In this document: positions 1-57,865 of the stretch, piece by piece
Layout of the letters: the number at the start of each line of letters is the position of its first letter
Position numbering within the stretch: the first letter of the stretch is position 1
IMG/VR virus record: IMGVR_UViG_3300030101_004515
Location: 1 to 57,865 of that record
Reading direction: 5' to 3' (one strand)
Length of the DNA stretch: 57,865 nucleotides
Source: a virus
Program-made: the position numbers and the translations under genes
The notes under the pieces: model-generated
The model's input: the letters and a program-made list of their open reading frames with translations, nothing else
The model's database searches: none
Told to the model about the DNA's origin: nothing

Positions 1-17
1 ACTATAAATAATACTAA

Positions 18-155
18 ATGGAAAATACAAATATAGTAGTCCACCCTATTTACGGGCCAATAGAATGCGCCGTAAGAGATGGCATGTTCTACGACCCTGA
101 AACAGATACGTGGAATGAGTTATGCGTTGAATCAATTTATAAATTAAATTCATAG
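18..155 (+). CDS. small hypothetical protein, 45 aa
   Basis: I do not recognise this 45-residue protein. It runs from ATG at 18 to TAG at 155, is acidic with several aromatic residues (motif FYDPETDTW), and stops two bases before the next ATG, so it fits the tightly packed block that follows. No signal peptide or membrane segment is visible. Its short length and the left window edge limit confidence. Confidence 0.5.
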   Translation: MENTNIVVHPIYGPIECAVRDGMFYDPETDTWNELCVESIYKLNS

Positions 156-157
156 CT

Positions 158-301
158 ATGGAATGGTATCAGAATAAAATATCCGGCGAGTGCTGGAATT
201 GCGGACATCATACACTGACATCAATTGTAAGTGATGATATATGTGGCGATATATGCCCAAGATGCGGTGAGGAACAGACCGAACCAGATACGATTGAGTA
301 A
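158..301 (+). CDS. small zinc-ribbon protein, 47 aa
   Basis: A 47-residue protein with two CxxC knuckles, CWNC near residue 13 and CPRC near residue 33. This is the usual layout of a minimal zinc ribbon. The tail is acidic (EEQTEPDTIE). It starts two bases after the preceding gene. Such mini zinc ribbons are common in phage early regions and often bind nucleic acid or host proteins, but nothing here shows the partner. Confidence 0.55.
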   Translation: MEWYQNKISGECWNCGHHTLTSIVSDDICGDICPRCGEEQTEPDTIE

Positions 302-314
302 TGATATTAATAAT

Positions 315-683
315 ATGGAAAAAACAAAAAAGTACGAGTGGCTTACTGAAGCAGAACAAACCGCTCACGATTATAGAAAAGACTGTATTGATACAGTAGT
401 TACCGATATTAACTGGGAACTTATGAGTGATGATTATGAGTTCGAGGAGTGGCATATCGGCGACCACATAAACTCTTATGTAGAGAATGCGTGTATATAT
501 TCATGGGACTGCAAAGAAATCTTGAAGAAGCTTAACTACGATATATGGTCTGACGACCCAATGACAGGCGAAAGAGCTAACAGTGAGATGCAAGCAGCGA
601 TATGGGCGCTAGAAGGCGCGTTGTATGACAGCGATATAGAGGGACAAATAAAGAATGAATTAAACCTGAAGAGTGATGGATAG
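315..683 (+). CDS. hypothetical acidic protein, 122 aa
   Basis: Unrecognised, acidic, tryptophan-rich soluble protein. The frame is open from 231, but the ATG at 315 (MEKTKKYEW) is the likely start, because an earlier one would overlap the zinc-ribbon gene by about 70 bases. It overlaps the next gene by 8 bases, suggesting translational coupling. No catalytic motif, signal peptide or membrane segment is visible. Confidence 0.6.
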   Translation: MEKTKKYEWLTEAEQTAHDYRKDCIDTVVTDINWELMSDDYEFEEWHIGDHINSYVENACIYSWDCKEILKKLNYDIWSDDPMTGERANSEMQAAIWALEGALYDSDIEGQIKNELNLKSDG

Positions 684-906
684 AGAGCTAATAGAAATGG
701 ATATTAAAGAAGCAATCGGAAAGGTTGTAGATACATTAGAAAATCACAATTCTGATGCGTGGAGACCTGAGGGGTTTATGGACGGCAGAATACACGACTT
801 AATACAAGACGCAATAACAAGTGCTATACACTCTATTGCCGACGATTTAGCTTATAAGTTTAAAGTTGGTAATTATGCAAACGAACCTAACACGGAAGAT
901 GAATGA
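676..906 (+). CDS. hypothetical protein, 76 aa
   Basis: Unrecognised small helical acidic protein. I chose the ATG at 676 (MDREL) over the GTG one codon upstream. It overlaps the end of the preceding gene and is followed by about 115 non-coding bases leading to the tRNA. Its helical, DALE-rich composition is typical of small phage host-takeover proteins, but no function can be assigned. Confidence 0.55.
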   Translation: MDRELIEMDIKEAIGKVVDTLENHNSDAWRPEGFMDGRIHDLIQDAITSAIHSIADDLAYKFKVGNYANEPNTEDE

Positions 907-1020
907 TATTATAGTTGTTAATTAGGTTTATAGTTTAACAATGAGTAATTGTCAGGCGGCATGAAGCAAAACGGCGATATAAAAAGGCAATGCCTGATTC
1001 GCCCTTTACTCTAATAATAT

Positions 1021-1092
1021 AGCGACGTGGAGAAGTGGTATCTTGCTGGGCTCATAACCCAGAGGTCGGCGGTTCGAGTCCGCCCGTCGCAA
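1021..1092 (+). tRNA. tRNA-Met(CAT), initiator (fMet) type
   Basis: A full cloverleaf folds by eye. The acceptor is 1021-1027 with 1085-1091. The D arm is 1030-1044 with a GAGA/TCTT stem. The anticodon arm is 1046-1062, with loop CTCATAA and anticodon CAT at 1053-1055. The variable loop is AGGTC and the T arm is 1068-1084. Three features mark it as initiator rather than elongator: the first acceptor pair is mismatched (A1 against A72, where E. coli fMet has C-A), the anticodon stem ends in three G-C pairs (GGG/CCC), and the D stem has a purine-pyrimidine 11-24 pair (A-T). No CCA is encoded; A1092 is the discriminator, and the next gene's ATG begins at 1095. Confidence 0.9.
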
Positions 1093-1094
1093 CT

Positions 1095-1334
1095 ATGAGA
1101 AAAGTAAGCAAAGAAGTTTTACTAATAGATAGTAAAGCAATAAAACAAATCTCGTATGACCGAGAGAAAAGAATACTACTGGTATTGTTTCAGAATGGCA
1201 CTATGTATTCATATTGGAAAGTACATGTGCGTACATTTCAACGGTTGCGTAATAGCTACTCGATAGGAAAGTTTTATAACAGGAATATAAAAAATAAATA
1301 CAGTTATACAAAACAAACAGTAAAAGTAATATAA
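1095..1334 (+). CDS. KTSC-domain protein, 79 aa
   Basis: The sequence matches the KTSC domain pattern: 'SKAIKQISYD' near residue 12, a short beta strand, then a 'GTMYSYWKV' segment and 'SIGKFYNRNIK' near the C terminus. KTSC domains occur in many small phage and bacterial proteins, and in some lysyl-tRNA synthetases as a C-terminal extension; their biochemical role is unsettled. The open frame extends back into the tRNA, but the ATG at 1095, just after the tRNA, is the sensible start. It overlaps the next gene by one base. Confidence 0.75.
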   Translation: MRKVSKEVLLIDSKAIKQISYDREKRILLVLFQNGTMYSYWKVHVRTFQRLRNSYSIGKFYNRNIKNKYSYTKQTVKVI

Positions 1335-1618
1335 TGAAAAAAACAGGATTAGTAGATTTTCATGCAAACGACCCCGTTAGTTGTTTTAAAAGAATGATGG
1401 AGTCTTGTTATTGCTATGGAGGTTTAACTAAAAGTAATAAGTATATATTAGAATATAAAGATGAGTTAGGTGAAGACACATGGAATGCGGTTTATAGTGA
1501 CTATAGCAAATGGCTAAAAGATAACTATACCGTAGAACATAATGTTGGCACAGATAATGAAGGATTATCTTATAATAGGTTAATACCAAGACTTGATAAT
1601 ACTAATGATGATATATGA
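1334..1618 (+). CDS. hypothetical protein, 94 aa
   Basis: Unrecognised soluble protein. Its TAATG overlap with the KTSC gene and ATGA overlap with the next gene indicate coupled translation in one operon. It contains a short Cys pair (SCYCYGG near residue 24) and an acidic C terminus. No known motif is visible. Confidence 0.6.
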   Translation: MKKTGLVDFHANDPVSCFKRMMESCYCYGGLTKSNKYILEYKDELGEDTWNAVYSDYSKWLKDNYTVEHNVGTDNEGLSYNRLIPRLDNTNDDI

Positions 1619-1920
1619 AAGCAGAAGACTTTGGGTTTTCGCGTGACGAGTTAGACCAAATAGATAACATAGCCGCACAGTTTTTCAAAGAGGAATACTT
1701 CAGAGAAGAGCGTGCTGGTTATACCATGACGATATATGAATTAGTAGACCTGATTCATACTAAGTTACATCAAGATGAAACCACACTTATTAACGAAAAG
1801 CTGGATTTACTTGATAAGTTCCACCAAAATAAGTATATTCGTGCGGTAATCTACACTTCACTAGTACAGATTAGCAAAACAATTTACGAATATTATCTAA
1901 AAGATAAGTATGGAAGATAA
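1615..1920 (+). CDS. hypothetical helical protein, 101 aa
   Basis: Unrecognised mostly helical protein with an acidic N-terminal half and a lysine/tyrosine-rich C terminus. It starts in an ATGA overlap with the previous stop and overlaps the next small gene by 11 bases. No membrane segment or catalytic motif is visible. Confidence 0.6.
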   Translation: MKAEDFGFSRDELDQIDNIAAQFFKEEYFREERAGYTMTIYELVDLIHTKLHQDETTLINEKLDLLDKFHQNKYIRAVIYTSLVQISKTIYEYYLKDKYGR

Positions 1921-2080
1921 ACCATGTTGCGTTTGCGGCAGACAATATGACGGAGAAGGACACAATCCTGACCCCCTCGTAATGACGGGAAGGTGCTGCA
2001 CTGCGTGTAATGTTACTGTTGTAATTCCTGCTCGTATATCACTTCACTATTTAGGAAAGGGAGATAGGCCGCGTGCCTAA
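1910..2080 (+). CDS. small Cys-rich (zinc-knuckle) protein, 56 aa
   Basis: A 56-residue protein with an N-terminal CCVCG knuckle (residues 6-10) and a CCTAC knuckle (residues 29-33), followed by the stretch 'NVTVVIPARI'. That combination is a recurrent small phage protein, often annotated as hypothetical, in which the two knuckles could hold one zinc. It begins inside the previous gene. An imperfect hairpin (2065-2079) overlaps its last codons and is probably incidental. Confidence 0.65.
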   Translation: MEDKPCCVCGRQYDGEGHNPDPLVMTGRCCTACNVTVVIPARISLHYLGKGDRPRA

Positions 2081-2153
2081 CGTCGCATGACAATAGACTG
2101 CTAACGGACCCGACACGAATGCCAAACGATATAATAGGCAAATAAGTTTATAT

Positions 2154-2333
2154 ATGAAAAAAAGTAAAAACATAAGCACTACGCTTACAGACGCGCTACT
2201 TAATATAGTAGCTGAAAAACACTTCGATAAGAAGTATGACGAGCTCGATTTGTTCCAAAAGAACCATTGCGCTAAGTATGTATTGAGTTACATAAACGAG
2301 ACTGATGCGCTTAAAACCGAAATAGAGCTATGA
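2154..2333 (+). CDS. hypothetical protein, 59 aa
   Basis: Unrecognised 59-residue protein, basic at the N terminus (MKKSKN) and otherwise helical. Its stop overlaps the next start in an ATGA. About 70 bases with no recognisable feature separate it from the preceding Cys-rich gene, so a promoter or processing site there is possible but cannot be shown. Confidence 0.5.
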   Translation: MKKSKNISTTLTDALLNIVAEKHFDKKYDELDLFQKNHCAKYVLSYINETDALKTEIEL

Positions 2334-2773
2334 GTTACACTAAACACGACTATCCAATCCACAAGCTTCCGCAGCCGGAGGACCATGTGAAGGCGGTAAA
2401 GGAATACTTTGGCGCAACGGTTATTGTTGAAGATGACATATACAATGGCAAGTACAAAAACTGGTGTATATACATATCAGAGGAAACAATGGACGGTACT
2501 CTCTTGCATTATACCACGAGAGATACCTCTAGGTGTACGTATGTAGGTAGCATGACTAACGACGCTACTGATTTGTGGGACGAGTTAGAAGAAGATATAA
2601 GAGGCGGCAACGACGTTGTTGTATATACGTGGTTTGCAGATGAATTACACAACGGCGGCACTGCAGAAGACATATGCCGTGAGGTATGGGACTATGCTTG
2701 CGCGGACTCTCGCGTAGACGAGGAAAAGAACGCTAAGTTAAATTTAAGTAATATTGAAATAGATGAGAATTAA
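2330..2773 (+). CDS. hypothetical acidic protein, 147 aa
   Basis: Unrecognised acidic soluble protein with mixed alpha/beta character and several tryptophans. The ATGA start overlap and an 11-base overlap with the following gene place it in the same operon. The C terminus is strongly charged (RVDEEKNAK). No domain recognised. Confidence 0.6.
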   Translation: MSYTKHDYPIHKLPQPEDHVKAVKEYFGATVIVEDDIYNGKYKNWCIYISEETMDGTLLHYTTRDTSRCTYVGSMTNDATDLWDELEEDIRGGNDVVVYTWFADELHNGGTAEDICREVWDYACADSRVDEEKNAKLNLSNIEIDEN

Positions 2774-2996
2774 TATAAAACCAACACCGTCAGCAATGCT
2801 TTTCAACAAACGAAAGGCGTTGCATACGGCGTACGTCGGCAACCGCGTTATGGAATTGCATGACGAGATTAGCCGTATAACATTTAATATCGACCGTAAT
2901 CCGACTGCTGACGCGAATGAAATAATTGATGAAATCAAAAATAAATTGTGGTTTATGAGAAAGTATCAGCGTTATTACAGGCTGCTGAGAACGTGA
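2763..2996 (+). CDS. hypothetical basic protein, 77 aa
   Basis: Unrecognised small protein with an Arg/Lys-rich C terminus (MRKYQRYYRLLR). It starts inside the preceding gene and is followed by a 34-base spacer. The charge pattern would suit nucleic-acid or protein binding, but this is only a guess from composition. Confidence 0.5.
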   Translation: MRINIKPTPSAMLFNKRKALHTAYVGNRVMELHDEISRITFNIDRNPTADANEIIDEIKNKLWFMRKYQRYYRLLRT

Positions 2997-3030
2997 CAAT
3001 AGGTACAATAATTAATATAGTAGCAGGCTA

Positions 3031-3705
3031 ATGTCGCACGAACGAAAGTTTGAATACTTAACTAATAATAGAATAGTTTATAGGCGTGACCCAGTATCTG
3101 ATAAACCAGATGAAGAAACACCACACTATAAGTTATATAATATTGGTACACACGAGTGTTATGAATTATTTAGAAGTAAAGCAAAGATTACGACGTTTAA
3201 ATCTTTGAAGTGGCATTTGCTTGTATTACTATATTTAAACGATCATCTTACTAAAACTATGTTTTTAAAATTAGGAAAGCACATAACGAACAAATCAAAT
3301 GGTTTTATTACATTCGTAATAGAAGAGAACAGGTTAGTAACAATAGTTGACGACGTATGGGCTCAGGATTTAGATAAACCGCCGAAGAATAGATTAAGAA
3401 AAATTATATTCAAAGACAACTGCGGTTTAAATAGAATTGAAAAGCTTAAGCTTGTAGGAAAAGTATTAGGTCGAGGAAAGAAAGCAAGCGAGAGTGATAT
3501 ATACGAAGCGATGCTATACATGCACGACGTCGGTAAAAAAATTACTGTAAGTTCATTAGCTACTCAACTACAAGTAACTACACGTACTATCTTCAGAAAC
3601 ATGAGTGATTCTTTAAAAGAAGAGAAACACCGAATGAACGATGAAACATTACAGCATACTAAACTACATACGTTACAAAGAAGAATTAACAGAAAGGTTA
3701 TTTGA
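3031..3705 (+). CDS. putative helix-turn-helix regulator, 224 aa
   Basis: A basic 224-residue protein. Residues about 155-200 read as a helix-turn-helix: 'ITVSSLATQLQV' followed by a recognition-helix-like 'TTRTIFRNMSD'. The N-terminal 150 residues are mixed alpha/beta and unrecognised. It overlaps the start of the sigma factor gene by 65 bases, so the two are probably translated together, and it may act in the same switch between early and late transcription. DNA binding is inferred from the HTH pattern only. Confidence 0.5.
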   Translation: MSHERKFEYLTNNRIVYRRDPVSDKPDEETPHYKLYNIGTHECYELFRSKAKITTFKSLKWHLLVLLYLNDHLTKTMFLKLGKHITNKSNGFITFVIEENRLVTIVDDVWAQDLDKPPKNRLRKIIFKDNCGLNRIEKLKLVGKVLGRGKKASESDIYEAMLYMHDVGKKITVSSLATQLQVTTRTIFRNMSDSLKEEKHRMNDETLQHTKLHTLQRRINRKVI

Positions 3706-4402
3706 AGAATGCTGCAACTCAGAAACATCACGAGAAGACTTAATACTATGCGCAAGACCTCTAGTAGAAGCAGTAGCATGGAAGTTTGTACTGACGTACC
3801 AAGCGTCGGGGGTGATGTCGATACTAGATCTAATACAGGAAGGTACAATAGGTTTGATAAACGCCGTAGACAGAATAGATTGGGACAAAGTTTATGGGAC
3901 AGCGAAACCGGGAGAAGAACCGCTTATGGTAAAAGGGTTCTTAAAAAAAAGAATAAAGGGTTCGATCAGAAGAGCGATAGACATAAACAGGGGAAGCATG
4001 AGAATACCGGAACACAGGTTAAACGAAATCAGAAAGAACAGCAGCAACAAAGAGATGGTAAAAGTTTTCTTCGACAGTATATTTGTAAGCTTAGACGTAA
4101 ACACTTCAACGGACAGCAATATATTACTACAAATACCCGACAGCTCAACCACATACAACATAAATATTCTCAATCAATATTTGATGGGACTGATGAGAAT
4201 GCACCTAACTCAACTAGAATACAACGTATTACGAATGAGTTATGGTTTAGATTGCGACAAACTCAGCGCAAAAGAAATATCAGAAAAGTTGGATATAAAA
4301 GGTTCAGCATCTTACGTAAGAGTATCACAAATAAAAAAAGACGGGATAGACAAGCTTATAAAAAACGTAGAGCCAGAACAAGTTGTAGATTATTTAGGAT
4401 AA
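3641..4402 (+). CDS. RNA polymerase sigma-70 family factor, 253 aa
   Basis: Sigma factors bind host core RNA polymerase and direct it to chosen promoters. Region 2 is visible at residues about 30-120: the core-binding stretch 'ILDLIQEGTIGLINAVDRID' and the -10 reading/extended -10 part 'RRAIDINRGSMRIPEHR'. Region 4, with an HTH for the -35, is at about 185-240 ('LTQLEYNVLRMSYGL', 'KEISEKLDI', 'YVRVSQIKKDGIDKL'). Region 1.1 is absent, giving a compact 253 residues. No phage RNA polymerase is seen in this window, so late transcription probably uses host core with this factor. The long open frame at 3709-4422 in another phase is a shadow. The ATG at 3641 overlaps the upstream regulator by 65 bases. 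Confidence 0.88.
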   Translation: MKHYSILNYIRYKEELTERLFEECCNSETSREDLILCARPLVEAVAWKFVLTYQASGVMSILDLIQEGTIGLINAVDRIDWDKVYGTAKPGEEPLMVKGFLKKRIKGSIRRAIDINRGSMRIPEHRLNEIRKNSSNKEMVKVFFDSIFVSLDVNTSTDSNILLQIPDSSTTYNINILNQYLMGLMRMHLTQLEYNVLRMSYGLDCDKLSAKEISEKLDIKGSASYVRVSQIKKDGIDKLIKNVEPEQVVDYLG

Positions 4403-4439
4403 CCCGAGCCAGACACGAGTAATCATTGATATATATAAC

Positions 4440-4556
4440 ATGTATGAATACGAAAAAAAAGTGAAAGCTATATTGTTAATCGCTGATACATTAAACGATT
4501 ACGAAATACTTAAGCTTATTAAAAAGTTAAACAAAAGAGTTCAAACAGATGACTAA
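4440..4556 (+). CDS. small hypothetical protein, 38 aa
   Basis: A 38-residue helical, lysine-rich protein filling the space between the sigma factor and the annealing-associated gene. It overlaps the latter by 8 bases. No motif recognised; support comes only from the fit to the packed gene order. Confidence 0.4.
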   Translation: MYEYEKKVKAILLIADTLNDYEILKLIKKLNKRVQTDD

Positions 4557-4962
4557 ATCAGAATTATTAAATAATTTATATAAAAAGTATGGTCTTGACA
4601 AAGAAGATACTTTTAGAAGTCCACAAGGTTGGACTATAATTACAAGAGCGGGTATTGACAAGATACAAGCTCAAGCGGATATTGATATTACATACGACTG
4701 TATAGAGTATACTCCGGGCGTTTCAGCTGCTGTAAAAGCAAGTGCTGAATGGAACAGTAGAAAATTAGAAACTTATGGTGAAGCTAATGAGAAGAATTGT
4801 AGACAAAGCTACGTGCTAGCAATGGCAGAAAAAAGGGCTATGTCAAGAATTACTCTTAAATTAACGGGATTTTATGCGTTAGGCGCATTTGGGGAAGACG
4901 AGTCAGAAGACTTTAAAAGACCAAAGCAAATAACAGAAGATCATGTTAAAATGACACTATAA
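4549..4962 (+). CDS. putative ssDNA-annealing-associated phage protein, 137 aa
   Basis: The C-terminal half carries the pattern 'GEANEKN' followed by 'MAEKRAMSRITLKLTG' and an acidic 'GEDESED'. This recurs in phage proteins encoded next to RecE-type exonucleases and is related to Erf/Rad52-like annealing proteins. The N-terminal part has beta-strand character around 'GIDKIQAQADI'. At 137 residues it is shorter than classical Erf proteins, so it may be only the core domain. It is followed within one base by a PD-(D/E)XK exonuclease and then an SSB-like gene, the typical content of a two-component phage recombination system. The annealing role is inferred from motif and context. Confidence 0.55.
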   Translation: MTKSELLNNLYKKYGLDKEDTFRSPQGWTIITRAGIDKIQAQADIDITYDCIEYTPGVSAAVKASAEWNSRKLETYGEANEKNCRQSYVLAMAEKRAMSRITLKLTGFYALGAFGEDESEDFKRPKQITEDHVKMTL

Positions 4963-5693
4963 TGCAAAGAAAAAAAATTCTTGAAATGCTTGAAGACGAC
5001 GACCAATACTATAACGGTATAGGTCGTGAGTTTTTAAGCAACAGTAATATATCTACTTTACAGAACGATCCCACTAAACTGAAAGAGCCTACCCCTAATC
5101 ACATTAATTTTGTTATAGGTAGGTATGTCCACACCGCTATACTTGAACCCAATAAATTAAAAAACTTTAAAATTATTGAGTCAAGCACAAGAAATACAAA
5201 AAAATATAGAGAGCTATCAGAAGGTGAAATATGTTTACTACAACACGAGGTGGACAAGATTGAGAACATGGTAGAGAAGATAGAAAAGAATAAATACTTT
5301 ACTGAGCTAATAGCGGGAATGAACATTGAATATGAAGTTCCTAATATAATGCAGCTAGAGGATTTATGGTGGAAATGCAAGGCTGATATTGTAAACCACG
5401 ACGACAAGCTTATCGTTGATTTAAAAACGACAAGCGATATTAATTTATTCAAATCGAGATGTAGAAAATATAACTACGACAGTCAGGCTTATATATACTC
5501 CTCGATGTTCGGTTACGAATTTATATTTTTAGTAATTGATAAGAATACATTAAAGACAGGTATTTTTGAATGCTCAACCGAATTTTACGAGTCGGGTCAA
5601 CGCAAAGTAAAGGAAGCGTCAGAAATATATAAATTGTTTTATGAAACAGAAAACTTTGACCCAAACCAATATTTTATAACCAAAACATTATAA
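4962..5693 (+). CDS. PD-(D/E)XK exonuclease (RecE/YqaJ-like), 243 aa
   Basis: A phage recombination exonuclease that would resect double-strand ends to give 3' tails for annealing. Visible family motifs: 'GRYVHTAIL' at about residues 53-61 (the G-x-x-x-H motif), E123/E125 in 'IEYEVP', the metal-binding Asp142 in 'KADIV', the D-x-K pair D153/K155 in 'IVDLKTT', and 'QAYIY' near 175. This spacing is that of exonuclease VIII-type and DUF3799-type enzymes. It sits between the annealing-associated protein and the SSB-like gene, with a 1-base overlap upstream and a 1-base gap downstream. Confidence 0.8.
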   Translation: MQRKKILEMLEDDDQYYNGIGREFLSNSNISTLQNDPTKLKEPTPNHINFVIGRYVHTAILEPNKLKNFKIIESSTRNTKKYRELSEGEICLLQHEVDKIENMVEKIEKNKYFTELIAGMNIEYEVPNIMQLEDLWWKCKADIVNHDDKLIVDLKTTSDINLFKSRCRKYNYDSQAYIYSSMFGYEFIFLVIDKNTLKTGIFECSTEFYESGQRKVKEASEIYKLFYETENFDPNQYFITKTL

Positions 5694-5694
5694 T

Positions 5695-6015
5695 ATGGCA
5701 GGAATTTTAAAAGGAAACCTAGATGTTACCAAGATACCAAAGGATAAAATCTATAATGGTAAAAAGGGTAAATACATTCCCGTTGTTATTGCAATCAACA
5801 ACGAAGTGGATCAGTTTGGTCATAACGGTTCAGTAACCGTAGACCAATCAAAAGAAGAGCGCGACGCAAAAGAGCCTAAGGTTTATTTAGGAAACATAAA
5901 AGTCGTATGGACAGACGGTGAAGCAATGCCCGCTGCACAACAGCAGGGACAAGCTCAGCCATCTCCAGTTTCTCAAACGGCTGCTGCGCCGACAGATGAT
6001 GATCTTCCGTTCTAA
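5695..6015 (+). CDS. single-stranded DNA-binding protein-like, 106 aa
   Basis: Short beta-rich N-terminal domain (residues 1-78), then a Gln/Pro/Ala linker (79-98) and the terminal acidic-hydrophobic tip 'DDDLPF'. That tip is the hallmark of bacterial SSB proteins, used to recruit replication and repair enzymes. The N-terminal part is not an obvious canonical OB-fold by eye, but the layout and the position between exonuclease and primase-helicase support an SSB role. It would coat ssDNA during replication and recombination. Confidence 0.7.
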   Translation: MAGILKGNLDVTKIPKDKIYNGKKGKYIPVVIAINNEVDQFGHNGSVTVDQSKEERDAKEPKVYLGNIKVVWTDGEAMPAAQQQGQAQPSPVSQTAAAPTDDDLPF

Positions 6016-6095
6016 TACGAGATCAACACGAAGCAGCTATGATATAACAATCGACAAACAATAATGTTAGTCATAATATTTATTTATTCATTTTT

Positions 6096-7820
6096 ATGTT
6101 CAATACGGTAGAGGTTAATGGTTTTTATGTGGATAAGTTCAACCAGTATAATCTACCGGTAGGTAAAGCGGAGAGTGTTTGTCCTCTCTGCTCTCACCTG
6201 CGTAAGCCAGAAAACAGAAAAAAGAAATGTGCAAGCTTAGACTGGGAAAGAGGTTTAGGTACTTGCCATAATTGCAATAAAACATTCCAGCTACATACTT
6301 ACCAAAGAAAAGGTGGTTCGGATATAGAATACAAAAGACCAGCTTACGATACAAAAACGCATAAGCCCGTGCAAAGCAAGGTTCTTAAATGGTTTGAATC
6401 GAGAGGTATATCTAAAAAAACAGTTGAGGATTTAAATATTTCAGAGGGACCAGAGTATATGCCGCAAACTGGAAAGGAAGAGAACACTATTAAGTTTAAT
6501 TATATGATAGGCGACCAGCTTATCAATATTAAATACAGAGACGCGAGAAAAAACTTTAAGCTTTACAAAGGTGCAGAAAAAATATTTTATAATATTAATA
6601 GTATTGTTGGTTACAATTCTTGTATTATAGTTGAAGGCGAAATGGATGTATGTGCTATACACGAAGCCGGTATTTCTAACGTAATATCAGTCCCAAACGG
6701 CGCCACACTAAACACAAACAACCTTGATTACTTAGATAATTGTATAGATTACTTTGCTGATAAAGAAAAAATTATAATAGCTGTTGATAATGATGCAGCT
6801 GGTATAGCCTTAAAACAAGAATTAATAAGAAGATTAGGCTCAGAGGTTTGTTATACTGTTGATTATGAAGAGCATAAAGATGCAAATGACGTATTGTTAG
6901 AAAGCCCTGAAAAGCTGAAATCAATTATCGATAAGGCTTTGCCTGTGCCTTTAGAAAACGTAACGACATTTAAAGACTTAGAAGATGATTTACAAGACTT
7001 TGTTAAAAACGGTTTTAAGCCGGGATTTCAGATTGGGATTAATAACTTTGATAATATCTTCAGCACTTACACTGGTCAGTTTATTACTGTTACTGGTATA
7101 CCTAGCAGCGGTAAAAGTGATTTCGTTGATCAAATGGTAATAGGCTATAATATAGGATATGATTGGAAAATAGGTTTTGCCTCTCCTGAAAACGCCCCCA
7201 CTTATTTACATGCTCATAAAATAATGCGTAAAATATGGGGCGGTATGCCTTCGCATAATGATATTGGTACTGAAAGATGGCAAGAAATATCAAATCATAT
7301 AAACAATAATTATTATTTTATAGATTTAGAAGTTCCATCACTTGAAGCAGTACTACGTAAGGGTGCCGAGCTTGTAAAGCGTAAAGGAATTAAGTGTTTA
7401 GTAATAGATCCTTTTAATAAAATAAGAGACACGAATGCTAATAGTATGGACGTAAACACATATACTTTAGAATATTTAACAAAAATAGAACAGTTTGCCA
7501 AACGTTATGATGTATTGGTAATTATAGTAGCGCATCCTACTAAAATGTATAAAGACAGTTCAGGTAAAATTGAAGAGCCTACAATGTATAACATAAAAGG
7601 AGGAGGCGAGTGGTATGACGCAAGCTATCACGGGCTGCTGGTACATAGAGATTATGAAAATAAAACAACAAAAGTTAAGGTATTAAAAGTAAAGTTTCAA
7701 AATTTAGGAGAAAACGGAGCTGAGTGTTTCTTTACGTGGGAACCGAAAAGTGGTTCTTATATACCATATATCAACGAAGAAGAAGAAGAAGTAGGGCCTT
7801 TACCGTGGGAAAATGGATAG
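6096..7820 (+). CDS. primase-helicase (Toprim plus DnaB-like helicase), 574 aa
   Basis: A T7 gp4/Twinkle-style replicative enzyme that makes primers and unwinds DNA. The N-terminal zinc-binding part has Cys pairs C29/C32 and C57/C60. The Toprim domain shows 'VEGEMD' (E180) and 'AVDNDAAG' (D231/D233). The RecA-type helicase domain begins near residue 310, with Walker A 'GIPSSGKS' at 334-341 and a Walker B-like 'KCLVIDPFNK' further on. At 574 residues the length suits the family. It follows the SSB gene after about 80 bases and overlaps the Vsr gene by 8 bases. It is the only clear replication enzyme here; the polymerase must be outside the window. Confidence 0.9.
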   Translation: MFNTVEVNGFYVDKFNQYNLPVGKAESVCPLCSHLRKPENRKKKCASLDWERGLGTCHNCNKTFQLHTYQRKGGSDIEYKRPAYDTKTHKPVQSKVLKWFESRGISKKTVEDLNISEGPEYMPQTGKEENTIKFNYMIGDQLINIKYRDARKNFKLYKGAEKIFYNINSIVGYNSCIIVEGEMDVCAIHEAGISNVISVPNGATLNTNNLDYLDNCIDYFADKEKIIIAVDNDAAGIALKQELIRRLGSEVCYTVDYEEHKDANDVLLESPEKLKSIIDKALPVPLENVTTFKDLEDDLQDFVKNGFKPGFQIGINNFDNIFSTYTGQFITVTGIPSSGKSDFVDQMVIGYNIGYDWKIGFASPENAPTYLHAHKIMRKIWGGMPSHNDIGTERWQEISNHINNNYYFIDLEVPSLEAVLRKGAELVKRKGIKCLVIDPFNKIRDTNANSMDVNTYTLEYLTKIEQFAKRYDVLVIIVAHPTKMYKDSSGKIEEPTMYNIKGGGEWYDASYHGLLVHRDYENKTTKVKVLKVKFQNLGENGAECFFTWEPKSGSYIPYINEEEEEVGPLPWENG

Positions 7821-8265
7821 AGTAAGCAAGGAAACAAGGTCTAAGATTATGCGAAGCATAAAAGGCAAAGACACAAAGATTGAAGCGCGTCTTGCTAAAG
7901 CGCTGTGGCACAAAGGATTACGTTACCGTAAAAACAACAAGAAGATAAAAGGAAAACCTGATATTTGTTTTGCTAGTAAAAAGTTAGCTATATTTGTTGA
8001 TGGTGAGTTTTGGCACGGACACGAATGGGAAGAGAGAAAAAAGAAACTGAAGACGAACAGGGAGTTTTGGATTAGTAAGATAGAAAGAAACATGGAGAGA
8101 GATAAGGAAACAAACCAGCATCTTATAAATGAAGGCTGGTCGGTTATGAGGTTTTGGGGGAAAGATATAAACGAAAGGCTGGATCACTGCGTAGAAAAGA
8201 TTTGCGAAGCGCATGCCGGTATACATAATAAACAGACAATACAAATTCATGATGGGAAGTTATAG
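7813..8265 (+). CDS. vsr: Vsr-type (very short patch repair) mismatch endonuclease, 150 aa
   Basis: Vsr nicks next to the T in T:G mismatches produced by deamination of 5-methylcytosine. The family signature is clear: 'RSKIMRSIKGKDTKIE' at the N terminus with E24, 'GKPDICF' with the metal-binding D50, 'FVDGEFWHGH' with H68, then 'FWISKIERNMERD' and 'LINEGWSVMRFW'. Length is near normal (E. coli Vsr is about 155 aa). Oddly, the Cys residues that bind structural zinc in E. coli Vsr are missing: Glu65 stands where Cys66 would be, and the 'WEC' cysteine after the last strand is Gly. It overlaps the primase-helicase by 8 bases and lies one small gene upstream of the dCMP-specific-looking ThyA relative. 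Confidence 0.85.
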   Translation: MDRVSKETRSKIMRSIKGKDTKIEARLAKALWHKGLRYRKNNKKIKGKPDICFASKKLAIFVDGEFWHGHEWEERKKKLKTNREFWISKIERNMERDKETNQHLINEGWSVMRFWGKDINERLDHCVEKICEAHAGIHNKQTIQIHDGKL

Positions 8266-8509
8266 CCCAACAAGACCAGAAATTAAAGCTAACGATTACT
8301 GTATTAGAAATAATATACGTATCTTTCCTGTGTGCGTACAGAATCACAAGCTTTGGAAGGTTGGCATAAACTTTGGCCCTTACAAAAAAGGCGAGAAACC
8401 TAACTTATCGCCAGACTCGTATGGACCGGGTGAAATACAAAAACAAATTTATAACGCAAGTGTTTATTACTATAATAAATACGGGGTTAATACGAAAGCA
8501 AAAGGATAA
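8249..8509 (+). CDS. conserved small phage protein, 86 aa
   Basis: Basic protein containing 'GSYSPTRPEIKANDYCI' and a 'WKVGINFGPYKKG' beta segment. Similar small proteins of unknown function seem familiar from marine phages. The frame is open from 8213, but ATG at 8249 or 8252 is preferred, giving a short overlap with the end of vsr. It is sandwiched between vsr and the thymidylate-synthase relative, so a role in the same module is possible. No function assigned. Confidence 0.55.
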   Translation: MMGSYSPTRPEIKANDYCIRNNIRIFPVCVQNHKLWKVGINFGPYKKGEKPNLSPDSYGPGEIQKQIYNASVYYYNKYGVNTKAKG

Positions 8510-8516
8510 TAACAAT

Positions 8517-9320
8517 ATGATTTACGAAAAGAATTATAGAGCGCTTATAACAAGAATTGTTAAAGACGGAAACTATAGAGAAGACAGAACAGGCGTAGGA
8601 ACAAAATCTTTATTTCATCAAAGATTAAATGTTAATATAAGCGCAACAAAAAAATTAGGTCAAGAAAAAATAGAAGGCGATAACTTTCCAATTTTAAACG
8701 GAAAGCATATGAGTCAAAACATATTTGACACAGAGTTTGAGTGGTTTATGAACGGCGAAACAAATATTCAAAGATTTAAAGATAATAATGTAACCATATG
8801 GGACAACTGGGCGACACCTGAGGGCGATTTAGGCCCTGTTTATGGCTATCAACTAAGAAATTTTAATGGACAAGGAATTGATCAATTAAAACAATTAATA
8901 GACGGCATAAATAAAGATAGGCACGGAAGACGTCATATAATTAGTTTGTGGAACCCCGCGATGATACAAGATATGGCATTACCGCCTTGCTATTTATATT
9001 TCCAATTTTATATAAACCACGGAATGATAAGCATGTTTGTGGTTCAGAGATCCGGTGATATGTTTTTAGGTGTTCCATATGATGTTTGTTTGTTTGCTAA
9101 AATATTATTATATGTAGCTTCTGAAACAAATACAGTTCCAAAAAACATTGACATATCTATTATAGACGCGCATATATATTTAAATCATTTTGATGCAGTA
9201 AAAGAATATATGAACAACACGGATTATAAAGATGGGGCAAAGTTTACATATCAAAGCGGAAGGCTTACGTTAAAAAATTATAAGCCGGGACCAAAAATTA
9301 AAGCGCCGGTAGCAGTATGA
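8517..9320 (+). CDS. thymidylate-synthase-family enzyme, predicted dCMP-specific (methylase or hydroxymethylase), 267 aa
   Basis: Full-length ThyA-type enzyme aligning with E. coli ThyA end to end. It keeps the folate/dUMP framework: R24 ('EDRTGVGT'), E73, W95 ('VTIWD'), nucleophile C158 ('PPCY'), 'QRSGD', 'DAHIY' (H219, Y221) and the C terminus 'IKAPVAV'. The key difference is D189 (codon 9081-9083). Counting from the catalytic Cys, it falls exactly on E. coli Asn177, which selects dUMP. In T4 dCMP hydroxymethylase this position is Asp, and Asn-to-Asp ThyA mutants favour dCMP. The residue after the catalytic Cys is Tyr rather than His. Retention of W95 hints at full reduction to a methyl group, but hydroxymethylation cannot be excluded. 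The ATG at 8517 is chosen because the upstream frame overlaps another gene. The last bases overlap the MazG gene. Confidence 0.85.
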   Translation: MIYEKNYRALITRIVKDGNYREDRTGVGTKSLFHQRLNVNISATKKLGQEKIEGDNFPILNGKHMSQNIFDTEFEWFMNGETNIQRFKDNNVTIWDNWATPEGDLGPVYGYQLRNFNGQGIDQLKQLIDGINKDRHGRRHIISLWNPAMIQDMALPPCYLYFQFYINHGMISMFVVQRSGDMFLGVPYDVCLFAKILLYVASETNTVPKNIDISIIDAHIYLNHFDAVKEYMNNTDYKDGAKFTYQSGRLTLKNYKPGPKIKAPVAV

Positions 9321-10072
9321 AATATTACCTGTATCACATTCCCGGTAAAAAAATTGGCGTCACAACCAATGTACTGAAACGCGTAACTAAAGTACAAGGT
9401 TTTAAATCAGGCGAGTATGAGATTCTACTTAGCTCTGACGATATAAACTATATATCAGATAAAGAAAGAGAACTGCAAAAAAAGTTCGGATACAAGGTGG
9501 ACATAACACCATACAATCAATTACTTATGAGAAAAAAAGAAATGAAAATAAACGTTACAGAGCAGACCACTACGTTTCCTTGTCCTCGTGTTCATTTAGC
9601 AGACGCGCTATTAGAAAACGACGGGATGATTTGGGAAACAACTTTAGGTCAGTTTGAAAACACGGAGCTAACAAGAACGTGGATATTAGCTAATGCTAAA
9701 AAGTCTATGTTCAATAACGAAAAATGTTTTATATACAATAAAGCATACTATGAAGAATTTCTATTCCAAACCAACGGAAGAAATATCTTTGATAGAATAC
9801 GCGCGTGGGCAAAAGAAAGAAACATTTACACGCACGGTGATATTAAAACGCAGCTACTTAAACTTTACGAAGAGGCCGGCGAATTGTCTCAGGCTGTTTT
9901 AAAAGAAGACAAGCAGGAAACTGTAGACGCCATAGGCGATTGTGTTGTTGTTTTAACTAACTTATCTGAGCACTTAGGCGTTAATATAGAAGAATGTATT
10001 GAACACGCTTACGATCAGATTAAGGCAAGAAAAGGTAAAATGGTAAACGGAACATTTGTAAAAGATGAGTAA
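9317..10072 (+). CDS. fusion of a GIY-YIG-like N-terminal module and a MazG-type NTP pyrophosphohydrolase, 251 aa
   Basis: Residues 1-75 resemble a degenerate GIY-YIG-type module: 'YYLYHI', 'KKIGVTTN', Arg22 and the helix 'DKERELQKKFGY'. The middle (75-170) is unrecognised. Residues about 180-245 are a MazG-like all-alpha pyrophosphohydrolase, with 'EEAGELSQ' for metal binding, then 'ETVDAIGDCVVVL' and a helical tail. MazG enzymes cleave (d)NTPs to monophosphates; the T4 dCTPase gp56 belongs to a related dimeric dUTPase family. Start overlap (ATGA) with the dCMP-type enzyme suggests the two act together, perhaps supplying dCMP. Substrate is inferred from context only; catalytic competence of the N-terminal module is doubtful. 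Confidence 0.65.
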   Translation: MKYYLYHIPGKKIGVTTNVLKRVTKVQGFKSGEYEILLSSDDINYISDKERELQKKFGYKVDITPYNQLLMRKKEMKINVTEQTTTFPCPRVHLADALLENDGMIWETTLGQFENTELTRTWILANAKKSMFNNEKCFIYNKAYYEEFLFQTNGRNIFDRIRAWAKERNIYTHGDIKTQLLKLYEEAGELSQAVLKEDKQETVDAIGDCVVVLTNLSEHLGVNIEECIEHAYDQIKARKGKMVNGTFVKDE

Positions 10073-10316
10073 AAAAGAATTTGATTTTAGAGACCCTATC
10101 ATACAAAAAGTTGTAGAAAAGTTTATATCAAGATCTGACGTAGGCTATAGCAAATATAAAGTAACGCTAGAACAAGACAGCAAATCTATTAACGAGTGGC
10201 TTAACAATATACAAGAAGAGCTAATGGATGCTGTAAACTATATTGAAAAGCTTAAATCTGTTTTGGCTGACGAGCTTCAAGAAGTTTTGCTTAAGAACTA
10301 TCATGAGAAAGATTAG
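10065..10316 (+). CDS. small MazG-fold-like phage protein, 83 aa
   Basis: Contains 'RSDVGYSKYKVTL' and the helix 'NNIQEELMDAVNYIEKL', whose EExxD arrangement is the metal-binding pattern of all-alpha NTP pyrophosphohydrolases. Proteins with this signature are common in tailed phages and sometimes annotated as nucleotide pyrophosphohydrolases. It overlaps the upstream MazG fusion by 8 bases and the downstream nuclease by 14 bases. A role in the dNTP pool is plausible but not shown. Confidence 0.55.
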   Translation: MSKKEFDFRDPIIQKVVEKFISRSDVGYSKYKVTLEQDSKSINEWLNNIQEELMDAVNYIEKLKSVLADELQEVLLKNYHEKD

Positions 10317-10785
10317 ACGCAGCAAGAAGCGCGGCCCCGTAGTATCAAAAAAAGTAACATATGACGGAATTAATTTTGCTTCAGGTTTAGAAAAATATAT
10401 GTATATTGCATTAAAGCAAAACGGTATAAAAGCTGTTTACGAAAACCGAACTTTTGTTTTAATTCCTGGATTTTACTTTGATAGCCAAAGCTATGAAAGA
10501 ACAGCGAACGCTAAGGGCGAATATAAGGATAGGGGTATGAAAAGTATTCAACCGATCAAGTATACGCCTGATTTTGAGGGAGAGGGATTTATAATAGAAT
10601 GTAAGGGTAGAGCTAACGAAACGTTTTCTATGCGGTGGAAATTGTTTAAAAAACACATAACAGAACAACTTCCGGGTATTGTACTTTACAAGCCCCAAAA
10701 CCAAAAAGAATGCGACAAAACAGTGGAGCTAATATTAGAGTCTCAAAAGCGATTGCGAGACAAAAATATAGAGAAAGACAAATAA
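10303..10785 (+). CDS. PD-(D/E)XK nuclease (DUF1064/resolvase-like), 160 aa
   Basis: A compact nuclease with the fold signature E30 (in 'SGLEKYMY'), D90 ('YTPDFEG') and E99/K101 ('IIECKGR'). This pattern fits DUF1064 and T7 endonuclease I-like phage enzymes that cut branched DNA or help degrade host DNA. The N terminus is highly basic (RKIRRSKKRG). The ATG at 10303 is preferred to the upstream in-frame start at 10243, which would overlap the previous gene by more than 70 bases. Confidence 0.7.
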   Translation: MRKIRRSKKRGPVVSKKVTYDGINFASGLEKYMYIALKQNGIKAVYENRTFVLIPGFYFDSQSYERTANAKGEYKDRGMKSIQPIKYTPDFEGEGFIIECKGRANETFSMRWKLFKKHITEQLPGIVLYKPQNQKECDKTVELILESQKRLRDKNIEKDK

Positions 10786-10883
10786 ATAAGTACGTTAACT
10801 GGGCGATAGAGAGCAGGGGATATTTAAAATGGAAAGAGATTGAGGCTATTCACGATAAGTATAACGTAAAAGTATATGGCTAG
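10710..10883 (+). CDS. small hypothetical protein, 57 aa
   Basis: A 57-residue basic protein starting inside the nuclease gene (76-base overlap) and overlapping the next tiny gene by 8 bases. Its C-terminal half has a plausible folded composition with several Trp/Tyr. The long overlap weakens the case. Without it, 10786-10875 would be an unexplained gap in an otherwise packed operon. Confidence 0.4.
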   Translation: MRQNSGANIRVSKAIARQKYRERQINKYVNWAIESRGYLKWKEIEAIHDKYNVKVYG

Positions 10884-11013
10884 AAGAAACATTACATACA
10901 CATATATAGAGCGACCTAAAAAAAGAAGGCCGGGCGTTCACGCTAAAACAAAAACCAGCGGGCTGAAGTCTAGCAAGTATTACAAGAAAAAATATAGGGG
11001 GCAGGGAAGATGA
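10876..11013 (+). CDS. small basic phage protein, 45 aa
   Basis: Very basic 45-residue protein with 'KKRRPGVHAKTKTS' and a 'KKYRGQGR' C terminus, a composition I associate with a recurrent tiny marine-phage protein. It overlaps its neighbours on both sides by 4-8 bases. Probably binds nucleic acid or the ribosome by charge; function unknown. Confidence 0.6.
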   Translation: MARRNITYTYIERPKKRRPGVHAKTKTSGLKSSKYYKKKYRGQGR

Positions 11014-11165
11014 CAATTAAAAAGAACAACGTACATTGGGAGATTCATATAGGCTATTATCCGGGCATACTGTTTGGGATTAGAAGTTACAAAATGAAAG
11101 GATACGATGATCACGTGTTATATTTGCCTCTTGTAGATTTTTGTTTAACCATATATAAAAAGTAA
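11010..11165 (+). CDS. conserved small phage protein, 51 aa
   Basis: 51-residue protein with the stretch 'EIHIGYYPGILFGIR' followed by a hydrophobic C-terminal part 'HVLYLPLVDFCLTIY'. Similar tiny proteins seem familiar from tailed phages; function unknown. Starts in a 4-base overlap and ends one base before the DnaA-like gene. Confidence 0.55.
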   Translation: MTIKKNNVHWEIHIGYYPGILFGIRSYKMKGYDDHVLYLPLVDFCLTIYKK

Positions 11166-11166
11166 C

Positions 11167-11619
11167 ATGGAATTAACCCAAATTAAAAACATTCTAATAG
11201 ATTTATTTGACAATGATTTTAGTAAGCCAAATAGGCAAAGGCACAATGTATATCAGCGCGCGGTTTATTTCAGGCTATGCCGAGATCTTACACCTTATGC
11301 CCTAACAGATATTGGCGCAGTAATTAATAAGGACCACGCCTCCGTACTCCATGGGCTAAAACTGTTTAAAAACTTTAAGATTTGGGGAGAGGATATATAT
11401 CTTTCGATTTATAAGCAGGCTAGACTAAAGCTAAAGCAAAAGTATGGGTTTGCTAACCCGCACGCAAACATGACAGTTGAAGAGAGATACAGGGAACTTC
11501 TTATGCACCATATAATTCTAAAAGAAAAATATCACAAAACAAAGAAAGAGTTAGAAAAAATTCGTAATTTTAATGTATCTGATTTTCAAACAGTTAGTAA
11601 TGGGATATACAATAGATGA
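11167..11619 (+). CDS. stand-alone DnaA domain IV-like DNA-binding protein, 150 aa
   Basis: Residues about 20-75 match the DnaA C-terminal DNA-binding domain: a helix with 'RAVYFRLCRDLTPYAL', then the signature-like 'IGAVINKDHASVLHGLK' corresponding to the bacterial 'DHTTVLHA' helix-turn-helix. The AAA+ domain is absent, and the remaining 75 residues are a charged helical tail ending in 'YHKTKKELEKI'. It may bind DnaA boxes to recruit or block the host initiator, or act on the phage origin. It overlaps the next gene by 20 bases. Confidence 0.7.
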   Translation: MELTQIKNILIDLFDNDFSKPNRQRHNVYQRAVYFRLCRDLTPYALTDIGAVINKDHASVLHGLKLFKNFKIWGEDIYLSIYKQARLKLKQKYGFANPHANMTVEERYRELLMHHIILKEKYHKTKKELEKIRNFNVSDFQTVSNGIYNR

Positions 11620-11830
11620 TATAGAAAAGATAGCGGCTTTTAAGTCTTGGTCAAAAAAAAGAAAGATCGATACACTTCTTGAAATAGACGCGGATTTATA
11701 TTGTAACTTAGGGATGGAGTCAAGCAGAAGCGAAGTAGAAGCCATTAAAGTGCAGTCAAGAAAAATATACAGGCTTATAAAAACAATAGACGAATACGAT
11801 GGTAAAATGCTATTAAGAAACGAACGATGA
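11600..11830 (+). CDS. hypothetical helical protein, 76 aa
   Basis: Unrecognised charged helical protein ('DIEKIAAFKSWSKKRKID'). The ATG at 11600 is preferred over an in-frame start at 11573 because it reduces overlap with the DnaA-like gene. It ends in an ATGA-type overlap with the lipoprotein gene. No catalytic motif. Confidence 0.5.
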   Translation: MGYTIDDIEKIAAFKSWSKKRKIDTLLEIDADLYCNLGMESSRSEVEAIKVQSRKIYRLIKTIDEYDGKMLLRNER

Positions 11831-12018
11831 AGTTTATTGACTACGTTATGTGTTTTTTTATTATATTGTTGTTTATAACAGTGGCTTCATGCAGTAAGGA
11901 AGAGGATAGGTGTGCACAGTATGACTTACAAGATGAGGAACTTTTAAATGAGTGTGTTGATGGTGTTTGCACACAGATTGTTCAGGTGACAACAACATGT
12001 ATAACTTATGAACAATGA
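11827..12018 (+). CDS. small lipoprotein, 63 aa
   Basis: A short N terminus, a hydrophobic stretch (residues 7-20) and the lipobox 'VASC' followed by an acidic 'SKEED' indicate a signal-peptidase II lipoprotein of about 42 mature residues. The mature part has four Cys (two near 'ECVDGVC', one near 'TTTC') that could form disulfides in the periplasm. In an early/middle block such a protein could act in superinfection exclusion, or it could be a spanin. Overlaps the oxygenase gene by 4 bases. Confidence 0.7.
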   Translation: MKFIDYVMCFFIILLFITVASCSKEEDRCAQYDLQDEELLNECVDGVCTQIVQVTTTCITYEQ

Positions 12019-12581
12019 TTTATATAAAAGATAATTTTTTACCGTTAAATCTTTATAACCAATTAATTAGCTTTTGTGATAAATTTACAGAGATCAAATA
12101 TCCCGATAAATCTTTTTGGGTTAAAGAATTACCTAAAGAGTTTGAATATTATATGATCAGTGAATTAGAAAAATTAGAAAATAAAAAAATAAATAATATA
12201 TTAGCTTTTGCAAGAGAAGCTAAGCAAAATCAAGATAACGATTGGCGCATACATAATGACACTATAATTGAAGGGCAACAACCTGATAGAGCTGTCGTAT
12301 TGTTTGTAAAAGCAAAAGAGGATAAATTAAACGGAACAGCTTTTTGGGAGCATAAAGAGTATGGGCATACGTATATTAAATCAGATAACGAAGAGTTTAA
12401 TCGTATGCTATTAGAAGACGCAAATGATGAATCAAAATGGAAATTAAATTCTGTAATAGGGTATAAGGACAACAGATTACTGTCTTACCCGTGTAATTAT
12501 TTCCATAGTAAATATCCTAATGAATACATGGACCAAAGAATAGTAGTGGTAATGTTTTATAAAATAGATGAAAGAGAGTAA
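12015..12581 (+). CDS. 2OG-Fe(II) oxygenase-like protein, 188 aa
   Basis: The double-stranded beta-helix signature is visible: H80-x-D82 in 'RIHNDT', the distal iron ligand H164 in 'NYFHSKYP', and R175 in 'QRIVVVMFY' for 2-oxoglutarate. Between them lie strands such as 'RAVVLFVKA' and 'AFWEHKEYGH'. These residues define the 2-oxoglutarate/Fe(II) dioxygenase superfamily (prolyl-4-hydroxylase-like), often found in marine phages with unknown substrates. It overlaps the lipoprotein gene upstream by 4 bases. Substrate unknown; protein or nucleobase hydroxylation are both possible. Confidence 0.7.
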   Translation: MIYIKDNFLPLNLYNQLISFCDKFTEIKYPDKSFWVKELPKEFEYYMISELEKLENKKINNILAFAREAKQNQDNDWRIHNDTIIEGQQPDRAVVLFVKAKEDKLNGTAFWEHKEYGHTYIKSDNEEFNRMLLEDANDESKWKLNSVIGYKDNRLLSYPCNYFHSKYPNEYMDQRIVVVMFYKIDERE

Positions 12582-12771
12582 ATTAATATTGATGGCAAAA
12601 AACGTTTTGCGCTTAGAAGAAACAGTAGACACGCTCATTAGAGAACTTATGCGCACGCAGAATATACAGATGGGTATTTTAGAGACAATGAAGAGAATGC
12701 CCGACTATCAGGAGGCTTTGGATAAATTGAAAAAAGATAATGCTGAAGCTGAAAAAGAAAAGAATACTTAA
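12568..12771 (+). CDS. small coiled-coil protein, 67 aa
   Basis: Charged helical protein with a heptad-like pattern ('LEETVDTLIRELMRTQ'). Start at 12568 overlaps the oxygenase gene by 14 bases; an ATG at 12592 is an alternative. It is the last gene of the + block and is followed by the terminator at 12798-12822. Function unknown. Confidence 0.55.
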   Translation: MKESKLILMAKNVLRLEETVDTLIRELMRTQNIQMGILETMKRMPDYQEALDKLKKDNAEAEKEKNT

Positions 12772-12987
12772 TTAGTTTTTTTTCATATTTGTTTTTAGGG
12801 GTACAGTTTTGTGCCCCTTTTTATTTATACTGTCTTTTAGCGCCTGCTGCTCATACCAATACTTTGATGGCCATTTCTTATCAAGAAAGTCTACAACAGT
12901 GCTTTTTATCGTATAACAAGAAGCAAAGGTTAAAACAAGCAAGGCAAGTAAAAGTCTTTTAGATAATGCTATACACTGCTTTTCCAT
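12772..12987 (-). CDS. small lipoprotein, possible outer-membrane spanin, 71 aa
   Basis: Signal with basic start (SKR), hydrophobic core 'LLLALLVLTF' and lipobox 'FASC' near residue 24, so a signal-peptidase II lipoprotein. It overlaps the start of nothing else but shares 29 bases with the end of the M15 endolysin gene, and is the last gene of the late block. Lipoprotein next to endolysin is the usual place of an outer-membrane spanin, which fuses outer and inner membranes in the last step of lysis; no partner i-spanin is obvious adjacent. Its last codons contain the + strand terminator. Confidence 0.6.
   Translation of the reverse strand: MEKQCIALSKRLLLALLVLTFASCYTIKSTVVDFLDKKWPSKYWYEQQALKDSINKKGHKTVPLKTNMKKN
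12798..12822 (+). terminator. intrinsic terminator of the + strand block
   Basis: Seven-base stem GGGGTAC/GTGCCCC (one G-T pair) with a six-base loop, followed directly by a five-T run on the + strand. It sits 26 bases after the last + gene. The opposite strand lacks a T run, so it is directional. It lies within the coding 3' part of the convergent lipoprotein gene at 12772-12987. Confidence 0.75.
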
Positions 12988-13420
12988 TTACTCTTTCTGC
13001 TTTTAAACAACGATTTCTGTTTTGATCATCCGATACGTAACTTACGTGAACCCAATCAGGATTTGCGTCATTACCGAACTCCCATATTAGCTGATCAAAA
13101 TTTAAGTTTTCTTTTATGTAATTATACATTTCGGCGTTTGTTTTATGCCCAAACGTATCGTCAATATCTATGGCTCTGCCTTCGCAGTGTTGAGATTTTG
13201 AACTTCCGCCTATAGCGGTATTTAAATCTGGTGACCTAAAAAATGAATTAATTTTTATTGGTCCATTAACCCATTCACGTAACGGTTCAAATATATTTAA
13301 CGCTACCGCGTTCATATTTGCTAGCTGATAATCATTTGGTATGTTATCTATGTTTCGCCTTGTTGCTGTATTAGAATGAGTCCCTTCTTTATATGATATG
13401 TGATTACTTATATTTTTCAT
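12959..13420 (-). CDS. endolysin, M15-family peptidase (D-Ala-D-Ala carboxypeptidase/L-Ala-D-Glu type), 153 aa
   Basis: Zinc peptidase that cuts peptidoglycan stem peptides. Motifs: 'SFFRSPDLN' (residues 59-67), zinc ligands H78 and D85 in 'SQHCEGRAIDID', and 'DWVHVSY' with H125 as the third ligand. These are the M15A/M15_3 ligands, as in many phage lysins. There is no signal peptide, so export through holin lesions is expected (a holin candidate lies at 52595-53053). It is followed by the lipoprotein and preceded by the giant ejection protein. Confidence 0.85.
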   Translation of the reverse strand: MKNISNHISYKEGTHSNTATRRNIDNIPNDYQLANMNAVALNIFEPLREWVNGPIKINSFFRSPDLNTAIGGSSKSQHCEGRAIDIDDTFGHKTNAEMYNYIKENLNFDQLIWEFGNDANPDWVHVSYVSDDQNRNRCLKAERVNGKAVYSII

Positions 13421-13431
13421 GATTAAATTTA

Positions 13432-16400
13432 TTAGTCTTCAATTCCTAGCTCCCAGCCTGACCACCCTAAGAAAAGCGCTATTCTTGTCCAAGCACTTAA
13501 ATCTTCCCGTGATGCGTCTGCTAGGTTTTCTATTTTTCTTTGCAGCCTGTCCGCTGGTATGTTGGCTATGGCAAGCGCGTTTATAGCCGCTTCTACTGAA
13601 GGAGGAATATTGCTTTCGTATTTGCCCGCTTCAATAATCGCCTTCAACTTCCTTACCTTGTGATCTATTGGAGGTGCAATATCTGTAGTAGCTAAAAGAA
13701 CGTTTGACCAGTCTTTGAAAAATTCATTTTCTTTTTGCTGTTCTTTATAGTATGCAATACCAGCATTTTTTAGCATTGAAATAAGAGCTCCCGAATATCC
13801 AAGCCCTCTTAATACAGAGTCAGCCATACCGTTAACTATACGTTCTTCTTTCTTGTCAATTTTACTCTGTCTTATTTCTTTTGCTCTTCTAGTAAGTTTT
13901 CTGCCTTGGTATTCATCTTCCTCGCTAAAGTCTAATGCAAAATACGCGCTTTGTAAAGTATTAAATATTATATTCTGTACAGCCATATAATACGTTATCT
14001 TAGACACATTTGTTTTTACATCTCCCCTGCCATTAACTAAATCACTTATTGCTCGTTTAGTTAATCTTGTATATTGGAAAGGTGTATTAGCGAACGCAAA
14101 TACTACACGGCCAAAATTATTCGCTTGTACGTTTGAAATACGCGCGGGATCTGATGATTGTTGAGACTCATTTGAAATTTGTCTCCAGTCTTCATAAGAT
14201 TTTTTTTCTGCTTGTTCTTGAGTAAATCCTTTTTTAACATAACTATTAATTCTGTTTCTATAAAACGCAGAACCTCCAGAAGCAATAGCAACGCTATCCA
14301 TAATTTGCGTAGGTAAAAACCCAATTTTTAACATGTGCGCAATCACAGCTTTTACAGGATTTTTGCTTTTTGCGGCCTCAGCTATTTCCGCTTCTTGTAC
14401 ATTGATTTTTAATCCTTGTCTTCTATTAGTCAAGTAATCCGAATTCATTAAAAACATAAAGTCTTTTGCAAACTGTTTTGGGTTGGCTAATGCTTTTGCT
14501 ACCATTAAAGGGTTGTTGTCACTCCAATTTAAATAGTTTATAGCAGAAATAGATTGAAGCGTTGCGGAACGCATGTTAAAAGACATTATAGTACCAACCG
14601 AACCATTTATAAAGTCTTGTGTTATATTAGCCGCGTCGCTATTAGTAGGCTTTCTATTTACTCCTGACTTCATTCTACCAATAACCATTTCTAAATTTTT
14701 AACATAACTTGGCCCAAAAGCGGCAGTAAGTTTTGCTTTGTTTTTATCATTAAAAATAAGATCAATATTGTGTTGCCATTTTTTTAAATACTTTGGTCTT
14801 TTGTTTTGATTTAAAGTTTGTGCAAAATCACTTCCTATTTTTCCCGCTTCCCAGTTTTCTTCAGGTTTAGGATAACCATCTGTTTTGTTAGCAGCCATCA
14901 AACCAAAAGCAAAACTTCTAAGCTCTTTGTTGTCTGCTACAATTTTTGATAACTTATCTGCTCTCTTTTTTGTTATACCGGGAATGTCGTAATTTGACTG
15001 TTGCCAAACAAAAACACGAACAGCATCTTCTATTGTAAAGTTTTTCACTCCTTCTTCCGTAAGGTTTTCCCTTAATTTAAAAGGTGCTTTTTTAATTCTA
15101 GCTTTGATTTGTCTGTAAGCATTAAACATAGATCTTCTATCCGTTTCTAAATCGGATATACCTTGTGAATATGTGTCAAGTAGGTTTTCTTTAAGAAACT
15201 TTAAGTCTTTGTTTCCCTGCTCTCCTTTGCCTGCTATTTTTTGTATCAAACCATAAAAATCTTCTGCGCTGTACGGTAAAAATATATTCCAGTCATTGCC
15301 ATAAAAAAACTTTCTTTCTGTTTCTTTTCCTAGCCTTCTTGCTAAAGCTAAATCTTTTGCGCTCTTTATTTCTTTTGCTTTGACATTCTTTCTATCAATC
15401 ATGTCTGCCAGCTCTGCTGGTTTACTTCTTGTTTTTGAAAACTTAATATATAATTTATTATTAGCTTCGTCTATTGCGCTTGCATCAAACACCTGCGCAT
15501 TAAGACCCTTATTTAAATCATAAGTATCACCCTCAGTTAAAGCTATTCCGCTTTCAATAGGAATAATATCACCCTCGTCTAATACATTTTGAAACCTAGA
15601 AGTAACGTAATTTTGATTTGGCAAACCAAATTTTCCATTTATAGCGTCCATACTCGTAGAACTTTTTATATCTCCATGAATTTTATCTACTATAAAAACT
15701 CCATTCGTAGCAAACATTTTGTCTATGGCTCTTTCTAAAATTCTTCTTCCTTTTCTGCCTCCCGTTATATATGCTGCTAAAAAGTTATCGCCATCCTGCT
15801 CTAACATAAAATCATTAGCAAGCTTTTCTATTTGTTTTGCATGCTCAGCATAAGGCTCCGTAATATTTTTTTCTACATGTGTTATAGCTGCAGATTCTCT
15901 CATAGGAGTGTAAGTTGTGCCCCCCTTAAACATCATAGATTGAAACCTGTTTGCAAATTTCATAGCCATTTGTTCATTACCTGTCCCTCTATAGCTTTCT
16001 ACAAAGTCATAAAGCGATAGCATAATTCTTTTATACTGGGGTCTTACTATAGATGTTACTTCATTATTATGAGCATTTATTTCAGTAAGATCGCCGTCAG
16101 TTGCTTTTGCTGCAATTTTGTCTATACCTTTTCTTTTAATTTGTTCCGTGCCAGCAAAGGTTGATAACAATTTTCTTGTTCTTTCAACACCATCAATTTG
16201 TCCAAGATCTGAATTTATATTCAATTTAGTGTTTAAGTTATTATCAAAATCTGAAGCAAGCTCTTCGCCTACCATTTGCTTGAACACATTTTGTCTCAAT
16301 GGGCCCGTACGCAAATCAGCGTCTGTTAAATACGCGTTTGCAAATTCAAATAAAATATTTTCATACTCGTCATTTCTTAATTTTGATTTTTTTGCAGACG

Positions 16401-19400
16401 GTGTAACCCACGATTTAGAAGGCCCGTATTCTCCCGTTAATCTAAACGCCACATATTCATAAGCTTTGTCATTTGCGTTTTCAATAGTAAACAATCCAAG
16501 TTTTAAATCTTTAGGCCCCTCGCCTCTTAGCGTTCCTTTCAAACTAAAAGTTCCTTTAGCATCTACTATTTTTTGTCTCCATAATTTATTTAAATCGTTT
16601 TCAATATCATTTGCATATTTTTTTGGAGGATTAAAATATTTTACAAAAGCGGTACCAAAGTCCATGTCTTCATTATATTTATATTTTCCTGTAGGCTGCA
16701 TGGTTTGTAATACGTCATATATTTCGTTACTTATTTTTCCTATCAAAGAAGTATCACCTGCTTTTGTAGAATCAACGATCCAGTTATCTAATGCTTTTGA
16801 TTTAGAGTATTTTATAAATTGACCTCTTTCAACTTGTCTAGATAACTCTTCTGTAAAGTTATCCATTATATCTTGTGGCTGTGTAGCTGCTATTTTTTCA
16901 AGTACAGCTGAGTCTTTTATTACGTTTAATGCTTCATCAAACGCTATTTCTTTTGCAATAGTATTTATTAAAAATAATCTTCTTGTTTCTCTAGCGTTTC
17001 TTCCTTCAGTAAATTCTGCAATAAAATCTTTTTCTACAGCAGGGGACCATGGTTTCTTTTCAAATACTAAATTACCTGCATATGTTTTTCTTCCGCTAAA
17101 TGTTTCAGATTTTCTAAGTTGTCTTCCTTGTTTATCAACTGGTCTGGTTGTAAATTTTTCTGCAAGAGGTTTGTTTTTAACTAAATCACCAAGAGTTATT
17201 ATATTATAAATTTCTTCTGCATTTGCTTTTATATAATCAAAATATTCTGGCAAGCTGCTACCCCCTAATTCTTTTTTAACAGAATCAAACATAGCGTTTC
17301 TTACATTCTTTTTTAGATTTTCTCTAAACGTGAATCCTTTATTCAATGGTACAATAGCCCCTACAGTTGCTAATCCTTTAGTTACAGCGGTTTTACCAGC
17401 ATCAGCTAATGAAGGTGAAAGGTTTAATCTATCTATAACATTTCTTGTTTGAGGTGTTTCAACAGGCGTAACTTCTATAGGCTCTGCTTCAGGTTGCGCT
17501 ATATCAACTTTTTCTGTAATATCTTCTGTAAATTTAACACCAAATATTTTTGATGCAAATCCATCCATTCTTTTTTCTAATAAACTATTTACATAACCAG
17601 AAAGAGTTCCTGTGCCTTCCTTATAGCTGTTTACAAGATCTATAACGCCTCCTTTTTCTAAAAGAGCACTTTGTATAAAGTCTTCCTTAAAAGTGTTGAA
17701 ATCGGGAACGTTTTGATATTTTTGTGCGCGCTTACTCACTATGCCTTCAAACATCATTGCTATTTCAAAAGGGCTCTTATTTTCTGCATATGCTTTATCA
17801 ATTTTGTTTGAATCGGTTTTTGAAAGCTTTGTTTCTGTTGTTTTTCCTTTTGGCACTAAATCACTTTCTAATTTAACGCCGAGGATAGCATCGGATTTTT
17901 GAATGTTTTTCGTGTAGTTTCTTATAAAGTCGAATACGTCTTTACCGTTATTAAGCTTTACACTTGCAAAACCTAATCCCTGCATAGTATTTGTATAAGC
18001 TTTGGCTAGCTTATTTGCAACACCCTTCGTTTCTACAACATTTATTTTTTCCGTAGCAACAATATCAGAAAACATGTTAAAGTATTCTTCTAATGCTCCT
18101 TTTTTATACTTTCCGTTTTCATCTATGTAGTCATTTTCTTTTAGCCTTTGGTCAATTCTTTTAACAATATTGCTATTTCCAGACTCTACTAAGTATTCTT
18201 TAAATGAATCTACTAAAGGGGCTAAAGAGGCGTTGTCAGTTTTAAAATACTTTGACAATAAAAAATGAAGTTTTTCATGCCCTAATACATTAGTTGCTCC
18301 TTTAAGCGCGGCTACATCTTTGTTGATAAGTATTTTTGCAGGCTCTGTTTTTGTTGCTTTGGGTATAAATATTCCGTCAGCATCTGGATCAAACCCTTTA
18401 TATTTTTCAGCAGCAGCGTCTATCTTTTCTTGAGTATCAAGCATTTCTACTTCAAGTCCAGCTATCTTATTGTTTCTTATCGTTGATTCAATTTTTTTTG
18501 ATCTTTGAAGAACCTGTGTAAACGCGGCTTCCATGTTTGCGTCTATTCCTAATTTTTCATAGGCAAGTATGTCGTCAAGTTTTCTAAAATCTTCTTTAAT
18601 AACATCTGAAACTTCGTCTAATTGTTCTCTTGTTAGATCAGTTCCTTTTTCATAATATAAATCTAAATTGTTTTGAATATTATCAAGAGCATCTGCATAT
18701 GATCTTTTTTCTTCTCTTGTAAGGCCGTTAAACGCCTCTACAACCTGGGCTTTCTTTTCTTCTATTTGTTTCTTTGTTTCTTCCTGCTGCGTTTGAAATT
18801 TTGCTTTATCTTTTTTTCTTTTAGCTTTTTCTATTTGACTATCTAATAAAATGCTTTCTTGTTCTAATTTATATACTTGGTTTTTAAGATAATTTGGAGC
18901 TATATGCATTGCAACATTTTGCTCAGTTGCTCCGTCTTTATTTAAATTTTGAGTTATAATACTTGTTCCTCCCCCTAATACAGCTCCTACTGCAAATTCA
19001 TTTAAAGATTTTGTAAATATACGACCGGCTTCTTGAAGCGTTAATCCATCATCACTATATGCTAACTCTTGTAACGATTCATTTATTATATTCGCGCCGG
19101 CTTCCGTCCCTCCTTCAAAAAGCATACCCGCTCCCGTTTTCTTTGTATATCCAAAGGCTCTTTCTAAAAACTTATCAGATGTTTTTTCAATAAATTCATC
19201 AACCGCTTTTCTGTTGGCTCCTTTTCCAACTTTAGTTAATTTACCTATGCTTTTTAAAAACTTACCTCCAAAATATTCACTTGTAGCTTCTACACCTCCT
19301 TGAATATTAGATATAAAAAAAGCTTTCTGAATACTTTCATCAGGGTTTTCATTCATAGTTCTTTCAAATGAACTACCTGCTGCTGAAACACCTAATGCAG

Positions 19401-20199
19401 CAATTCCTAAAGGCCCACCTGCTATAGACACAGCTAAAGACGGTACTGCTATAAAAGCATCTGAAACTAATTTATCTGAAGCCTCACTTGTTCTACCTTG
19501 CGAAACTAATTCTTGGAAGTCCGCTTCAGTGCCATCATCGTTAAAGTATTTTTTATTTAGTGAAGTAAGTTTTGAATTAAAGTCTCGCCAACCAGAAGTA
19601 TCAATAACACCTTCGTTAGCGGCTTCTTCTAATGAGTCTCCACGCATATTTGAACGGGCTATTTGCATAGCTTGATAATATGCAAGCCCCGCAGGATTAG
19701 TGCTTCCTACACCAGCTTGAATTGAAGCATCAATGTATTCAGGTATACCTCTAGCTAATTCTGAAGCTCCCCCAACAAGTCCTGCTAATTTTTTTGTTTT
19801 ATAGTTTTCGTACCAATCTGGAAGAAGTTTATCTATTACGCCTATTGCAGGCGAAGTTATACCGCCAACCTTTCTTGCTGCAAATAATTTCGCGTCAATT
19901 TCTTGTTGACGTTGTTCTTCTTCTTCTTCTAACTCAGCTCTTGTTTTTGGGGCAGGTTGTGGTTCCAGGTCTTGTAATCCCAATGAAATACCTTCCGGCC
20001 TGTATCCCCCAGCGACTGCTCTTTGTAGCGGTGTCGCACTTGCAGTCTCGTTTGCAACACCCGGTTGATTTCCCAGGTCTGACGGCTTTATACTGGGATT
20101 TTTTTGTAAAAGCTCTTCAAAAGTATAGCCTTTTCTTTCGGCTACACCTTCTAAATCTTCTCTTGTGTAAAGTTTATTATTAAATATATATGTTTCCAT
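13432..20199 (-). CDS. giant ejection/internal virion protein with a predicted metallopeptidase site, 2255 aa
   Basis: The largest gene here. The N terminus looks like a LysM-ish or tail-attachment start, followed by hydrophobic Gly/Ala-rich patches at about 250-275 and 400-415 that could insert into membranes. A coiled-coil stretch spans 440-600. At 641-645 is HEKLH, an HExxH zinc-peptidase motif, with E704/E705 in 'ALEEYFNMF' as a possible third ligand. The rest is mostly helical, and the C terminus ends with 'ALFLGWSGWELG', a tail I associate with large polyvalent proteins of marine phages. Downstream of the capsid and neck genes and after two other large helical proteins, it occupies the place of T7 gp16 or P22 gp16, which are ejected with the DNA. 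Peptidase activity is inferred from the motif alone. Confidence 0.65.
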   Translation of the reverse strand: METYIFNNKLYTREDLEGVAERKGYTFEELLQKNPSIKPSDLGNQPGVANETASATPLQRAVAGGYRPEGISLGLQDLEPQPAPKTRAELEEEEEQRQQEIDAKLFAARKVGGITSPAIGVIDKLLPDWYENYKTKKLAGLVGGASELARGIPEYIDASIQAGVGSTNPAGLAYYQAMQIARSNMRGDSLEEAANEGVIDTSGWRDFNSKLTSLNKKYFNDDGTEADFQELVSQGRTSEASDKLVSDAFIAVPSLAVSIAGGPLGIAALGVSAAGSSFERTMNENPDESIQKAFFISNIQGGVEATSEYFGGKFLKSIGKLTKVGKGANRKAVDEFIEKTSDKFLERAFGYTKKTGAGMLFEGGTEAGANIINESLQELAYSDDGLTLQEAGRIFTKSLNEFAVGAVLGGGTSIITQNLNKDGATEQNVAMHIAPNYLKNQVYKLEQESILLDSQIEKAKRKKDKAKFQTQQEETKKQIEEKKAQVVEAFNGLTREEKRSYADALDNIQNNLDLYYEKGTDLTREQLDEVSDVIKEDFRKLDDILAYEKLGIDANMEAAFTQVLQRSKKIESTIRNNKIAGLEVEMLDTQEKIDAAAEKYKGFDPDADGIFIPKATKTEPAKILINKDVAALKGATNVLGHEKLHFLLSKYFKTDNASLAPLVDSFKEYLVESGNSNIVKRIDQRLKENDYIDENGKYKKGALEEYFNMFSDIVATEKINVVETKGVANKLAKAYTNTMQGLGFASVKLNNGKDVFDFIRNYTKNIQKSDAILGVKLESDLVPKGKTTETKLSKTDSNKIDKAYAENKSPFEIAMMFEGIVSKRAQKYQNVPDFNTFKEDFIQSALLEKGGVIDLVNSYKEGTGTLSGYVNSLLEKRMDGFASKIFGVKFTEDITEKVDIAQPEAEPIEVTPVETPQTRNVIDRLNLSPSLADAGKTAVTKGLATVGAIVPLNKGFTFRENLKKNVRNAMFDSVKKELGGSSLPEYFDYIKANAEEIYNIITLGDLVKNKPLAEKFTTRPVDKQGRQLRKSETFSGRKTYAGNLVFEKKPWSPAVEKDFIAEFTEGRNARETRRLFLINTIAKEIAFDEALNVIKDSAVLEKIAATQPQDIMDNFTEELSRQVERGQFIKYSKSKALDNWIVDSTKAGDTSLIGKISNEIYDVLQTMQPTGKYKYNEDMDFGTAFVKYFNPPKKYANDIENDLNKLWRQKIVDAKGTFSLKGTLRGEGPKDLKLGLFTIENANDKAYEYVAFRLTGEYGPSKSWVTPSAKKSKLRNDEYENILFEFANAYLTDADLRTGPLRQNVFKQMVGEELASDFDNNLNTKLNINSDLGQIDGVERTRKLLSTFAGTEQIKRKGIDKIAAKATDGDLTEINAHNNEVTSIVRPQYKRIMLSLYDFVESYRGTGNEQMAMKFANRFQSMMFKGGTTYTPMRESAAITHVEKNITEPYAEHAKQIEKLANDFMLEQDGDNFLAAYITGGRKGRRILERAIDKMFATNGVFIVDKIHGDIKSSTSMDAINGKFGLPNQNYVTSRFQNVLDEGDIIPIESGIALTEGDTYDLNKGLNAQVFDASAIDEANNKLYIKFSKTRSKPAELADMIDRKNVKAKEIKSAKDLALARRLGKETERKFFYGNDWNIFLPYSAEDFYGLIQKIAGKGEQGNKDLKFLKENLLDTYSQGISDLETDRRSMFNAYRQIKARIKKAPFKLRENLTEEGVKNFTIEDAVRVFVWQQSNYDIPGITKKRADKLSKIVADNKELRSFAFGLMAANKTDGYPKPEENWEAGKIGSDFAQTLNQNKRPKYLKKWQHNIDLIFNDKNKAKLTAAFGPSYVKNLEMVIGRMKSGVNRKPTNSDAANITQDFINGSVGTIMSFNMRSATLQSISAINYLNWSDNNPLMVAKALANPKQFAKDFMFLMNSDYLTNRRQGLKINVQEAEIAEAAKSKNPVKAVIAHMLKIGFLPTQIMDSVAIASGGSAFYRNRINSYVKKGFTQEQAEKKSYEDWRQISNESQQSSDPARISNVQANNFGRVVFAFANTPFQYTRLTKRAISDLVNGRGDVKTNVSKITYYMAVQNIIFNTLQSAYFALDFSEEDEYQGRKLTRRAKEIRQSKIDKKEERIVNGMADSVLRGLGYSGALISMLKNAGIAYYKEQQKENEFFKDWSNVLLATTDIAPPIDHKVRKLKAIIEAGKYESNIPPSVEAAINALAIANIPADRLQRKIENLADASREDLSAWTRIALFLGWSGWELGIED
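18265..18279 (-). other. HExxH motif (HEKLH) in the 2255-aa protein
   Basis: Codons 641-645 of the giant protein encode HEKLH. It sits in a helix 'ATNVLGHEKLHFLLSK', flanked by small and hydrophobic residues as in zincin active-site helices. About 60 residues later, two glutamates (704/705) could be the third zinc ligand. Confidence 0.55.
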
Positions 20200-20204
20200 G
20201 CTGT

Positions 20205-21971
20205 TTAATTAAAGTCTTCGTCTCCTGGCCTATAGCCTATTCTTTTGAGCTCTGTTTGGTATTTCGTAGATTGCTCTTCGACCCACGTATAGAACGGGTT
20301 TTCTTTGCCGGTCCAAGCTGAGCTTCCTCTATTTGTCCAGAAATTGTAAATATCTGCTGCATTTCCGTCAAAGTCGTTAACAGCCCATAAAAGCTCTGCT
20401 AAATAACTTGAGGGGGTATTATTATCAATCTTTATTTTCAGGTCTTTACTTCTTCCTATAGCGTCTTTGCCAAGAGTAAACTCTATATATCCAGGCCCCT
20501 CTGTTTCGTTAGCTGTACCCTCGTCTACTATGTCCGCTTTATTTTCTATGTTTGTTACCGCCGCACCGAACAATGCATATATGTTTCGCATAGCTGTTCT
20601 TCCTTCATCCGTAGGCAACCCGCTCTCATCAACATCAAAATTAGCATTATTAATACTGTTAATTACGCCAAACTTGCTTTCTACCTGATCAACGAAGTTT
20701 TTGTCATTAACTAGTTTAGCCGCACGCTTTTGATTATCTGTTATAGTTTTAACTATCGTTTGCGTAGGCTTTTCGTCTTGCGCGAACCTTTCATTGAATA
20801 GCTTGTTAGCAATATCCTTTTTAACCATTTCTTTTTGAGCCGATCTAATAGACCCTATAAAGCTATCTTCTTTTGCAAAGTCATCATCCTCATTGTATGA
20901 AGTTATAATTCGCATGATTGCGTCTTTTTTGTCTGAATAGTCTTCGCCTTCTGCAACTTTCAAGTAACTAATAATATCGTTAGCTTGAACATTAAGATTG
21001 TGTAAAAACGAGCCTTTAGTTGGATTTAACATTTCGTCTTGATAGTGCCTTGCTCTATAGCTCTCTCCTAAAGCTTCAAGTATATCGGAATTTTGTGCAG
21101 TACGTATTATATACTGGGTGTCTTTATAAGCGGTAGAAGTAGTGTCTACTTGCTGATTACCCCTTGCGTTTATAACGCTAAACACCTTTGTTTGTACCCC
21201 TTCGAATCCTTCTGAGTTTCTAATACTATTTTCAAGAGCGTCAAGTAAAGTTTTTCCCTCTCCGCCGTCGGTATTGTAATCAATCTTTAGATTTAAAGCA
21301 TTTTCAGTTTCTCCGAACATAAGCTCATTAACCTCGTCTAGCGTAAAAGATTGCTCTACACCAGCATTGTCTATGTAACTATATATAGTGTTTCCTAATT
21401 CATTTCTACCTATTTCAATATTTCTTCCTCCACTTTCAAAAGCTTCAAACAAACCAAATAGTTTACTATTTTGGTATAAGGACATGTTGTCTTTATTAGC
21501 ACTAAAAAACTCTAATCCTTTTCGCATTGTTTGTGCAGCCTTTTCTGTATCATTTAATTCAGCAAATAATTTTTTCTTAGTAGCGGCATACATGTCGTAT
21601 GTAATTTTACCATTTGCATGATCTAGTTCATTTTGTGTAAATGCATCCGCGTTTTTAGATAAATGAGCTTCAAACTTATCTTCAAATTTTCCAGCAAGCT
21701 TTTCATCTATCCCTGTATATATTGCATTTTGATATGTTAGCCCCGCTTCACCTGCTTTTTTTACTCTTAACTCCTTTTCCTTTTTTTCTTTTTCTATATC
21801 GATGTTTATTTTATCGATAGCCTGTAATACCGGTTGATATAAACGTGAGTAAGCGTTTACTGTATTAGCATAGCTTCTTGCGTATATATCTGCATAATTA
21901 GGCTGTCTAACTATTCTTTGCTGCTGATACGCGGGAGTTGCTGCTTTAAATTGTGGTAATTGTTTTGCCAT
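20205..21971 (-). CDS. internal virion/ejection-type protein, 588 aa
   Basis: Unrecognised acidic, mostly helical soluble protein. The N terminus is rich in Tyr/Arg ('YADIYARSYANTVNAYSRLY') followed by a short coiled coil ('DIEKEKKEKELRVKKA'). Its place between the 698-aa coiled-coil protein and the 2255-aa giant copies the T7 gp14-gp15-gp16 order, so an ejection-complex role is likely. No catalytic motif. Spacing to its neighbours is 5 and 13 bases. Confidence 0.55.
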   Translation of the reverse strand: MAKQLPQFKAATPAYQQQRIVRQPNYADIYARSYANTVNAYSRLYQPVLQAIDKINIDIEKEKKEKELRVKKAGEAGLTYQNAIYTGIDEKLAGKFEDKFEAHLSKNADAFTQNELDHANGKITYDMYAATKKKLFAELNDTEKAAQTMRKGLEFFSANKDNMSLYQNSKLFGLFEAFESGGRNIEIGRNELGNTIYSYIDNAGVEQSFTLDEVNELMFGETENALNLKIDYNTDGGEGKTLLDALENSIRNSEGFEGVQTKVFSVINARGNQQVDTTSTAYKDTQYIIRTAQNSDILEALGESYRARHYQDEMLNPTKGSFLHNLNVQANDIISYLKVAEGEDYSDKKDAIMRIITSYNEDDDFAKEDSFIGSIRSAQKEMVKKDIANKLFNERFAQDEKPTQTIVKTITDNQKRAAKLVNDKNFVDQVESKFGVINSINNANFDVDESGLPTDEGRTAMRNIYALFGAAVTNIENKADIVDEGTANETEGPGYIEFTLGKDAIGRSKDLKIKIDNNTPSSYLAELLWAVNDFDGNAADIYNFWTNRGSSAWTGKENPFYTWVEEQSTKYQTELKRIGYRPGDEDFN

Positions 21972-21984
21972 TGTTAAATTTATT

Positions 21985-24081
21985 TTATCCGCCTTGTGCT
22001 GTTAATAAAGGCATGTTTCCTCCTCCGTAATTTATTGGGTTTTGCGGAATGCTTTGTTGGCCATAAATATTAGGATTAAAACTATCCGCTCGACCAAAAC
22101 CTTGTCTTGGGGTTGGAGGAACTGTTAAGGTGCCTGTTCTTTGTTGTGATGCTCCTATGCTTGCTGTAGAATCAAAAGAAGACTGAAAAGCTTTCTGTGA
22201 TTTAGTAGGTACTGAGCCTACTATATTAGCAGCAGTTGCCGCAAGCCCTAATCCCCCTTGTACTATAGCTGCCGTACTAGCTGCTTTTGCCGCCGCCGCG
22301 TTTGCTTCCGCTGCCATTGCGTTTGCTTGTAGGTCGGCTGAAGTTTGCATAGCCTGCGTTTCAAGACCTGCTTGTCTATTAAGTCTATTTTGCTCTCTTC
22401 TCTCTGCTGTAGAGAATTGGTATTCTCTTGCTAGAGCGTCTGCGTTTTGCAGTCTTTGCTGCTCGGCAAGCCTGATTTGTTGAAGCCTTAACGCTTCTGA
22501 AACCTGAGCCGATTGTATTCTTCCTGCTTCATCAAATCTTATTCTATCTCTTTCTCTAGCAGTTTCAAAATCTGCAGTTTGAAGTCTTAATGCTTCTTCA
22601 AACGTTAGCCCTTGCTCTCTCATTCTTTCTGCAATCGAAAGCTGTTGCAATCTTCTTCCTTCATCTACTCCAATACCCTGCAGCCTTCTTCCTTCAGCTA
22701 ATCTTGTATCATCAATTCTTAATCCCTCACTTTGTCTTAATCCTTCTAATCTTAGTCTTTCACTTAAAGAAATATCCTGAATCCTTTTACTTTCAGACAT
22801 TCTTATTTGCTCTATTTGCTGTTGTCCTTGCGCTCTTAGCTCTACGTTTCGAGCCTCTTGTTGCTCTATTGTAGCAGCAATACCTAGTTTACTTTGAAGT
22901 GCTGCTTGTGCAATTGCTGTTGCTCCCCCTGCTCCAGCTCCTGTTGCTCTTATTGTTGACAATGTATTTGCTAAAGCTTGATCCGACTGTTGCGCTTTTA
23001 AGTCTGCGGCCTGTGTGGCTACCTGTAGGTTTGCAAAAGGATTTGATGCCAATATACTTGTGTCTGAAGCTAAACCTGAAAAATCTTGTGCGCCCGGTCT
23101 TAGATCTGTAACTCTATCTGCTAAGTCTTCTAGGCCTACAGATAAATCTTCACCTAAATCGGCAGCTGATTCAAATAAACTAGTTCTGTCCGCTAATAAA
23201 TCTGTTCTATCTGCAATCAAATCGCTTCTGTCTCTAACTAAATCGCTTACATCTTCAGCAATACCGCTTAAATCTGAAATATTTGCATAAGGGTTTACTA
23301 TATTACTGCCTTTATACATTTGAGCCATTCTCGGGTCATTAGCCATATTTGAAATAGATTTAGGTAATGACGCGTAAAATCTTTGACCCTCTGATGTTTC
23401 TGGGTCTGGGAATATAGGCTTTCCTTCGGCTGTTTTTGGCAATCCTCTTGTCACCTCATTAAACCTTCTTCTTAATAATTCCTCGCCTAAAGCTCGTTGT
23501 CTGTTTCGACTTGTAACACTAACACCGGAAACTCTACCGTTGTCGTACCTTATTAGCTTTCTTATTTCATCTTCAACGCCGTCCCTACGTTCCATTGGGT
23601 TACCCTGATTATCAATAACAGTTCTCGATGCTCTATCTCCCACGTCATCATCTCCAAACGGTTCAAAAACAGGTCTATCTCGGCCGCTTCCTAGTTGTTG
23701 AGGTATTGGTCTTCCTAAAGCTCTGTCTCTTCTGTCTAAATTACTGCTTGAAGTAGGAAACATACTTCCCATAGCAATACCATCGGGGCTATATATAGTA
23801 GGGTTGCCTAAAGAAAATATAGAGCTACCTTGATTGCTAAAAGACGATGAGCTTCCTTTGTATCCGGGAATATAATTACTATCCCCAAATCCAGGGACCA
23901 TACTTTCTGCTTCCATTGCTGCTAATGCCGCGGATGCTGCTCTTTGATTTGCTATTGCTTGTTGCGCTGCTGCTTTTGCGTCCTTTTCTTGACCTTTTGC
24001 TTTTTTCTTAGCTTTTTCAGCGGACGCTATTCCATAAGCCGCTGACCCTACTGCTGCTACTGCGCCTGTTACTACTGCCAT
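21985..24081 (-). CDS. coiled-coil internal virion/tail protein with 11-residue repeats, 698 aa
   Basis: Begins with an Ala/Gly-rich segment (1-25) that could be a membrane or pore-lining helix, then a basic helix with 'EKAKKKAKG'. Residues 277-327 carry heptads (SDLVRDR, SDLIADR, TDLLADR). Residues about 423-554 carry twelve consecutive 11-residue units such as LEGLRQSEGLR, IDDTRLAEGRR and LQQLSIAERMR. The end is Gly/Pro/Asn-rich and likely disordered. Hendecad repeats usually form right-handed or straight coiled coils. Placed first of three ejection-type genes, it could form an elongated tube or rod across the periplasm; this is inference. Confidence 0.6.
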   Translation of the reverse strand: MAVVTGAVAAVGSAAYGIASAEKAKKKAKGQEKDAKAAAQQAIANQRAASAALAAMEAESMVPGFGDSNYIPGYKGSSSSFSNQGSSIFSLGNPTIYSPDGIAMGSMFPTSSSNLDRRDRALGRPIPQQLGSGRDRPVFEPFGDDDVGDRASRTVIDNQGNPMERRDGVEDEIRKLIRYDNGRVSGVSVTSRNRQRALGEELLRRRFNEVTRGLPKTAEGKPIFPDPETSEGQRFYASLPKSISNMANDPRMAQMYKGSNIVNPYANISDLSGIAEDVSDLVRDRSDLIADRTDLLADRTSLFESAADLGEDLSVGLEDLADRVTDLRPGAQDFSGLASDTSILASNPFANLQVATQAADLKAQQSDQALANTLSTIRATGAGAGGATAIAQAALQSKLGIAATIEQQEARNVELRAQGQQQIEQIRMSESKRIQDISLSERLRLEGLRQSEGLRIDDTRLAEGRRLQGIGVDEGRRLQQLSIAERMREQGLTFEEALRLQTADFETARERDRIRFDEAGRIQSAQVSEALRLQQIRLAEQQRLQNADALAREYQFSTAERREQNRLNRQAGLETQAMQTSADLQANAMAAEANAAAAKAASTAAIVQGGLGLAATAANIVGSVPTKSQKAFQSSFDSTASIGASQQRTGTLTVPPTPRQGFGRADSFNPNIYGQQSIPQNPINYGGGNMPLLTAQGG
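22420..22815 (-). repeat. twelve-unit 11-residue (33-bp) coding repeat
   Basis: Residues about 423-554 of the 698-aa protein are tandem 11-residue units. The consensus is hydrophobic, Gln, x, hydrophobic, x, x, x, Glu, x, x, Arg, with no gaps between units. DNA units have diverged, so protein shape rather than recent slippage seems to keep the period. Confidence 0.8.
23101..23253 (-). repeat. heptad coding repeat
   Basis: Residues about 277-327 of the same protein repeat every seven residues (SDLVRDR, SDLIADR, TDLLADR, then more degenerate units). Leu or similar and Asp recur at fixed positions. This is a classical left-handed coiled-coil pattern upstream of the hendecad block. Confidence 0.7.
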
Positions 24082-24082
24082 A

Positions 24083-24493
24083 TTATAAATGTTTTATTAA
24101 TTCTTGATTGTAGTTATCTGCTTTTATATAACCTAAATCTTCGTATGTTTTTATTAATCCGTCATGTTTTACTAATGCATAACAATAAGCATACCCTAAT
24201 TGTTTGCATATTTCTGTTAAAGCTTGAATAAGATATATTATTCCTTCTTTTCTTGATTCTTTATCCTTGTAGTTTTTATCGGATATAATCCAATCAACCC
24301 AAGCAACTTTAGAATTTGATTTATATATGTACCCAGCACATATTGGAATATCCTTATTGTATACCATAAATCCGCCGGTTCCATTGTCAGGTAAAAAATC
24401 TTTAGGAGGGGCTTGCCACTCCCAATCTTTCCACCAGTTAACTAAAAGCTTTTCGTAATCATCTTCTTTTAGCTTTTGTATATTTAATTCCAT
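24083..24493 (-). CDS. GNAT-family acetyltransferase, 136 aa
   Basis: Fits the GNAT layout: central strands 'GGFMVYNKDIPICAGYIYK' and 'AWVDWIISD', then the acetyl-CoA binding region near 'YKDKESRKEGIIYLIQALTE' and the last strand 'YCYALVKHDGL'. Its C-terminal 'YEDLGYIKAD' matches the usual 'yeklGF' end. It lies within the tail module, with a 1-base gap to the tail gene upstream and 1 base to the ejection gene downstream, so it could modify a virion or host surface component. Acyl donor and target are unknown. Confidence 0.7.
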   Translation of the reverse strand: MELNIQKLKEDDYEKLLVNWWKDWEWQAPPKDFLPDNGTGGFMVYNKDIPICAGYIYKSNSKVAWVDWIISDKNYKDKESRKEGIIYLIQALTEICKQLGYAYCYALVKHDGLIKTYEDLGYIKADNYNQELIKHL

Positions 24494-26215
24494 TTAATTT
24501 GTTAATAACTCGTATTCACCTGATACCGCAAATAATTCTTTTTGTGAAGTGTCAGAAACACTTAATTGTACTTTATTAAAGAAACCTTTAACTCCCGATA
24601 TATCACCGCCAAACAGCACCTCGTTTCTTTGCGGTAAGGTTTCATTTACAATATACGAGTAATATTTGTTATCTTTCTTCTTGAATCCTGAAACTACCAA
24701 ATCTTGCCATGTGCTTTCCGCTGAAGCGCTTGTCGATACGTAAGCTGGTATTGGCGAACCTGTATCGCTGTCTGTTTGTATTGACTCAACCGACCATCCG
24801 GTGTTTCCTTCATAATTTATTGTTTTGAAGTATTTCAGTATTGAAGGAGGCCTGTTAAATATTACATCGACTGTAGAGGCTATAGTAGATGCTCCGTAGA
24901 ATGAACCTCTATTGGCATCTAGATCATAGTGTTTATACAGATCGTTCACCCCGTATGTATAATAATCTGCGTCTATGCTTCCGCCAAACGCTGGTTTATA
25001 TCCATAAAATGATGACCACCCGTTTATATCTTCATCAAATGTAACAGTTTGAAACCCGCTTGTAAAATCTCTTAAATGAACAGTTACAGTATCCCCTACC
25101 GGAGGAGCAGACGTCATAGTTACTATTCCTGTTGATGTATTATAAGTATAATCAGTTCCTGCAACTAAAGCTGTTGAACCCCTACTCGTTTGAAAAACTT
25201 CTATTTGAGATATATTTGTCGGATCGGGTAAGTTTACTGTAGCAAAGTCTTTATCAATTATACTAAACGCTAAAGAAAAAGTTGTATCACTTCCGTCCCC
25301 TATAAAGGTGTTCTTAACCAAGTCTTCTTGCAAAGACAATACGTATTTTTTTCTGTTATTGTCCCATATACCTATTATAGAGTCGGCTAATTTAAGATTT
25401 GTTTTAAAATAATCACGCATACCAAATCCTGATATTTCAGTTATACCATCTCTTGATAATCTTAATACAACACCGTTGTTTTTATCTACAAAGTATTTTC
25501 TTCCTGCGTTAAACGCGAAGCTTTCAGGATTTTTACTAATTCCATAGTTTCCTGCATAGGCAACAACCTGACCTAATACTTGATCAGATGAGGTAACCTG
25601 CGGATCACCCTCAGCTGTAAATATTATATCTTTGTCTATCAATATGTTATGCACCTTGTTTTCCTGAAATACATTTAGGTTGTTGTCCTCAGCAAATAGT
25701 TTTTGTATAGACCCAAAAGCAGAGTCTATTGATTTTGTGTTTGGAATAGCAGGATTGAACTGATTTATCTCGTTCGTTCTCGTTCTTCCGTTGTATATTC
25801 CAGAATATATAAGCGAAGCTTCTCTTGTTTCGGGGGCATACTCATTATCAGTTATTGCCGCTCTTACACCAAAGTCTACTGTTTTTCCGTTAAAAGCTCC
25901 TCTTATTCTTGATTCCTCAACATGCCAGTTTTTTACTACAACCAATATGGAGACGCCGTTGCTAGGCGCAGACGTAAACGTGATTATTCTGGTTTTGTTT
26001 GCGTAAACGTATCCGGTTGCAGCCTGTAGAACGTCATCGAAATACACCTGAAACTCAGACTCAGAGTTAGGAACCGCATATACGGTATTTCCGCTGCTTT
26101 CAGCAATGGTAAACGTAGTGTCGCTTCCATCTCCGGTTCCAACGATCTGATGAGTTACCTCCGAGCTCTTTATGACAAAGGTATTGTAGTATTTCACTTC
26201 TAACGTTACACTCAT
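24494..26215 (-). CDS. tail structural protein with repeated beta module, 573 aa
   Basis: Beta-rich virion protein. It contains two copies of the module starting with 'GDGSDTTFT': one at residues about 24-97 (25925-26146) and one encoded near 25070-25310. Each ends in a strand after 'TSAPSNG' or 'TSAPPVG'. The rest is beta-rich with many aromatic residues. The same module occurs in the 1865-aa, 367-aa and 1398-aa virion proteins. Following the giant tail protein and preceding GNAT, it is probably part of the tail tip or an adsorption structure. Confidence 0.6.
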   Translation of the reverse strand: MSVTLEVKYYNTFVIKSSEVTHQIVGTGDGSDTTFTIAESSGNTVYAVPNSESEFQVYFDDVLQAATGYVYANKTRIITFTSAPSNGVSILVVVKNWHVEESRIRGAFNGKTVDFGVRAAITDNEYAPETREASLIYSGIYNGRTRTNEINQFNPAIPNTKSIDSAFGSIQKLFAEDNNLNVFQENKVHNILIDKDIIFTAEGDPQVTSSDQVLGQVVAYAGNYGISKNPESFAFNAGRKYFVDKNNGVVLRLSRDGITEISGFGMRDYFKTNLKLADSIIGIWDNNRKKYVLSLQEDLVKNTFIGDGSDTTFSLAFSIIDKDFATVNLPDPTNISQIEVFQTSRGSTALVAGTDYTYNTSTGIVTMTSAPPVGDTVTVHLRDFTSGFQTVTFDEDINGWSSFYGYKPAFGGSIDADYYTYGVNDLYKHYDLDANRGSFYGASTIASTVDVIFNRPPSILKYFKTINYEGNTGWSVESIQTDSDTGSPIPAYVSTSASAESTWQDLVVSGFKKKDNKYYSYIVNETLPQRNEVLFGGDISGVKGFFNKVQLSVSDTSQKELFAVSGEYELLTN

Positions 26216-26245
26216 AGTTTTATTATTACGCTAATTTATTTATTA

Positions 26246-29200
26246 TTAAGAACACAATGCGCTGGATATTATCTTGCCGTCGTTGTCTATCTGTATCGCA
26301 TACCTGTTCGATGACGAAGACGTTACGTAGGCCGTACCGTTATAGAAACCTATTCTTGCCTTGTAGTACAGGTTTGATCCCGCAAAGACGGAGGTCTGCG
26401 TATAGTTCGTGTTAGCCGCCCCTGTTCCGTTCATGACGGCTGATTCGTCTGTTATGTGCAGATAGCTTCCGACCGCATATACAGTTGACGATGAGTACGC
26501 ACCATATACTTTGGCTGATGTAGGATCTGACTCGTTACAGGCATCAGTTGCGTTATTCTGCCCAGTCGATATGAATAACGCGGTAACACCTTCGTTCAAT
26601 CCCATAGTGCTTTGCTGTAAAGTTATACTTTCACTTAAAGTGGCACCATTTTCATCAGTTGCCGTTAAAGTCAACGATCCTGCTGCATTAGACCCCGAAA
26701 GATTTATGTTTACGCTAAAGTTTCCGTTTCCGCTAGATGCAGATAAAGCAGCACTATTGTTACCGGAACTTGCTAAGGACAGAGATATATTACCTTCCCC
26801 AGCTATTGCCACAGATATAGGGGTAACTACTCCGTTTATACTATAATGAGTCGATTGCCCACCGTTAAACTGTATACTATCAATACTGGCGTTAGTCGTT
26901 GTAGTAGGCGATAGATACACATTTGCAGAGCCACTTGTATCGCTGCTTAATATTTTAGTCGTACCTGTGATTGTAAAGCTATTATTTCCTTGAGCGCTCG
27001 GCTGTGTTATAACAAACGGCTCACCCGAAGTATGAGAAGTAACATGTATATAGTTATTTCCACTAGGCGTTTGGTCGCTATAGTATATTGTTGGGTTTGC
27101 TGTAAATGTACCGCTATTGCTAGCTGTAATAGTTTTGCTGTCCATACTAGCCTGACTATTGCTTGGTGTGCCTGATAGGCTTAATATACCGTTTCCTGAT
27201 ACTGTATAACCCGCGTTTGTCATATTAAGCTGTATTGCCGATGTATAAGTAGCAGTCGTGCTTATATTTAAATTAAAGGAATAATTTATGTTTCCATTTA
27301 CAGCCTGATTAGGATATGTACCAGAAAAGCCTACTGTTATTGTGTCACCGTTATCTGTAAGAACTGCGCTAAAACCTGAGCTTGAAGAAACATTAATCAT
27401 GTTAGTTGCAAGATTGGTACTTGATTTAGCAATTGTAAACTGCATTTTATTTGTAAAGCTAGATCCTATAGAACCTACAGCGTATGTTTCCGTTTCGGAA
27501 GTATTGCTCGTTCCTCCGTCTACCGTACAGCCGTCTAATGTTGAGCCAGATGCATTAAAGGTCATCGTAAGAGTTGCGTTTTGCGCACACGCAGTTACGT
27601 TTAGAGCTACTGTCGCTGATACAGAGGCGTTGCCTTTTTCAACCACCGACGTCGATGCGGTGCTTCCCGCTACGCTTCCGTCAACCGTTGCTTTTTCGTT
27701 GAATGCCGCGACGACTATACTTCCTGCTGAAGTTGTACCGGTTATATCGTTACATGATCCCTGCCCTGTAAGTCTTAGTATATATCCGCTTACTATTGCC
27801 GCGCTTATCTTAGATGCGGTAGTAGAATCGTTTGTGATTTCAAAAAACTTACCGTTTGTAAAATAGTTTCTTAAGTCTATATCCGTTGAGCCGGTAATCA
27901 GTGTGGATTGCGTAGGTATACTACCGGTAGTCAGAGTTGGTTGTATACTTGGCTGAACAATATCATAAGTAAAGTCTGCTGCGTTTGGATTTGTAAAAGT
28001 AACTCCTGGAGTTATATTCAATGTTAATGTCCTTAATGTAGCGTTTGTAACCGTTGTTAAGTTTGTTGACGCGCCGTTTGTAAGAGCATTTCCTGAGAGT
28101 GCAACACTATTCAAAGTTCCCTGAGCAATAGTTCCTTGCGTAAATACAGCATCGTCCGCTATAGAAAATCCTGAAGGTATCGCATGCAACGGCACCGTAT
28201 ATGTGACTGAAGCTGGCGCTGCTGGCTGCGTTACGGTTCTTACAGCTGTATATAAATATGCTGTTGAAGCTGAATTGCTGAAACCGCTTGTCGGTATCTG
28301 TATTCTTATAGTATTGTTGTTATTAGAATAAGTCGTAGCCGTACCTGTAGCCTGGCCTAAAGTTACTGATACTGTCTCTGTATTGCTGCTGTTTGCAGCT
28401 ACTCCTCCTGAAGGAGCGTATAAAACTTCTGGTGAATTTCCCGCGACCGTTGTAACAGCTCCTGTATGAGCAACGCTTATACTACCTGTCCAGTCAGAAA
28501 CCTGGAATAATCCTAGAGCAGGTGATGTTACCTGTATCGGTCCCTGTACATTTGTTCCTACTGAGTTTGTTGCAAAAGCCCACACGTAAAATAAAGTGTT
28601 CAATGCCGCATCTGTTTTAGTATGCGTGTAAGTTGATGCACCGCTTCCAACAGATACAGAAACATTTGTAGCATTCGCAAAAACATTTGTAGTACCTATT
28701 TTGAATCCTGCTGCTGAAACAGCCGCTCCACCGTTATTGCTTATTGTTGCAGAAACAGTAAACGAAGAAGCAGTACTTGATGTTGCTACGGTCGAAGTCA
28801 ATGATAAATCTGAAAATAAAGGTTCAGTAGTGCTTAAGCCTCCTGTTGCAGCTTGAGTTGCAGTTGTGCTCATTATTATATTTTGTCCTGCATTTGTATA
28901 TCCGCCTGGTGCAGTTATTGTTAATTGAGCTGTTCTTGTAGTATTTGCGCTTACCGGATTATAATCAAATCCAACAGTTTCACCGGCATCTGTTGTTGCG
29001 TTAACATATACTACTGATTGTAATGAACCAACATCAATGGTTGGCGCAGTTATAGTTCCGTCTGCAGCAACTGCAAAATTCGATACAGTTACATTTGCCG
29101 AAGTAAAAGCACCTGTTTCAAGCGCATTTAGCTCATTTATTTTTCCGGTTGTAGAAGTTTCAAAATATATATTTATTTCGCTTTCTATAGGTTTTGTTTC

Positions 29201-31843
29201 AAATACAGCTAAATCGATATACTTACCTCTTTTAATATAAGATGTAACCCCTAACGCAGGAAAAGCTGTATTGTCTGAGGCTGTATCATCTGTAAACAGC
29301 ATTCTTACTCCATGCAAATCTGAATCACTTGATGTTTCACCAAAAGGTGGAAGTTGAGCTATTAAATGATTGTTTTCTCTTTGATAAAAAGGCCCTCCAG
29401 CGTCATCGGTAAGAGACGAAGACCTGCTATATTCTTGTATTGTATTTACGCTTATAGAGCTAAAATCTGACAACTTACCGATACCTGTTATAGGTATTTC
29501 ATCTTCAGCTGATAAGGCTTGAATTCTTTTTTCAGCGTTGTATGCAATGGTTTTTGCTATTTGTCCAGAAGAAGCGTCCGTAACCTCTGCAGCTCCAAAA
29601 CCTGTATTACTATTCGTATCCGAAACAGAATTAAAACTTAATTGTGTTACCTCAACAAAACCTACATCAGCATTTGCTGTTAAGTCCGGGAATGTTAAGG
29701 ACCATACTACTTGTTTTTTTCTTGCTCCCAACGTAACTGTAGTTGCAGCATTAGTTAGATCTGTTTGATTTGATATAGAGCTCGTACAAGGAGTGTATTT
29801 AAAATCTTTACTAGAGCTTTGATGCCTATTAAATATTTGATATTGGTTACATGCAAATACCATTGCAGCCGAAGTAATAGTTTTTCCTCCGGTTGTCGCG
29901 CTTCTTGTTCCCGTTGTTGTTGTTGTAGTTGTATAAAAAGCTGTATTAATTACCTTAGGAAACAATATGGTATTAGATCTTGCTATAGCATTATCAGCAG
30001 AAATGGTTTCCATTAATCTTGGTATCTTGTTTATATTATCCCCAAATAATGTTATATATGAATTATTATCAACAACTGTTGCTCCCGGTGTATATACATT
30101 ATAATACTCTTGCTCTAATTGTTTTACAACTATTCTATAGGAATACCAACCATATGGATTGTATGTAGCATATACGCCGCTATCTAATTCATTTGAATAA
30201 ACATTACTATCAGGTATTAACTTACCGCTTTGAGCATTAAACGTAATTTTTAAATTATCGCCAACCCAACTGTTAAATTCTGCCGCTGTTGTTCTTGCCG
30301 GTACTGTTATAATAGAGTTTGAAGCAGTAGTTGGTAATAATACCGGTGATTGTCTACCGAATATGTCCGCTAAAACAACTCCCACTTGATAGGTTCTTCT
30401 TTGTTTTAATGAACTATCTGGATATTCTTGATTTACTAAAACCACTGTTATATTTGCACCATTAGCAGGAGCGGTATTAAAAGTAATTACACCCGTAGTT
30501 CCATCATATGCATAATTTGTGGAAGCTAATAAAACATCGTTTATATATACCGTAAATTGATTTGTATTTGTAGGGGCAATACTTGAAGCTGCAGTAGTTG
30601 GAGATTTTAATGTTAATGTAAAGGTTGTATCGCTTCCATCTCCTGTAAAAGTTTGAGTTGCTTTTGCGCCAAAAGACACTGTATAATCTAATGTAGGAAC
30701 TGTTATATTTTGAGAATAGTTACCAAACACTAATCTATTTCCAACAATATCTAAGGCTTTTGCTTTTGTAGGAACATTATCAAAAACTCTTGTTATTTGA
30801 TCTTCAGGCAAAGTTTCTTGTGGCGTATCAGATTTATAAGTATAAGTATAAAAAGTTGAAGTAATGCTAGCATCAGTTAAAGTTTTAGTTTCAACTATTC
30901 TTGCAACGGTGCTATCAGACTCTTTTATTATAATTTCAACTTCTTTTATTTCAAAATCAGCATTAGGGTTAATACTTGGTAGTTCAATACCTAAAACAGC
31001 TGTATTCACATGGTTTATCATACCATCTAATTCTGTAGATTGATATGCTCTTGCTTCTGCCGCTTCGTTAAATGTTCCGTATTCTGCTCCTGATTTATAT
31101 GAATGCTGAAAAGCTATTTGAGTAAAAGGGGCTAATACCGAGTATTCATTGTCATTAAATTTGTATCTATATGAAAACCTAACGAACTCTTCTTCTATGT
31201 AATCATTTTCAAGCGTAGCGTCATTGCTCATGGTCGATGTTCCTGCTATATCATTTTCTGTCATAAATACAACAGGCGTATACGGCGCGTACTTGGCTAA
31301 ACTTATTTTCAGTTCATTGTTGTAAAAATCTACATCTCCTATTGCTTTTACAACATTTATTCTTCGTGGTTGATTTTTATTGTCTGTCCAAAACAATAAA
31401 TCATCTATCATAGCAACTCCTGTTATTTTATATTTTTTGCTAAATTTTAAAAATCTTCCTGTAACAATTGCTTTTGCAGTTTTAAATGTTGCACTAGAAG
31501 GATTAGCATCATAATAATAAATAGCATGAAATCTAGGCTGAGTTAGCCCTGAATCTATATACCAATCAGTTGCGGATAAATCATTATTATCAGTAACAAA
31601 CCAATATATACGTTTATTTTTTTCATCAAAATACGTTCCTATTACATCTACATCTGAAGATAAACCAAGTGTTGTATGAGCTATTGTATTACCTGCAGCA
31701 TTTTGTATAACACCAACATTAGACCCGTCAGGCTTTAATACCTCTATATTTTGTGCATCTCTATATTCTCCCTCTGGCAGCAGTCTATCATCCAGGTCCT
31801 TGTTCATTTTCCCACGAAGGAAAGTATTTTTGATTTCTGGCAT
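26246..31843 (-). CDS. large tail protein (tail hub/stabilisation type), 1865 aa
   Basis: The N terminus 'KNTFLRGKMNKDLDDRLLP' and 'GEYRDAQNIEV' is a signature I associate with large tail proteins of marine and crAss-like podophages. Residues 1-390 look like a beta-propeller-like region with repeated 'KRIYWFVTD' strands. A 'GDGSDTTFT' module is at 397-472. The C-terminal 900 residues are Ser/Thr/Asn-rich beta domains resembling tandem Ig-like folds ('SVSVGSGASTYTHT'). It lies after the neck ring genes, so it probably closes the tail and, with the Ig-like part, touches the cell surface. Confidence 0.6.
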   Translation of the reverse strand: MPEIKNTFLRGKMNKDLDDRLLPEGEYRDAQNIEVLKPDGSNVGVIQNAAGNTIAHTTLGLSSDVDVIGTYFDEKNKRIYWFVTDNNDLSATDWYIDSGLTQPRFHAIYYYDANPSSATFKTAKAIVTGRFLKFSKKYKITGVAMIDDLLFWTDNKNQPRRINVVKAIGDVDFYNNELKISLAKYAPYTPVVFMTENDIAGTSTMSNDATLENDYIEEEFVRFSYRYKFNDNEYSVLAPFTQIAFQHSYKSGAEYGTFNEAAEARAYQSTELDGMINHVNTAVLGIELPSINPNADFEIKEVEIIIKESDSTVARIVETKTLTDASITSTFYTYTYKSDTPQETLPEDQITRVFDNVPTKAKALDIVGNRLVFGNYSQNITVPTLDYTVSFGAKATQTFTGDGSDTTFTLTLKSPTTAASSIAPTNTNQFTVYINDVLLASTNYAYDGTTGVITFNTAPANGANITVVLVNQEYPDSSLKQRRTYQVGVVLADIFGRQSPVLLPTTASNSIITVPARTTAAEFNSWVGDNLKITFNAQSGKLIPDSNVYSNELDSGVYATYNPYGWYSYRIVVKQLEQEYYNVYTPGATVVDNNSYITLFGDNINKIPRLMETISADNAIARSNTILFPKVINTAFYTTTTTTTGTRSATTGGKTITSAAMVFACNQYQIFNRHQSSSKDFKYTPCTSSISNQTDLTNAATTVTLGARKKQVVWSLTFPDLTANADVGFVEVTQLSFNSVSDTNSNTGFGAAEVTDASSGQIAKTIAYNAEKRIQALSAEDEIPITGIGKLSDFSSISVNTIQEYSRSSSLTDDAGGPFYQRENNHLIAQLPPFGETSSDSDLHGVRMLFTDDTASDNTAFPALGVTSYIKRGKYIDLAVFETKPIESEINIYFETSTTGKINELNALETGAFTSANVTVSNFAVAADGTITAPTIDVGSLQSVVYVNATTDAGETVGFDYNPVSANTTRTAQLTITAPGGYTNAGQNIIMSTTATQAATGGLSTTEPLFSDLSLTSTVATSSTASSFTVSATISNNGGAAVSAAGFKIGTTNVFANATNVSVSVGSGASTYTHTKTDAALNTLFYVWAFATNSVGTNVQGPIQVTSPALGLFQVSDWTGSISVAHTGAVTTVAGNSPEVLYAPSGGVAANSSNTETVSVTLGQATGTATTYSNNNNTIRIQIPTSGFSNSASTAYLYTAVRTVTQPAAPASVTYTVPLHAIPSGFSIADDAVFTQGTIAQGTLNSVALSGNALTNGASTNLTTVTNATLRTLTLNITPGVTFTNPNAADFTYDIVQPSIQPTLTTGSIPTQSTLITGSTDIDLRNYFTNGKFFEITNDSTTASKISAAIVSGYILRLTGQGSCNDITGTTSAGSIVVAAFNEKATVDGSVAGSTASTSVVEKGNASVSATVALNVTACAQNATLTMTFNASGSTLDGCTVDGGTSNTSETETYAVGSIGSSFTNKMQFTIAKSSTNLATNMINVSSSSGFSAVLTDNGDTITVGFSGTYPNQAVNGNINYSFNLNISTTATYTSAIQLNMTNAGYTVSGNGILSLSGTPSNSQASMDSKTITASNSGTFTANPTIYYSDQTPSGNNYIHVTSHTSGEPFVITQPSAQGNNSFTITGTTKILSSDTSGSANVYLSPTTTTNASIDSIQFNGGQSTHYSINGVVTPISVAIAGEGNISLSLASSGNNSAALSASSGNGNFSVNINLSGSNAAGSLTLTATDENGATLSESITLQQSTMGLNEGVTALFISTGQNNATDACNESDPTSAKVYGAYSSSTVYAVGSYLHITDESAVMNGTGAANTNYTQTSVFAGSNLYYKARIGFYNGTAYVTSSSSNRYAIQIDNDGKIISSALCS

Positions 31844-31847
31844 TTAT

Positions 31848-32951
31848 CTAGTGTTTAATCTGTTTAGATTTGTTTCTCATTGTAGCGGCGATTTCAGCAA
31901 GCTTAACATTCGAAAGCCTTAGCTTAGCGTTTCTCATTGCCGCTCTACGTTCTCTTCTAAATCTATTTACTATAAACTCTGGAACGTTTTGTTTTGATGA
32001 TAGAATAGCATAAGCAACGTGTTTATATAAAGCTTCTTCTGCCATTTTGTGTATCTGCATTTCTGCATCAGTTCCTAAACCATCGGATATGTAATGCAGA
32101 GTTAATATTTTTTCTGATAAATTACTGCTAAATCCAAACTGACCGTTAGCTTCATCATGTACGAAAACCCCATTAACTTGTAAATGTTCAGGCGTACTTC
32201 CATATCTTCTACCGTAACCTATAATACTATCGCTGTAATCGGAATTGTGTGTAAAATAATCGTTTGCACTTGATGAACCTAATGCCGCGTTTGTTTCAAT
32301 ACCTTCAAATAAAGGAGTTGTTTCATCATCTGTTAATAATAAAGAATCATCAGTATCAAATAAATAGTTTCCGTCTGTATCTTGTAATACTGCTTGTGAA
32401 GGTCTTGATGTTTGATTTGTTGGATATATACGTCTTTCTAAACCATTATCATCTATCCATGATAACTTTACGTAATTAACATAATCTTGGGGCATTGGCA
32501 CTATTAATGTTGAGGGTATTGTAACCTCAAATATTTTTTCAACTCTTGAAACATCATAGCTGAATTCTTGAATTGCTCTTTTCGCATGAAACACTATGTC
32601 TTGTTTAGTAGCATGATCAATTATTTTTCCGTCTCCTACATAGGCCACTAAAAAGTTGTTTACTATGTCTGCTAATGATATATATCTATAGTTACCTGTA
32701 TTTTGATCTTGTAATAAAACTTTTATTACAGCTCCGTTTGCAGGCGCTGATGTAAAAGTAATAACTCCTGAACTGCTATTATAACTATGTAAATCATCAT
32801 CAACTTCATCTCCTGCTATAAATACTCTAAATACAGACTCAGCTGTTGGTAATGGAGTAAAAGTTAATGTAAAGGTTGTAGTAGTTCCGTCCCCTGTAAA
32901 TAATTGTGAGCCTTCAAAATACTCTCTAGCTGATTGTGTAATTAGTCCCAT
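31848..32951 (-). CDS. neck/tail ring protein with N-terminal beta module, 367 aa
   Basis: Residues about 16-88 are the module 'FTGDGTTTTFTLTF' to 'TSAPANGAVI' also found in the neighbouring tail proteins. The remainder has 'ILTLHYISDG' and a helical basic C terminus 'RRERRAAMRNAKLRLSN', resembling crAss-like ring proteins. Placed between the capsid/neck genes and the giant tail protein, it likely joins head to tail. Four bases separate it from the next gene. Confidence 0.55.
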   Translation of the reverse strand: MGLITQSAREYFEGSQLFTGDGTTTTFTLTFTPLPTAESVFRVFIAGDEVDDDLHSYNSSSGVITFTSAPANGAVIKVLLQDQNTGNYRYISLADIVNNFLVAYVGDGKIIDHATKQDIVFHAKRAIQEFSYDVSRVEKIFEVTIPSTLIVPMPQDYVNYVKLSWIDDNGLERRIYPTNQTSRPSQAVLQDTDGNYLFDTDDSLLLTDDETTPLFEGIETNAALGSSSANDYFTHNSDYSDSIIGYGRRYGSTPEHLQVNGVFVHDEANGQFGFSSNLSEKILTLHYISDGLGTDAEMQIHKMAEEALYKHVAYAILSSKQNVPEFIVNRFRRERRAAMRNAKLRLSNVKLAEIAATMRNKSKQIKH

Positions 32952-32954
32952 TTA

Positions 32955-33656
32955 TTATGTATTTTCTTGATTAATTTTTTGCACTTCTTCTTGCTTAGCA
33001 ACTTGCACAACACTCGGGTCTTTTATTGTTACTCCCGCAAAAGCTAATATTTTTATTATTAGTGGTACCTCTTCCGAATCATGCAGTTGAAAGTTAATTG
33101 AATTGCTACTTGAATACGCCATATCCCCATACGTTGCGCCTGAAGTAAATGCCCAGTTAGGGTCAGTTGGCTTGAATATATAGTCTAACGTAGCTGAAGA
33201 TATACTATCTGGCAATATATATATGCTTGAACCCTCCTTATAGTATATAGGATATGTAGTACTCGGTGCTGTTAATTTTGAAGCTGTAATTTGAGGTAAA
33301 TCTGATTTTTGTATCTCTTGTACGGCGGTTGCTCTTGAGCTTGTGCTTATCATTAAGCATTTGTATAGGTTAGCCGGAGTTGTGGCTATTCCGCTGGTGA
33401 ATGTTAAAGTTGAAGACGTTGAGAATAAATCTATTTTTTCTTTTGTGCTTTTAGCAAGATTCGCGTATTCGTCATTTATAGTTCCCGTTTCTTTTCTTGT
33501 TAGGTACCTGTTGTAATCTGAAAAAGATTTTTCAAATAAATCAAGCTGTGCCATTCTGGCAAACCTATTGTATTGATCAGGTGTCATGAATCCTCGTTGC
33601 TCTCTATTAAGAAGAGATAGCACGGTTCTATATACTGTATTTACATTTATGGCCAT
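32955..33656 (-). CDS. neck/tail connector protein, 233 aa
   Basis: Short soluble protein with an N-terminal helix pair 'NTVYRTVLSLLNREQRG', a 'YNRYLTRKETGTINDEYA' stretch and beta-rich C-terminal half ending 'VAKQEEVQKI'. Its position two genes after the capsid and its length fit the head-tail connector or ring proteins of podophages. Family is assigned by context with limited sequence evidence. Confidence 0.5.
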   Translation of the reverse strand: MAINVNTVYRTVLSLLNREQRGFMTPDQYNRFARMAQLDLFEKSFSDYNRYLTRKETGTINDEYANLAKSTKEKIDLFSTSSTLTFTSGIATTPANLYKCLMISTSSRATAVQEIQKSDLPQITASKLTAPSTTYPIYYKEGSSIYILPDSISSATLDYIFKPTDPNWAFTSGATYGDMAYSSSNSINFQLHDSEEVPLIIKILAFAGVTIKDPSVVQVAKQEEVQKINQENT

Positions 33657-33678
33657 ATTATTATTTATTATAGCCTTT

Positions 33679-33694
33679 GGCCCAGTTAAGGGCC
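33679..33694 (-). other. GC hairpin between late genes
   Basis: Perfect 5-bp stem GGCCC/GGGCC with a six-base loop in the 52-base gap before the connector gene. There is no T run on the - strand after it, so it is not a canonical terminator; mRNA processing or protection is possible. Confidence 0.4.
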
Positions 33695-33708
33695 GTGACT
33701 ATTATTGA

Positions 33709-34527
33709 CTATTTTAATCTTTTTTCAACAGCCGTGTATATTTCAACCCCTTCATCGGTTTTGAAGAATGCTGTTAAAGCTGAATATGGGTTTTCTTCAT
33801 AAGGAACAGTAACTAATTTTTTATTATTTGATCCCCATGTAAAGGTTCTTTGGTCAGCTGAAAGTTTTATGATACCCGCTTCAACTGCTCTGATTCCCAT
33901 ATTTCTAATTTTTATGTTTTCGTCAGAGGCGAGTTCTATGAACATTCTAGGATCTCTCTTGGCTAGATTAATCAAATCGCGTTTAAGTTCCTTAGAAGTC
34001 ATCTGAGATGCCTTATTTCCGACCTCTGTACGCACTATAGCCTCAATCTGGTCAATTTCCATGTCCATTGCTATGTTTAAGGCGTCGACTTCCATTTCTA
34101 TAAAGTCCAGATCGTCTTCTGCCTGCGCAGCCGGATCAAATTCAAAAAACAAATTATCTCTTTGCGGATGATAAAGCGATAATAGTTTCTGTAAAGTTTG
34201 TTTAGATTTAGGAACTGTAAGTTGCCCGTCTTCAAAAGTTATGTGTTCCAACTTGGAGTCTCCTATAAACTCATCTACAAAAGGTGTTTTTTGATTTGCT
34301 GTATATTTTAGTTCTCTTTCATATCCCTTTTCTTCGTCGAAGTAATATATGTTAGAGCTTTTTATTGTATAAGTAAGCGGTGATAAACCGTCTTTTAAGA
34401 CATATATTCTGTCTTTTATTTGCCATGTAGGTTTTGATGCTACCGGCTCTTGTTGAATTATTTCTTTAACCGGTGCTTCTGCAACGATTGTTTCTTCGCT
34501 CTTTTGAGCTTTTGCTTTTTTTGCCAT
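33709..34527 (-). CDS. virion-associated protein next to capsid, 272 aa
   Basis: Unrecognised function, but a familiar sequence type in marine phages: N-terminal acidic tail, then 'IKDRIYVLKDGLSPLTYTIKS', 'IYYFDEEKGYERELKYT', 'LQKLLSLYHPQRDN', and a C-terminal 'ENPYSALTAFFKTDEG'. It directly follows the capsid gene and a terminator-like hairpin, so it may be a head or neck component. The upstream TTATATTATATTAT sequence is shared with the scaffold gene leader. Confidence 0.5.
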   Translation of the reverse strand: MAKKAKAQKSEETIVAEAPVKEIIQQEPVASKPTWQIKDRIYVLKDGLSPLTYTIKSSNIYYFDEEKGYERELKYTANQKTPFVDEFIGDSKLEHITFEDGQLTVPKSKQTLQKLLSLYHPQRDNLFFEFDPAAQAEDDLDFIEMEVDALNIAMDMEIDQIEAIVRTEVGNKASQMTSKELKRDLINLAKRDPRMFIELASDENIKIRNMGIRAVEAGIIKLSADQRTFTWGSNNKKLVTVPYEENPYSALTAFFKTDEGVEIYTAVEKRLK

Positions 34528-34563
34528 GATATAATATAATATAAGTTAATAAAAAGTAAAGCT

Positions 34564-34591
34564 AGGGTGTTAATCCAATTGATCACACCCT
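34564..34591 (-). terminator. terminator-like hairpin downstream of the capsid gene
   Basis: A 7-bp stem AGGGTGT/ACACCCT with a 14-base loop that can extend by a 3-bp inner helix. On the - strand it is followed by a T-rich run (AGCTTTACTTTTTAT). It lies in the 81-base gap after the major capsid protein and could cut transcription of downstream genes to a lower level. Confidence 0.55.
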
Positions 34592-34608
34592 GCTCTACTA
34601 TGAAAAAT

Positions 34609-36057
34609 TTAAGAAGTTAATAACATAAAGTTGTTAGCACCTTGTGTAATTAAACATCTTTCTGATAGGTAGTGAACCTCCATTGCATCTAGATCAGAAC
34701 TGAAGTTTCCTCCAACTGAACCAGTTGTCCAAGATTTCATTTTTCTATCATCAGTTTGAGAAGCTCTATATCTTACGTGTAAGAAAGGTCTCTTAATGTT
34801 TTTACCAAGAATTTGGTCATAAACAGTAGACGTACCTGCTGGTACGATAATACCTCTAATATCGTTTTCGATAATACCTCTTGTTGAACCGTCATTTAAG
34901 TATTTCCAGTCAGTTTTGTAGAAGTCATAAGAACCTCTTCTGAAACCAGAGAAACCTAAGTTAAGCGCCATATCTTCGCTGTTTGAGAATACACCGTAAG
35001 ATGTACCACCCGCACCGTAAGAATTTTGCGTAGCTAGCATGTCATCAATCGCTAGAGATACGTCTCTGTTGATGAATAGCATGTTTTCTTCGATCGCACC
35101 TTGAGCGTCAAATTTCTTAAGAATGTTATCAAACGAACCTAAGTCATCTGTTGGAGATGTACCAGCGATACCTGTTGTGATGTGACCTCTTGCAGTTACT
35201 GCTGCAAAAAGACCTTCAGTCCCAGCTGTATCGTTAGCCGCTGCAGTACCAAGTAGTGAGTCAACACCACCGTTTGCTTTAGCGAATTCACCTTCAATCA
35301 TTGCCATCTCAATGTTGTCTTCGAATCTTTGTCTTGTGTCACCTTCAGCTTTTAAGTACCATAGGTAACCTGATTGTCCTTGCTCACCAGTTACTTCAAC
35401 CCATCCAATTTGAGAAGCGTCAGATCCTGAAACTTCGTACTTATCTTTGATGATAATAGGCTTGTTAGTTAAAGAAGCGAACTGTGGCTGTACCGCGTTG
35501 CTCATTCCTGAAGTTCCTTTCTTAAATTCAGAACCAAATACGAATAAGTCACACGTTGCTGTTCCGTCGTCGTCAGTTGTTACGAAACCTGATACAGCAC
35601 CAACTGTTGCACCTCCTGAATAAGGAATTGCAGTTAATGTTGTATTGTCAGCTGCTACTGCAGAAACGTAAGCTTTGATTACTGTAGGAGATGTTTGGTT
35701 ATCGCTTAATACGATAGTTTGACCAACTCTTACTGCGTGAGTTCCTGAAGAAGCAATTGTGATTACACCTGTGTTAGCTACCGCCGCACCTGTGTATGAT
35801 AAATGTAGTCTACCTTGCTCAGACCAAACTACTTGGTCAGAAGTCATAGGCATTTCAGCGCTTACCATTCTTAAGAAAGAAGCTATAGATCTGTTTCCAA
35901 ATACTTCAACTTCTTGCTCGTATAAGTCTGGTAAATACTGCTGAGACCAGTCGTTTGAACCACCTGTAAATGATAGGTAGTTTGACGATAATGTCTGTTT
36001 AGCCGGTGCAGGAGTTGAATTCAACGAGGCACCAGCGCTTGGAGTTATTGCTGCCAT
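34609..36057 (-). CDS. major capsid protein, 482 aa
   Basis: Assigned from position (after portal and scaffold, before neck proteins), size and the N-terminal arm 'NSTPAPAKQTLSSNYLSF', 'YLPDLYEQEVEVFGNR' and later 'FINRDVSLAIDDML'. It has the mixed alpha/beta composition of an HK97-fold capsid of about 480 residues, like crAss-like and related podophages. C-terminal 'PFLHVRYRASQTDDRKM' and 'DAMEVHYLSERCL' are typical capsid core strands. A terminator-like hairpin follows. No Shine-Dalgarno is visible upstream of the ATG, only A/T-rich sequence. Confidence 0.8.
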   Translation of the reverse strand: MAAITPSAGASLNSTPAPAKQTLSSNYLSFTGGSNDWSQQYLPDLYEQEVEVFGNRSIASFLRMVSAEMPMTSDQVVWSEQGRLHLSYTGAAVANTGVITIASSGTHAVRVGQTIVLSDNQTSPTVIKAYVSAVAADNTTLTAIPYSGGATVGAVSGFVTTDDDGTATCDLFVFGSEFKKGTSGMSNAVQPQFASLTNKPIIIKDKYEVSGSDASQIGWVEVTGEQGQSGYLWYLKAEGDTRQRFEDNIEMAMIEGEFAKANGGVDSLLGTAAANDTAGTEGLFAAVTARGHITTGIAGTSPTDDLGSFDNILKKFDAQGAIEENMLFINRDVSLAIDDMLATQNSYGAGGTSYGVFSNSEDMALNLGFSGFRRGSYDFYKTDWKYLNDGSTRGIIENDIRGIIVPAGTSTVYDQILGKNIKRPFLHVRYRASQTDDRKMKSWTTGSVGGNFSSDLDAMEVHYLSERCLITQGANNFMLLTS

Positions 36058-36076
36058 TTTATATTTTAATTAATGA

Positions 36077-37291
36077 TTATTTTTTTAATTTAATTCGTAG
36101 CTTACTGCTATCATCGCCTGATATTGCTCTTACTTTGATTCCTCCTGATTCAACAACTCCTGAACTAGTTTGTCGCGGGTCCATATTTATGTTTTTGGAC
36201 TCGGCTGCGATTTCCTTTACAGCTTCTGTTTTACCAAGTTGATAAAAGTGATTAGCAATGCTATCGGCGTTTTTAGCGGCAAATAATGCTTTATGATAAC
36301 CATATCCATCTTTAAGAGTTCTGTTCTCGTCTAGGTAACTACCAATAACGTTCATAACATCCATTTGGGTATTTTTAACATTGTCAACATCTTTCAATTT
36401 ATATCTGAATGTTTTATTGTCAATATTGAAATCAAAACCTTTGAATTCCTGATTGAAAACTTCATTCGTTTTTAGTTTAAATTGATTTGTCGCTTTTTCT
36501 TGTTGTTGAGCAATTTCTTGTTGCTCAGTATTGTATCTATTAAAAAAGTCTACAGCCTTCTGCTGTTCTCTGCTTAGGCCTCCCGTATTTTTAACTTCTT
36601 TATAGTATTGGTTTTTCTGACTTTCTAGATATTGTTTTGCTTTTGCAACTTCTTCTTTGTAAGCAAGCTCTTTTCTTTTAATATCTATAGGGTCGTCTAT
36701 TTCTTTGTCGAATGAATAATTATCTTCTATTAAGAAGTTAGCTTCGTCCGATGTCAAGTGAGGTTTAGTTATCGAATAATATTCTTTAATTAAATCTTTA
36801 TTATCTAAATCCCCATAATTTTTGTTTAGCCTTATGTAATCCTCCATGGACCCTCCTGTCTCATTCATAAAGTTGACAAGTTCTAAAACACCCTCAGGTA
36901 CGTTTATTTCAGGCTGTTCGACCGGTGGCGATTGCTGAATAGGTTGTTCTTCCTTAACCGGCTCCTCTTGAGTTTGTTCGGTTTTTTCAACTTCTTCTAC
37001 TATCGCTTCTTCTTTTTCTTCTTCTTTTTGACTTTCTCCGGCAGGCTCTTCAGGCTGCGTTTCGTCTTCTTTACGTACTTCTTCGCTAGCTTCGGATCCG
37101 TCGCGAACAGGAACCTCATCTGCGCTTTGCTCTTCAGTGGCATCTTTTTCTTCTTTAGGTTTTCTTAAATCTACTTTGGCTATCTCTTCGACGCCAGTAT
37201 CAAATCCCATTTTTTTCAGGGCTTTGGTTTCTTTTTCAGCTGCAGATGGGTTTTCTTCCTCTACAACTTTTGCTTTTGTTTCTTCTGACAT
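36077..37291 (-). CDS. scaffolding protein, 404 aa
   Basis: The N-terminal 150 residues are extremely acidic and disorder-prone, with long Glu/Gln-rich runs and Pro ('EEPVKEEQPIQQSPPVEQPE'). Then come helical segments ('SLTSDEANFLIED' type) and a basic C terminus 'SKLRIKLKK'. An acidic-helical protein with a basic tail placed just before the capsid gene is the usual form of a phage scaffold that guides capsid assembly. The basic C terminus would contact the capsid. No protease is visible nearby. Confidence 0.75.
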   Translation of the reverse strand: MSEETKAKVVEEENPSAAEKETKALKKMGFDTGVEEIAKVDLRKPKEEKDATEEQSADEVPVRDGSEASEEVRKEDETQPEEPAGESQKEEEKEEAIVEEVEKTEQTQEEPVKEEQPIQQSPPVEQPEINVPEGVLELVNFMNETGGSMEDYIRLNKNYGDLDNKDLIKEYYSITKPHLTSDEANFLIEDNYSFDKEIDDPIDIKRKELAYKEEVAKAKQYLESQKNQYYKEVKNTGGLSREQQKAVDFFNRYNTEQQEIAQQQEKATNQFKLKTNEVFNQEFKGFDFNIDNKTFRYKLKDVDNVKNTQMDVMNVIGSYLDENRTLKDGYGYHKALFAAKNADSIANHFYQLGKTEAVKEIAAESKNINMDPRQTSSGVVESGGIKVRAISGDDSSKLRIKLKK

Positions 37292-37340
37292 AATATAATA
37301 TAATAATTTATTCTTTTACTAAAGGTAAGAATAATTAACC

Positions 37341-37658
37341 TTATGATCCTTGATACGCAACTATTGTTCCCGAGTTTACGTCTATTTCAGTCCATCGACC
37401 GTAAATAGTGCATCCTTTAGGGAACGTAACGCTATCAACGACTATTCCGTTTGATCCAGCTCCAATGCCTTCAGTGTTAACGTACGCTGTAGCACTTTCC
37501 GCTACAAGCCCGCTTGCGCTGTCAAATACAGTATCAGTTAGCATTGTTATAGCTACAAAAACATTTCCTGAATCAGGTGTTATTGCAGATGAACTTGCTG
37601 TTGTGTAAGTTGAACCGTTTATACTTCCGGTCCAATCATTTCTTGGTACTTTGCTCAT
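37341..37658 (-). CDS. small head-associated protein, 105 aa
   Basis: Beta-rich 105-residue protein with 'RNDWTGSINGSTYTTAS' and 'PKGCTIYGRWTEIDV'. Lies between portal and scaffold, a common place for decoration or head-stabilising proteins. No catalytic motif and no signal peptide. Function inferred from position only. Confidence 0.5.
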   Translation of the reverse strand: MSKVPRNDWTGSINGSTYTTASSSAITPDSGNVFVAITMLTDTVFDSASGLVAESATAYVNTEGIGAGSNGIVVDSVTFPKGCTIYGRWTEIDVNSGTIVAYQGS

Positions 37659-37676
37659 GTTTTATTTATTTAATTG

Positions 37677-40100
37677 TTATCTAGGTTCAAATTGTTCTAA
37701 ACCAAATCCTCCTAAATTATCAAACCCACTTGATTCAAAATTTTTCGGAGGCGTGTTATTTTTTCTTTGCTCTATCAATTCAGACTGTTGAGTTGCCTGT
37801 ATTTTAGTTCTTTCGTCTTTTCTATCTTCACGGAACTTGTCTTTATCATTAATCACTCGTAAATCCATTTCTTTAAGCTTCACGTTTAACTGAAACTCGT
37901 GTAGCATAAGCTCTTTCTTAATAGCCGCCTCTCTTTCTAATTTTTTAATATCAAACTCTGTTTGAGCTTGATTCATTTTTACTTTATTTTCAGTCATTAC
38001 TTGATTCTTTTGAATATCTACAGCGGCAGCAGCTTCAGCAGCTTTTGCATTCGACTCAGACTGCAATTCTATATTTCTTCTTGAAACAGCTTGATCTCTT
38101 TCCTGCTTTTTTCTTTTTCTTAATTTTAATAGCTCATTAGCAAGCTTTAAATTTTTGATATTTCTTACATCAATTGCGTCTTCAAGATTAATCTGTTCTT
38201 TTTGCAATGAGACTTGTATGTTATTTTCTAATAGCTGCTTTTCTTCTTCGTCAGGTGTTAATTCTAAAAATATTCCAAAATCATGCAAATGCAATTCTTG
38301 TACTTCCTCTAAATTAGCAACATTAAATCTTCCTAAAGAATTTATAAAAGAATTTTTTGTATTAGCAAATTCTAAAACATCCGAAATACGCAAACTAATA
38401 GCTTCCGCTGTTTTTAAAGAAAGATATAATCCTGATTGTAATACGTGCCTTGTTGCCGTATTAGAATTAGCAGCAGCTAATTTTTGCAATCCAACTAAAG
38501 AGTTTTTATCAGGTAATGATCCGTCTCTTGCTTCATTCAACCCTGTTACATCTCTCATATTTTGTAAATAGTAATTATATGCTGTAATAAGAGATTGAAT
38601 TTTACCCCCACCATTTCCGCTTTGTAATTCCTGTATTGGAACTCTTCCGTTATTAAACTCTCCATCTTGTGTCATTGATCTTCCAATAACAGACCCTGTT
38701 TGAAAAAACATATTCAAAGCTTCTTGAGGATTATAATTAGTTCCATTCCCTAAATCAACTTCAGCAATACCATCTGCATCTAAGAATACTCCATCTGGCA
38801 CCATTCTTGATAAAACTTGCTGTAACTTTAAATGTGTTAATTGAATCATGTCTGCGAATGTTGTCATTCTACTAACAAGTGATTCTAATCTACCCTTATA
38901 CATTCTGGGCGCTACGATATTATAAGACATTTGAACTTTTGTAGTATCAGACTTAGGCCTTGTCATATTTTCCGCCATTTGCCAACTTAAAATATTTTCA
39001 CTACCAATTATTTTTGCCCCACAATATAAAACCTCAATAGCCCTATCTACTTTTTCAAATCTTGATCTTTGATCAGCAGGAGGGTTAAAGGTGTCATCTT
39101 TTTTAATTGCTTTTTTACCGCCAGAAACAGTTTCTTTAATTTTATAAGTCTGGCTTCTATATGTTTTATACTCAAAGTATAACACATAAACGTATCCATC
39201 GTCGTCTCCGTCTAACGCTCCGTATGATTTATTATATAGAAGAGCTCCTGAGCCTAACCCGTTATCTTCTATATTTTTTATCTCTTCATCAGTTATTTCT
39301 GGAAATTGTTTTTTAAGCTCTACTATGCTCAGTTTTTTTATTTCTCCCACATAATATAAATCATCAAAGTAAGGTGATTCCGTAAAGGAATAAACTATAT
39401 CAGCTGGATCAACGTAATTTATAGTTATTCCTTCTGCTTTGTTAAATCCATTTTTTGCACAAGCCATTCCTATAACCGCTATATCATAATCAAGTCGCTT
39501 CTTTGTTAACTCATATTTATTTTTATCCATAACATTATTTATGGCTTCTTCTTGCGCTATTTCAATTCCTTGCTTATATTCAAGTTGCATATGAACACTA
39601 AGTTCATTTTCATCATAAGGAAGTTTTGTGGGATCTGTTTTATAAATATCTACGCCTAATCTGGTTTGTACCGCATCAATATACTCTTTTGATTTCATGT
39701 CTCTGAGTATATTTGACATATAGTTATTTCTTTTTTCGATTGAACTTGGATCTTGTGAATACGCCTTTATATCATAAGTTCTTTCTGCAATACCATTTAC
39801 TACTATGTCTACAAACTTTGGAATGATAGGTACAGGTTTCCAATCTAAATTTAAATAAGATAAATCTCCATTTATTGAAAGTTCATCTTTATACTTTTGT
39901 ATTGATTGCTCTCCCCTTGCATACAATCTTAATCTATGAAAGTTTTCACGATTAGACTGATACCTTGAAGTACCGGAATCCTTTTTAAACCATTCCGATT
40001 CAATAGCTCTCCCTATCTTCTTACCATACTCTATGCTAGCTTTTTCTGCGTCAGATACTGACATACTCGGAAATAATCCTGTTGGGTGTGACTTTGCCAT
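37677..40100 (-). CDS. portal protein, 807 aa
   Basis: Forms the dodecameric ring through which DNA enters and leaves the head. Recognised by size, position immediately after the large terminase (no gap), and sequence style: N-terminal 'FHRLRLYARGEQSI', 'KPVPIIPKFVDIVVNGI', later 'AAANSNTATRHVLQSGLYLSL'. The last 160 residues are Lys/Glu/Gln-rich helix ('MTENKVKMNQAQTEFDIK'), probably a barrel. The proportions resemble crAss-like portals, which are also about 800 residues. Confidence 0.85.
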   Translation of the reverse strand: MAKSHPTGLFPSMSVSDAEKASIEYGKKIGRAIESEWFKKDSGTSRYQSNRENFHRLRLYARGEQSIQKYKDELSINGDLSYLNLDWKPVPIIPKFVDIVVNGIAERTYDIKAYSQDPSSIEKRNNYMSNILRDMKSKEYIDAVQTRLGVDIYKTDPTKLPYDENELSVHMQLEYKQGIEIAQEEAINNVMDKNKYELTKKRLDYDIAVIGMACAKNGFNKAEGITINYVDPADIVYSFTESPYFDDLYYVGEIKKLSIVELKKQFPEITDEEIKNIEDNGLGSGALLYNKSYGALDGDDDGYVYVLYFEYKTYRSQTYKIKETVSGGKKAIKKDDTFNPPADQRSRFEKVDRAIEVLYCGAKIIGSENILSWQMAENMTRPKSDTTKVQMSYNIVAPRMYKGRLESLVSRMTTFADMIQLTHLKLQQVLSRMVPDGVFLDADGIAEVDLGNGTNYNPQEALNMFFQTGSVIGRSMTQDGEFNNGRVPIQELQSGNGGGKIQSLITAYNYYLQNMRDVTGLNEARDGSLPDKNSLVGLQKLAAANSNTATRHVLQSGLYLSLKTAEAISLRISDVLEFANTKNSFINSLGRFNVANLEEVQELHLHDFGIFLELTPDEEEKQLLENNIQVSLQKEQINLEDAIDVRNIKNLKLANELLKLRKRKKQERDQAVSRRNIELQSESNAKAAEAAAAVDIQKNQVMTENKVKMNQAQTEFDIKKLEREAAIKKELMLHEFQLNVKLKEMDLRVINDKDKFREDRKDERTKIQATQQSELIEQRKNNTPPKNFESSGFDNLGGFGLEQFEPR

Positions 40101-42317
40101 TTACTTTAATATTTTTGATAAACTACCTTGATTATTATATTTTTTAAATTCAAACTCTAATTTTCTTTTTGTTCTTATTGCGGCGGGAGCATACATGTTT
40201 TTATTACATGCCATGATTGCGAGCCCTGAGCTTATTGCCGCATCAAACTTTGTTCTTTTATTTATATCAAACAAAGCCCAGTCATTAAGCGTGCGATCGA
40301 AATACAGATCCCCATAGTTATTGTCTTCTTTCAATCCTACGTGCTTGTCTATATATGATTCTATAGCCGCTGCGTGAGCTTGTCTAATATCTTCTGAGGA
40401 GTTTGGTATACCTCCTATTTCTTTTTCGGCAACCGATAATTTATTATAATTCTTATCGGGCCTGTTCATTGAATATCCTCTATAGCCTCTTCTTTTCAAA
40501 TAATACAGAAGTCTCGGCTTGTTGTTTTCTGCTAACAAAGGCATTCCGTAAAATACCAGCGCCATCAACACATCTTCGAAAAACATTTCTGCTGTTGGCG
40601 GTCTTGATACATATTCAAGAAAAAAACTATTAGAGGGGGCCTCATCTAAGCTAAACTTAGTTAATCCATGTAAAGCTCCTTTAGATCCTTGACCATCAGT
40701 CGTGCCGGATATATCGTAGCTATCACATCCAAAAGCCCCCAAGTGTTCATTTCCGGGATACTTTCGTCCGCTTCTATTAATTACAATGTTCTGCATATGT
40801 ACAGGTGGAATCCAGGAAACATTAAATCTTCCATTCAAATCGGGCATAAATATAACTTTGCTGTCTTTTATACCGTTTTCCCATTGAAAGTTTCCTTTCG
40901 ACACCAAGCCTGAGCCTTTCAAGTCGCCATTGTAATCTATTTGTTCGTATATCTTTTGTAGGTTAAATATACTGTTTTTTGTTTCGTCTCTAAACGCATG
41001 CTCTTCTGTACGCGGAAATTGACGATAAAATTCGTTTAAAGCGTCTTGATCGTTTTTAAGACCATCTGCTTCGTTTTGCCAGTGCTCAATAACTCCTGTT
41101 CCAATTGTTTCTCCAAAATTGTCGCGAGCGCTAACATCTCCAGATTCAAAGACAGGCAATCCGCAATCGTCGATAAATCCTTCGTAGTTCCATTCCATAG
41201 GTATGAATAAGCTATATAATCCAGAGCTTGTTTGTCCATTCCTGTTTCTCTTAGTAACGTCTGATGCATAGTATAATTTTTTAAAGTTATCACCACCCTT
41301 ATCTAAAGAGTTTGATGTTGAACCCATCATACACTTTCCTATAATCCTGCTTCCTAGCCTCAGGGTTGTTTTTGTTACACGCCAGTTGTTCAATATGTTA
41401 TCGGGTCTTTCCCATTTACCGGACTCATCGTGAACCAACAGCTTTAGCTTTTCACCGTCATATGAGTTGTCTCCCGTGTTCTTCCAGTCTATTGTTGTAT
41501 CGAGCCCTTCGAGCGCTTCGGGCTTGGCGGCGCCGGTTGCACTGATGGACTTCCTAGTGAGCTTGGAGGCTGGTACCCTGAATGCGAGCTCGGTCTTGGG
41601 CCTATCCATTCCGTCTTGTATGGGCTTGAAGAAAAAGGGGTAGTGTACTGATATTGGTACCACCTTGTCGGTAAACATCTTCTTTGCATCTCCACCAGTT
41701 TTAGATAAGATCCCGAATCTAGAATCAGACGATATGGTAGCCTGGTTAACCGTTTCAGCGCTTGACATGAATGAAAATCCACTACGCCTGTTCTTAAGAT
41801 AGCAAATTCCATAGCATCTATCGTCTGCCTTGCAAGCTTCCCAGAATATGAAGAATAATCTGTTTGCTTCTCTAAACTCTGGCTTCCCAACATCAATCTT
41901 GGACCACTGCAGGTAGACATAGTGAGAACCAGTAATGTAAGTGCTACGACCTTTGTTGCGAAACCAAAAGCCTTCTTCGCGCCTAGTAAATTCTCTATCG
42001 ATGTACCCATACCAATTTTCTTTTAAGTTATCAGGATATTCTTTCCAATCGAATATCGTTTTGAGACGCCTGAGCTGCTCGGGGTATTCATGCGCAACCC
42101 ATTTGTCGTTTTCTTTATCAACATCTTTTTCAGCAGGCAAAGCTATTCTAAGGTTCTGTATTTCGTATATCTCTCCTATCTTGCCTGTTTTGCTTATGAC
42201 TACTACGTCATGTTCTTCGTTATAACCGTACTTCCATTTCTTCCCTTTGTTTAGCCTGCTTATGGTCGTCTTCTTTATAGGCTCGATGATCTTGTATAAT
42301 GTTTGCTGATACGCCAT
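40101..42317 (-). CDS. terminase large subunit, 738 aa
   Basis: ATPase-nuclease motor that packages DNA. The ATPase part shows a deviant Walker A 'KNRRSGFS' (residues 175-182), of the lambda gpA type with Lys upstream, Walker B 'LKLLVHDES' with D297/E298, and a coupling motif 'MGSTSN' near 331. The nuclease domain has 'FGCDSYDISG' and further acidic residues ('DLYFDRTLNDWALFD'). N-terminal 160 residues are an extension with 'YITGSHYVYLQWSK'. It overlaps the small-subunit candidate by 1 base and abuts the portal. Confidence 0.85.
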   Translation of the reverse strand: MAYQQTLYKIIEPIKKTTISRLNKGKKWKYGYNEEHDVVVISKTGKIGEIYEIQNLRIALPAEKDVDKENDKWVAHEYPEQLRRLKTIFDWKEYPDNLKENWYGYIDREFTRREEGFWFRNKGRSTYITGSHYVYLQWSKIDVGKPEFREANRLFFIFWEACKADDRCYGICYLKNRRSGFSFMSSAETVNQATISSDSRFGILSKTGGDAKKMFTDKVVPISVHYPFFFKPIQDGMDRPKTELAFRVPASKLTRKSISATGAAKPEALEGLDTTIDWKNTGDNSYDGEKLKLLVHDESGKWERPDNILNNWRVTKTTLRLGSRIIGKCMMGSTSNSLDKGGDNFKKLYYASDVTKRNRNGQTSSGLYSLFIPMEWNYEGFIDDCGLPVFESGDVSARDNFGETIGTGVIEHWQNEADGLKNDQDALNEFYRQFPRTEEHAFRDETKNSIFNLQKIYEQIDYNGDLKGSGLVSKGNFQWENGIKDSKVIFMPDLNGRFNVSWIPPVHMQNIVINRSGRKYPGNEHLGAFGCDSYDISGTTDGQGSKGALHGLTKFSLDEAPSNSFFLEYVSRPPTAEMFFEDVLMALVFYGMPLLAENNKPRLLYYLKRRGYRGYSMNRPDKNYNKLSVAEKEIGGIPNSSEDIRQAHAAAIESYIDKHVGLKEDNNYGDLYFDRTLNDWALFDINKRTKFDAAISSGLAIMACNKNMYAPAAIRTKRKLEFEFKKYNNQGSLSKILK

Positions 42318-42589
42318 TACTTAGATTTTTTTTCTGCAAAGCCCGAAAACGAGTTCTCTTTTGCTTGCACCGGCTTGTTTTCAAGCAAGCTCTTTTCGGT
42401 TTCAATTCTGTTAAGAATCTCGAAAGCGTCGAATATTGCAAGCTTCTTTGTAGCGGCCGCGTTCTTTAATCTATCAGCGGAAACGTCGTCTTCTGTTTGC
42501 ACTATAGCCTCTTTGGCGACCTTTACTAACTCGTCAACGGCTCTATAGCCAGCTTGGATTATACTCTCTTTCTTTTTCTTTATATCCAT
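42317..42589 (-). CDS. putative terminase small subunit, 90 aa
   Basis: Small helical protein, immediately upstream of the large terminase, with 'AGYRAVDELVKVAKEAI' and 'ADRLKNAAATKKLAIFDAF'. Small terminases are short, helical and DNA-recognising, and this gene order is standard. Evidence is position, size and helical pattern; the HTH is not clear. Confidence 0.55.
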   Translation of the reverse strand: MDIKKKKESIIQAGYRAVDELVKVAKEAIVQTEDDVSADRLKNAAATKKLAIFDAFEILNRIETEKSLLENKPVQAKENSFSGFAEKKSK

Positions 42590-43130
42590 AACGTATAGAT
42601 ATTTCGTTGTTAATTACCCTGTACAGCCTTTCGCCTTCTATAATAAACTCGTATTCGCTGTCCGGAGTAAAGCCTATTTTTTCATTTACCTTAAAATCAC
42701 CAGTATCGTCTACGTACTTAATAATTCCTATCAATGACATCTCCTTGCTTGTTGAAAACTCATTATCGTTGACCAGCGGTTTTACGAAACTGAACCCGCG
42801 ATTCGCCTTCCATACGCCATCGCGCTTGTAAAGAAATATTTGCTCAAGCTCGCAGAAGTACAGATTATCTTTGAAATAACTTTTACTATTGCGCTCAATG
42901 CCTCTAACGTCATGCCAACGACGAAATATATTATGATGCACATAAAGAACATCACCTCTGTTAATATGTGTATCACGTGCTATAGGTGTTTCGTAAACTA
43001 TTGCTTCACGACTTACAAACTTGTGATCGGATATATCGGTGTTTAATATCAGCTCCTTGTCTCCGACCTTTTTAGTATTGTCGTATCTTTCTTTTTTAGG
43101 TTTGATTAAAAAGGAATATATCGGTTTCAT
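42543..43130 (-). CDS. conserved phage protein upstream of terminase, 195 aa
   Basis: Unrecognised function. Segments 'GDKELILNTDISDHKFV' and 'GDVLYVHHNIFRRW' with 'YFCELEQIFLYK' look beta-rich. The pattern 'GDVLYVHHN' is loosely like beta strands of GroES-fold proteins, but I do not claim a co-chaperonin. It overlaps the small terminase candidate by 47 bases and the next gene by one base. Confidence 0.5.
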   Translation of the reverse strand: MKPIYSFLIKPKKERYDNTKKVGDKELILNTDISDHKFVSREAIVYETPIARDTHINRGDVLYVHHNIFRRWHDVRGIERNSKSYFKDNLYFCELEQIFLYKRDGVWKANRGFSFVKPLVNDNEFSTSKEMSLIGIIKYVDDTGDFKVNEKIGFTPDSEYEFIIEGERLYRVINNEISIRYGYKEKEREYNPSWL

Positions 43131-43351
43131 TAATACTGTAAGTTATACTCGACGGATATTGCCATGTTCTTGTTAAAGCTTTTCCAGGGTAATACGTCGG
43201 TGCCCTTCTTTATGTAAATAGAGTACTTGTCCTTTTCCTCTATTATGTCACATATTGTATGACCCCCGTAAACGTCCTGCCCTACGGCGTAATGCATCGC
43301 ATCTGTCTTGTAGTTTTTTCCAATACTAATCTTTCTTATCAGCTTGCTCAT
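43130..43351 (-). CDS. conserved small phage protein, 73 aa
   Basis: Beta-rich basic protein 'LIRKISIGKNYKTDAMHYAVG' followed by 'VYGGHTICDII'. ATG at 43351 chosen over 43381, which overlaps the upstream gene further. It seems to belong to a common small phage family encoded near terminase genes; function unknown. Confidence 0.55.
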   Translation of the reverse strand: MSKLIRKISIGKNYKTDAMHYAVGQDVYGGHTICDIIEEKDKYSIYIKKGTDVLPWKSFNKNMAISVEYNLQY

Positions 43352-43586
43352 CTGTTTCTTCTGTTTCAGTGAGGCTACCATCTTCTACGTTAATGCTAAC
43401 ATTACCGTATGTTTCTTTCAATTCCATCTGCATCGTTCTGAGTTCCTCGCGAACCGTATCGAATGCTTTTAAGACTTTATTATGATCTACAGCTAAAGCT
43501 CCTAGCTTATACTGAAGATTGTTTAAAACTGATATTTTAGCCTGAAGTTGCTCAAGCTCCTCTTTTGTTATTTTATTTTTTGACAT
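43326..43586 (-). CDS. small coiled-coil phage protein, 86 aa
   Basis: Helical with heptad-like pattern ('KEELEQLQAKISVLNNLQYK') and an acidic C terminus. Such 'KEELEQLQ...LGALAVDHNK' proteins are widespread in marine phages near structural genes. No function assigned. Overlaps the next gene by about 25 bases. Confidence 0.55.
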   Translation of the reverse strand: MSKNKITKEELEQLQAKISVLNNLQYKLGALAVDHNKVLKAFDTVREELRTMQMELKETYGNVSINVEDGSLTETEETDEQADKKD

Positions 43587-43629
43587 TTTATTTAATTTAA
43601 TTTGATTACACTATATACGAATATAGTGC

Positions 43630-43845
43630 TTATTCCTTTATCTTACGCGTCCACACCACACTGAGAGTGATAACCCCTAACGCGCATTGAAGCGTCGTAT
43701 CATATGTACCATCGTCAAATTCTTGGTGGCTGTAAAGAAAGCCCACCATAAATCCTATTATGGGTCCGATGGTTATTTCAGCGTTTTTTATCTGCCCTAT
43801 TATTAATAGCAGCGTGAATATTCCTAATAATATATAAACTATCAT
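43630..43845 (-). CDS. small membrane protein, holin-like, 71 aa
   Basis: Two or three hydrophobic segments (residues 3-18, 25-38 and 52-63) with a basic C terminus (WTRKIKE). Small proteins with two to three TM segments and a charged end can be holins or antiholins. Another holin candidate is at 52595-53053, so this could be a second holin-family protein or an unrelated membrane protein. Confidence 0.5.
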   Translation of the reverse strand: MIVYILLGIFTLLLIIGQIKNAEITIGPIIGFMVGFLYSHQEFDDGTYDTTLQCALGVITLSVVWTRKIKE

Positions 43846-43846
43846 T

Positions 43847-45040
43847 TTACGTTTGCGATGTATCGTAATATATTAAATCACCCCCTATTGCGAATATGGA
43901 ATAAACCCTTCCGCTATAATTGAACGGCGATTCAGTACAGTTAAGTTGAAATGTATTAGAGCTATGATTTGCGCGCATTGACTCGCTTCCTAAACTACCC
44001 CCTGTTGGTGTACCTGGACTGTCATCTGTTAAACTATTAATCCCCTGTTCCTTATCGTTATTATGCTCCGCGTCGGTCCATACTATAGATCCCGTTACGG
44101 GGGTTCCTGAGTTACGCCTGTATGCGTGCGCCATTGACATATCATTCGGTGACCCAATAAATGCTACCAGCGGGTCAAAATCCGCGGTTAATACAGTTCT
44201 TCCTGAAGATGAACTATTTCCGGTATAGCCCGCATGAGCCATAAACCCTGACTTAGGCGCAAAGGCATATATTACGTAGTCTCCGCCACTCGTTCCCCCT
44301 AAGTTGTCAGAGGAATGTACTGAAATTGTCGAACTGGTTGCTGTAAGGTGGCTGGAACTACTGTCAAGTGGCCTGTCGAACATATGCGAACTATACCCAG
44401 CATCTCCTTTATATTCTGAATTTACGAAATCATACATTGTGCTTCCTTGCTTGCCTTCATATTTTAGAGTAGGATATGATGTTGGATCTAAAGAAGAGTC
44501 TATTCTCATACACGTCATAAACGTAGGGGCTGCGCTAAGCCCATGCCCTATGGTAGTAGAAGAGCCTCCCGAGGTAAAAAATATTTTAGAATAATTTCCA
44601 TCCGCGTTCGCGTAAACGGTAGCTGTTGTATTGCCGTCGTTATTTGTTGCTCCCGAAGCGGCTGTCTGAAAAGCTATCCCAACGTAATCTGAATTTCCAT
44701 CAAAATACGTCGCTTCCGGTTTTTCATAATTTTGATAATCATTTCTTGCTTTTAACGTGAATCCATCAGAGTTCCATGTGATAATGCTTTTGTCCTGCCT
44801 AAACATTCCTTTCTGGCTTGCGAACACGAATGTTTCATCTGAACCAGGATATGCTTTATCAATTATATAAGTATAGTTTTTGGCTCCACTATTATTTTTA
44901 TTTGGAAATATCCATATCAAATCTGGCTCCATATTGGTTACAATGGTACGGTCATTAGATGTTTCTCCTCCTGTATAAAGAAAAAGACCCGCTATAAAGT
45001 TTGCGGATGATGTATTAAACGTTTTTTTATTCAAACTCAT
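43847..45040 (-). CDS. tail fibre/receptor-binding protein, 397 aa
   Basis: Beta-rich protein with 'MEPDLIWIFPNKNNSG', 'WNSDGFTLKARN' and 'YVIYAFAPKSG', resembling phage fibre head domains (DUF7483-type, lectin-like) that follow a long fibre. The N terminus overlaps the next gene by 14 bases. It could bind the host surface, but receptor specificity cannot be seen. Confidence 0.6.
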   Translation of the reverse strand: MSLNKKTFNTSSANFIAGLFLYTGGETSNDRTIVTNMEPDLIWIFPNKNNSGAKNYTYIIDKAYPGSDETFVFASQKGMFRQDKSIITWNSDGFTLKARNDYQNYEKPEATYFDGNSDYVGIAFQTAASGATNNDGNTTATVYANADGNYSKIFFTSGGSSTTIGHGLSAAPTFMTCMRIDSSLDPTSYPTLKYEGKQGSTMYDFVNSEYKGDAGYSSHMFDRPLDSSSSHLTATSSTISVHSSDNLGGTSGGDYVIYAFAPKSGFMAHAGYTGNSSSSGRTVLTADFDPLVAFIGSPNDMSMAHAYRRNSGTPVTGSIVWTDAEHNNDKEQGINSLTDDSPGTPTGGSLGSESMRANHSSNTFQLNCTESPFNYSGRVYSIFAIGGDLIYYDTSQT

Positions 45041-45482
45041 AGCTTACTACGCTCCCTTTAGTTGTTAGCCCATTTATTTCAGACTCTTTAGTATTATGAT
45101 GATTCAAAATTTCTGATCTTTCACTTTGAATGCTTTCAGGTATATCGATACTTCTTTCAAATTTTCTTGTGACATACCAGTCAGTATCAGATAATTTATA
45201 ATTTGTATACTCCCTAAGCGCTTTCATTTTATTTTCTTTTAACTCTTCTAAGGTTTCAACAAACTCAATATCGTTTACCTCGTAAGTAAAATTATTTGTA
45301 TCAAAATAAATGCTGCCTAAATTTTGGGTTGAAGAATCGTATTCAGGTTTTACTACGGTATAAAAGCCATAAGCCTCAGCCTCTTCGGCTGATAAAGTAT
45401 TGAAGCCTCCAATAACGTTACCCCACGATTTCGGTAGCTCGTTATATACTTTTATTTCTCCGTTTATTTCTATTGCGTACAT
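45027..45482 (-). CDS. tail fibre assembly-like protein, 151 aa
   Basis: Contains 'YTNYKLSDTDWYVTRKFERS', the 'sp-TDW' motif typical of tail-fibre assembly and tail-associated proteins (DUF4376-type), plus an acidic N-terminal beta domain. Lies between two fibre proteins, where a chaperone for fibre trimerisation is common. Confidence 0.6.
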   Translation of the reverse strand: MYAIEINGEIKVYNELPKSWGNVIGGFNTLSAEEAEAYGFYTVVKPEYDSSTQNLGSIYFDTNNFTYEVNDIEFVETLEELKENKMKALREYTNYKLSDTDWYVTRKFERSIDIPESIQSERSEILNHHNTKESEINGLTTKGSVVSYEFE

Positions 45483-45499
45483 ATTTTTTTATTTATCTA

Positions 45500-46798
45500 T
45501 TAACTTGGTGTAGTGTCTGATGCATAAGTTGCTACCACATAATTAAATATAGCGTTGGCAGAATCGTCTATACATTCAACATGTATCATATTAGTTGTGC
45601 TGCCGTCGTAATCAACTCCCCCTACTTTATTAAATGTTTCACTTGTACCGGCGTCACTATCGAAAGTAATTGTTTGACTTCCTGTTAAGTTATAGAAAGT
45701 AATTACTTGTCCTTGCTTATAGTTTGTAAAATCAAACTCTATACCTCCCGATAAACTTGAGCCCATCTTGAATGTAGTACCAGCTGACCAGTCAATAGAA
45801 ACAGCGCCTGAATAAGTTGTAACATCCACTTTAGCCGTGTATCTATTCTCTATCTTCGCGTGTGTTACTTGATCATCTGCTATGTGTGCAGTATCTATTG
45901 AGCCATCAGTATAGTGTTCTGAGTTTACAGCATCATCCGCTAATTTAGCGCCAGTTATTGCGTCAGCTGCTATTTTAGCTGTAGTAACCTGCAAGTCTGC
46001 AATATGAGCCGTGTCAATTGAACCGTCTGTATAGTGTTCTGAGTCAACGGCATCATCAGCTATTTTCGATCCATCAATAGCATCACCTGCTATCATAGAA
46101 GAAGCTATAACTCCAGAACCTATAACAAAGTCTAAGGTGTTGTCAGAATCATCATAGGTAACAGCTATTCCAGTTTCCGTGTTGCTGCCGACCATAGCGC
46201 CAACCGTATCTGAAATCGTTTCGGCAAGCGTAGCGCCGTTAACTGTTATAGCGTCTGCTTCCAGTGTACCGTCTATATCTACATCGCCTGAAATATCGAG
46301 ACTCGAAGCTTCTATCTCTCCTGATGTTTTAAAAATAACATTATCACCACCATCAACTTCAAAGATAATTTGATTATCAGTACCGAACTTTATTTGGTTA
46401 TCAGCATCTCTTCCAAGTACAAGCGATGTGTTTAATACTGAAGTTATATTTGTTTGTGCTGCTGCAAGTGTTGCTGCACCTCCTGCCGCTAAAGTAACAT
46501 CACCGCTTATATTACCAAATATTGCATCTTCAAAATTTGATGTTGTTATTTTTGCAAGATTACCTGAATCAGATGTATCTGATAATATTACAAGATCATC
46601 TTGTGCGAAATCAGTTATAGCGTTTGCAAGTGAATCACCGTCAAGCTTATCCATATCTATAGCCGCGCCTGATGCAATTGACGCGTTTACTACGGCGTTT
46701 GCCGCTAACTCATCTGCACCTACCGCGTCGTCTGCAAGCTTTGCTTGTGTTACTGAATTGTCCGCTAATACGTTAGCTGTTACCTTTGTTGTTGCCAT
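45500..46798 (-). CDS. tail fibre protein with repeated collagen-like/alpha-beta motif, 432 aa
   Basis: Full of short repeats such as 'DDAVNSEHYTDGSIDTAHI' and 'AKIAADAITGAKLADDAV' (about 230-340), like trimeric fibre shafts. Residues 119-228 are closely paralogous to a segment of the 1398-aa fibre gene at 49255-49584. The C-terminal 100 residues (from 'SGAVSIDWSAGTTFKMGSS') are a beta-sandwich-like tip. Probably a trimeric side fibre binding the host cell. Confidence 0.65.
   Translation of the reverse strand: MATTKVTANVLADNSVTQAKLADDAVGADELAANAVVNASIASGAAIDMDKLDGDSLANAITDFAQDDLVILSDTSDSGNLAKITTSNFEDAIFGNISGDVTLAAGGAATLAAAQTNITSVLNTSLVLGRDADNQIKFGTDNQIIFEVDGGDNVIFKTSGEIEASSLDISGDVDIDGTLEADAITVNGATLAETISDTVGAMVGSNTETGIAVTYDDSDNTLDFVIGSGVIASSMIAGDAIDGSKIADDAVDSEHYTDGSIDTAHIADLQVTTAKIAADAITGAKLADDAVNSEHYTDGSIDTAHIADDQVTHAKIENRYTAKVDVTTYSGAVSIDWSAGTTFKMGSSLSGGIEFDFTNYKQGQVITFYNLTGSQTITFDSDAGTSETFNKVGGVDYDGSTTNMIHVECIDDSANAIFNYVVATYASDTTPS
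46115..46444 (-). repeat. fibre-segment paralogue, copy 1
   Basis: Encodes residues 119-228 of the 432-aa fibre, nearly identical in protein sequence to the matching segment of the 1398-aa fibre at 49255-49584. DNA differs mainly at synonymous positions. The shared segment includes 'GRDADNQIKF' and 'GTLEADAIT'. Confidence 0.75.
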
Positions 46799-46815
46799 TT
46801 ATTGTTTATTTATTT

Positions 46816-47943
46816 TTAACTCCATGTTAATGTTCCTGTTATGGTTGCCGTTATATTGCTTGCTCCTGTTTGAGACATAGCGTAAAACGCGTGCCCACTA
46901 TAGTTTGATTTAGTGCCCGGGCCCGGACTATAAAACCCTGATATACTACCCACGTTAGTTGGATATATATTAGTTGGCGATGAAACAGCATTATAATTTG
47001 TATATTCGTAAGTCTCATAGTCCGGACTCATACCAAACGACTGGAATATAGTACCGTTGTGCTGCCATCCAGCCGCGTCATTATATCCTGATCCTGAATT
47101 ATTACCATAGAGCATGTTAAATATTGTTCTTTGGTTAAATCTTGATCCCGAACTCAAACTACTAGGGTAAATGTTTTTAAAGTACGCATGACTCGAGCTA
47201 CCAGCAGAATATGCAAATACACCGCTACTTTGAAGGTTTGGAACGTTTTGCTCTATAGTATAATCCCCTTTGTTTCCGTTTATTCTTCTATTCATCTTAT
47301 GAGTAGTGAAATAACCTAACTGAGGGTGATTGTGCTGGCTTTGCATGTATGAACCCACTTTACCTGTTGATAAAAAGTCATTCCCATATTCTCTCCACCC
47401 GTGCGTAGTACCATGAGTCTGCATAACTGACCACTGATATTGAGTAGCCTGAGTAACGCTAACCGCTCTCTTGCCGCTTGCAGGCTCAGACGTCGTGCCC
47501 TCGCTATTTTGTGCTTTAACTATAACCTGATAGTCTTGATCGTCGTCGCCGTATTGGCTTGGAGGAGTTATAGTAATATTAGTGCTTTGGTTTCCGCTTG
47601 GCGGATTGCTCGCGCTTGTTATTGTTACCGTTTCATATAAGCTCCCCCCTAAAGCTGAGCTTTCATAAATTTCAACTTTTAAATTATAAGAACCGCTTGC
47701 GCCTCCCCAATTTATAGTATAGTTCATTGTTATATCGGTATAATCGCTACTTACACTATTGAATGACAAAGTAGGAGCTGTTACAGAACTATACCCGTAA
47801 AATTCAGATAACGCATCAGGTTGATCTTTTCCTGCGCTATTTGAAAGAGCCCTTAGGCTAACGTTACTGTCTGAGTCGTTTCCGTTGATTTCTTGGTTGA
47901 CATCTGCGCGTAATTGTATTTCACCTGATCCTGTAACTGGCAT
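46816..47943 (-). CDS. tail/fibre-associated protein, 375 aa
   Basis: N-terminal 'MPVTGSGEIQLRADVNQEI' and 'ALSEFYGYS' form a signature I associate with marine-phage tail proteins. Residues about 55-165 look like a fibronectin III domain ('TDITMNYTINWGG', 'YQVIVKAQNSEGTTSEP'), followed by a Ser/Tyr/Asn-rich beta region with 'MQSQHNHPQLGYFTTHKMN'. Lies among fibre genes; probably part of the adsorption apparatus. Confidence 0.5.
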   Translation of the reverse strand: MPVTGSGEIQLRADVNQEINGNDSDSNVSLRALSNSAGKDQPDALSEFYGYSSVTAPTLSFNSVSSDYTDITMNYTINWGGASGSYNLKVEIYESSALGGSLYETVTITSASNPPSGNQSTNITITPPSQYGDDDQDYQVIVKAQNSEGTTSEPASGKRAVSVTQATQYQWSVMQTHGTTHGWREYGNDFLSTGKVGSYMQSQHNHPQLGYFTTHKMNRRINGNKGDYTIEQNVPNLQSSGVFAYSAGSSSHAYFKNIYPSSLSSGSRFNQRTIFNMLYGNNSGSGYNDAAGWQHNGTIFQSFGMSPDYETYEYTNYNAVSSPTNIYPTNVGSISGFYSPGPGTKSNYSGHAFYAMSQTGASNITATITGTLTWS

Positions 47944-47946
47944 AAC

Positions 47947-48393
47947 TTATATATCTTCTGATTCTCTAACGAAATCTTTATTAGCTTTCATGTAATTGTA
48001 GCAAAACTCGTAAACGTCTCCCGCTTCTTTTAACTCTTCAAAATCAAACCCGCTCCAGTCTGTAAAGTCCCCTTGATAAACCGGTGGCTTATTATTTGCT
48101 CTATCTTCTTCTGATTGGTATATCGCAAATAGTACGGCTACGTTCCATATCTTATGATCGCTTCTCGGTCTTTCGCTATGTATACCGCAGCTTTGAATAG
48201 CCAACACGTGATTTTCGTATGTCTGATCTGGATTATCTTGCCATTCTCCCTTATCTCTTGTAACGGTCACCTCTTTTCCTCTGTTTTCATAATGTGGGTC
48301 AGATTCATCAATATCTTCAGGAACCATAAAGCTTACTTCTTGCGTTCCTGTTTTAACCCAATGTTTAAATACAAATTTTCCTTTTAACGCCAT
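47947..48393 (-). CDS. tail-region hypothetical protein, 148 aa
   Basis: Unrecognised soluble protein with 'FVFKHWVKTGTQEVSFMVP' and 'IWNVAVLFAIYQSEEDRA'. It sits two bases after the 1398-aa fibre and four bases before a tail gene, so it may be a fibre base or assembly factor. No motif recognised. Confidence 0.45.
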   Translation of the reverse strand: MALKGKFVFKHWVKTGTQEVSFMVPEDIDESDPHYENRGKEVTVTRDKGEWQDNPDQTYENHVLAIQSCGIHSERPRSDHKIWNVAVLFAIYQSEEDRANNKPPVYQGDFTDWSGFDFEELKEAGDVYEFCYNYMKANKDFVRESEDI

Positions 48394-48394
48394 G

Positions 48395-51300
48395 TTATTT
48401 ACAATTACAATTATTTAATTTTTCTTCTAATTCCTTAACTGATTCAATAAGCAATCCGATTACAGCATTATAATCAACAGTCTTATATTCTTCTGAACCG
48501 TTTAGACTTTGTTGCGTACCAACAACTGAAGGTAATACTTTTTCTAATTCTTGTGCAATAACACCTCCAGATGGCTTATCGTTTCTTTTATAATTAAACG
48601 TTACTCCGTTTATTTGTTTTAGCTTATCTAAAGCGTTGTCAATAACTTTAACGTCTGTTTTTAATTTTTCATCAGAAGCTACGGTAGTTGAATAACCGAT
48701 AACATCACCGTCAACATGTAAATCCCCATCAGCTTCTAGTCTCATTTCATTGTTACCGTTTACGTAAAAATCTGTTTGAGTATCAGCTGTAAAATGAATG
48801 TAATCTCCAGTGTCAATTCCAAACTTACCGCCTGCTGCATATGCACTACCTGCAATACTTAATGTTGAACTTGATCCAGCTCCTATTGTAACATCAACCT
48901 CTCCGTCAGTTGCGTGTTCGCCTTCTAAAACAAGACCAGCTGTTAACGCTGTGTTTGTTCCGTCACTTTCTGCAACAAAGAATGAAAGCTTACCTGCTTC
49001 ATCTGAATCGTCTGCCTCTGAAACTTCAGCTACTATTTTTGCAAAACTTGTTTGTGTTTGTGCCGCGTCATCTGCAATAAACTCGATTACTCCAATATCA
49101 TCTCCGTCAGCTCCAGCTGCACCTTTATCTTTTACAAAATGCAGTCTTGCTCCGTTTGCATCGTTTGTGGTGTTTTTAATTTCTATTAACGGGTCTTGTG
49201 AATTTGCTGATGTAAATGTTACAGTATCTTGTGTTATAGTTCCAAGTGATGTTATAGAGCCTAATACAAAATCTAGTGTATTATCACTGTCGTCATATGT
49301 TACACTAATACCTGTTTCAGTATTACTTCCAACCATTGCCCCTACAGTATCAGATATAGTTTCCGCAAGAGTAACGCCGTCTATAGTTATTGCATCGGCC
49401 TCTAATGTTCCGTCAACATCTACGTCTCCAGATATGTCAAGACTTGTTGCTTCAATTTCACCAGAAGCTTTTAAAGTTACGCCGTCTCCTCCTGCAACTC
49501 TAAATATTATTTGATCGTCAGTGCTAAATTTGATTTGATTGTCAGCGTCTCTACCAACAACTAAACTTGTGTTTAACATCGATGTTTGAGAAGTAAGCGC
49601 CGCTGCTAGCATTCCTGTTGAAACAGTTCCTGTATCTCCTGTACCTATTAAAGTACCTGATGCAGTTGGTAAAACTAATGCTGCTGAACTCGCCGCACTA
49701 TGTGGCGCTGCTTTTAATGTTTGATAATGCGCATTACTAACTTCACAATAAAATCTTATTTCTGCAACATTACCAGTACCTGTTCTAATTTGTACAGAAC
49801 CATCATTTATCGTAACCCCTCCTGATGAACCATTACCTCCTATAATCGCATTTCCAGTTGTTGTTACCGTATCTATATAAGCATCTTTCCATCTTGCGCC
49901 TGTTGTTCCTAAATCAACATCGCTATCGGATTGAGGCCCAAATATGTTATCAGCTAAATATACCTGTTCTACATTTGCTGCGTAAAAATGTATTTCATCA
50001 GCTGTTTCAAAATCTATTTTAGTTTGATCGTCCTCACCGATTTTTATATCAGTTGCTAATAAAGATGTGATGCCTGTTTGCGCAGCATCTATATTTATTA
50101 CTGAGTTAGATGCAGTTAATCCTGTTCCTGCAAATAAAGTCGCAACATCCGCAATAGCTTCTTTAGCGTGAGTTCCTGTTGCCCCACCATCTAGGAATAA
50201 TATATAATCTCCGTTTGCGATTGCAGCCTCTGAAGCCTCCGTTAAATCTACATTGAATGTTACATTACCCGTTGAACCACTAACATCCATTAAAGTACCA
50301 GCTACTGCTGATTGAACCATGTTACTAACATTAACAGATCTCATATGATAAACTTCTACTTTAGCTCCGTTAGGAACATTAGTATCAAAAGTTAGTGTAG
50401 TTCCTGATACAGCATACGTGTTATGATGCTGATAAACACCATCCATATAAACCATTAATTCATTTTCAGATGCTGCTGATGAACTTAAAGTATAAGCTGC
50501 TGTGCTTCCGTTACCCGTATATTCGTTTATTTCTACAGTGTTTGCACCAGCGGCTATCGTTATTGTATCAGTAGAAGCGTTTGTTGTTATTACAGTTCCT
50601 GTACCTGCTGCAAAGGTTAATGTGTCCGCCGTGCCATCTGCAACTATATTATCTTCCCCAGATACTGCTATTGTTTTAAATGCATCACCCGCTGCAGAAA
50701 CATCGAGTGTAATTGAATTATCTGCATTTGTAATTGTTACGTTGGTACCTGCTGTTAAAGTTGCCGCTGCTGGCCCACTTGTACCACCTATTAATAGCTG
50801 ACCGTTAGTGGTCATTGTTTCAGCTGCTAATGTATCAGTTCCGCTGTCTTGCGTTATAATAACTGCTTTGTCTGCAAAAGAAGTTGCATTTGTACCTCCT
50901 GATGATACTGCTAGTGTAGATGATAATCCGCTTGCATTACCTGTAACTGTTCCTTCTAAGTTTGCAACTAAAGTTCCAACCGCATAACCAGTTCCTCCTG
51001 TATTTACAGTTGTTGTTGGTGCTGTTTGTAAATCTTTAAATAATTTCCATTTACCGCTATCGCTTGCGTCTCTAAAAAACCCTGAATATAAATCTTGTGA
51101 ACCAGAAGTATCATATAAACCGTATATCCCTAAATCAACACTGTCTGAAGAGTTATTACCGCTACCTAAAATTATAAGTGGGTCTTCAACACTAAGGGTA
51201 GCTGTGTTTACCGTTGTAGTGTCACCCTGTACTGTTAAATCACCTGTTACCGTTAAATTATCACCTATAGTTACTTCTGATGTACCATGCCCTATAGTAA

Positions 51301-52591
51301 TTGCTGTTCCGCTCAATCCTGTACCAAGTGATATTGATTCACTTGAATTACCAGTATCAAATATCATATAAGCGTCACTGCCTTGCTTTATAGTCAATGC
51401 GTTTGCTCTATTATCAGTTAAAGCTATGTTTATGTCATTAGTTGCCGCTGATATACTATCCAGTCCTATATCTGCTACATTTGAAAAGTTATTACCAGAA
51501 ACGCTTAAGGTTCCACCTATGCTCACATTACCTGTTGTGGTAATGGAATCTATATAAGCGTCCTTAAAGTACAAACTAGACGTCCCTAAATCAACGTCGG
51601 AGTCTGTTGTTGGCTTAAGTACCCCGTCATCCAATTGAACTTGCGAAGTTCCGTCAATATCAAATATTATGCTATTGTCAGTACCGAAGTCTATATTGGC
51701 GTGAGAAGCGCCGTGTCCTACAGCTAAAGATGAATTGTAAACACTTGTTATAGCTGTTTGAGCGGGTGTAATTGCAATATCATTTGTATTTACTGTAATA
51801 CCTGTACCTGCCCCTGCTGATAAAACTGAACTTGAAGCTGTTAAACCGTTGCCTGCTAATAAAGCTACTAAATCAGATAATGATTCTTTTTTGGTAACTG
51901 AAGAGTCTGTTGCATCTAAGAATAAAATTAAATCTCCATTTGCTATAGCTGTTTCTGTAACAGAAAAAGTTGGAGCATCCAGTGAGGGCGACGTTAATGT
52001 TTTATTTGTAAGTGTATCTGTAGTAGCTAAACCAACAAGTGTATCTGTTGCGGCCGGCAGGGTTAATGTAACGTCTGCTGTTGATGCTGGTCCAATTAAT
52101 GTTACTTTATTAGTTCCATTATCGCTGTCTTCGAAAAATTCTAAAAATCCTGCGCTTGTTGAACCATTTTTTAATTGTGCCCCTGCGTTTATAATAGGTG
52201 TTGTAAGTGTTGGTGTTGTAAGCGTTTTGTTTGTCAAGGTATCAGTTGTTGCTCGACCAACAAGTGTATCTGTAGATGTAGGTAAAGTTATGGTACCTGA
52301 GTTTGATATTGTTGAAATTACAGGACTCGTAAGAGTTTTGTTTGTTAAAGTTTGTGTGCCTGTTAAAGTAACAACCGTATTATCTATAGTAAGAGTCGCT
52401 TCACCTGATGTTGCTCCACCACTTAATCCAGTTCCGGCTATTACCGCAGTAATATCAGCTCCTTCAAGTAAAGCGGCTTTTATACTAGACATAGTAAACC
52501 TTTTAGTTGCACCGCTTGCTGAGTCTATTCCTAGTACGCTATCGTTATCTGTTATACTGCTGTCTAATGAATACGAATCTATTTTTGCCAT
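48395..52591 (-). CDS. large tail fibre with C-terminal self-cleaving chaperone domain, 1398 aa
   Basis: Long fibre shaft built of repeats such as 'TDTLTNKTLTSP' and two longer duplicated units ('SDVDLGTSSLYFKDAYIDS', 'SDVDLGTTGARWKDAYIDT'). It includes a 'TGNGSTAAYTL' beta module near 50330-50520. The last 93 residues begin with 'SDEKLKTDVKVI' (S1306, K1311), the Ser-Lys dyad of the peptidase S74 intramolecular chaperone, which trimerises the fibre and then cuts itself off before Ser1306. The end has a coiled-coil and 'NNCNCK'. A segment is paralogous to the 432-aa fibre. Likely the main host-binding fibre. Confidence 0.8.
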   Translation of the reverse strand: MAKIDSYSLDSSITDNDSVLGIDSASGATKRFTMSSIKAALLEGADITAVIAGTGLSGGATSGEATLTIDNTVVTLTGTQTLTNKTLTSPVISTISNSGTITLPTSTDTLVGRATTDTLTNKTLTTPTLTTPIINAGAQLKNGSTSAGFLEFFEDSDNGTNKVTLIGPASTADVTLTLPAATDTLVGLATTDTLTNKTLTSPSLDAPTFSVTETAIANGDLILFLDATDSSVTKKESLSDLVALLAGNGLTASSSVLSAGAGTGITVNTNDIAITPAQTAITSVYNSSLAVGHGASHANIDFGTDNSIIFDIDGTSQVQLDDGVLKPTTDSDVDLGTSSLYFKDAYIDSITTTGNVSIGGTLSVSGNNFSNVADIGLDSISAATNDINIALTDNRANALTIKQGSDAYMIFDTGNSSESISLGTGLSGTAITIGHGTSEVTIGDNLTVTGDLTVQGDTTTVNTATLSVEDPLIILGSGNNSSDSVDLGIYGLYDTSGSQDLYSGFFRDASDSGKWKLFKDLQTAPTTTVNTGGTGYAVGTLVANLEGTVTGNASGLSSTLAVSSGGTNATSFADKAVIITQDSGTDTLAAETMTTNGQLLIGGTSGPAAATLTAGTNVTITNADNSITLDVSAAGDAFKTIAVSGEDNIVADGTADTLTFAAGTGTVITTNASTDTITIAAGANTVEINEYTGNGSTAAYTLSSSAASENELMVYMDGVYQHHNTYAVSGTTLTFDTNVPNGAKVEVYHMRSVNVSNMVQSAVAGTLMDVSGSTGNVTFNVDLTEASEAAIANGDYILFLDGGATGTHAKEAIADVATLFAGTGLTASNSVINIDAAQTGITSLLATDIKIGEDDQTKIDFETADEIHFYAANVEQVYLADNIFGPQSDSDVDLGTTGARWKDAYIDTVTTTGNAIIGGNGSSGGVTINDGSVQIRTGTGNVAEIRFYCEVSNAHYQTLKAAPHSAASSAALVLPTASGTLIGTGDTGTVSTGMLAAALTSQTSMLNTSLVVGRDADNQIKFSTDDQIIFRVAGGDGVTLKASGEIEATSLDISGDVDVDGTLEADAITIDGVTLAETISDTVGAMVGSNTETGISVTYDDSDNTLDFVLGSITSLGTITQDTVTFTSANSQDPLIEIKNTTNDANGARLHFVKDKGAAGADGDDIGVIEFIADDAAQTQTSFAKIVAEVSEADDSDEAGKLSFFVAESDGTNTALTAGLVLEGEHATDGEVDVTIGAGSSSTLSIAGSAYAAGGKFGIDTGDYIHFTADTQTDFYVNGNNEMRLEADGDLHVDGDVIGYSTTVASDEKLKTDVKVIDNALDKLKQINGVTFNYKRNDKPSGGVIAQELEKVLPSVVGTQQSLNGSEEYKTVDYNAVIGLLIESVKELEEKLNNCNCK
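49255..49584 (-). repeat. fibre-segment paralogue, copy 2
   Basis: About 110 residues in the 1398-aa fibre that parallel residues 119-228 of the 432-aa fibre at 46115-46444. Protein is highly similar and DNA is visibly diverged at third positions, so the duplication is not recent. Confidence 0.75.
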
Positions 52592-52594
52592 TTT

Positions 52595-53053
52595 TTATTT
52601 GTTTTGTATTGTTTTAAACTTCTCTGCACCACGTGAACCGAAATATGCTACATATACCGTTATGAGAAGTGATTTTAAAAGATCAACCCAGCCACTATCG
52701 ACTTCAAAGTCTAATCCAGTTGAGTCTATAAATATTAATAAAACCATTGCAACAGTTAAAAAAACTAATGTCAATGGTCGTGTATTTTTTGAAAGCCATG
52801 AATCTGACTTCATATCCGCTTGCCATCTCTTCGATACCTCTTGCATTTCTACGGTGTCCTGATTTAGCAACGCTAATGCTTTTTCTTTGTCTTCTGCCGG
52901 TAACTCAGGATCTTTTTTAATTAGGTTTTTAACTAAACCAAAAACTCCTTTGTCCGGTAGTACTTCGCCTAAGCTTCCTATTATGTTAGATCCGGCGCCG
53001 GCTAAAAATTTACCGACGGCGGTATCTTTAAGTTTCTTCCTGTCTTTAGACAT
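52595..53053 (-). CDS. holin (GTA_holin_3TM-like), 152 aa
   Basis: Cytosolic N-terminal half, then 'WLSKNTRPLTLVFLTVAMVLLIFI' membrane segment at about residue 90-115 and a second at about 125-145 ('LLKSLLITVYVAYFG'), with a charged C terminus. The 'SKNTRPLT' lead-in is typical of the GTA_holin_3TM family. Holins form pores for endolysin release; the M15 endolysin lies far downstream in the same transcription direction. Confidence 0.65.
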   Translation of the reverse strand: MSKDRKKLKDTAVGKFLAGAGSNIIGSLGEVLPDKGVFGLVKNLIKKDPELPAEDKEKALALLNQDTVEMQEVSKRWQADMKSDSWLSKNTRPLTLVFLTVAMVLLIFIDSTGLDFEVDSGWVDLLKSLLITVYVAYFGSRGAEKFKTIQNK

Positions 53054-53247
53054 TACTTTTTGCTTTTAACTATGTTCTTAACTTGTTTGACTTTAGTTTT
53101 AACATTCTTTACTTTGTCTTCAAGAACATCTGGTATATAATTGTCGTTGTCGTCTTTAGTAATTCCTTTTTTATTTAACCAAATCGATAGCGCTATTAAA
53201 GCGCCTCCAACAATTATTGCTGCTAGTACTATTAATATAAAATTCAT
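53053..53247 (-). CDS. small membrane protein with basic tail, 64 aa
   Basis: One strong N-terminal membrane helix (residues 3-23), then a 'DDNDNYIPDVLEDKV' acidic segment and a Lys-rich coiled C terminus. Overlaps the holin gene by one base. It may help the holin or act as inner-membrane spanin-like protein; no signal for lipid attachment. Confidence 0.5.
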   Translation of the reverse strand: MNFILIVLAAIIVGGALIALSIWLNKKGITKDDNDNYIPDVLEDKVKNVKTKVKQVKNIVKSKK

Positions 53248-53251
53248 AAAT

Positions 53252-53407
53252 TTACTTTTTATAAGGGAATATTTTATTTAAGGCATCGCGTCTTCCCTCA
53301 CATCCGCATGGCACATTTAATCCTTTTGAGATTATATCTGTCATTGTTTTAATGCCCGTTGCTTTCGTGACTTTTTCTATTGAGTCACCTAATCCTCTTG
53401 ATTTCAT
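53252..53407 (-). CDS. small CxC protein, 51 aa
   Basis: 51 residues with 'LGDSIEKVTKATGI' and a short 'VPCGCEGRRDALNKIFP' containing CxC. A familiar small phage protein of unknown role, perhaps a zinc or nucleic-acid binder. It overlaps the DUF5872-type gene by 4 bases. Confidence 0.6.
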   Translation of the reverse strand: MKSRGLGDSIEKVTKATGIKTMTDIISKGLNVPCGCEGRRDALNKIFPYKK

Positions 53408-53679
53408 TTTTTTCTACGTATTGATTTAACTCTTCTTGGCTTGCCTGCTGGTTGCCCTAGTCTTTTCTTTTCAGCTATCTTCTTTCTTTTTTCAGCCGCT
53501 GACATTTCCGAAGCCGTTTTTACAGTCTTGCTTGAAATTCTTTTGCTTGGCCTACAGTATGGCACTCCTCTCTTTTCGCCTTTACGTCTACCGCAAGGCT
53601 TGCCGGTACGCACGTCTATCCATTTTTCTTTAAACCAACGCTTAAGAGCAGCTCCTTCTTTTGTTTTACGTACAGCCAT
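53404..53679 (-). CDS. basic protein, DUF5872-type, 91 aa
   Basis: Highly basic, with 'ALKRWFKEKWIDVRTGKPC', 'RPSKRISSKTVKTASEMS' and C-terminal 'RRVKSIRRKK', matching the DUF5872 pattern. Function unknown, but charge and length suggest DNA or RNA binding. Belongs to a row of tiny basic genes. Confidence 0.7.
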   Translation of the reverse strand: MAVRKTKEGAALKRWFKEKWIDVRTGKPCGRRKGEKRGVPYCRPSKRISSKTVKTASEMSAAEKRKKIAEKKRLGQPAGKPRRVKSIRRKK

Positions 53680-53804
53680 TATTTTTTAGGTTTTGTGTGA
53701 CCACAGCCTTTTTTCTTTAAGGCTAAATGTTGTTTATATGTGTTTGCTTTATAGCCTTTGCCATTTTTGCAATACATCATATGAGGTTCAAAATTATTTT
53801 TCAT
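53679..53804 (-). CDS. small basic protein, 41 aa
   Basis: Gly/Lys/His-rich with three Cys/His-type residues ('YCKNGKGYK', 'KKGCGHTKPKK'). Starts in an overlap with the stop of the gene upstream (53801-53917). Possible zinc or nucleic-acid binder; not recognised. Confidence 0.5.
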   Translation of the reverse strand: MKNNFEPHMMYCKNGKGYKANTYKQHLALKKKGCGHTKPKK

Positions 53805-53917
53805 TTTTTCTTTTTCATAGATTTGATTAGCCTGTCTATTTTATTAGCTTGCATTTTATGCATGTTAGAAGCTTTTTTTAGTTGAGAAGATATTTCTCTT
53901 AATTTTTTTGCGTCCAT
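53801..53917 (-). CDS. small basic helical protein, 38 aa
   Basis: Lys-rich helical peptide 'LREISSQLKKASNMHKM' ending in KKKK. Start coincides with the stop of the upstream gene. Function unknown. Confidence 0.45.
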   Translation of the reverse strand: MDAKKLREISSQLKKASNMHKMQANKIDRLIKSMKKKK

Positions 53918-54153
53918 TACTTTTTATCTAAAATTTTATTTACTCTGTTTCTAGTGCAAACCATTTTTTTTGCGTACGAAGGGTTCTTTTTTCTGTTGAA
54001 TACGTACTGCTGGTTTAACGAGCCTATAATAGCTCTCTTGTTTCCTTTACGGCTACTTATCATATATCTAGCAAGCTTTTCGCATGATAGCTCCTTAAAC
54101 TTTCCTTTAGCGTCAGGGTACTTGCTTTCTTTAAATTCAGGTCTTTTTGCCAT
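53917..54153 (-). CDS. small basic protein, 78 aa
   Basis: Basic helical protein with 'SRKGNKRAIIGSLNQQYVF' and 'KKMVCTRNRVNKILDKK'. One of the basic gene row between fibre and groES; function unknown. Overlaps neighbours by 1 and 17 bases. Confidence 0.55.
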   Translation of the reverse strand: MAKRPEFKESKYPDAKGKFKELSCEKLARYMISSRKGNKRAIIGSLNQQYVFNRKKNPSYAKKMVCTRNRVNKILDKK

Positions 54154-54421
54154 GTTTTCTTCTTATAGCGTTTTTACATGATTTTGCGTAGGCTGCTTGC
54201 TGTGGTTTCTTTCCAAACCTAGATCGCTGCTCCATAACGGTTAGAATCTGTATTTTACGCGCAAAGGGCTTCCCGCTCTTTTTTACTTTAGCACACGTGG
54301 CTCTTGCGTCAGCCATAGTTGCGTATTTGATTCTAACAGTGTCTTTGGGGTTCTCATCCGTATACAATCTACGGCTAGAGCCTTTAGGCTTTTTGCCCGT
54401 ACCCGTTTTCGGATCAGCCAT
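54137..54421 (-). CDS. small basic protein, DUF5824-like, 94 aa
   Basis: 'KKPKGSSRRLYTDENPKDTV' followed by a mixed segment 'YATMADARATCAKVKKSG' and 'SCKNAIRRKHGKKT'. The first stretch matches phage proteins labelled DUF5824. Probably a nucleic-acid or ribosome binder by charge only. Confidence 0.6.
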   Translation of the reverse strand: MADPKTGTGKKPKGSSRRLYTDENPKDTVRIKYATMADARATCAKVKKSGKPFARKIQILTVMEQRSRFGKKPQQAAYAKSCKNAIRRKHGKKT

Positions 54422-54558
54422 TATTTCTTTTTCTTAGATGATTTTCCGTAATTAGCGGCTCCAACTTTTCTACACTTAGCTATAGCCCCACTCGCGTATG
54501 CGCTTGGAAATACCTTATATCTAGCTTTTACCTTATAATAACAAGCGTCTTTCGGCAT
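54421..54558 (-). CDS. small basic protein, 45 aa
   Basis: 'DACYYKVKARYKVFPSAYASG' and 'AKCRKVGAANYGK' form a recurrent small phage motif (Cys near each end, possibly a zinc knuckle). ATG at 54558, stop at 54421-54423 overlapping the upstream ATG of the next gene by one base. Function unknown. Confidence 0.6.
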   Translation of the reverse strand: MPKDACYYKVKARYKVFPSAYASGAIAKCRKVGAANYGKSSKKKK

Positions 54559-54563
54559 AATAT

Positions 54564-54884
54564 TTATTGATCTTTTAATTTATTTAGCAAAGCCTGTACC
54601 TCTTCAAGCTTAGCCGTAATTTTCATTTGAAGGCCAGCTTCGAATTTTCCAGCCGGCTTTCCGTCTTTATATATCACAATCGTGGGAACGGATTTTATGG
54701 AAGTTTGCACCGCCTCAGACTGGTCTTCAACATAAGCATACTGTACTTTTACATTTCTTAATCTATCTAATCCTTTGTAGGCATTAGTAGAGTTCCATTT
54801 GTAATTAAAATGTACAACAGTCAAGTCTTGGCTAAACGCGCTGAATGATAACAATAGAGATAAAATTAAAATTATATTTTTCAT
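54564..54884 (-). CDS. exported thioredoxin-fold protein lacking CxxC, 106 aa
   Basis: N-terminal signal peptide (hydrophobic residues 3-16, 'SAFSQ' cleavage site). The mature part has the thioredoxin pattern: strand 'VVHFNYKW', then 'KVQYAYVED' and 'SIKSVPTIVIYKDGKPAGKF' with the cis-Pro. Where thioredoxins have CxxC, the residues are Asn-Ser-Thr-Asn, so the redox site is lost. It may be a periplasmic inhibitor or binding partner. It lies among late tiny genes with five bases to the membrane/coil gene. Confidence 0.65.
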   Translation of the reverse strand: MKNIILILSLLLSFSAFSQDLTVVHFNYKWNSTNAYKGLDRLRNVKVQYAYVEDQSEAVQTSIKSVPTIVIYKDGKPAGKFEAGLQMKITAKLEEVQALLNKLKDQ

Positions 54885-54888
54885 GATT

Positions 54889-55179
54889 TTAGTCTTTAAT
54901 TATTTCGAAAAGTTTTTCGTCTATCTTTTTTACTGTTTCGTCTATTTCCTCAACCTTTTCTTGTGTATTTATAATTGTTTCTCGAATTAACTGATCTTTT
55001 AGATCGTATTCGGTTCTTGAAACAGGCGGTTCTGGTAATTCTTTAGCTAACTGGATTTCTCCTTGCAGACTGTACCACATACCTGTTACAGTTACAATCA
55101 CCATACCGATTGTTATTAAATTCTCTACGCTAATATTGAATTTTTTCTTTTTGATTTCTTCTATATCTAGATCGGCCAT
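54889..55179 (-). CDS. membrane-anchored coiled-coil protein, 96 aa
   Basis: One membrane segment 'LITIGMVIVTVTGMWYSLQ' at about residues 17-36 and then an amphipathic charged coil 'IINTQEKVEEIDETVKKID'. Such TM plus coiled-coil proteins in lysis areas often act as inner-membrane spanins; its large distance from the outer-membrane lipoprotein (12772-12987) weakens a pair. Function uncertain. Confidence 0.5.
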   Translation of the reverse strand: MADLDIEEIKKKKFNISVENLITIGMVIVTVTGMWYSLQGEIQLAKELPEPPVSRTEYDLKDQLIRETIINTQEKVEEIDETVKKIDEKLFEIIKD

Positions 55180-55183
55180 TTTT

Positions 55184-55327
55184 TTATTTATTTTTTTGTT
55201 GTCTTAGCATTTTAAAATCAGCTCCAGTTATTTGGTTAAAAGGAGGTGCCATTGCAGCTATTCTCTTCTGCTTCGGCGAAAGGACTTGAGATCCGTCTAA
55301 GTCCATGTTTTCTTTTTTTTCTTTCAT
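55184..55327 (-). CDS. small basic phage protein, 47 aa
   Basis: 'SPKQKRIAAMAPPFNQITG' and 'DFKMLRQQ' form a short motif I recognise from tiny marine-phage proteins. ATG at 55327 is preferred to 55402, which would overlap the upstream gene by 64 bases. Function unknown. Confidence 0.5.
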   Translation of the reverse strand: MKEKKENMDLDGSQVLSPKQKRIAAMAPPFNQITGADFKMLRQQKNK

Positions 55328-55337
55328 TTTAAATTTG

Positions 55338-55625
55338 TTAACAGTTCCACTTTCTTCTTGCAGCTTTGCCTCTTTCTGAAGTCCAGCTTCGAGATCTAGC
55401 ACAAAATGCTTTTCTACGCTTATAAGCTTTACTTCCCTTCTTAAGTTTAGAAGGAGGAGTAGTTACTGCGGTTTTGAGTTTACTTCCTGGGTTATCGCGT
55501 CTGTACTTAGCGACACCCTTAGCGGTCATACCACCTCCGGCTTTTTTACCTCTGCCTTTGCCTTTTTTGACTTTAGCGTAATATCCGAGTGATTTCTTTC
55601 TAGAGGGCGCGTTTTTTCTAGCCAT
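55338..55625 (-). CDS. small basic protein, DUF6321-type, 95 aa
   Basis: Strongly basic, with 'KNAPSRKKSLGYYAKVKKG', 'AGGGMTAKGVAKYRRDNPG' and 'RRKAFCARSRSW', a familiar phage-conserved domain (DUF6321-type). Perhaps DNA-binding or ribosome-associated. ATG at 55625 chosen over 55646 because the former is preceded by the stop of the tiny gene at 55625-55699. Confidence 0.7.
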   Translation of the reverse strand: MARKNAPSRKKSLGYYAKVKKGKGRGKKAGGGMTAKGVAKYRRDNPGSKLKTAVTTPPSKLKKGSKAYKRRKAFCARSRSWTSERGKAARRKWNC

Positions 55626-55699
55626 TATTTTCTTTTGCCCATGCAAATGCTCATGGCTCTTTTGTTGCCCTTATCAGATTTTCCTATATTCAAGTGCAT
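55625..55699 (-). CDS. tiny hypothetical protein, 24 aa
   Basis: 24 residues, basic with Cys and Met ('SICMGKRK'). ATG at 55699 and stop at 55625-55627 overlap the next start by one base, as in the rest of this row. Very short, so modest confidence. Confidence 0.35.
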   Translation of the reverse strand: MHLNIGKSDKGNKRAMSICMGKRK

Positions 55700-55703
55700 A
55701 ACC

Positions 55704-55790
55704 TTATTTTTTCTTTTTCTTTTTCATGGTTTTTTTAGTAAGTTTTTTCATTTTCTTACCTTTAGTACCATAACCGTATTTTCCTGGCAT
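55704..55790 (-). CDS. tiny basic protein, 28 aa
   Basis: 28 residues, 'MPGKYGYGTKGKK' then Lys-rich. Such 'MPGKYGYG' mini-proteins recur in marine phages. Function unknown; possibly binds nucleic acid through lysines. Confidence 0.5.
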   Translation of the reverse strand: MPGKYGYGTKGKKMKKLTKKTMKKKKKK

Positions 55791-55801
55791 AATTTTAAAA
55801 T

Positions 55802-56242
55802 TTATCTGTTATTATCCTTTATCATATCGTCTATGGACTTGTTGTATACTTTGTCCCGATACGATTTGTTTTTGTAGAATATACTTTTGCTTCCCGTCGG
55901 CAGATCTTCTTCGCCTAATAGTACTTTATATATTCTGGTAATTAGCTGTTTACATTTAAATGAAGTAGTGTATATGGCATATTTTTGCTGAGAACCAGCG
56001 CGTTGTCTCCATACATCTATCCATCCCTCTCTTCTTAATCGCTCCCACCTGTCTTTATCCCAAGACATTGTATATACGCCATTAATAAAATCATTACGCG
56101 TAAATCGTGTTTTGCAATCTAAATATATCAATAATTCTAAATCGGCGTCGCTCAAACTGTATGTCTTGCACGCCCATTTTCTAACTAACCTATAGTATTT
56201 TAATATATTTAATTCTCTTAAATCGTTAGGTGTTAGCCTCAT
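55802..56242 (-). CDS. putative winged-helix DNA-binding protein, 146 aa
   Basis: Helical N-terminal part 'DLRELNILKYYRLVRKWAC', then 'LSDADLELLIYLDCKTRFT', 'YTMSWDKDRWERLRREGWIDV' and a basic wing 'RQRAGSQQKYAIYTTS'. This looks like a MarR/PadR-like winged-helix domain common in marine phages. It may regulate late genes or direct DNA handling. It starts just after the terminator at 56244-56289. Confidence 0.55.
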   Translation of the reverse strand: MRLTPNDLRELNILKYYRLVRKWACKTYSLSDADLELLIYLDCKTRFTRNDFINGVYTMSWDKDRWERLRREGWIDVWRQRAGSQQKYAIYTTSFKCKQLITRIYKVLLGEEDLPTGSKSIFYKNKSYRDKVYNKSIDDMIKDNNR

Positions 56243-56243
56243 A

Positions 56244-56289
56244 TAAAAAAAGACCTACAGGCCCAGCTCGTGAGCCCGTCTGTGGTCTT
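56244..56289 (-). terminator. strong intrinsic terminator after the 116-aa gene
   Basis: On the - strand, AAGACC/GGTCTT plus ACAG/CTGT with one bulged base form a ten-pair stem with a short inner helix, followed by seven to eight Ts. It lies between the 116-aa gene and the winged-helix gene and would end the upstream transcript, or thin it. Confidence 0.75.
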
Positions 56290-56297
56290 ATTGATTA

Positions 56298-56648
56298 TTA
56301 AGCGTCAAGCGCAATTGCACATGCAGTTATGTTAGAATTTGCATAAATGCTGTTTACGTCGTCAGCTATTACTGTATAGTTTAAAGTATTCTTAGGATAC
56401 TTAGTAGCTTGGTTGATTGCGTCAGCAATCGCGATCATTACTGTTTTCTCAGTGTCAGCAGTAACAGTTAACGTTACAACATCTACAGAGGCAGCCTGAC
56501 CGTCACCTAAACTACCTGGTGCAAACTTTACAAGTACTGCTCCATCAGAAGCACAAGTTACAGACTGTAGCTTGCTTACCGGGAACATCCCCGCGTCATC
56601 AGCCGCGTCGATGAATACTAAAAAGTGTTCGTGGTTATTTAAAGCCAT
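56298..56648 (-). CDS. hypothetical late protein flanked by a strong terminator, 116 aa
   Basis: Beta-rich, Ala/Val-rich protein with 'NNHEHFLVFIDAADDAG', 'KTVMIAIADAINQATKYP' and 'IADDVNSIYANSNITACAI'. Similar proteins seem familiar from marine phages. A 91-base leader separates it from groES and a strong terminator follows, pointing to separate, abundant expression. Could be a decoration or other virion protein; not proven. Confidence 0.5.
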   Translation of the reverse strand: MALNNHEHFLVFIDAADDAGMFPVSKLQSVTCASDGAVLVKFAPGSLGDGQAASVDVVTLTVTADTEKTVMIAIADAINQATKYPKNTLNYTVIADDVNSIYANSNITACAIALDA

Positions 56649-56739
56649 GATGTATAAATTTGAAAGTTAAACAAAATTGTTTGGTTAGTTTTTCAGTAAC
56701 CGTCTTAAGTTTTTAGTTTATGGTATGTGGCCTAAGGTA

Positions 56740-56997
56740 TTAACCGACTAACACAACATCTTGTTGTCTTATAACTTGGTATAAGTTATTGTCGTATTCT
56801 ATTCCGTGTCCCGCTCTCCTGTCGTAATAAATTATGTCATTTTCCTTGACTCCTTCTGTCATATTGCCTACAGATACAATTTTCGCCTTTAAGTACCTAA
56901 CGTCATCTACGTGTTGGTCCATTATAAGTAAACCCTCTTCTTTCTTAGGTTCTTCTTTGATCGGCTCAATTATAATAAAGTTATTGATTGCCTTCAT
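56740..56997 (-). CDS. groES: co-chaperonin GroES-like, 85 aa
   Basis: Caps GroEL during folding. Matches GroES: N-terminal strand 'IIIEPIKEEPKKEEGLL', 'KAKIVSVGNMTEGVKENDI', 'YYDRRAGHGIEYDNNLYQVI' and the end 'QQDVVLVG'. Slightly short (E. coli GroES is 97 aa), mainly in the mobile loop. It starts inside the end of groEL (17-base overlap), so the operon order is groEL-groES, the reverse of the common bacterial order. Confidence 0.85.
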   Translation of the reverse strand: MKAINNFIIIEPIKEEPKKEEGLLIMDQHVDDVRYLKAKIVSVGNMTEGVKENDIIYYDRRAGHGIEYDNNLYQVIRQQDVVLVG

Positions 56998-57865
56998 AAT
57001 CTCTTACATTTGAAATTATACAATCTGCAGATATAATTGTTGTAGCCACGCTAACTGCATTTACCAATGCTTTCTTAGTTACCATTACCGGATCTATAAT
57101 ACCGGCCTTTATCATATTTACCTCTTTTCCCGTTATAACATTTATACCGTGTCCTTTTTTACGTGTGTCATTAAAGTCTATGGGATTTACGGTATTATGT
57201 TCTATTCCGGCGTTTTTTAATATCGTACTATAAGGAGATTCAACCGCTTTTAATAATATTAGCTCGGCTTCGGTATCCATCTTTACTTTTTGACTTGCGT
57301 CTAATAAAGCTATTCCTCCACCCGGCACTATGCCTTCTTTAATTGCGGCTTTAACCGCATAGATAGCGTCTTCAACTCTATCCTTTTTTTCTTTTAACTC
57401 GATTTTACTATTTGCGCCAACTTTCAGTATTGCTACAGCGCCAGATAACATGGCCAGTCTTTGTTCGAGCTTGGATTTTATAAACGGGTTTTTCTCCGTT
57501 TTAATTTTTTTATTTACTAGGTCTATTCTTTCTTTTGCTTCATCTGGCATTTTATCTATAGTAATTACCGTTGATGTTGCATCTGTTACTGCTTTTTCAG
57601 CTTGACCTAAAACATCGGGATTGATTAAATCTAAATCGTCTCCCAATTCTTCATTGATAACTTTCGCTCCGGTTATTGTGGCTAGATCCTGCATCGTATC
57701 CATTTTGGTAGCCCCAAAACCAGGTGTATCAATAATGTTCACTTTAATGTTACCTTTTACCTTGTTCATTAAAAGTGCAGCCATCGGTTGCTGATCCATG
57801 CCGGCCACAATCAAAAGACTGCGCTTTTCCCTGATAACATGCTCAAGTACACTTTGTATTTTTCT
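56981..57865 (-). CDS. groEL: chaperonin GroEL-like, partial (C-terminal 294 residues)
   Basis: Refolds proteins inside its double ring using ATP. Truncated by the window edge; the visible frame is open to base 57865 (first full codon ends there) and reads 'KIQSVLEHVI' before the apical-domain 'NIIDTPGFGATK'. Later come 'DRVEDAIYAVKAAI' with the conserved ATPase Asp of the equatorial domain and 'IVPGGGIALLD'. The C terminus ends 'SNVRDYEGNQ' without the usual Gly-Gly-Met repeat tail. It overlaps groES by 17 bases. Phage chaperonin could aid capsid or tail folding. Confidence 0.88.
   Translation of the reverse strand, partial: RKIQSVLEHVIREKRSLLIVAGMDQQPMAALLMNKVKGNIKVNIIDTPGFGATKMDTMQDLATITGAKVINEELGDDLDLINPDVLGQAEKAVTDATSTVITIDKMPDEAKERIDLVNKKIKTEKNPFIKSKLEQRLAMLSGAVAILKVGANSKIELKEKKDRVEDAIYAVKAAIKEGIVPGGGIALLDASQKVKMDTEAELILLKAVESPYSTILKNAGIEHNTVNPIDFNDTRKKGHGINVITGKEVNMIKAGIIDPVMVTKKALVNAVSVATTIISADCIISNVRDYEGNQ

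Follow-up and report, generated by a model that had tools for sequence, protein, structure and literature searches.

A conserved ThyA–MazG gene pair of environmental phages, predicted to yield 5-methyl-dCMP, with a Vsr-family mismatch endonuclease inserted beside it in one genome

Vsr endonucleases repair the damage that is typical of methylated cytosine, and the finding of a vsr gene beside genes for a ThyA relative and a MazG-type protein in a phage genome raises the question of whether these genes together modify cytosine and maintain the modified DNA. We analysed the IMG/VR record IMGVR_UViG_3300030101_004515, positions 1 to 57,865 (this whole stretch of 57,865 nt is referred to as the window), with a focus on 6096..10785. 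The overall scheme, in which a conserved 5-methyl-dCMP module was joined in this one genome by a Vsr mismatch nickase, is in our view evenly poised between right and wrong. The following features were identified in the region.

6096..7820, + strand: DNA primase/helicase (Toprim + DnaB_C), left neighbour of Vsr; Pfam and PHROG matches, 98% identity to the counterpart in the relative L002 (tblastn)
7813..8265, + strand: Vsr-family mismatch endonuclease, zinc-less subtype; PF03852 1.1e-31, residue mapping
7821..8212, + strand: inserted segment of ~390 bp; alignment with five relatives, limits judged by eye
8213..8509, + strand: conserved small protein without assigned function; orthologues found in most of the related contigs
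8517..9320, + strand: ThyA-fold enzyme, predicted dCMP methylase; PF00303 1e-70, residue tables, tree
9317..10072, + strand: fusion of a GIY-YIG-like N-terminus with a MazG/PRA-PH pyrophosphohydrolase; Pfam, PHROG_1992 4.7e-37, 1vmg 1.1e-6, Foldseek
10065..10316, + strand: small helical protein with a QEELMDA motif; orthologue alignment
10303..10785, + strand: DUF1064 / Holliday-junction-resolvase-like nuclease; PF06356 1.7e-9, phrog_190 4.8e-12

The gene order from vsr to position 10316 and the short overlaps between the genes are as the first-pass annotation had described them. The vsr gene shares its first 8 nt with the end of the primase gene (7820), the small ORF at 8213-8509 overlaps vsr by 53 nt, the MazG-fusion gene overlaps the gene of the ThyA relative by 4 nt (ATGA), and the gene at 10065-10316 overlaps the MazG-fusion gene by 8 nt. 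The DUF1064 nuclease is a conserved right neighbour and probably has a role in recombination rather than modification.

Comparisons of related loci showed that only part of this cluster is conserved as a unit. The MazG protein adjoins the ThyA relative in 103 of the 105 ThyA-clade loci listed, on the same strand and as a rule within a few nucleotides, the 105 being a sample of the matches listed in which some contigs are counted twice. Of the two exceptions, L216 lies at a contig edge, and L225 encodes the only Asn177/His147 enzyme and has no MazG gene; L225 is a natural control. These results bear out the proposed coupling of a dCMP-type ThyA to MazG, and the two proteins very probably form a real conserved module. 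The same comparison of neighbours went against the inclusion of Vsr, which was absent from all 39 related records sharing the ThyA–MazG module and from the 105 loci listed (0/105). A place for Vsr among the conserved genes of the operon is thus ruled out (0/39), and the module does not need it.

The vsr gene appears instead to have been inserted recently. L002 lacks it although its neighbouring genes are 97-98% identical, and an insertion of ~390 bp between the primase gene and the next gene replaces the 15-nt spacer that separates the primase from the small ORF in L002. The alignment with five relatives further showed that vsr starts within the primase 3' end and that the C-terminal tail of the protein, 17 residues long, is encoded by ancestral sequence. 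The GC3 of vsr differs from that of the primase and thyA genes. No close cellular donor was found, the best matches being at 58-63% in Firmicutes and 53% in Parapedobacter. Vsr is a recent acquisition, outside the conserved module.

The acquired gene encodes a well-preserved enzyme, and its initial labelling as a Vsr-type endonuclease was correct. The PF03852 match (E=1.1e-31) exceeds the curated cut-off and covers the N-terminal Vsr domain, and the protein matches E. coli Vsr (1cw0) at 3e-20. The active site is intact, with E24-D50-D63-H68-D97 at the reference positions E25/D51/H64 or D/H69/D97, and so is the aromatic wedge, F66-W67-W86 (reference F67/W68/W86); the zinc cysteines are missing. 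An Asp in place of His64 is documented for Neisseria and Caulobacter Vsr enzymes, and V.NgoAXIII and V.Nme18VIP, which have E-D-D-H-D, act on T:G in degenerate contexts (PMC12907096). By its E-D-D-H-D active site this Vsr is of the relaxed-context type, and T:G nicking is predicted for it.

The recent arrival of Vsr lends itself to the explanation that the ThyA–MazG pair modifies cytosine while Vsr is an unrelated passenger, a restriction-modification stray or a chance insertion with no role in maintenance. Its confinement to this genome among the relatives, its deviating GC3 and the ancestral origin of its tail are in line with this, and so is the setting of its viral relatives, which lie beside C5-methyltransferases in 71 of the 80 loci listed (median gap 63 bp), with restriction genes also near, so that this Vsr may be a stray as well. 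The association of Vsr with C5-methyltransferases is usual, not strict, since Caulobacter VsrA is unlinked (PMC12907096). On the other side, neither the active site nor the mismatch wedge has decayed, and no C5-methyltransferase came along with Vsr, PF00145 being absent from the whole record and from the 39 relatives. In addition, an unrelated virus lineage (L107/L108) carries Vsr together with a dUTPase_2 protein (the T4 gp56 family) and an Asp177 ThyA, with no C5-methyltransferase in the record, and ThyA was found in 0 of the 46 Vsr records that carry a C5-methyltransferase. Fisher tests of Vsr against ThyA and methyltransferase include the discovery case in their initial form; without this genome, and with L107/L108 collapsed to one, they gave p=0.06 on tiny numbers. 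We consider the passenger explanation possible, though not the one to be favoured. A role of Vsr in 5mC repair is plausible, with the balance lying near the middle; what links Vsr to the module is enzyme logic, an active site that is intact and of the relaxed type, and a single independent case of co-occurrence (L107/L108).

The predicted product of the module bears on this role. At the E. coli TS position 177, which discriminates dUMP from dCMP, the ThyA relative has Asp, and at position 147 it has Tyr; all other TS catalytic residues are as in ordinary TS, including W80/W83/V93/Y94/L143/C146/D169 with the hydride-transfer residues. Asp177 and Tyr147 occur together in 104 of the 105 related loci listed, in which L143, V93 and W83 are invariant. 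TS becomes a dCMP methylase through an Asn-to-Asp change at position 177; the association with modified-cytosine phage DNA is strongest for positions 177 and 147, and TS and PRA-PH domains are found together in such DNA (PMC8670742). In the tree, the clade of the ThyA relative is the sister of ordinary TS and is separate from the XP12-type ThyA clade (support 100/100 and 100/99).

The residues also point to methylation over hydroxymethylation. The signature of the T4 gp42 hydroxymethylase consists of Asp three residues before the Cys, Ser two before the Tyr, and no Trp83 (PMC6400193). T4 gp42 itself shows it in our residue table, as do the enzymes of L040/L042/L048 (Met for Trp83), which occupy the same slot in relatives of this phage. 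The ThyA relative has none of the three features: Leu, not Asp, precedes the Cys, Pro, not Ser, precedes Tyr94, and Trp83 is kept. As the hydride-transfer residues are retained and the hydroxymethylase signature is missing, we predict that the enzyme is probably a dCMP methylase giving 5-methyl-dCMP, an activity whose evolution would have been separate from that of the T4 and XP12 types. The first-pass view that the ThyA relative modifies dCMP is supported, and the residues sharpen it to probable methylation (5mC) as against T4-type hydroxymethylation. That it is instead a dCMP hydroxymethylase, so that the DNA would contain 5hmC or a decorated derivative and Vsr would face 5hmU:G or T:G, is suggested by the Asp177 of T4 gp42 and by the use of T4-type enzymes in this slot; given the missing signature and a position in the tree beside ordinary TS, we think this unlikely. 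Methylation rather than T4-type hydroxymethylation also suits Vsr.

Two other explanations fare worse. Vsr could be a stand-alone homing-type endonuclease (cf. the EDxHD family, I-Bth0305I) spreading into primase–thyA junctions, as its clean insertion between two genes, in one genome only, and a weak similarity to I-Bth0305I (3r3p, E=0.22) might suggest. This is very improbable, as the protein resembles true Vsr much more closely (3e-20), no copies were found at this junction elsewhere in IMG/VR, and the 150-aa protein has Vsr/DUF559-type domains only, with no extra DNA-binding module as in described phage homing enzymes. Least probable of all is a thymidylate synthase of ordinary or dual specificity with a house-cleaning MazG protein and no base modification: ordinary TS is the closest outgroup and its catalytic residues are retained save 147 and 177, but Asp177 and Tyr147 are invariant over a deep clade and tied to MazG, and every other ThyA-type enzyme of the same slot has Asp177.

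The fusion protein at 9317-10072 had been annotated as GIY-like/MazG, and the two halves of that description fared differently. Its C-terminal domain (about residues 155-250, motif EEAGE...DAIGD) matches PF01503 (5.7e-6) and PF03819 (1.7e-5), both above cut-offs; the protein matches PHROG_1992 (4.7e-37), its A5 profile matches 1vmg (1.1e-6), and the predicted structure of the domain matches MazG folds with a Foldseek probability of 1.00. The metal motif EExxE...D/ExxD is invariant among the orthologues. The N-terminus has a predicted b-b-a-b-a order, a topology matching GIY-YIG, with no profile or PDB fold match. Profile comparison with T4 gp56 and AXL1 gp64 detected no closeness beyond the superfamily. 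The substrate of this MazG domain cannot be read from its sequence; we infer a dCTPase yielding dCMP solely from its constant pairing with Asp177 enzymes. The protein at 10065-10316, taken at first for a second MazG fold, gave no Pfam match and no significant match to a solved structure in a PDB sequence search, and matched only PHROGs of unknown function. It is conserved after the MazG fusion with an invariant QEELMDA motif, and is at most MazG-like, by motif only. The small protein at 8213-8509 is nearly always encoded before the ThyA-type enzyme, whichever the type; it has a predicted a-b-b-b-a fold (model pLDDT 81), for which a fold search gave no significant match.

In the scheme that we favour, the MazG domain would hydrolyse dCTP to dCMP, removing ordinary dCTP and supplying substrate, and the Asp177/Tyr147 ThyA would methylate C5 of dCMP, using methylene-tetrahydrofolate and the hydride-transfer chemistry of TS. 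Host kinases would then convert 5-methyl-dCMP to 5-methyl-dCTP, so that many or all phage cytosines would be 5mC and the DNA would resist restriction. Vsr might finally nick the T:G mismatches that arise from 5mC deamination in many contexts, for short-patch repair. Some results count against this scheme. No dedicated 5-methyl-dCMP kinase was recognised in this record; a DHFR was sought because TS-type methylation consumes tetrahydrofolate, and none was found in this record or its relatives; and neither CpG depletion nor general palindrome avoidance was found as a modification footprint in the window. No HhH-GPD glycosylase stands in for Vsr in the relatives. The fullest version, in which a phage lineage independently derived a dCMP methylase from ordinary TS and replaces its cytosine by 5mC at the pool level, and in which one member has recruited a relaxed Vsr that polices deamination genome-wide, as very short patch repair without a DNA methyltransferase and in parallel to L107/L108, is tentative.

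If correct, this would mean that phage DNA with 5mC throughout has evolved by a second route, seen in dozens of phage contigs from the environment, and would offer a testable example of how a 5mC genome copes with the extra C-to-T mutation due to 5mC. At one locus, enzymes of the methylase type and of the hydroxymethylase type replace each other while the MazG partner always stays the same, which amounts to a natural experiment on the role of MazG. Asp177 together with Tyr147 offers a simple marker by which further such phages could be found.

The earlier statement that no described system combines these parts is roughly right for the full combination, but phage modules of Vsr with a C5-methyltransferase and of ThyA with a pyrophosphohydrolase have both been described. 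In Xanthomonas phage XP12 and its kin, a dCMP methylase operates and all C is replaced by 5mC. This type, represented in our comparison by Stenotrophomonas phage AXL1, likewise has an Asp177-type ThyA directly adjoining a PRA-PH/MazG-type pyrophosphohydrolase and the same predicted product; NTPase and ThyA are paired in AXL1 and in 8/8 viral relatives listed, with Asp177 where it was read (AXL1, AAT-1). It differs in that its ThyA belongs to another clade, has Pro at 147 (Tyr here) and lacks Trp83, that AXL1 adds a dCMP deaminase and a DHFR, and that AXL1, AAT-1 and the viral relatives have no Vsr, a point that speaks against the scheme. A base-excision-type HhH-GPD gene is present in AXL1, in XP12 (by report) and in two viral contigs, and lies beside the ThyA–NTPase pair in AXL1 and both contigs.

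T4 gp42 and gp56 also combine dCTP removal with C5 modification of dCMP, with Asp at the discriminating position and with T4-type enzymes filling the same slot in relatives of this phage, whereas the ThyA here lacks the three T4 hydroxymethylation features and the MazG protein shows no detectable homology to gp56 other than that of the superfamily. The modified-cytosine contigs found by MetaGPA (eLife 2021, PMC8670742) share the TS changes at 177 and 147 and the neighbouring PRA-PH domain; the modification characterised there was carbamoylated 5hmC, and the main text makes no mention of Vsr. In the 'DNA protection and repair' modules of phages KL3 and AH2 (Vsr, C5-methyltransferase and endonuclease), repair of deaminated 5mC in the phage's DNA was likewise proposed as the role of a phage Vsr (PMC3483164), but the 5mC comes from a sequence-specific C5-methyltransferase, while here no such gene is present and 5mC is predicted to come from the nucleotide pool. 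Compared with E. coli Vsr, which acts with Dcm, the present enzyme is 39% identical over the 115 aligned residues and lacks the zinc cysteines and a partner methyltransferase. It shares the Vsr fold and catalytic residues with E. coli Vsr, Neisseria V.NgoAXIII and Caulobacter VsrA, and with the Neisseria and Caulobacter enzymes also the Asp that replaces His64.

Because its terminase matches those of a podovirus from Manatee Spring (61%) and of Flavobacterium elemoviruses (44%), the window phage, a linear virus record of 57,865 bp in IMG/VR, is probably a member of a Flavobacteriia-type podovirus group. A GroES-like co-chaperonin was located at 42543-43130 and the C-terminal half of GroEL at 56981-57814, close to where the record ends; the related elemoviruses and MW202828 likewise have annotated chaperonin genes. 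The five consecutive genes reported in the first-pass annotation were all recovered:

7813-8265, Vsr
8213-8509, small ORF
8517-9320, ThyA relative
9317-10072, GIY-like/MazG fusion
10065-10316, small protein

The proposed coupling of the ThyA relative to MazG was borne out by comparative analysis. Two viral-contig scans, one with the ThyA protein and one with its family alignment, listed 105 ThyA-clade loci, with some contigs counted twice, and the MazG fusion was encoded on the same strand in 103 of these, usually a few nucleotides from the ThyA gene. The two exceptions were L216, a locus at a contig edge, and L225, which encodes the sole enzyme with Asn177 and His147 (E. coli thymidylate synthase (TS) numbering); all other listed loci carry Asp177 and Tyr147, and E58, W80, W83, V93, Y94, L143, C146 and D169 are invariant. 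The ThyA-MazG module is thus conserved and real, and as a predicted pathway for cytosine modification it forms a new clade of an already known type. In the related podovirus MW202828, a FAD-dependent thymidylate synthase (ThyX) is annotated at 8958-9632 in place of a ThyA-type enzyme.

TS becomes a dCMP methylase when Asn177 is replaced by Asp; positions 177 and 147 show the two strongest associations with phage contigs of modified cytosine, and TS and PRA-PH domains co-occur in such contigs (PMC8670742). Hydroxylation, judged from the T4 hydroxymethylase structure, requires that an Asp lie three positions ahead of the catalytic Cys and a Ser two ahead of the Tyr, and that the solvent gate provided in TS by Trp83 be lost (PMC6400193). 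These features are carried by T4 gp42 and by the T4-like enzymes that occupy the ThyA slot in relatives, whereas the corresponding residues in the window clade are Leu, Pro and Trp. In the ThyA tree, the window clade (support 100/100) was placed beside ordinary TS and separately from T4-like and XP12-like enzymes, with long branches leaving the deepest joins unsure. Because Asp177 is present, the T4 hydroxylation features are absent and the clade lies beside ordinary TS, the window enzyme is most likely a dCMP methylase that evolved out of ordinary TS, independently of the T4 and XP12 types. A DUF6445-like protein at 12015-12581 has an HND...H...R pattern and on visual reading is a putative 2OG-Fe(II) oxygenase, which is of interest given possible 5mC DNA, but homologues are also present in relatives carrying hydroxymethylase-type enzymes.

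For the two downstream genes, assignment of the fusion's MazG domain is solid, being supported by profiles and by MazG folds matched in Foldseek, among them phage S-2L MazG and RS21-C6 bound to dm5CTP, but the GIY-like label and the second MazG label (10065-10316) had no profile support. Searching with the fusion reached 13 further contigs in which the slot between primase and MazG fusion holds other ThyA-fold enzymes, either T4-like with 'DTPC' and 'SNYG' (e.g. L040, L042, L044, L047, L048 and L050) or TS-like (L039 and L043), and every swapped enzyme read has Asp177. One MazG protein stays while the neighbouring, putatively dCMP-modifying enzyme is swapped, and this persistence points to a natural reading in which it would be a dCTPase serving the dCMP branch. 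Seven of these contigs (L039 and the six T4-like examples) form a natural enzyme-swap series; in L042, a protein resembling by eye a prolyl-hydroxylase-type oxygenase is inserted at 1880-2635 between the hydroxymethylase-like enzyme and the fusion. The 8213-8509 protein, which has a predicted a-b-b-b-a fold and belongs to no known family, lies almost always directly 5' of the ThyA-type enzyme, whatever its type (window, L002, L007, L039, L040, L042, L044 and L047); it may serve the modification module as an accessory protein or by binding DNA or RNA.

Vsr had also been counted as part of the module, which did not hold: it was found neither by profile search of 39 related whole records nor in the flanks of any of the 105 listed ThyA loci. 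In L002, a contig that shares 97-98% identity with the window in its primase, ThyA and MazG proteins, the small ORF starts 15 nt past the primase stop codon, and the window has ~390 bp of Vsr coding sequence in place of this spacer. The Vsr ATG falls within the final primase codons, and the C-terminal 17 residues of Vsr derive from ancestral sequence at the start of the small ORF. Given its absence from close relatives and the extra sequence at this junction, Vsr is a recent insertion confined to the window genome. The protein is intact: E24, D50, D63, H68 and D97, together with F66, W67 and W86 of the aromatic wedge, have counterparts in the alignment with E. coli Vsr (numbering off by one). 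It has Asp in place of His64, as do functional Vsr enzymes of Neisseria whose T:G target may lie in degenerate contexts (PMC12907096); such latitude would suit modification beyond one motif.

A C5-methyltransferase was found within 8 kb of the Vsr relative in 71 of 80 viral contigs listed, and within 1.5 kb in 55 of the 71; none was found in the window record. Among 50 Vsr records searched whole, only the mutually related L107 and L108 encode a ThyA-family protein, in both cases with Asp177, and no C5-methyltransferase was found in these records (55 kb and 100 kb). In L108 (5916-15564), Vsr lies between a DnaB-type helicase and a Toprim primase, and a dUTPase_2 protein (the Pfam family matching T4 gp56) and a P-loop kinase lead to the ThyA gene ~7 kb further on; a relative, L263, has ThyA and dUTPase_2 without Vsr. 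L107 and L108 represent a virus unrelated to the window. The window Vsr is plausibly a partner in repair for 5mC that would originate in the nucleotide pool and not from a DNA methyltransferase.

The first-pass annotation knew of no described system combining these parts. The combination of Vsr with ThyA-MazG was indeed not found in the literature searched, but each half is already known. In the XP12-like Stenotrophomonas phage AXL1 and the viral relatives L259 and L260, an HhH-GPD repair-type gene adjoins the NTPase-ThyA pair; in the other six XP12-like viral relatives the pair has no such neighbour, and the AXL1 protein was described by its authors as having no canonical active site. These cases are suggestive of sporadic, independent gain of deamination-repair-type genes in Asp-type ThyA phages, with small numbers and the window as the discovery case; most Asp-ThyA phages do without them. 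The pairing of NTPase and ThyA itself is shared with AXL1/XP12-type phages, being present in AXL1 and AAT-1, both read as Asp177, and in 8/8 viral relatives, and is an independent instance of the same coupling.
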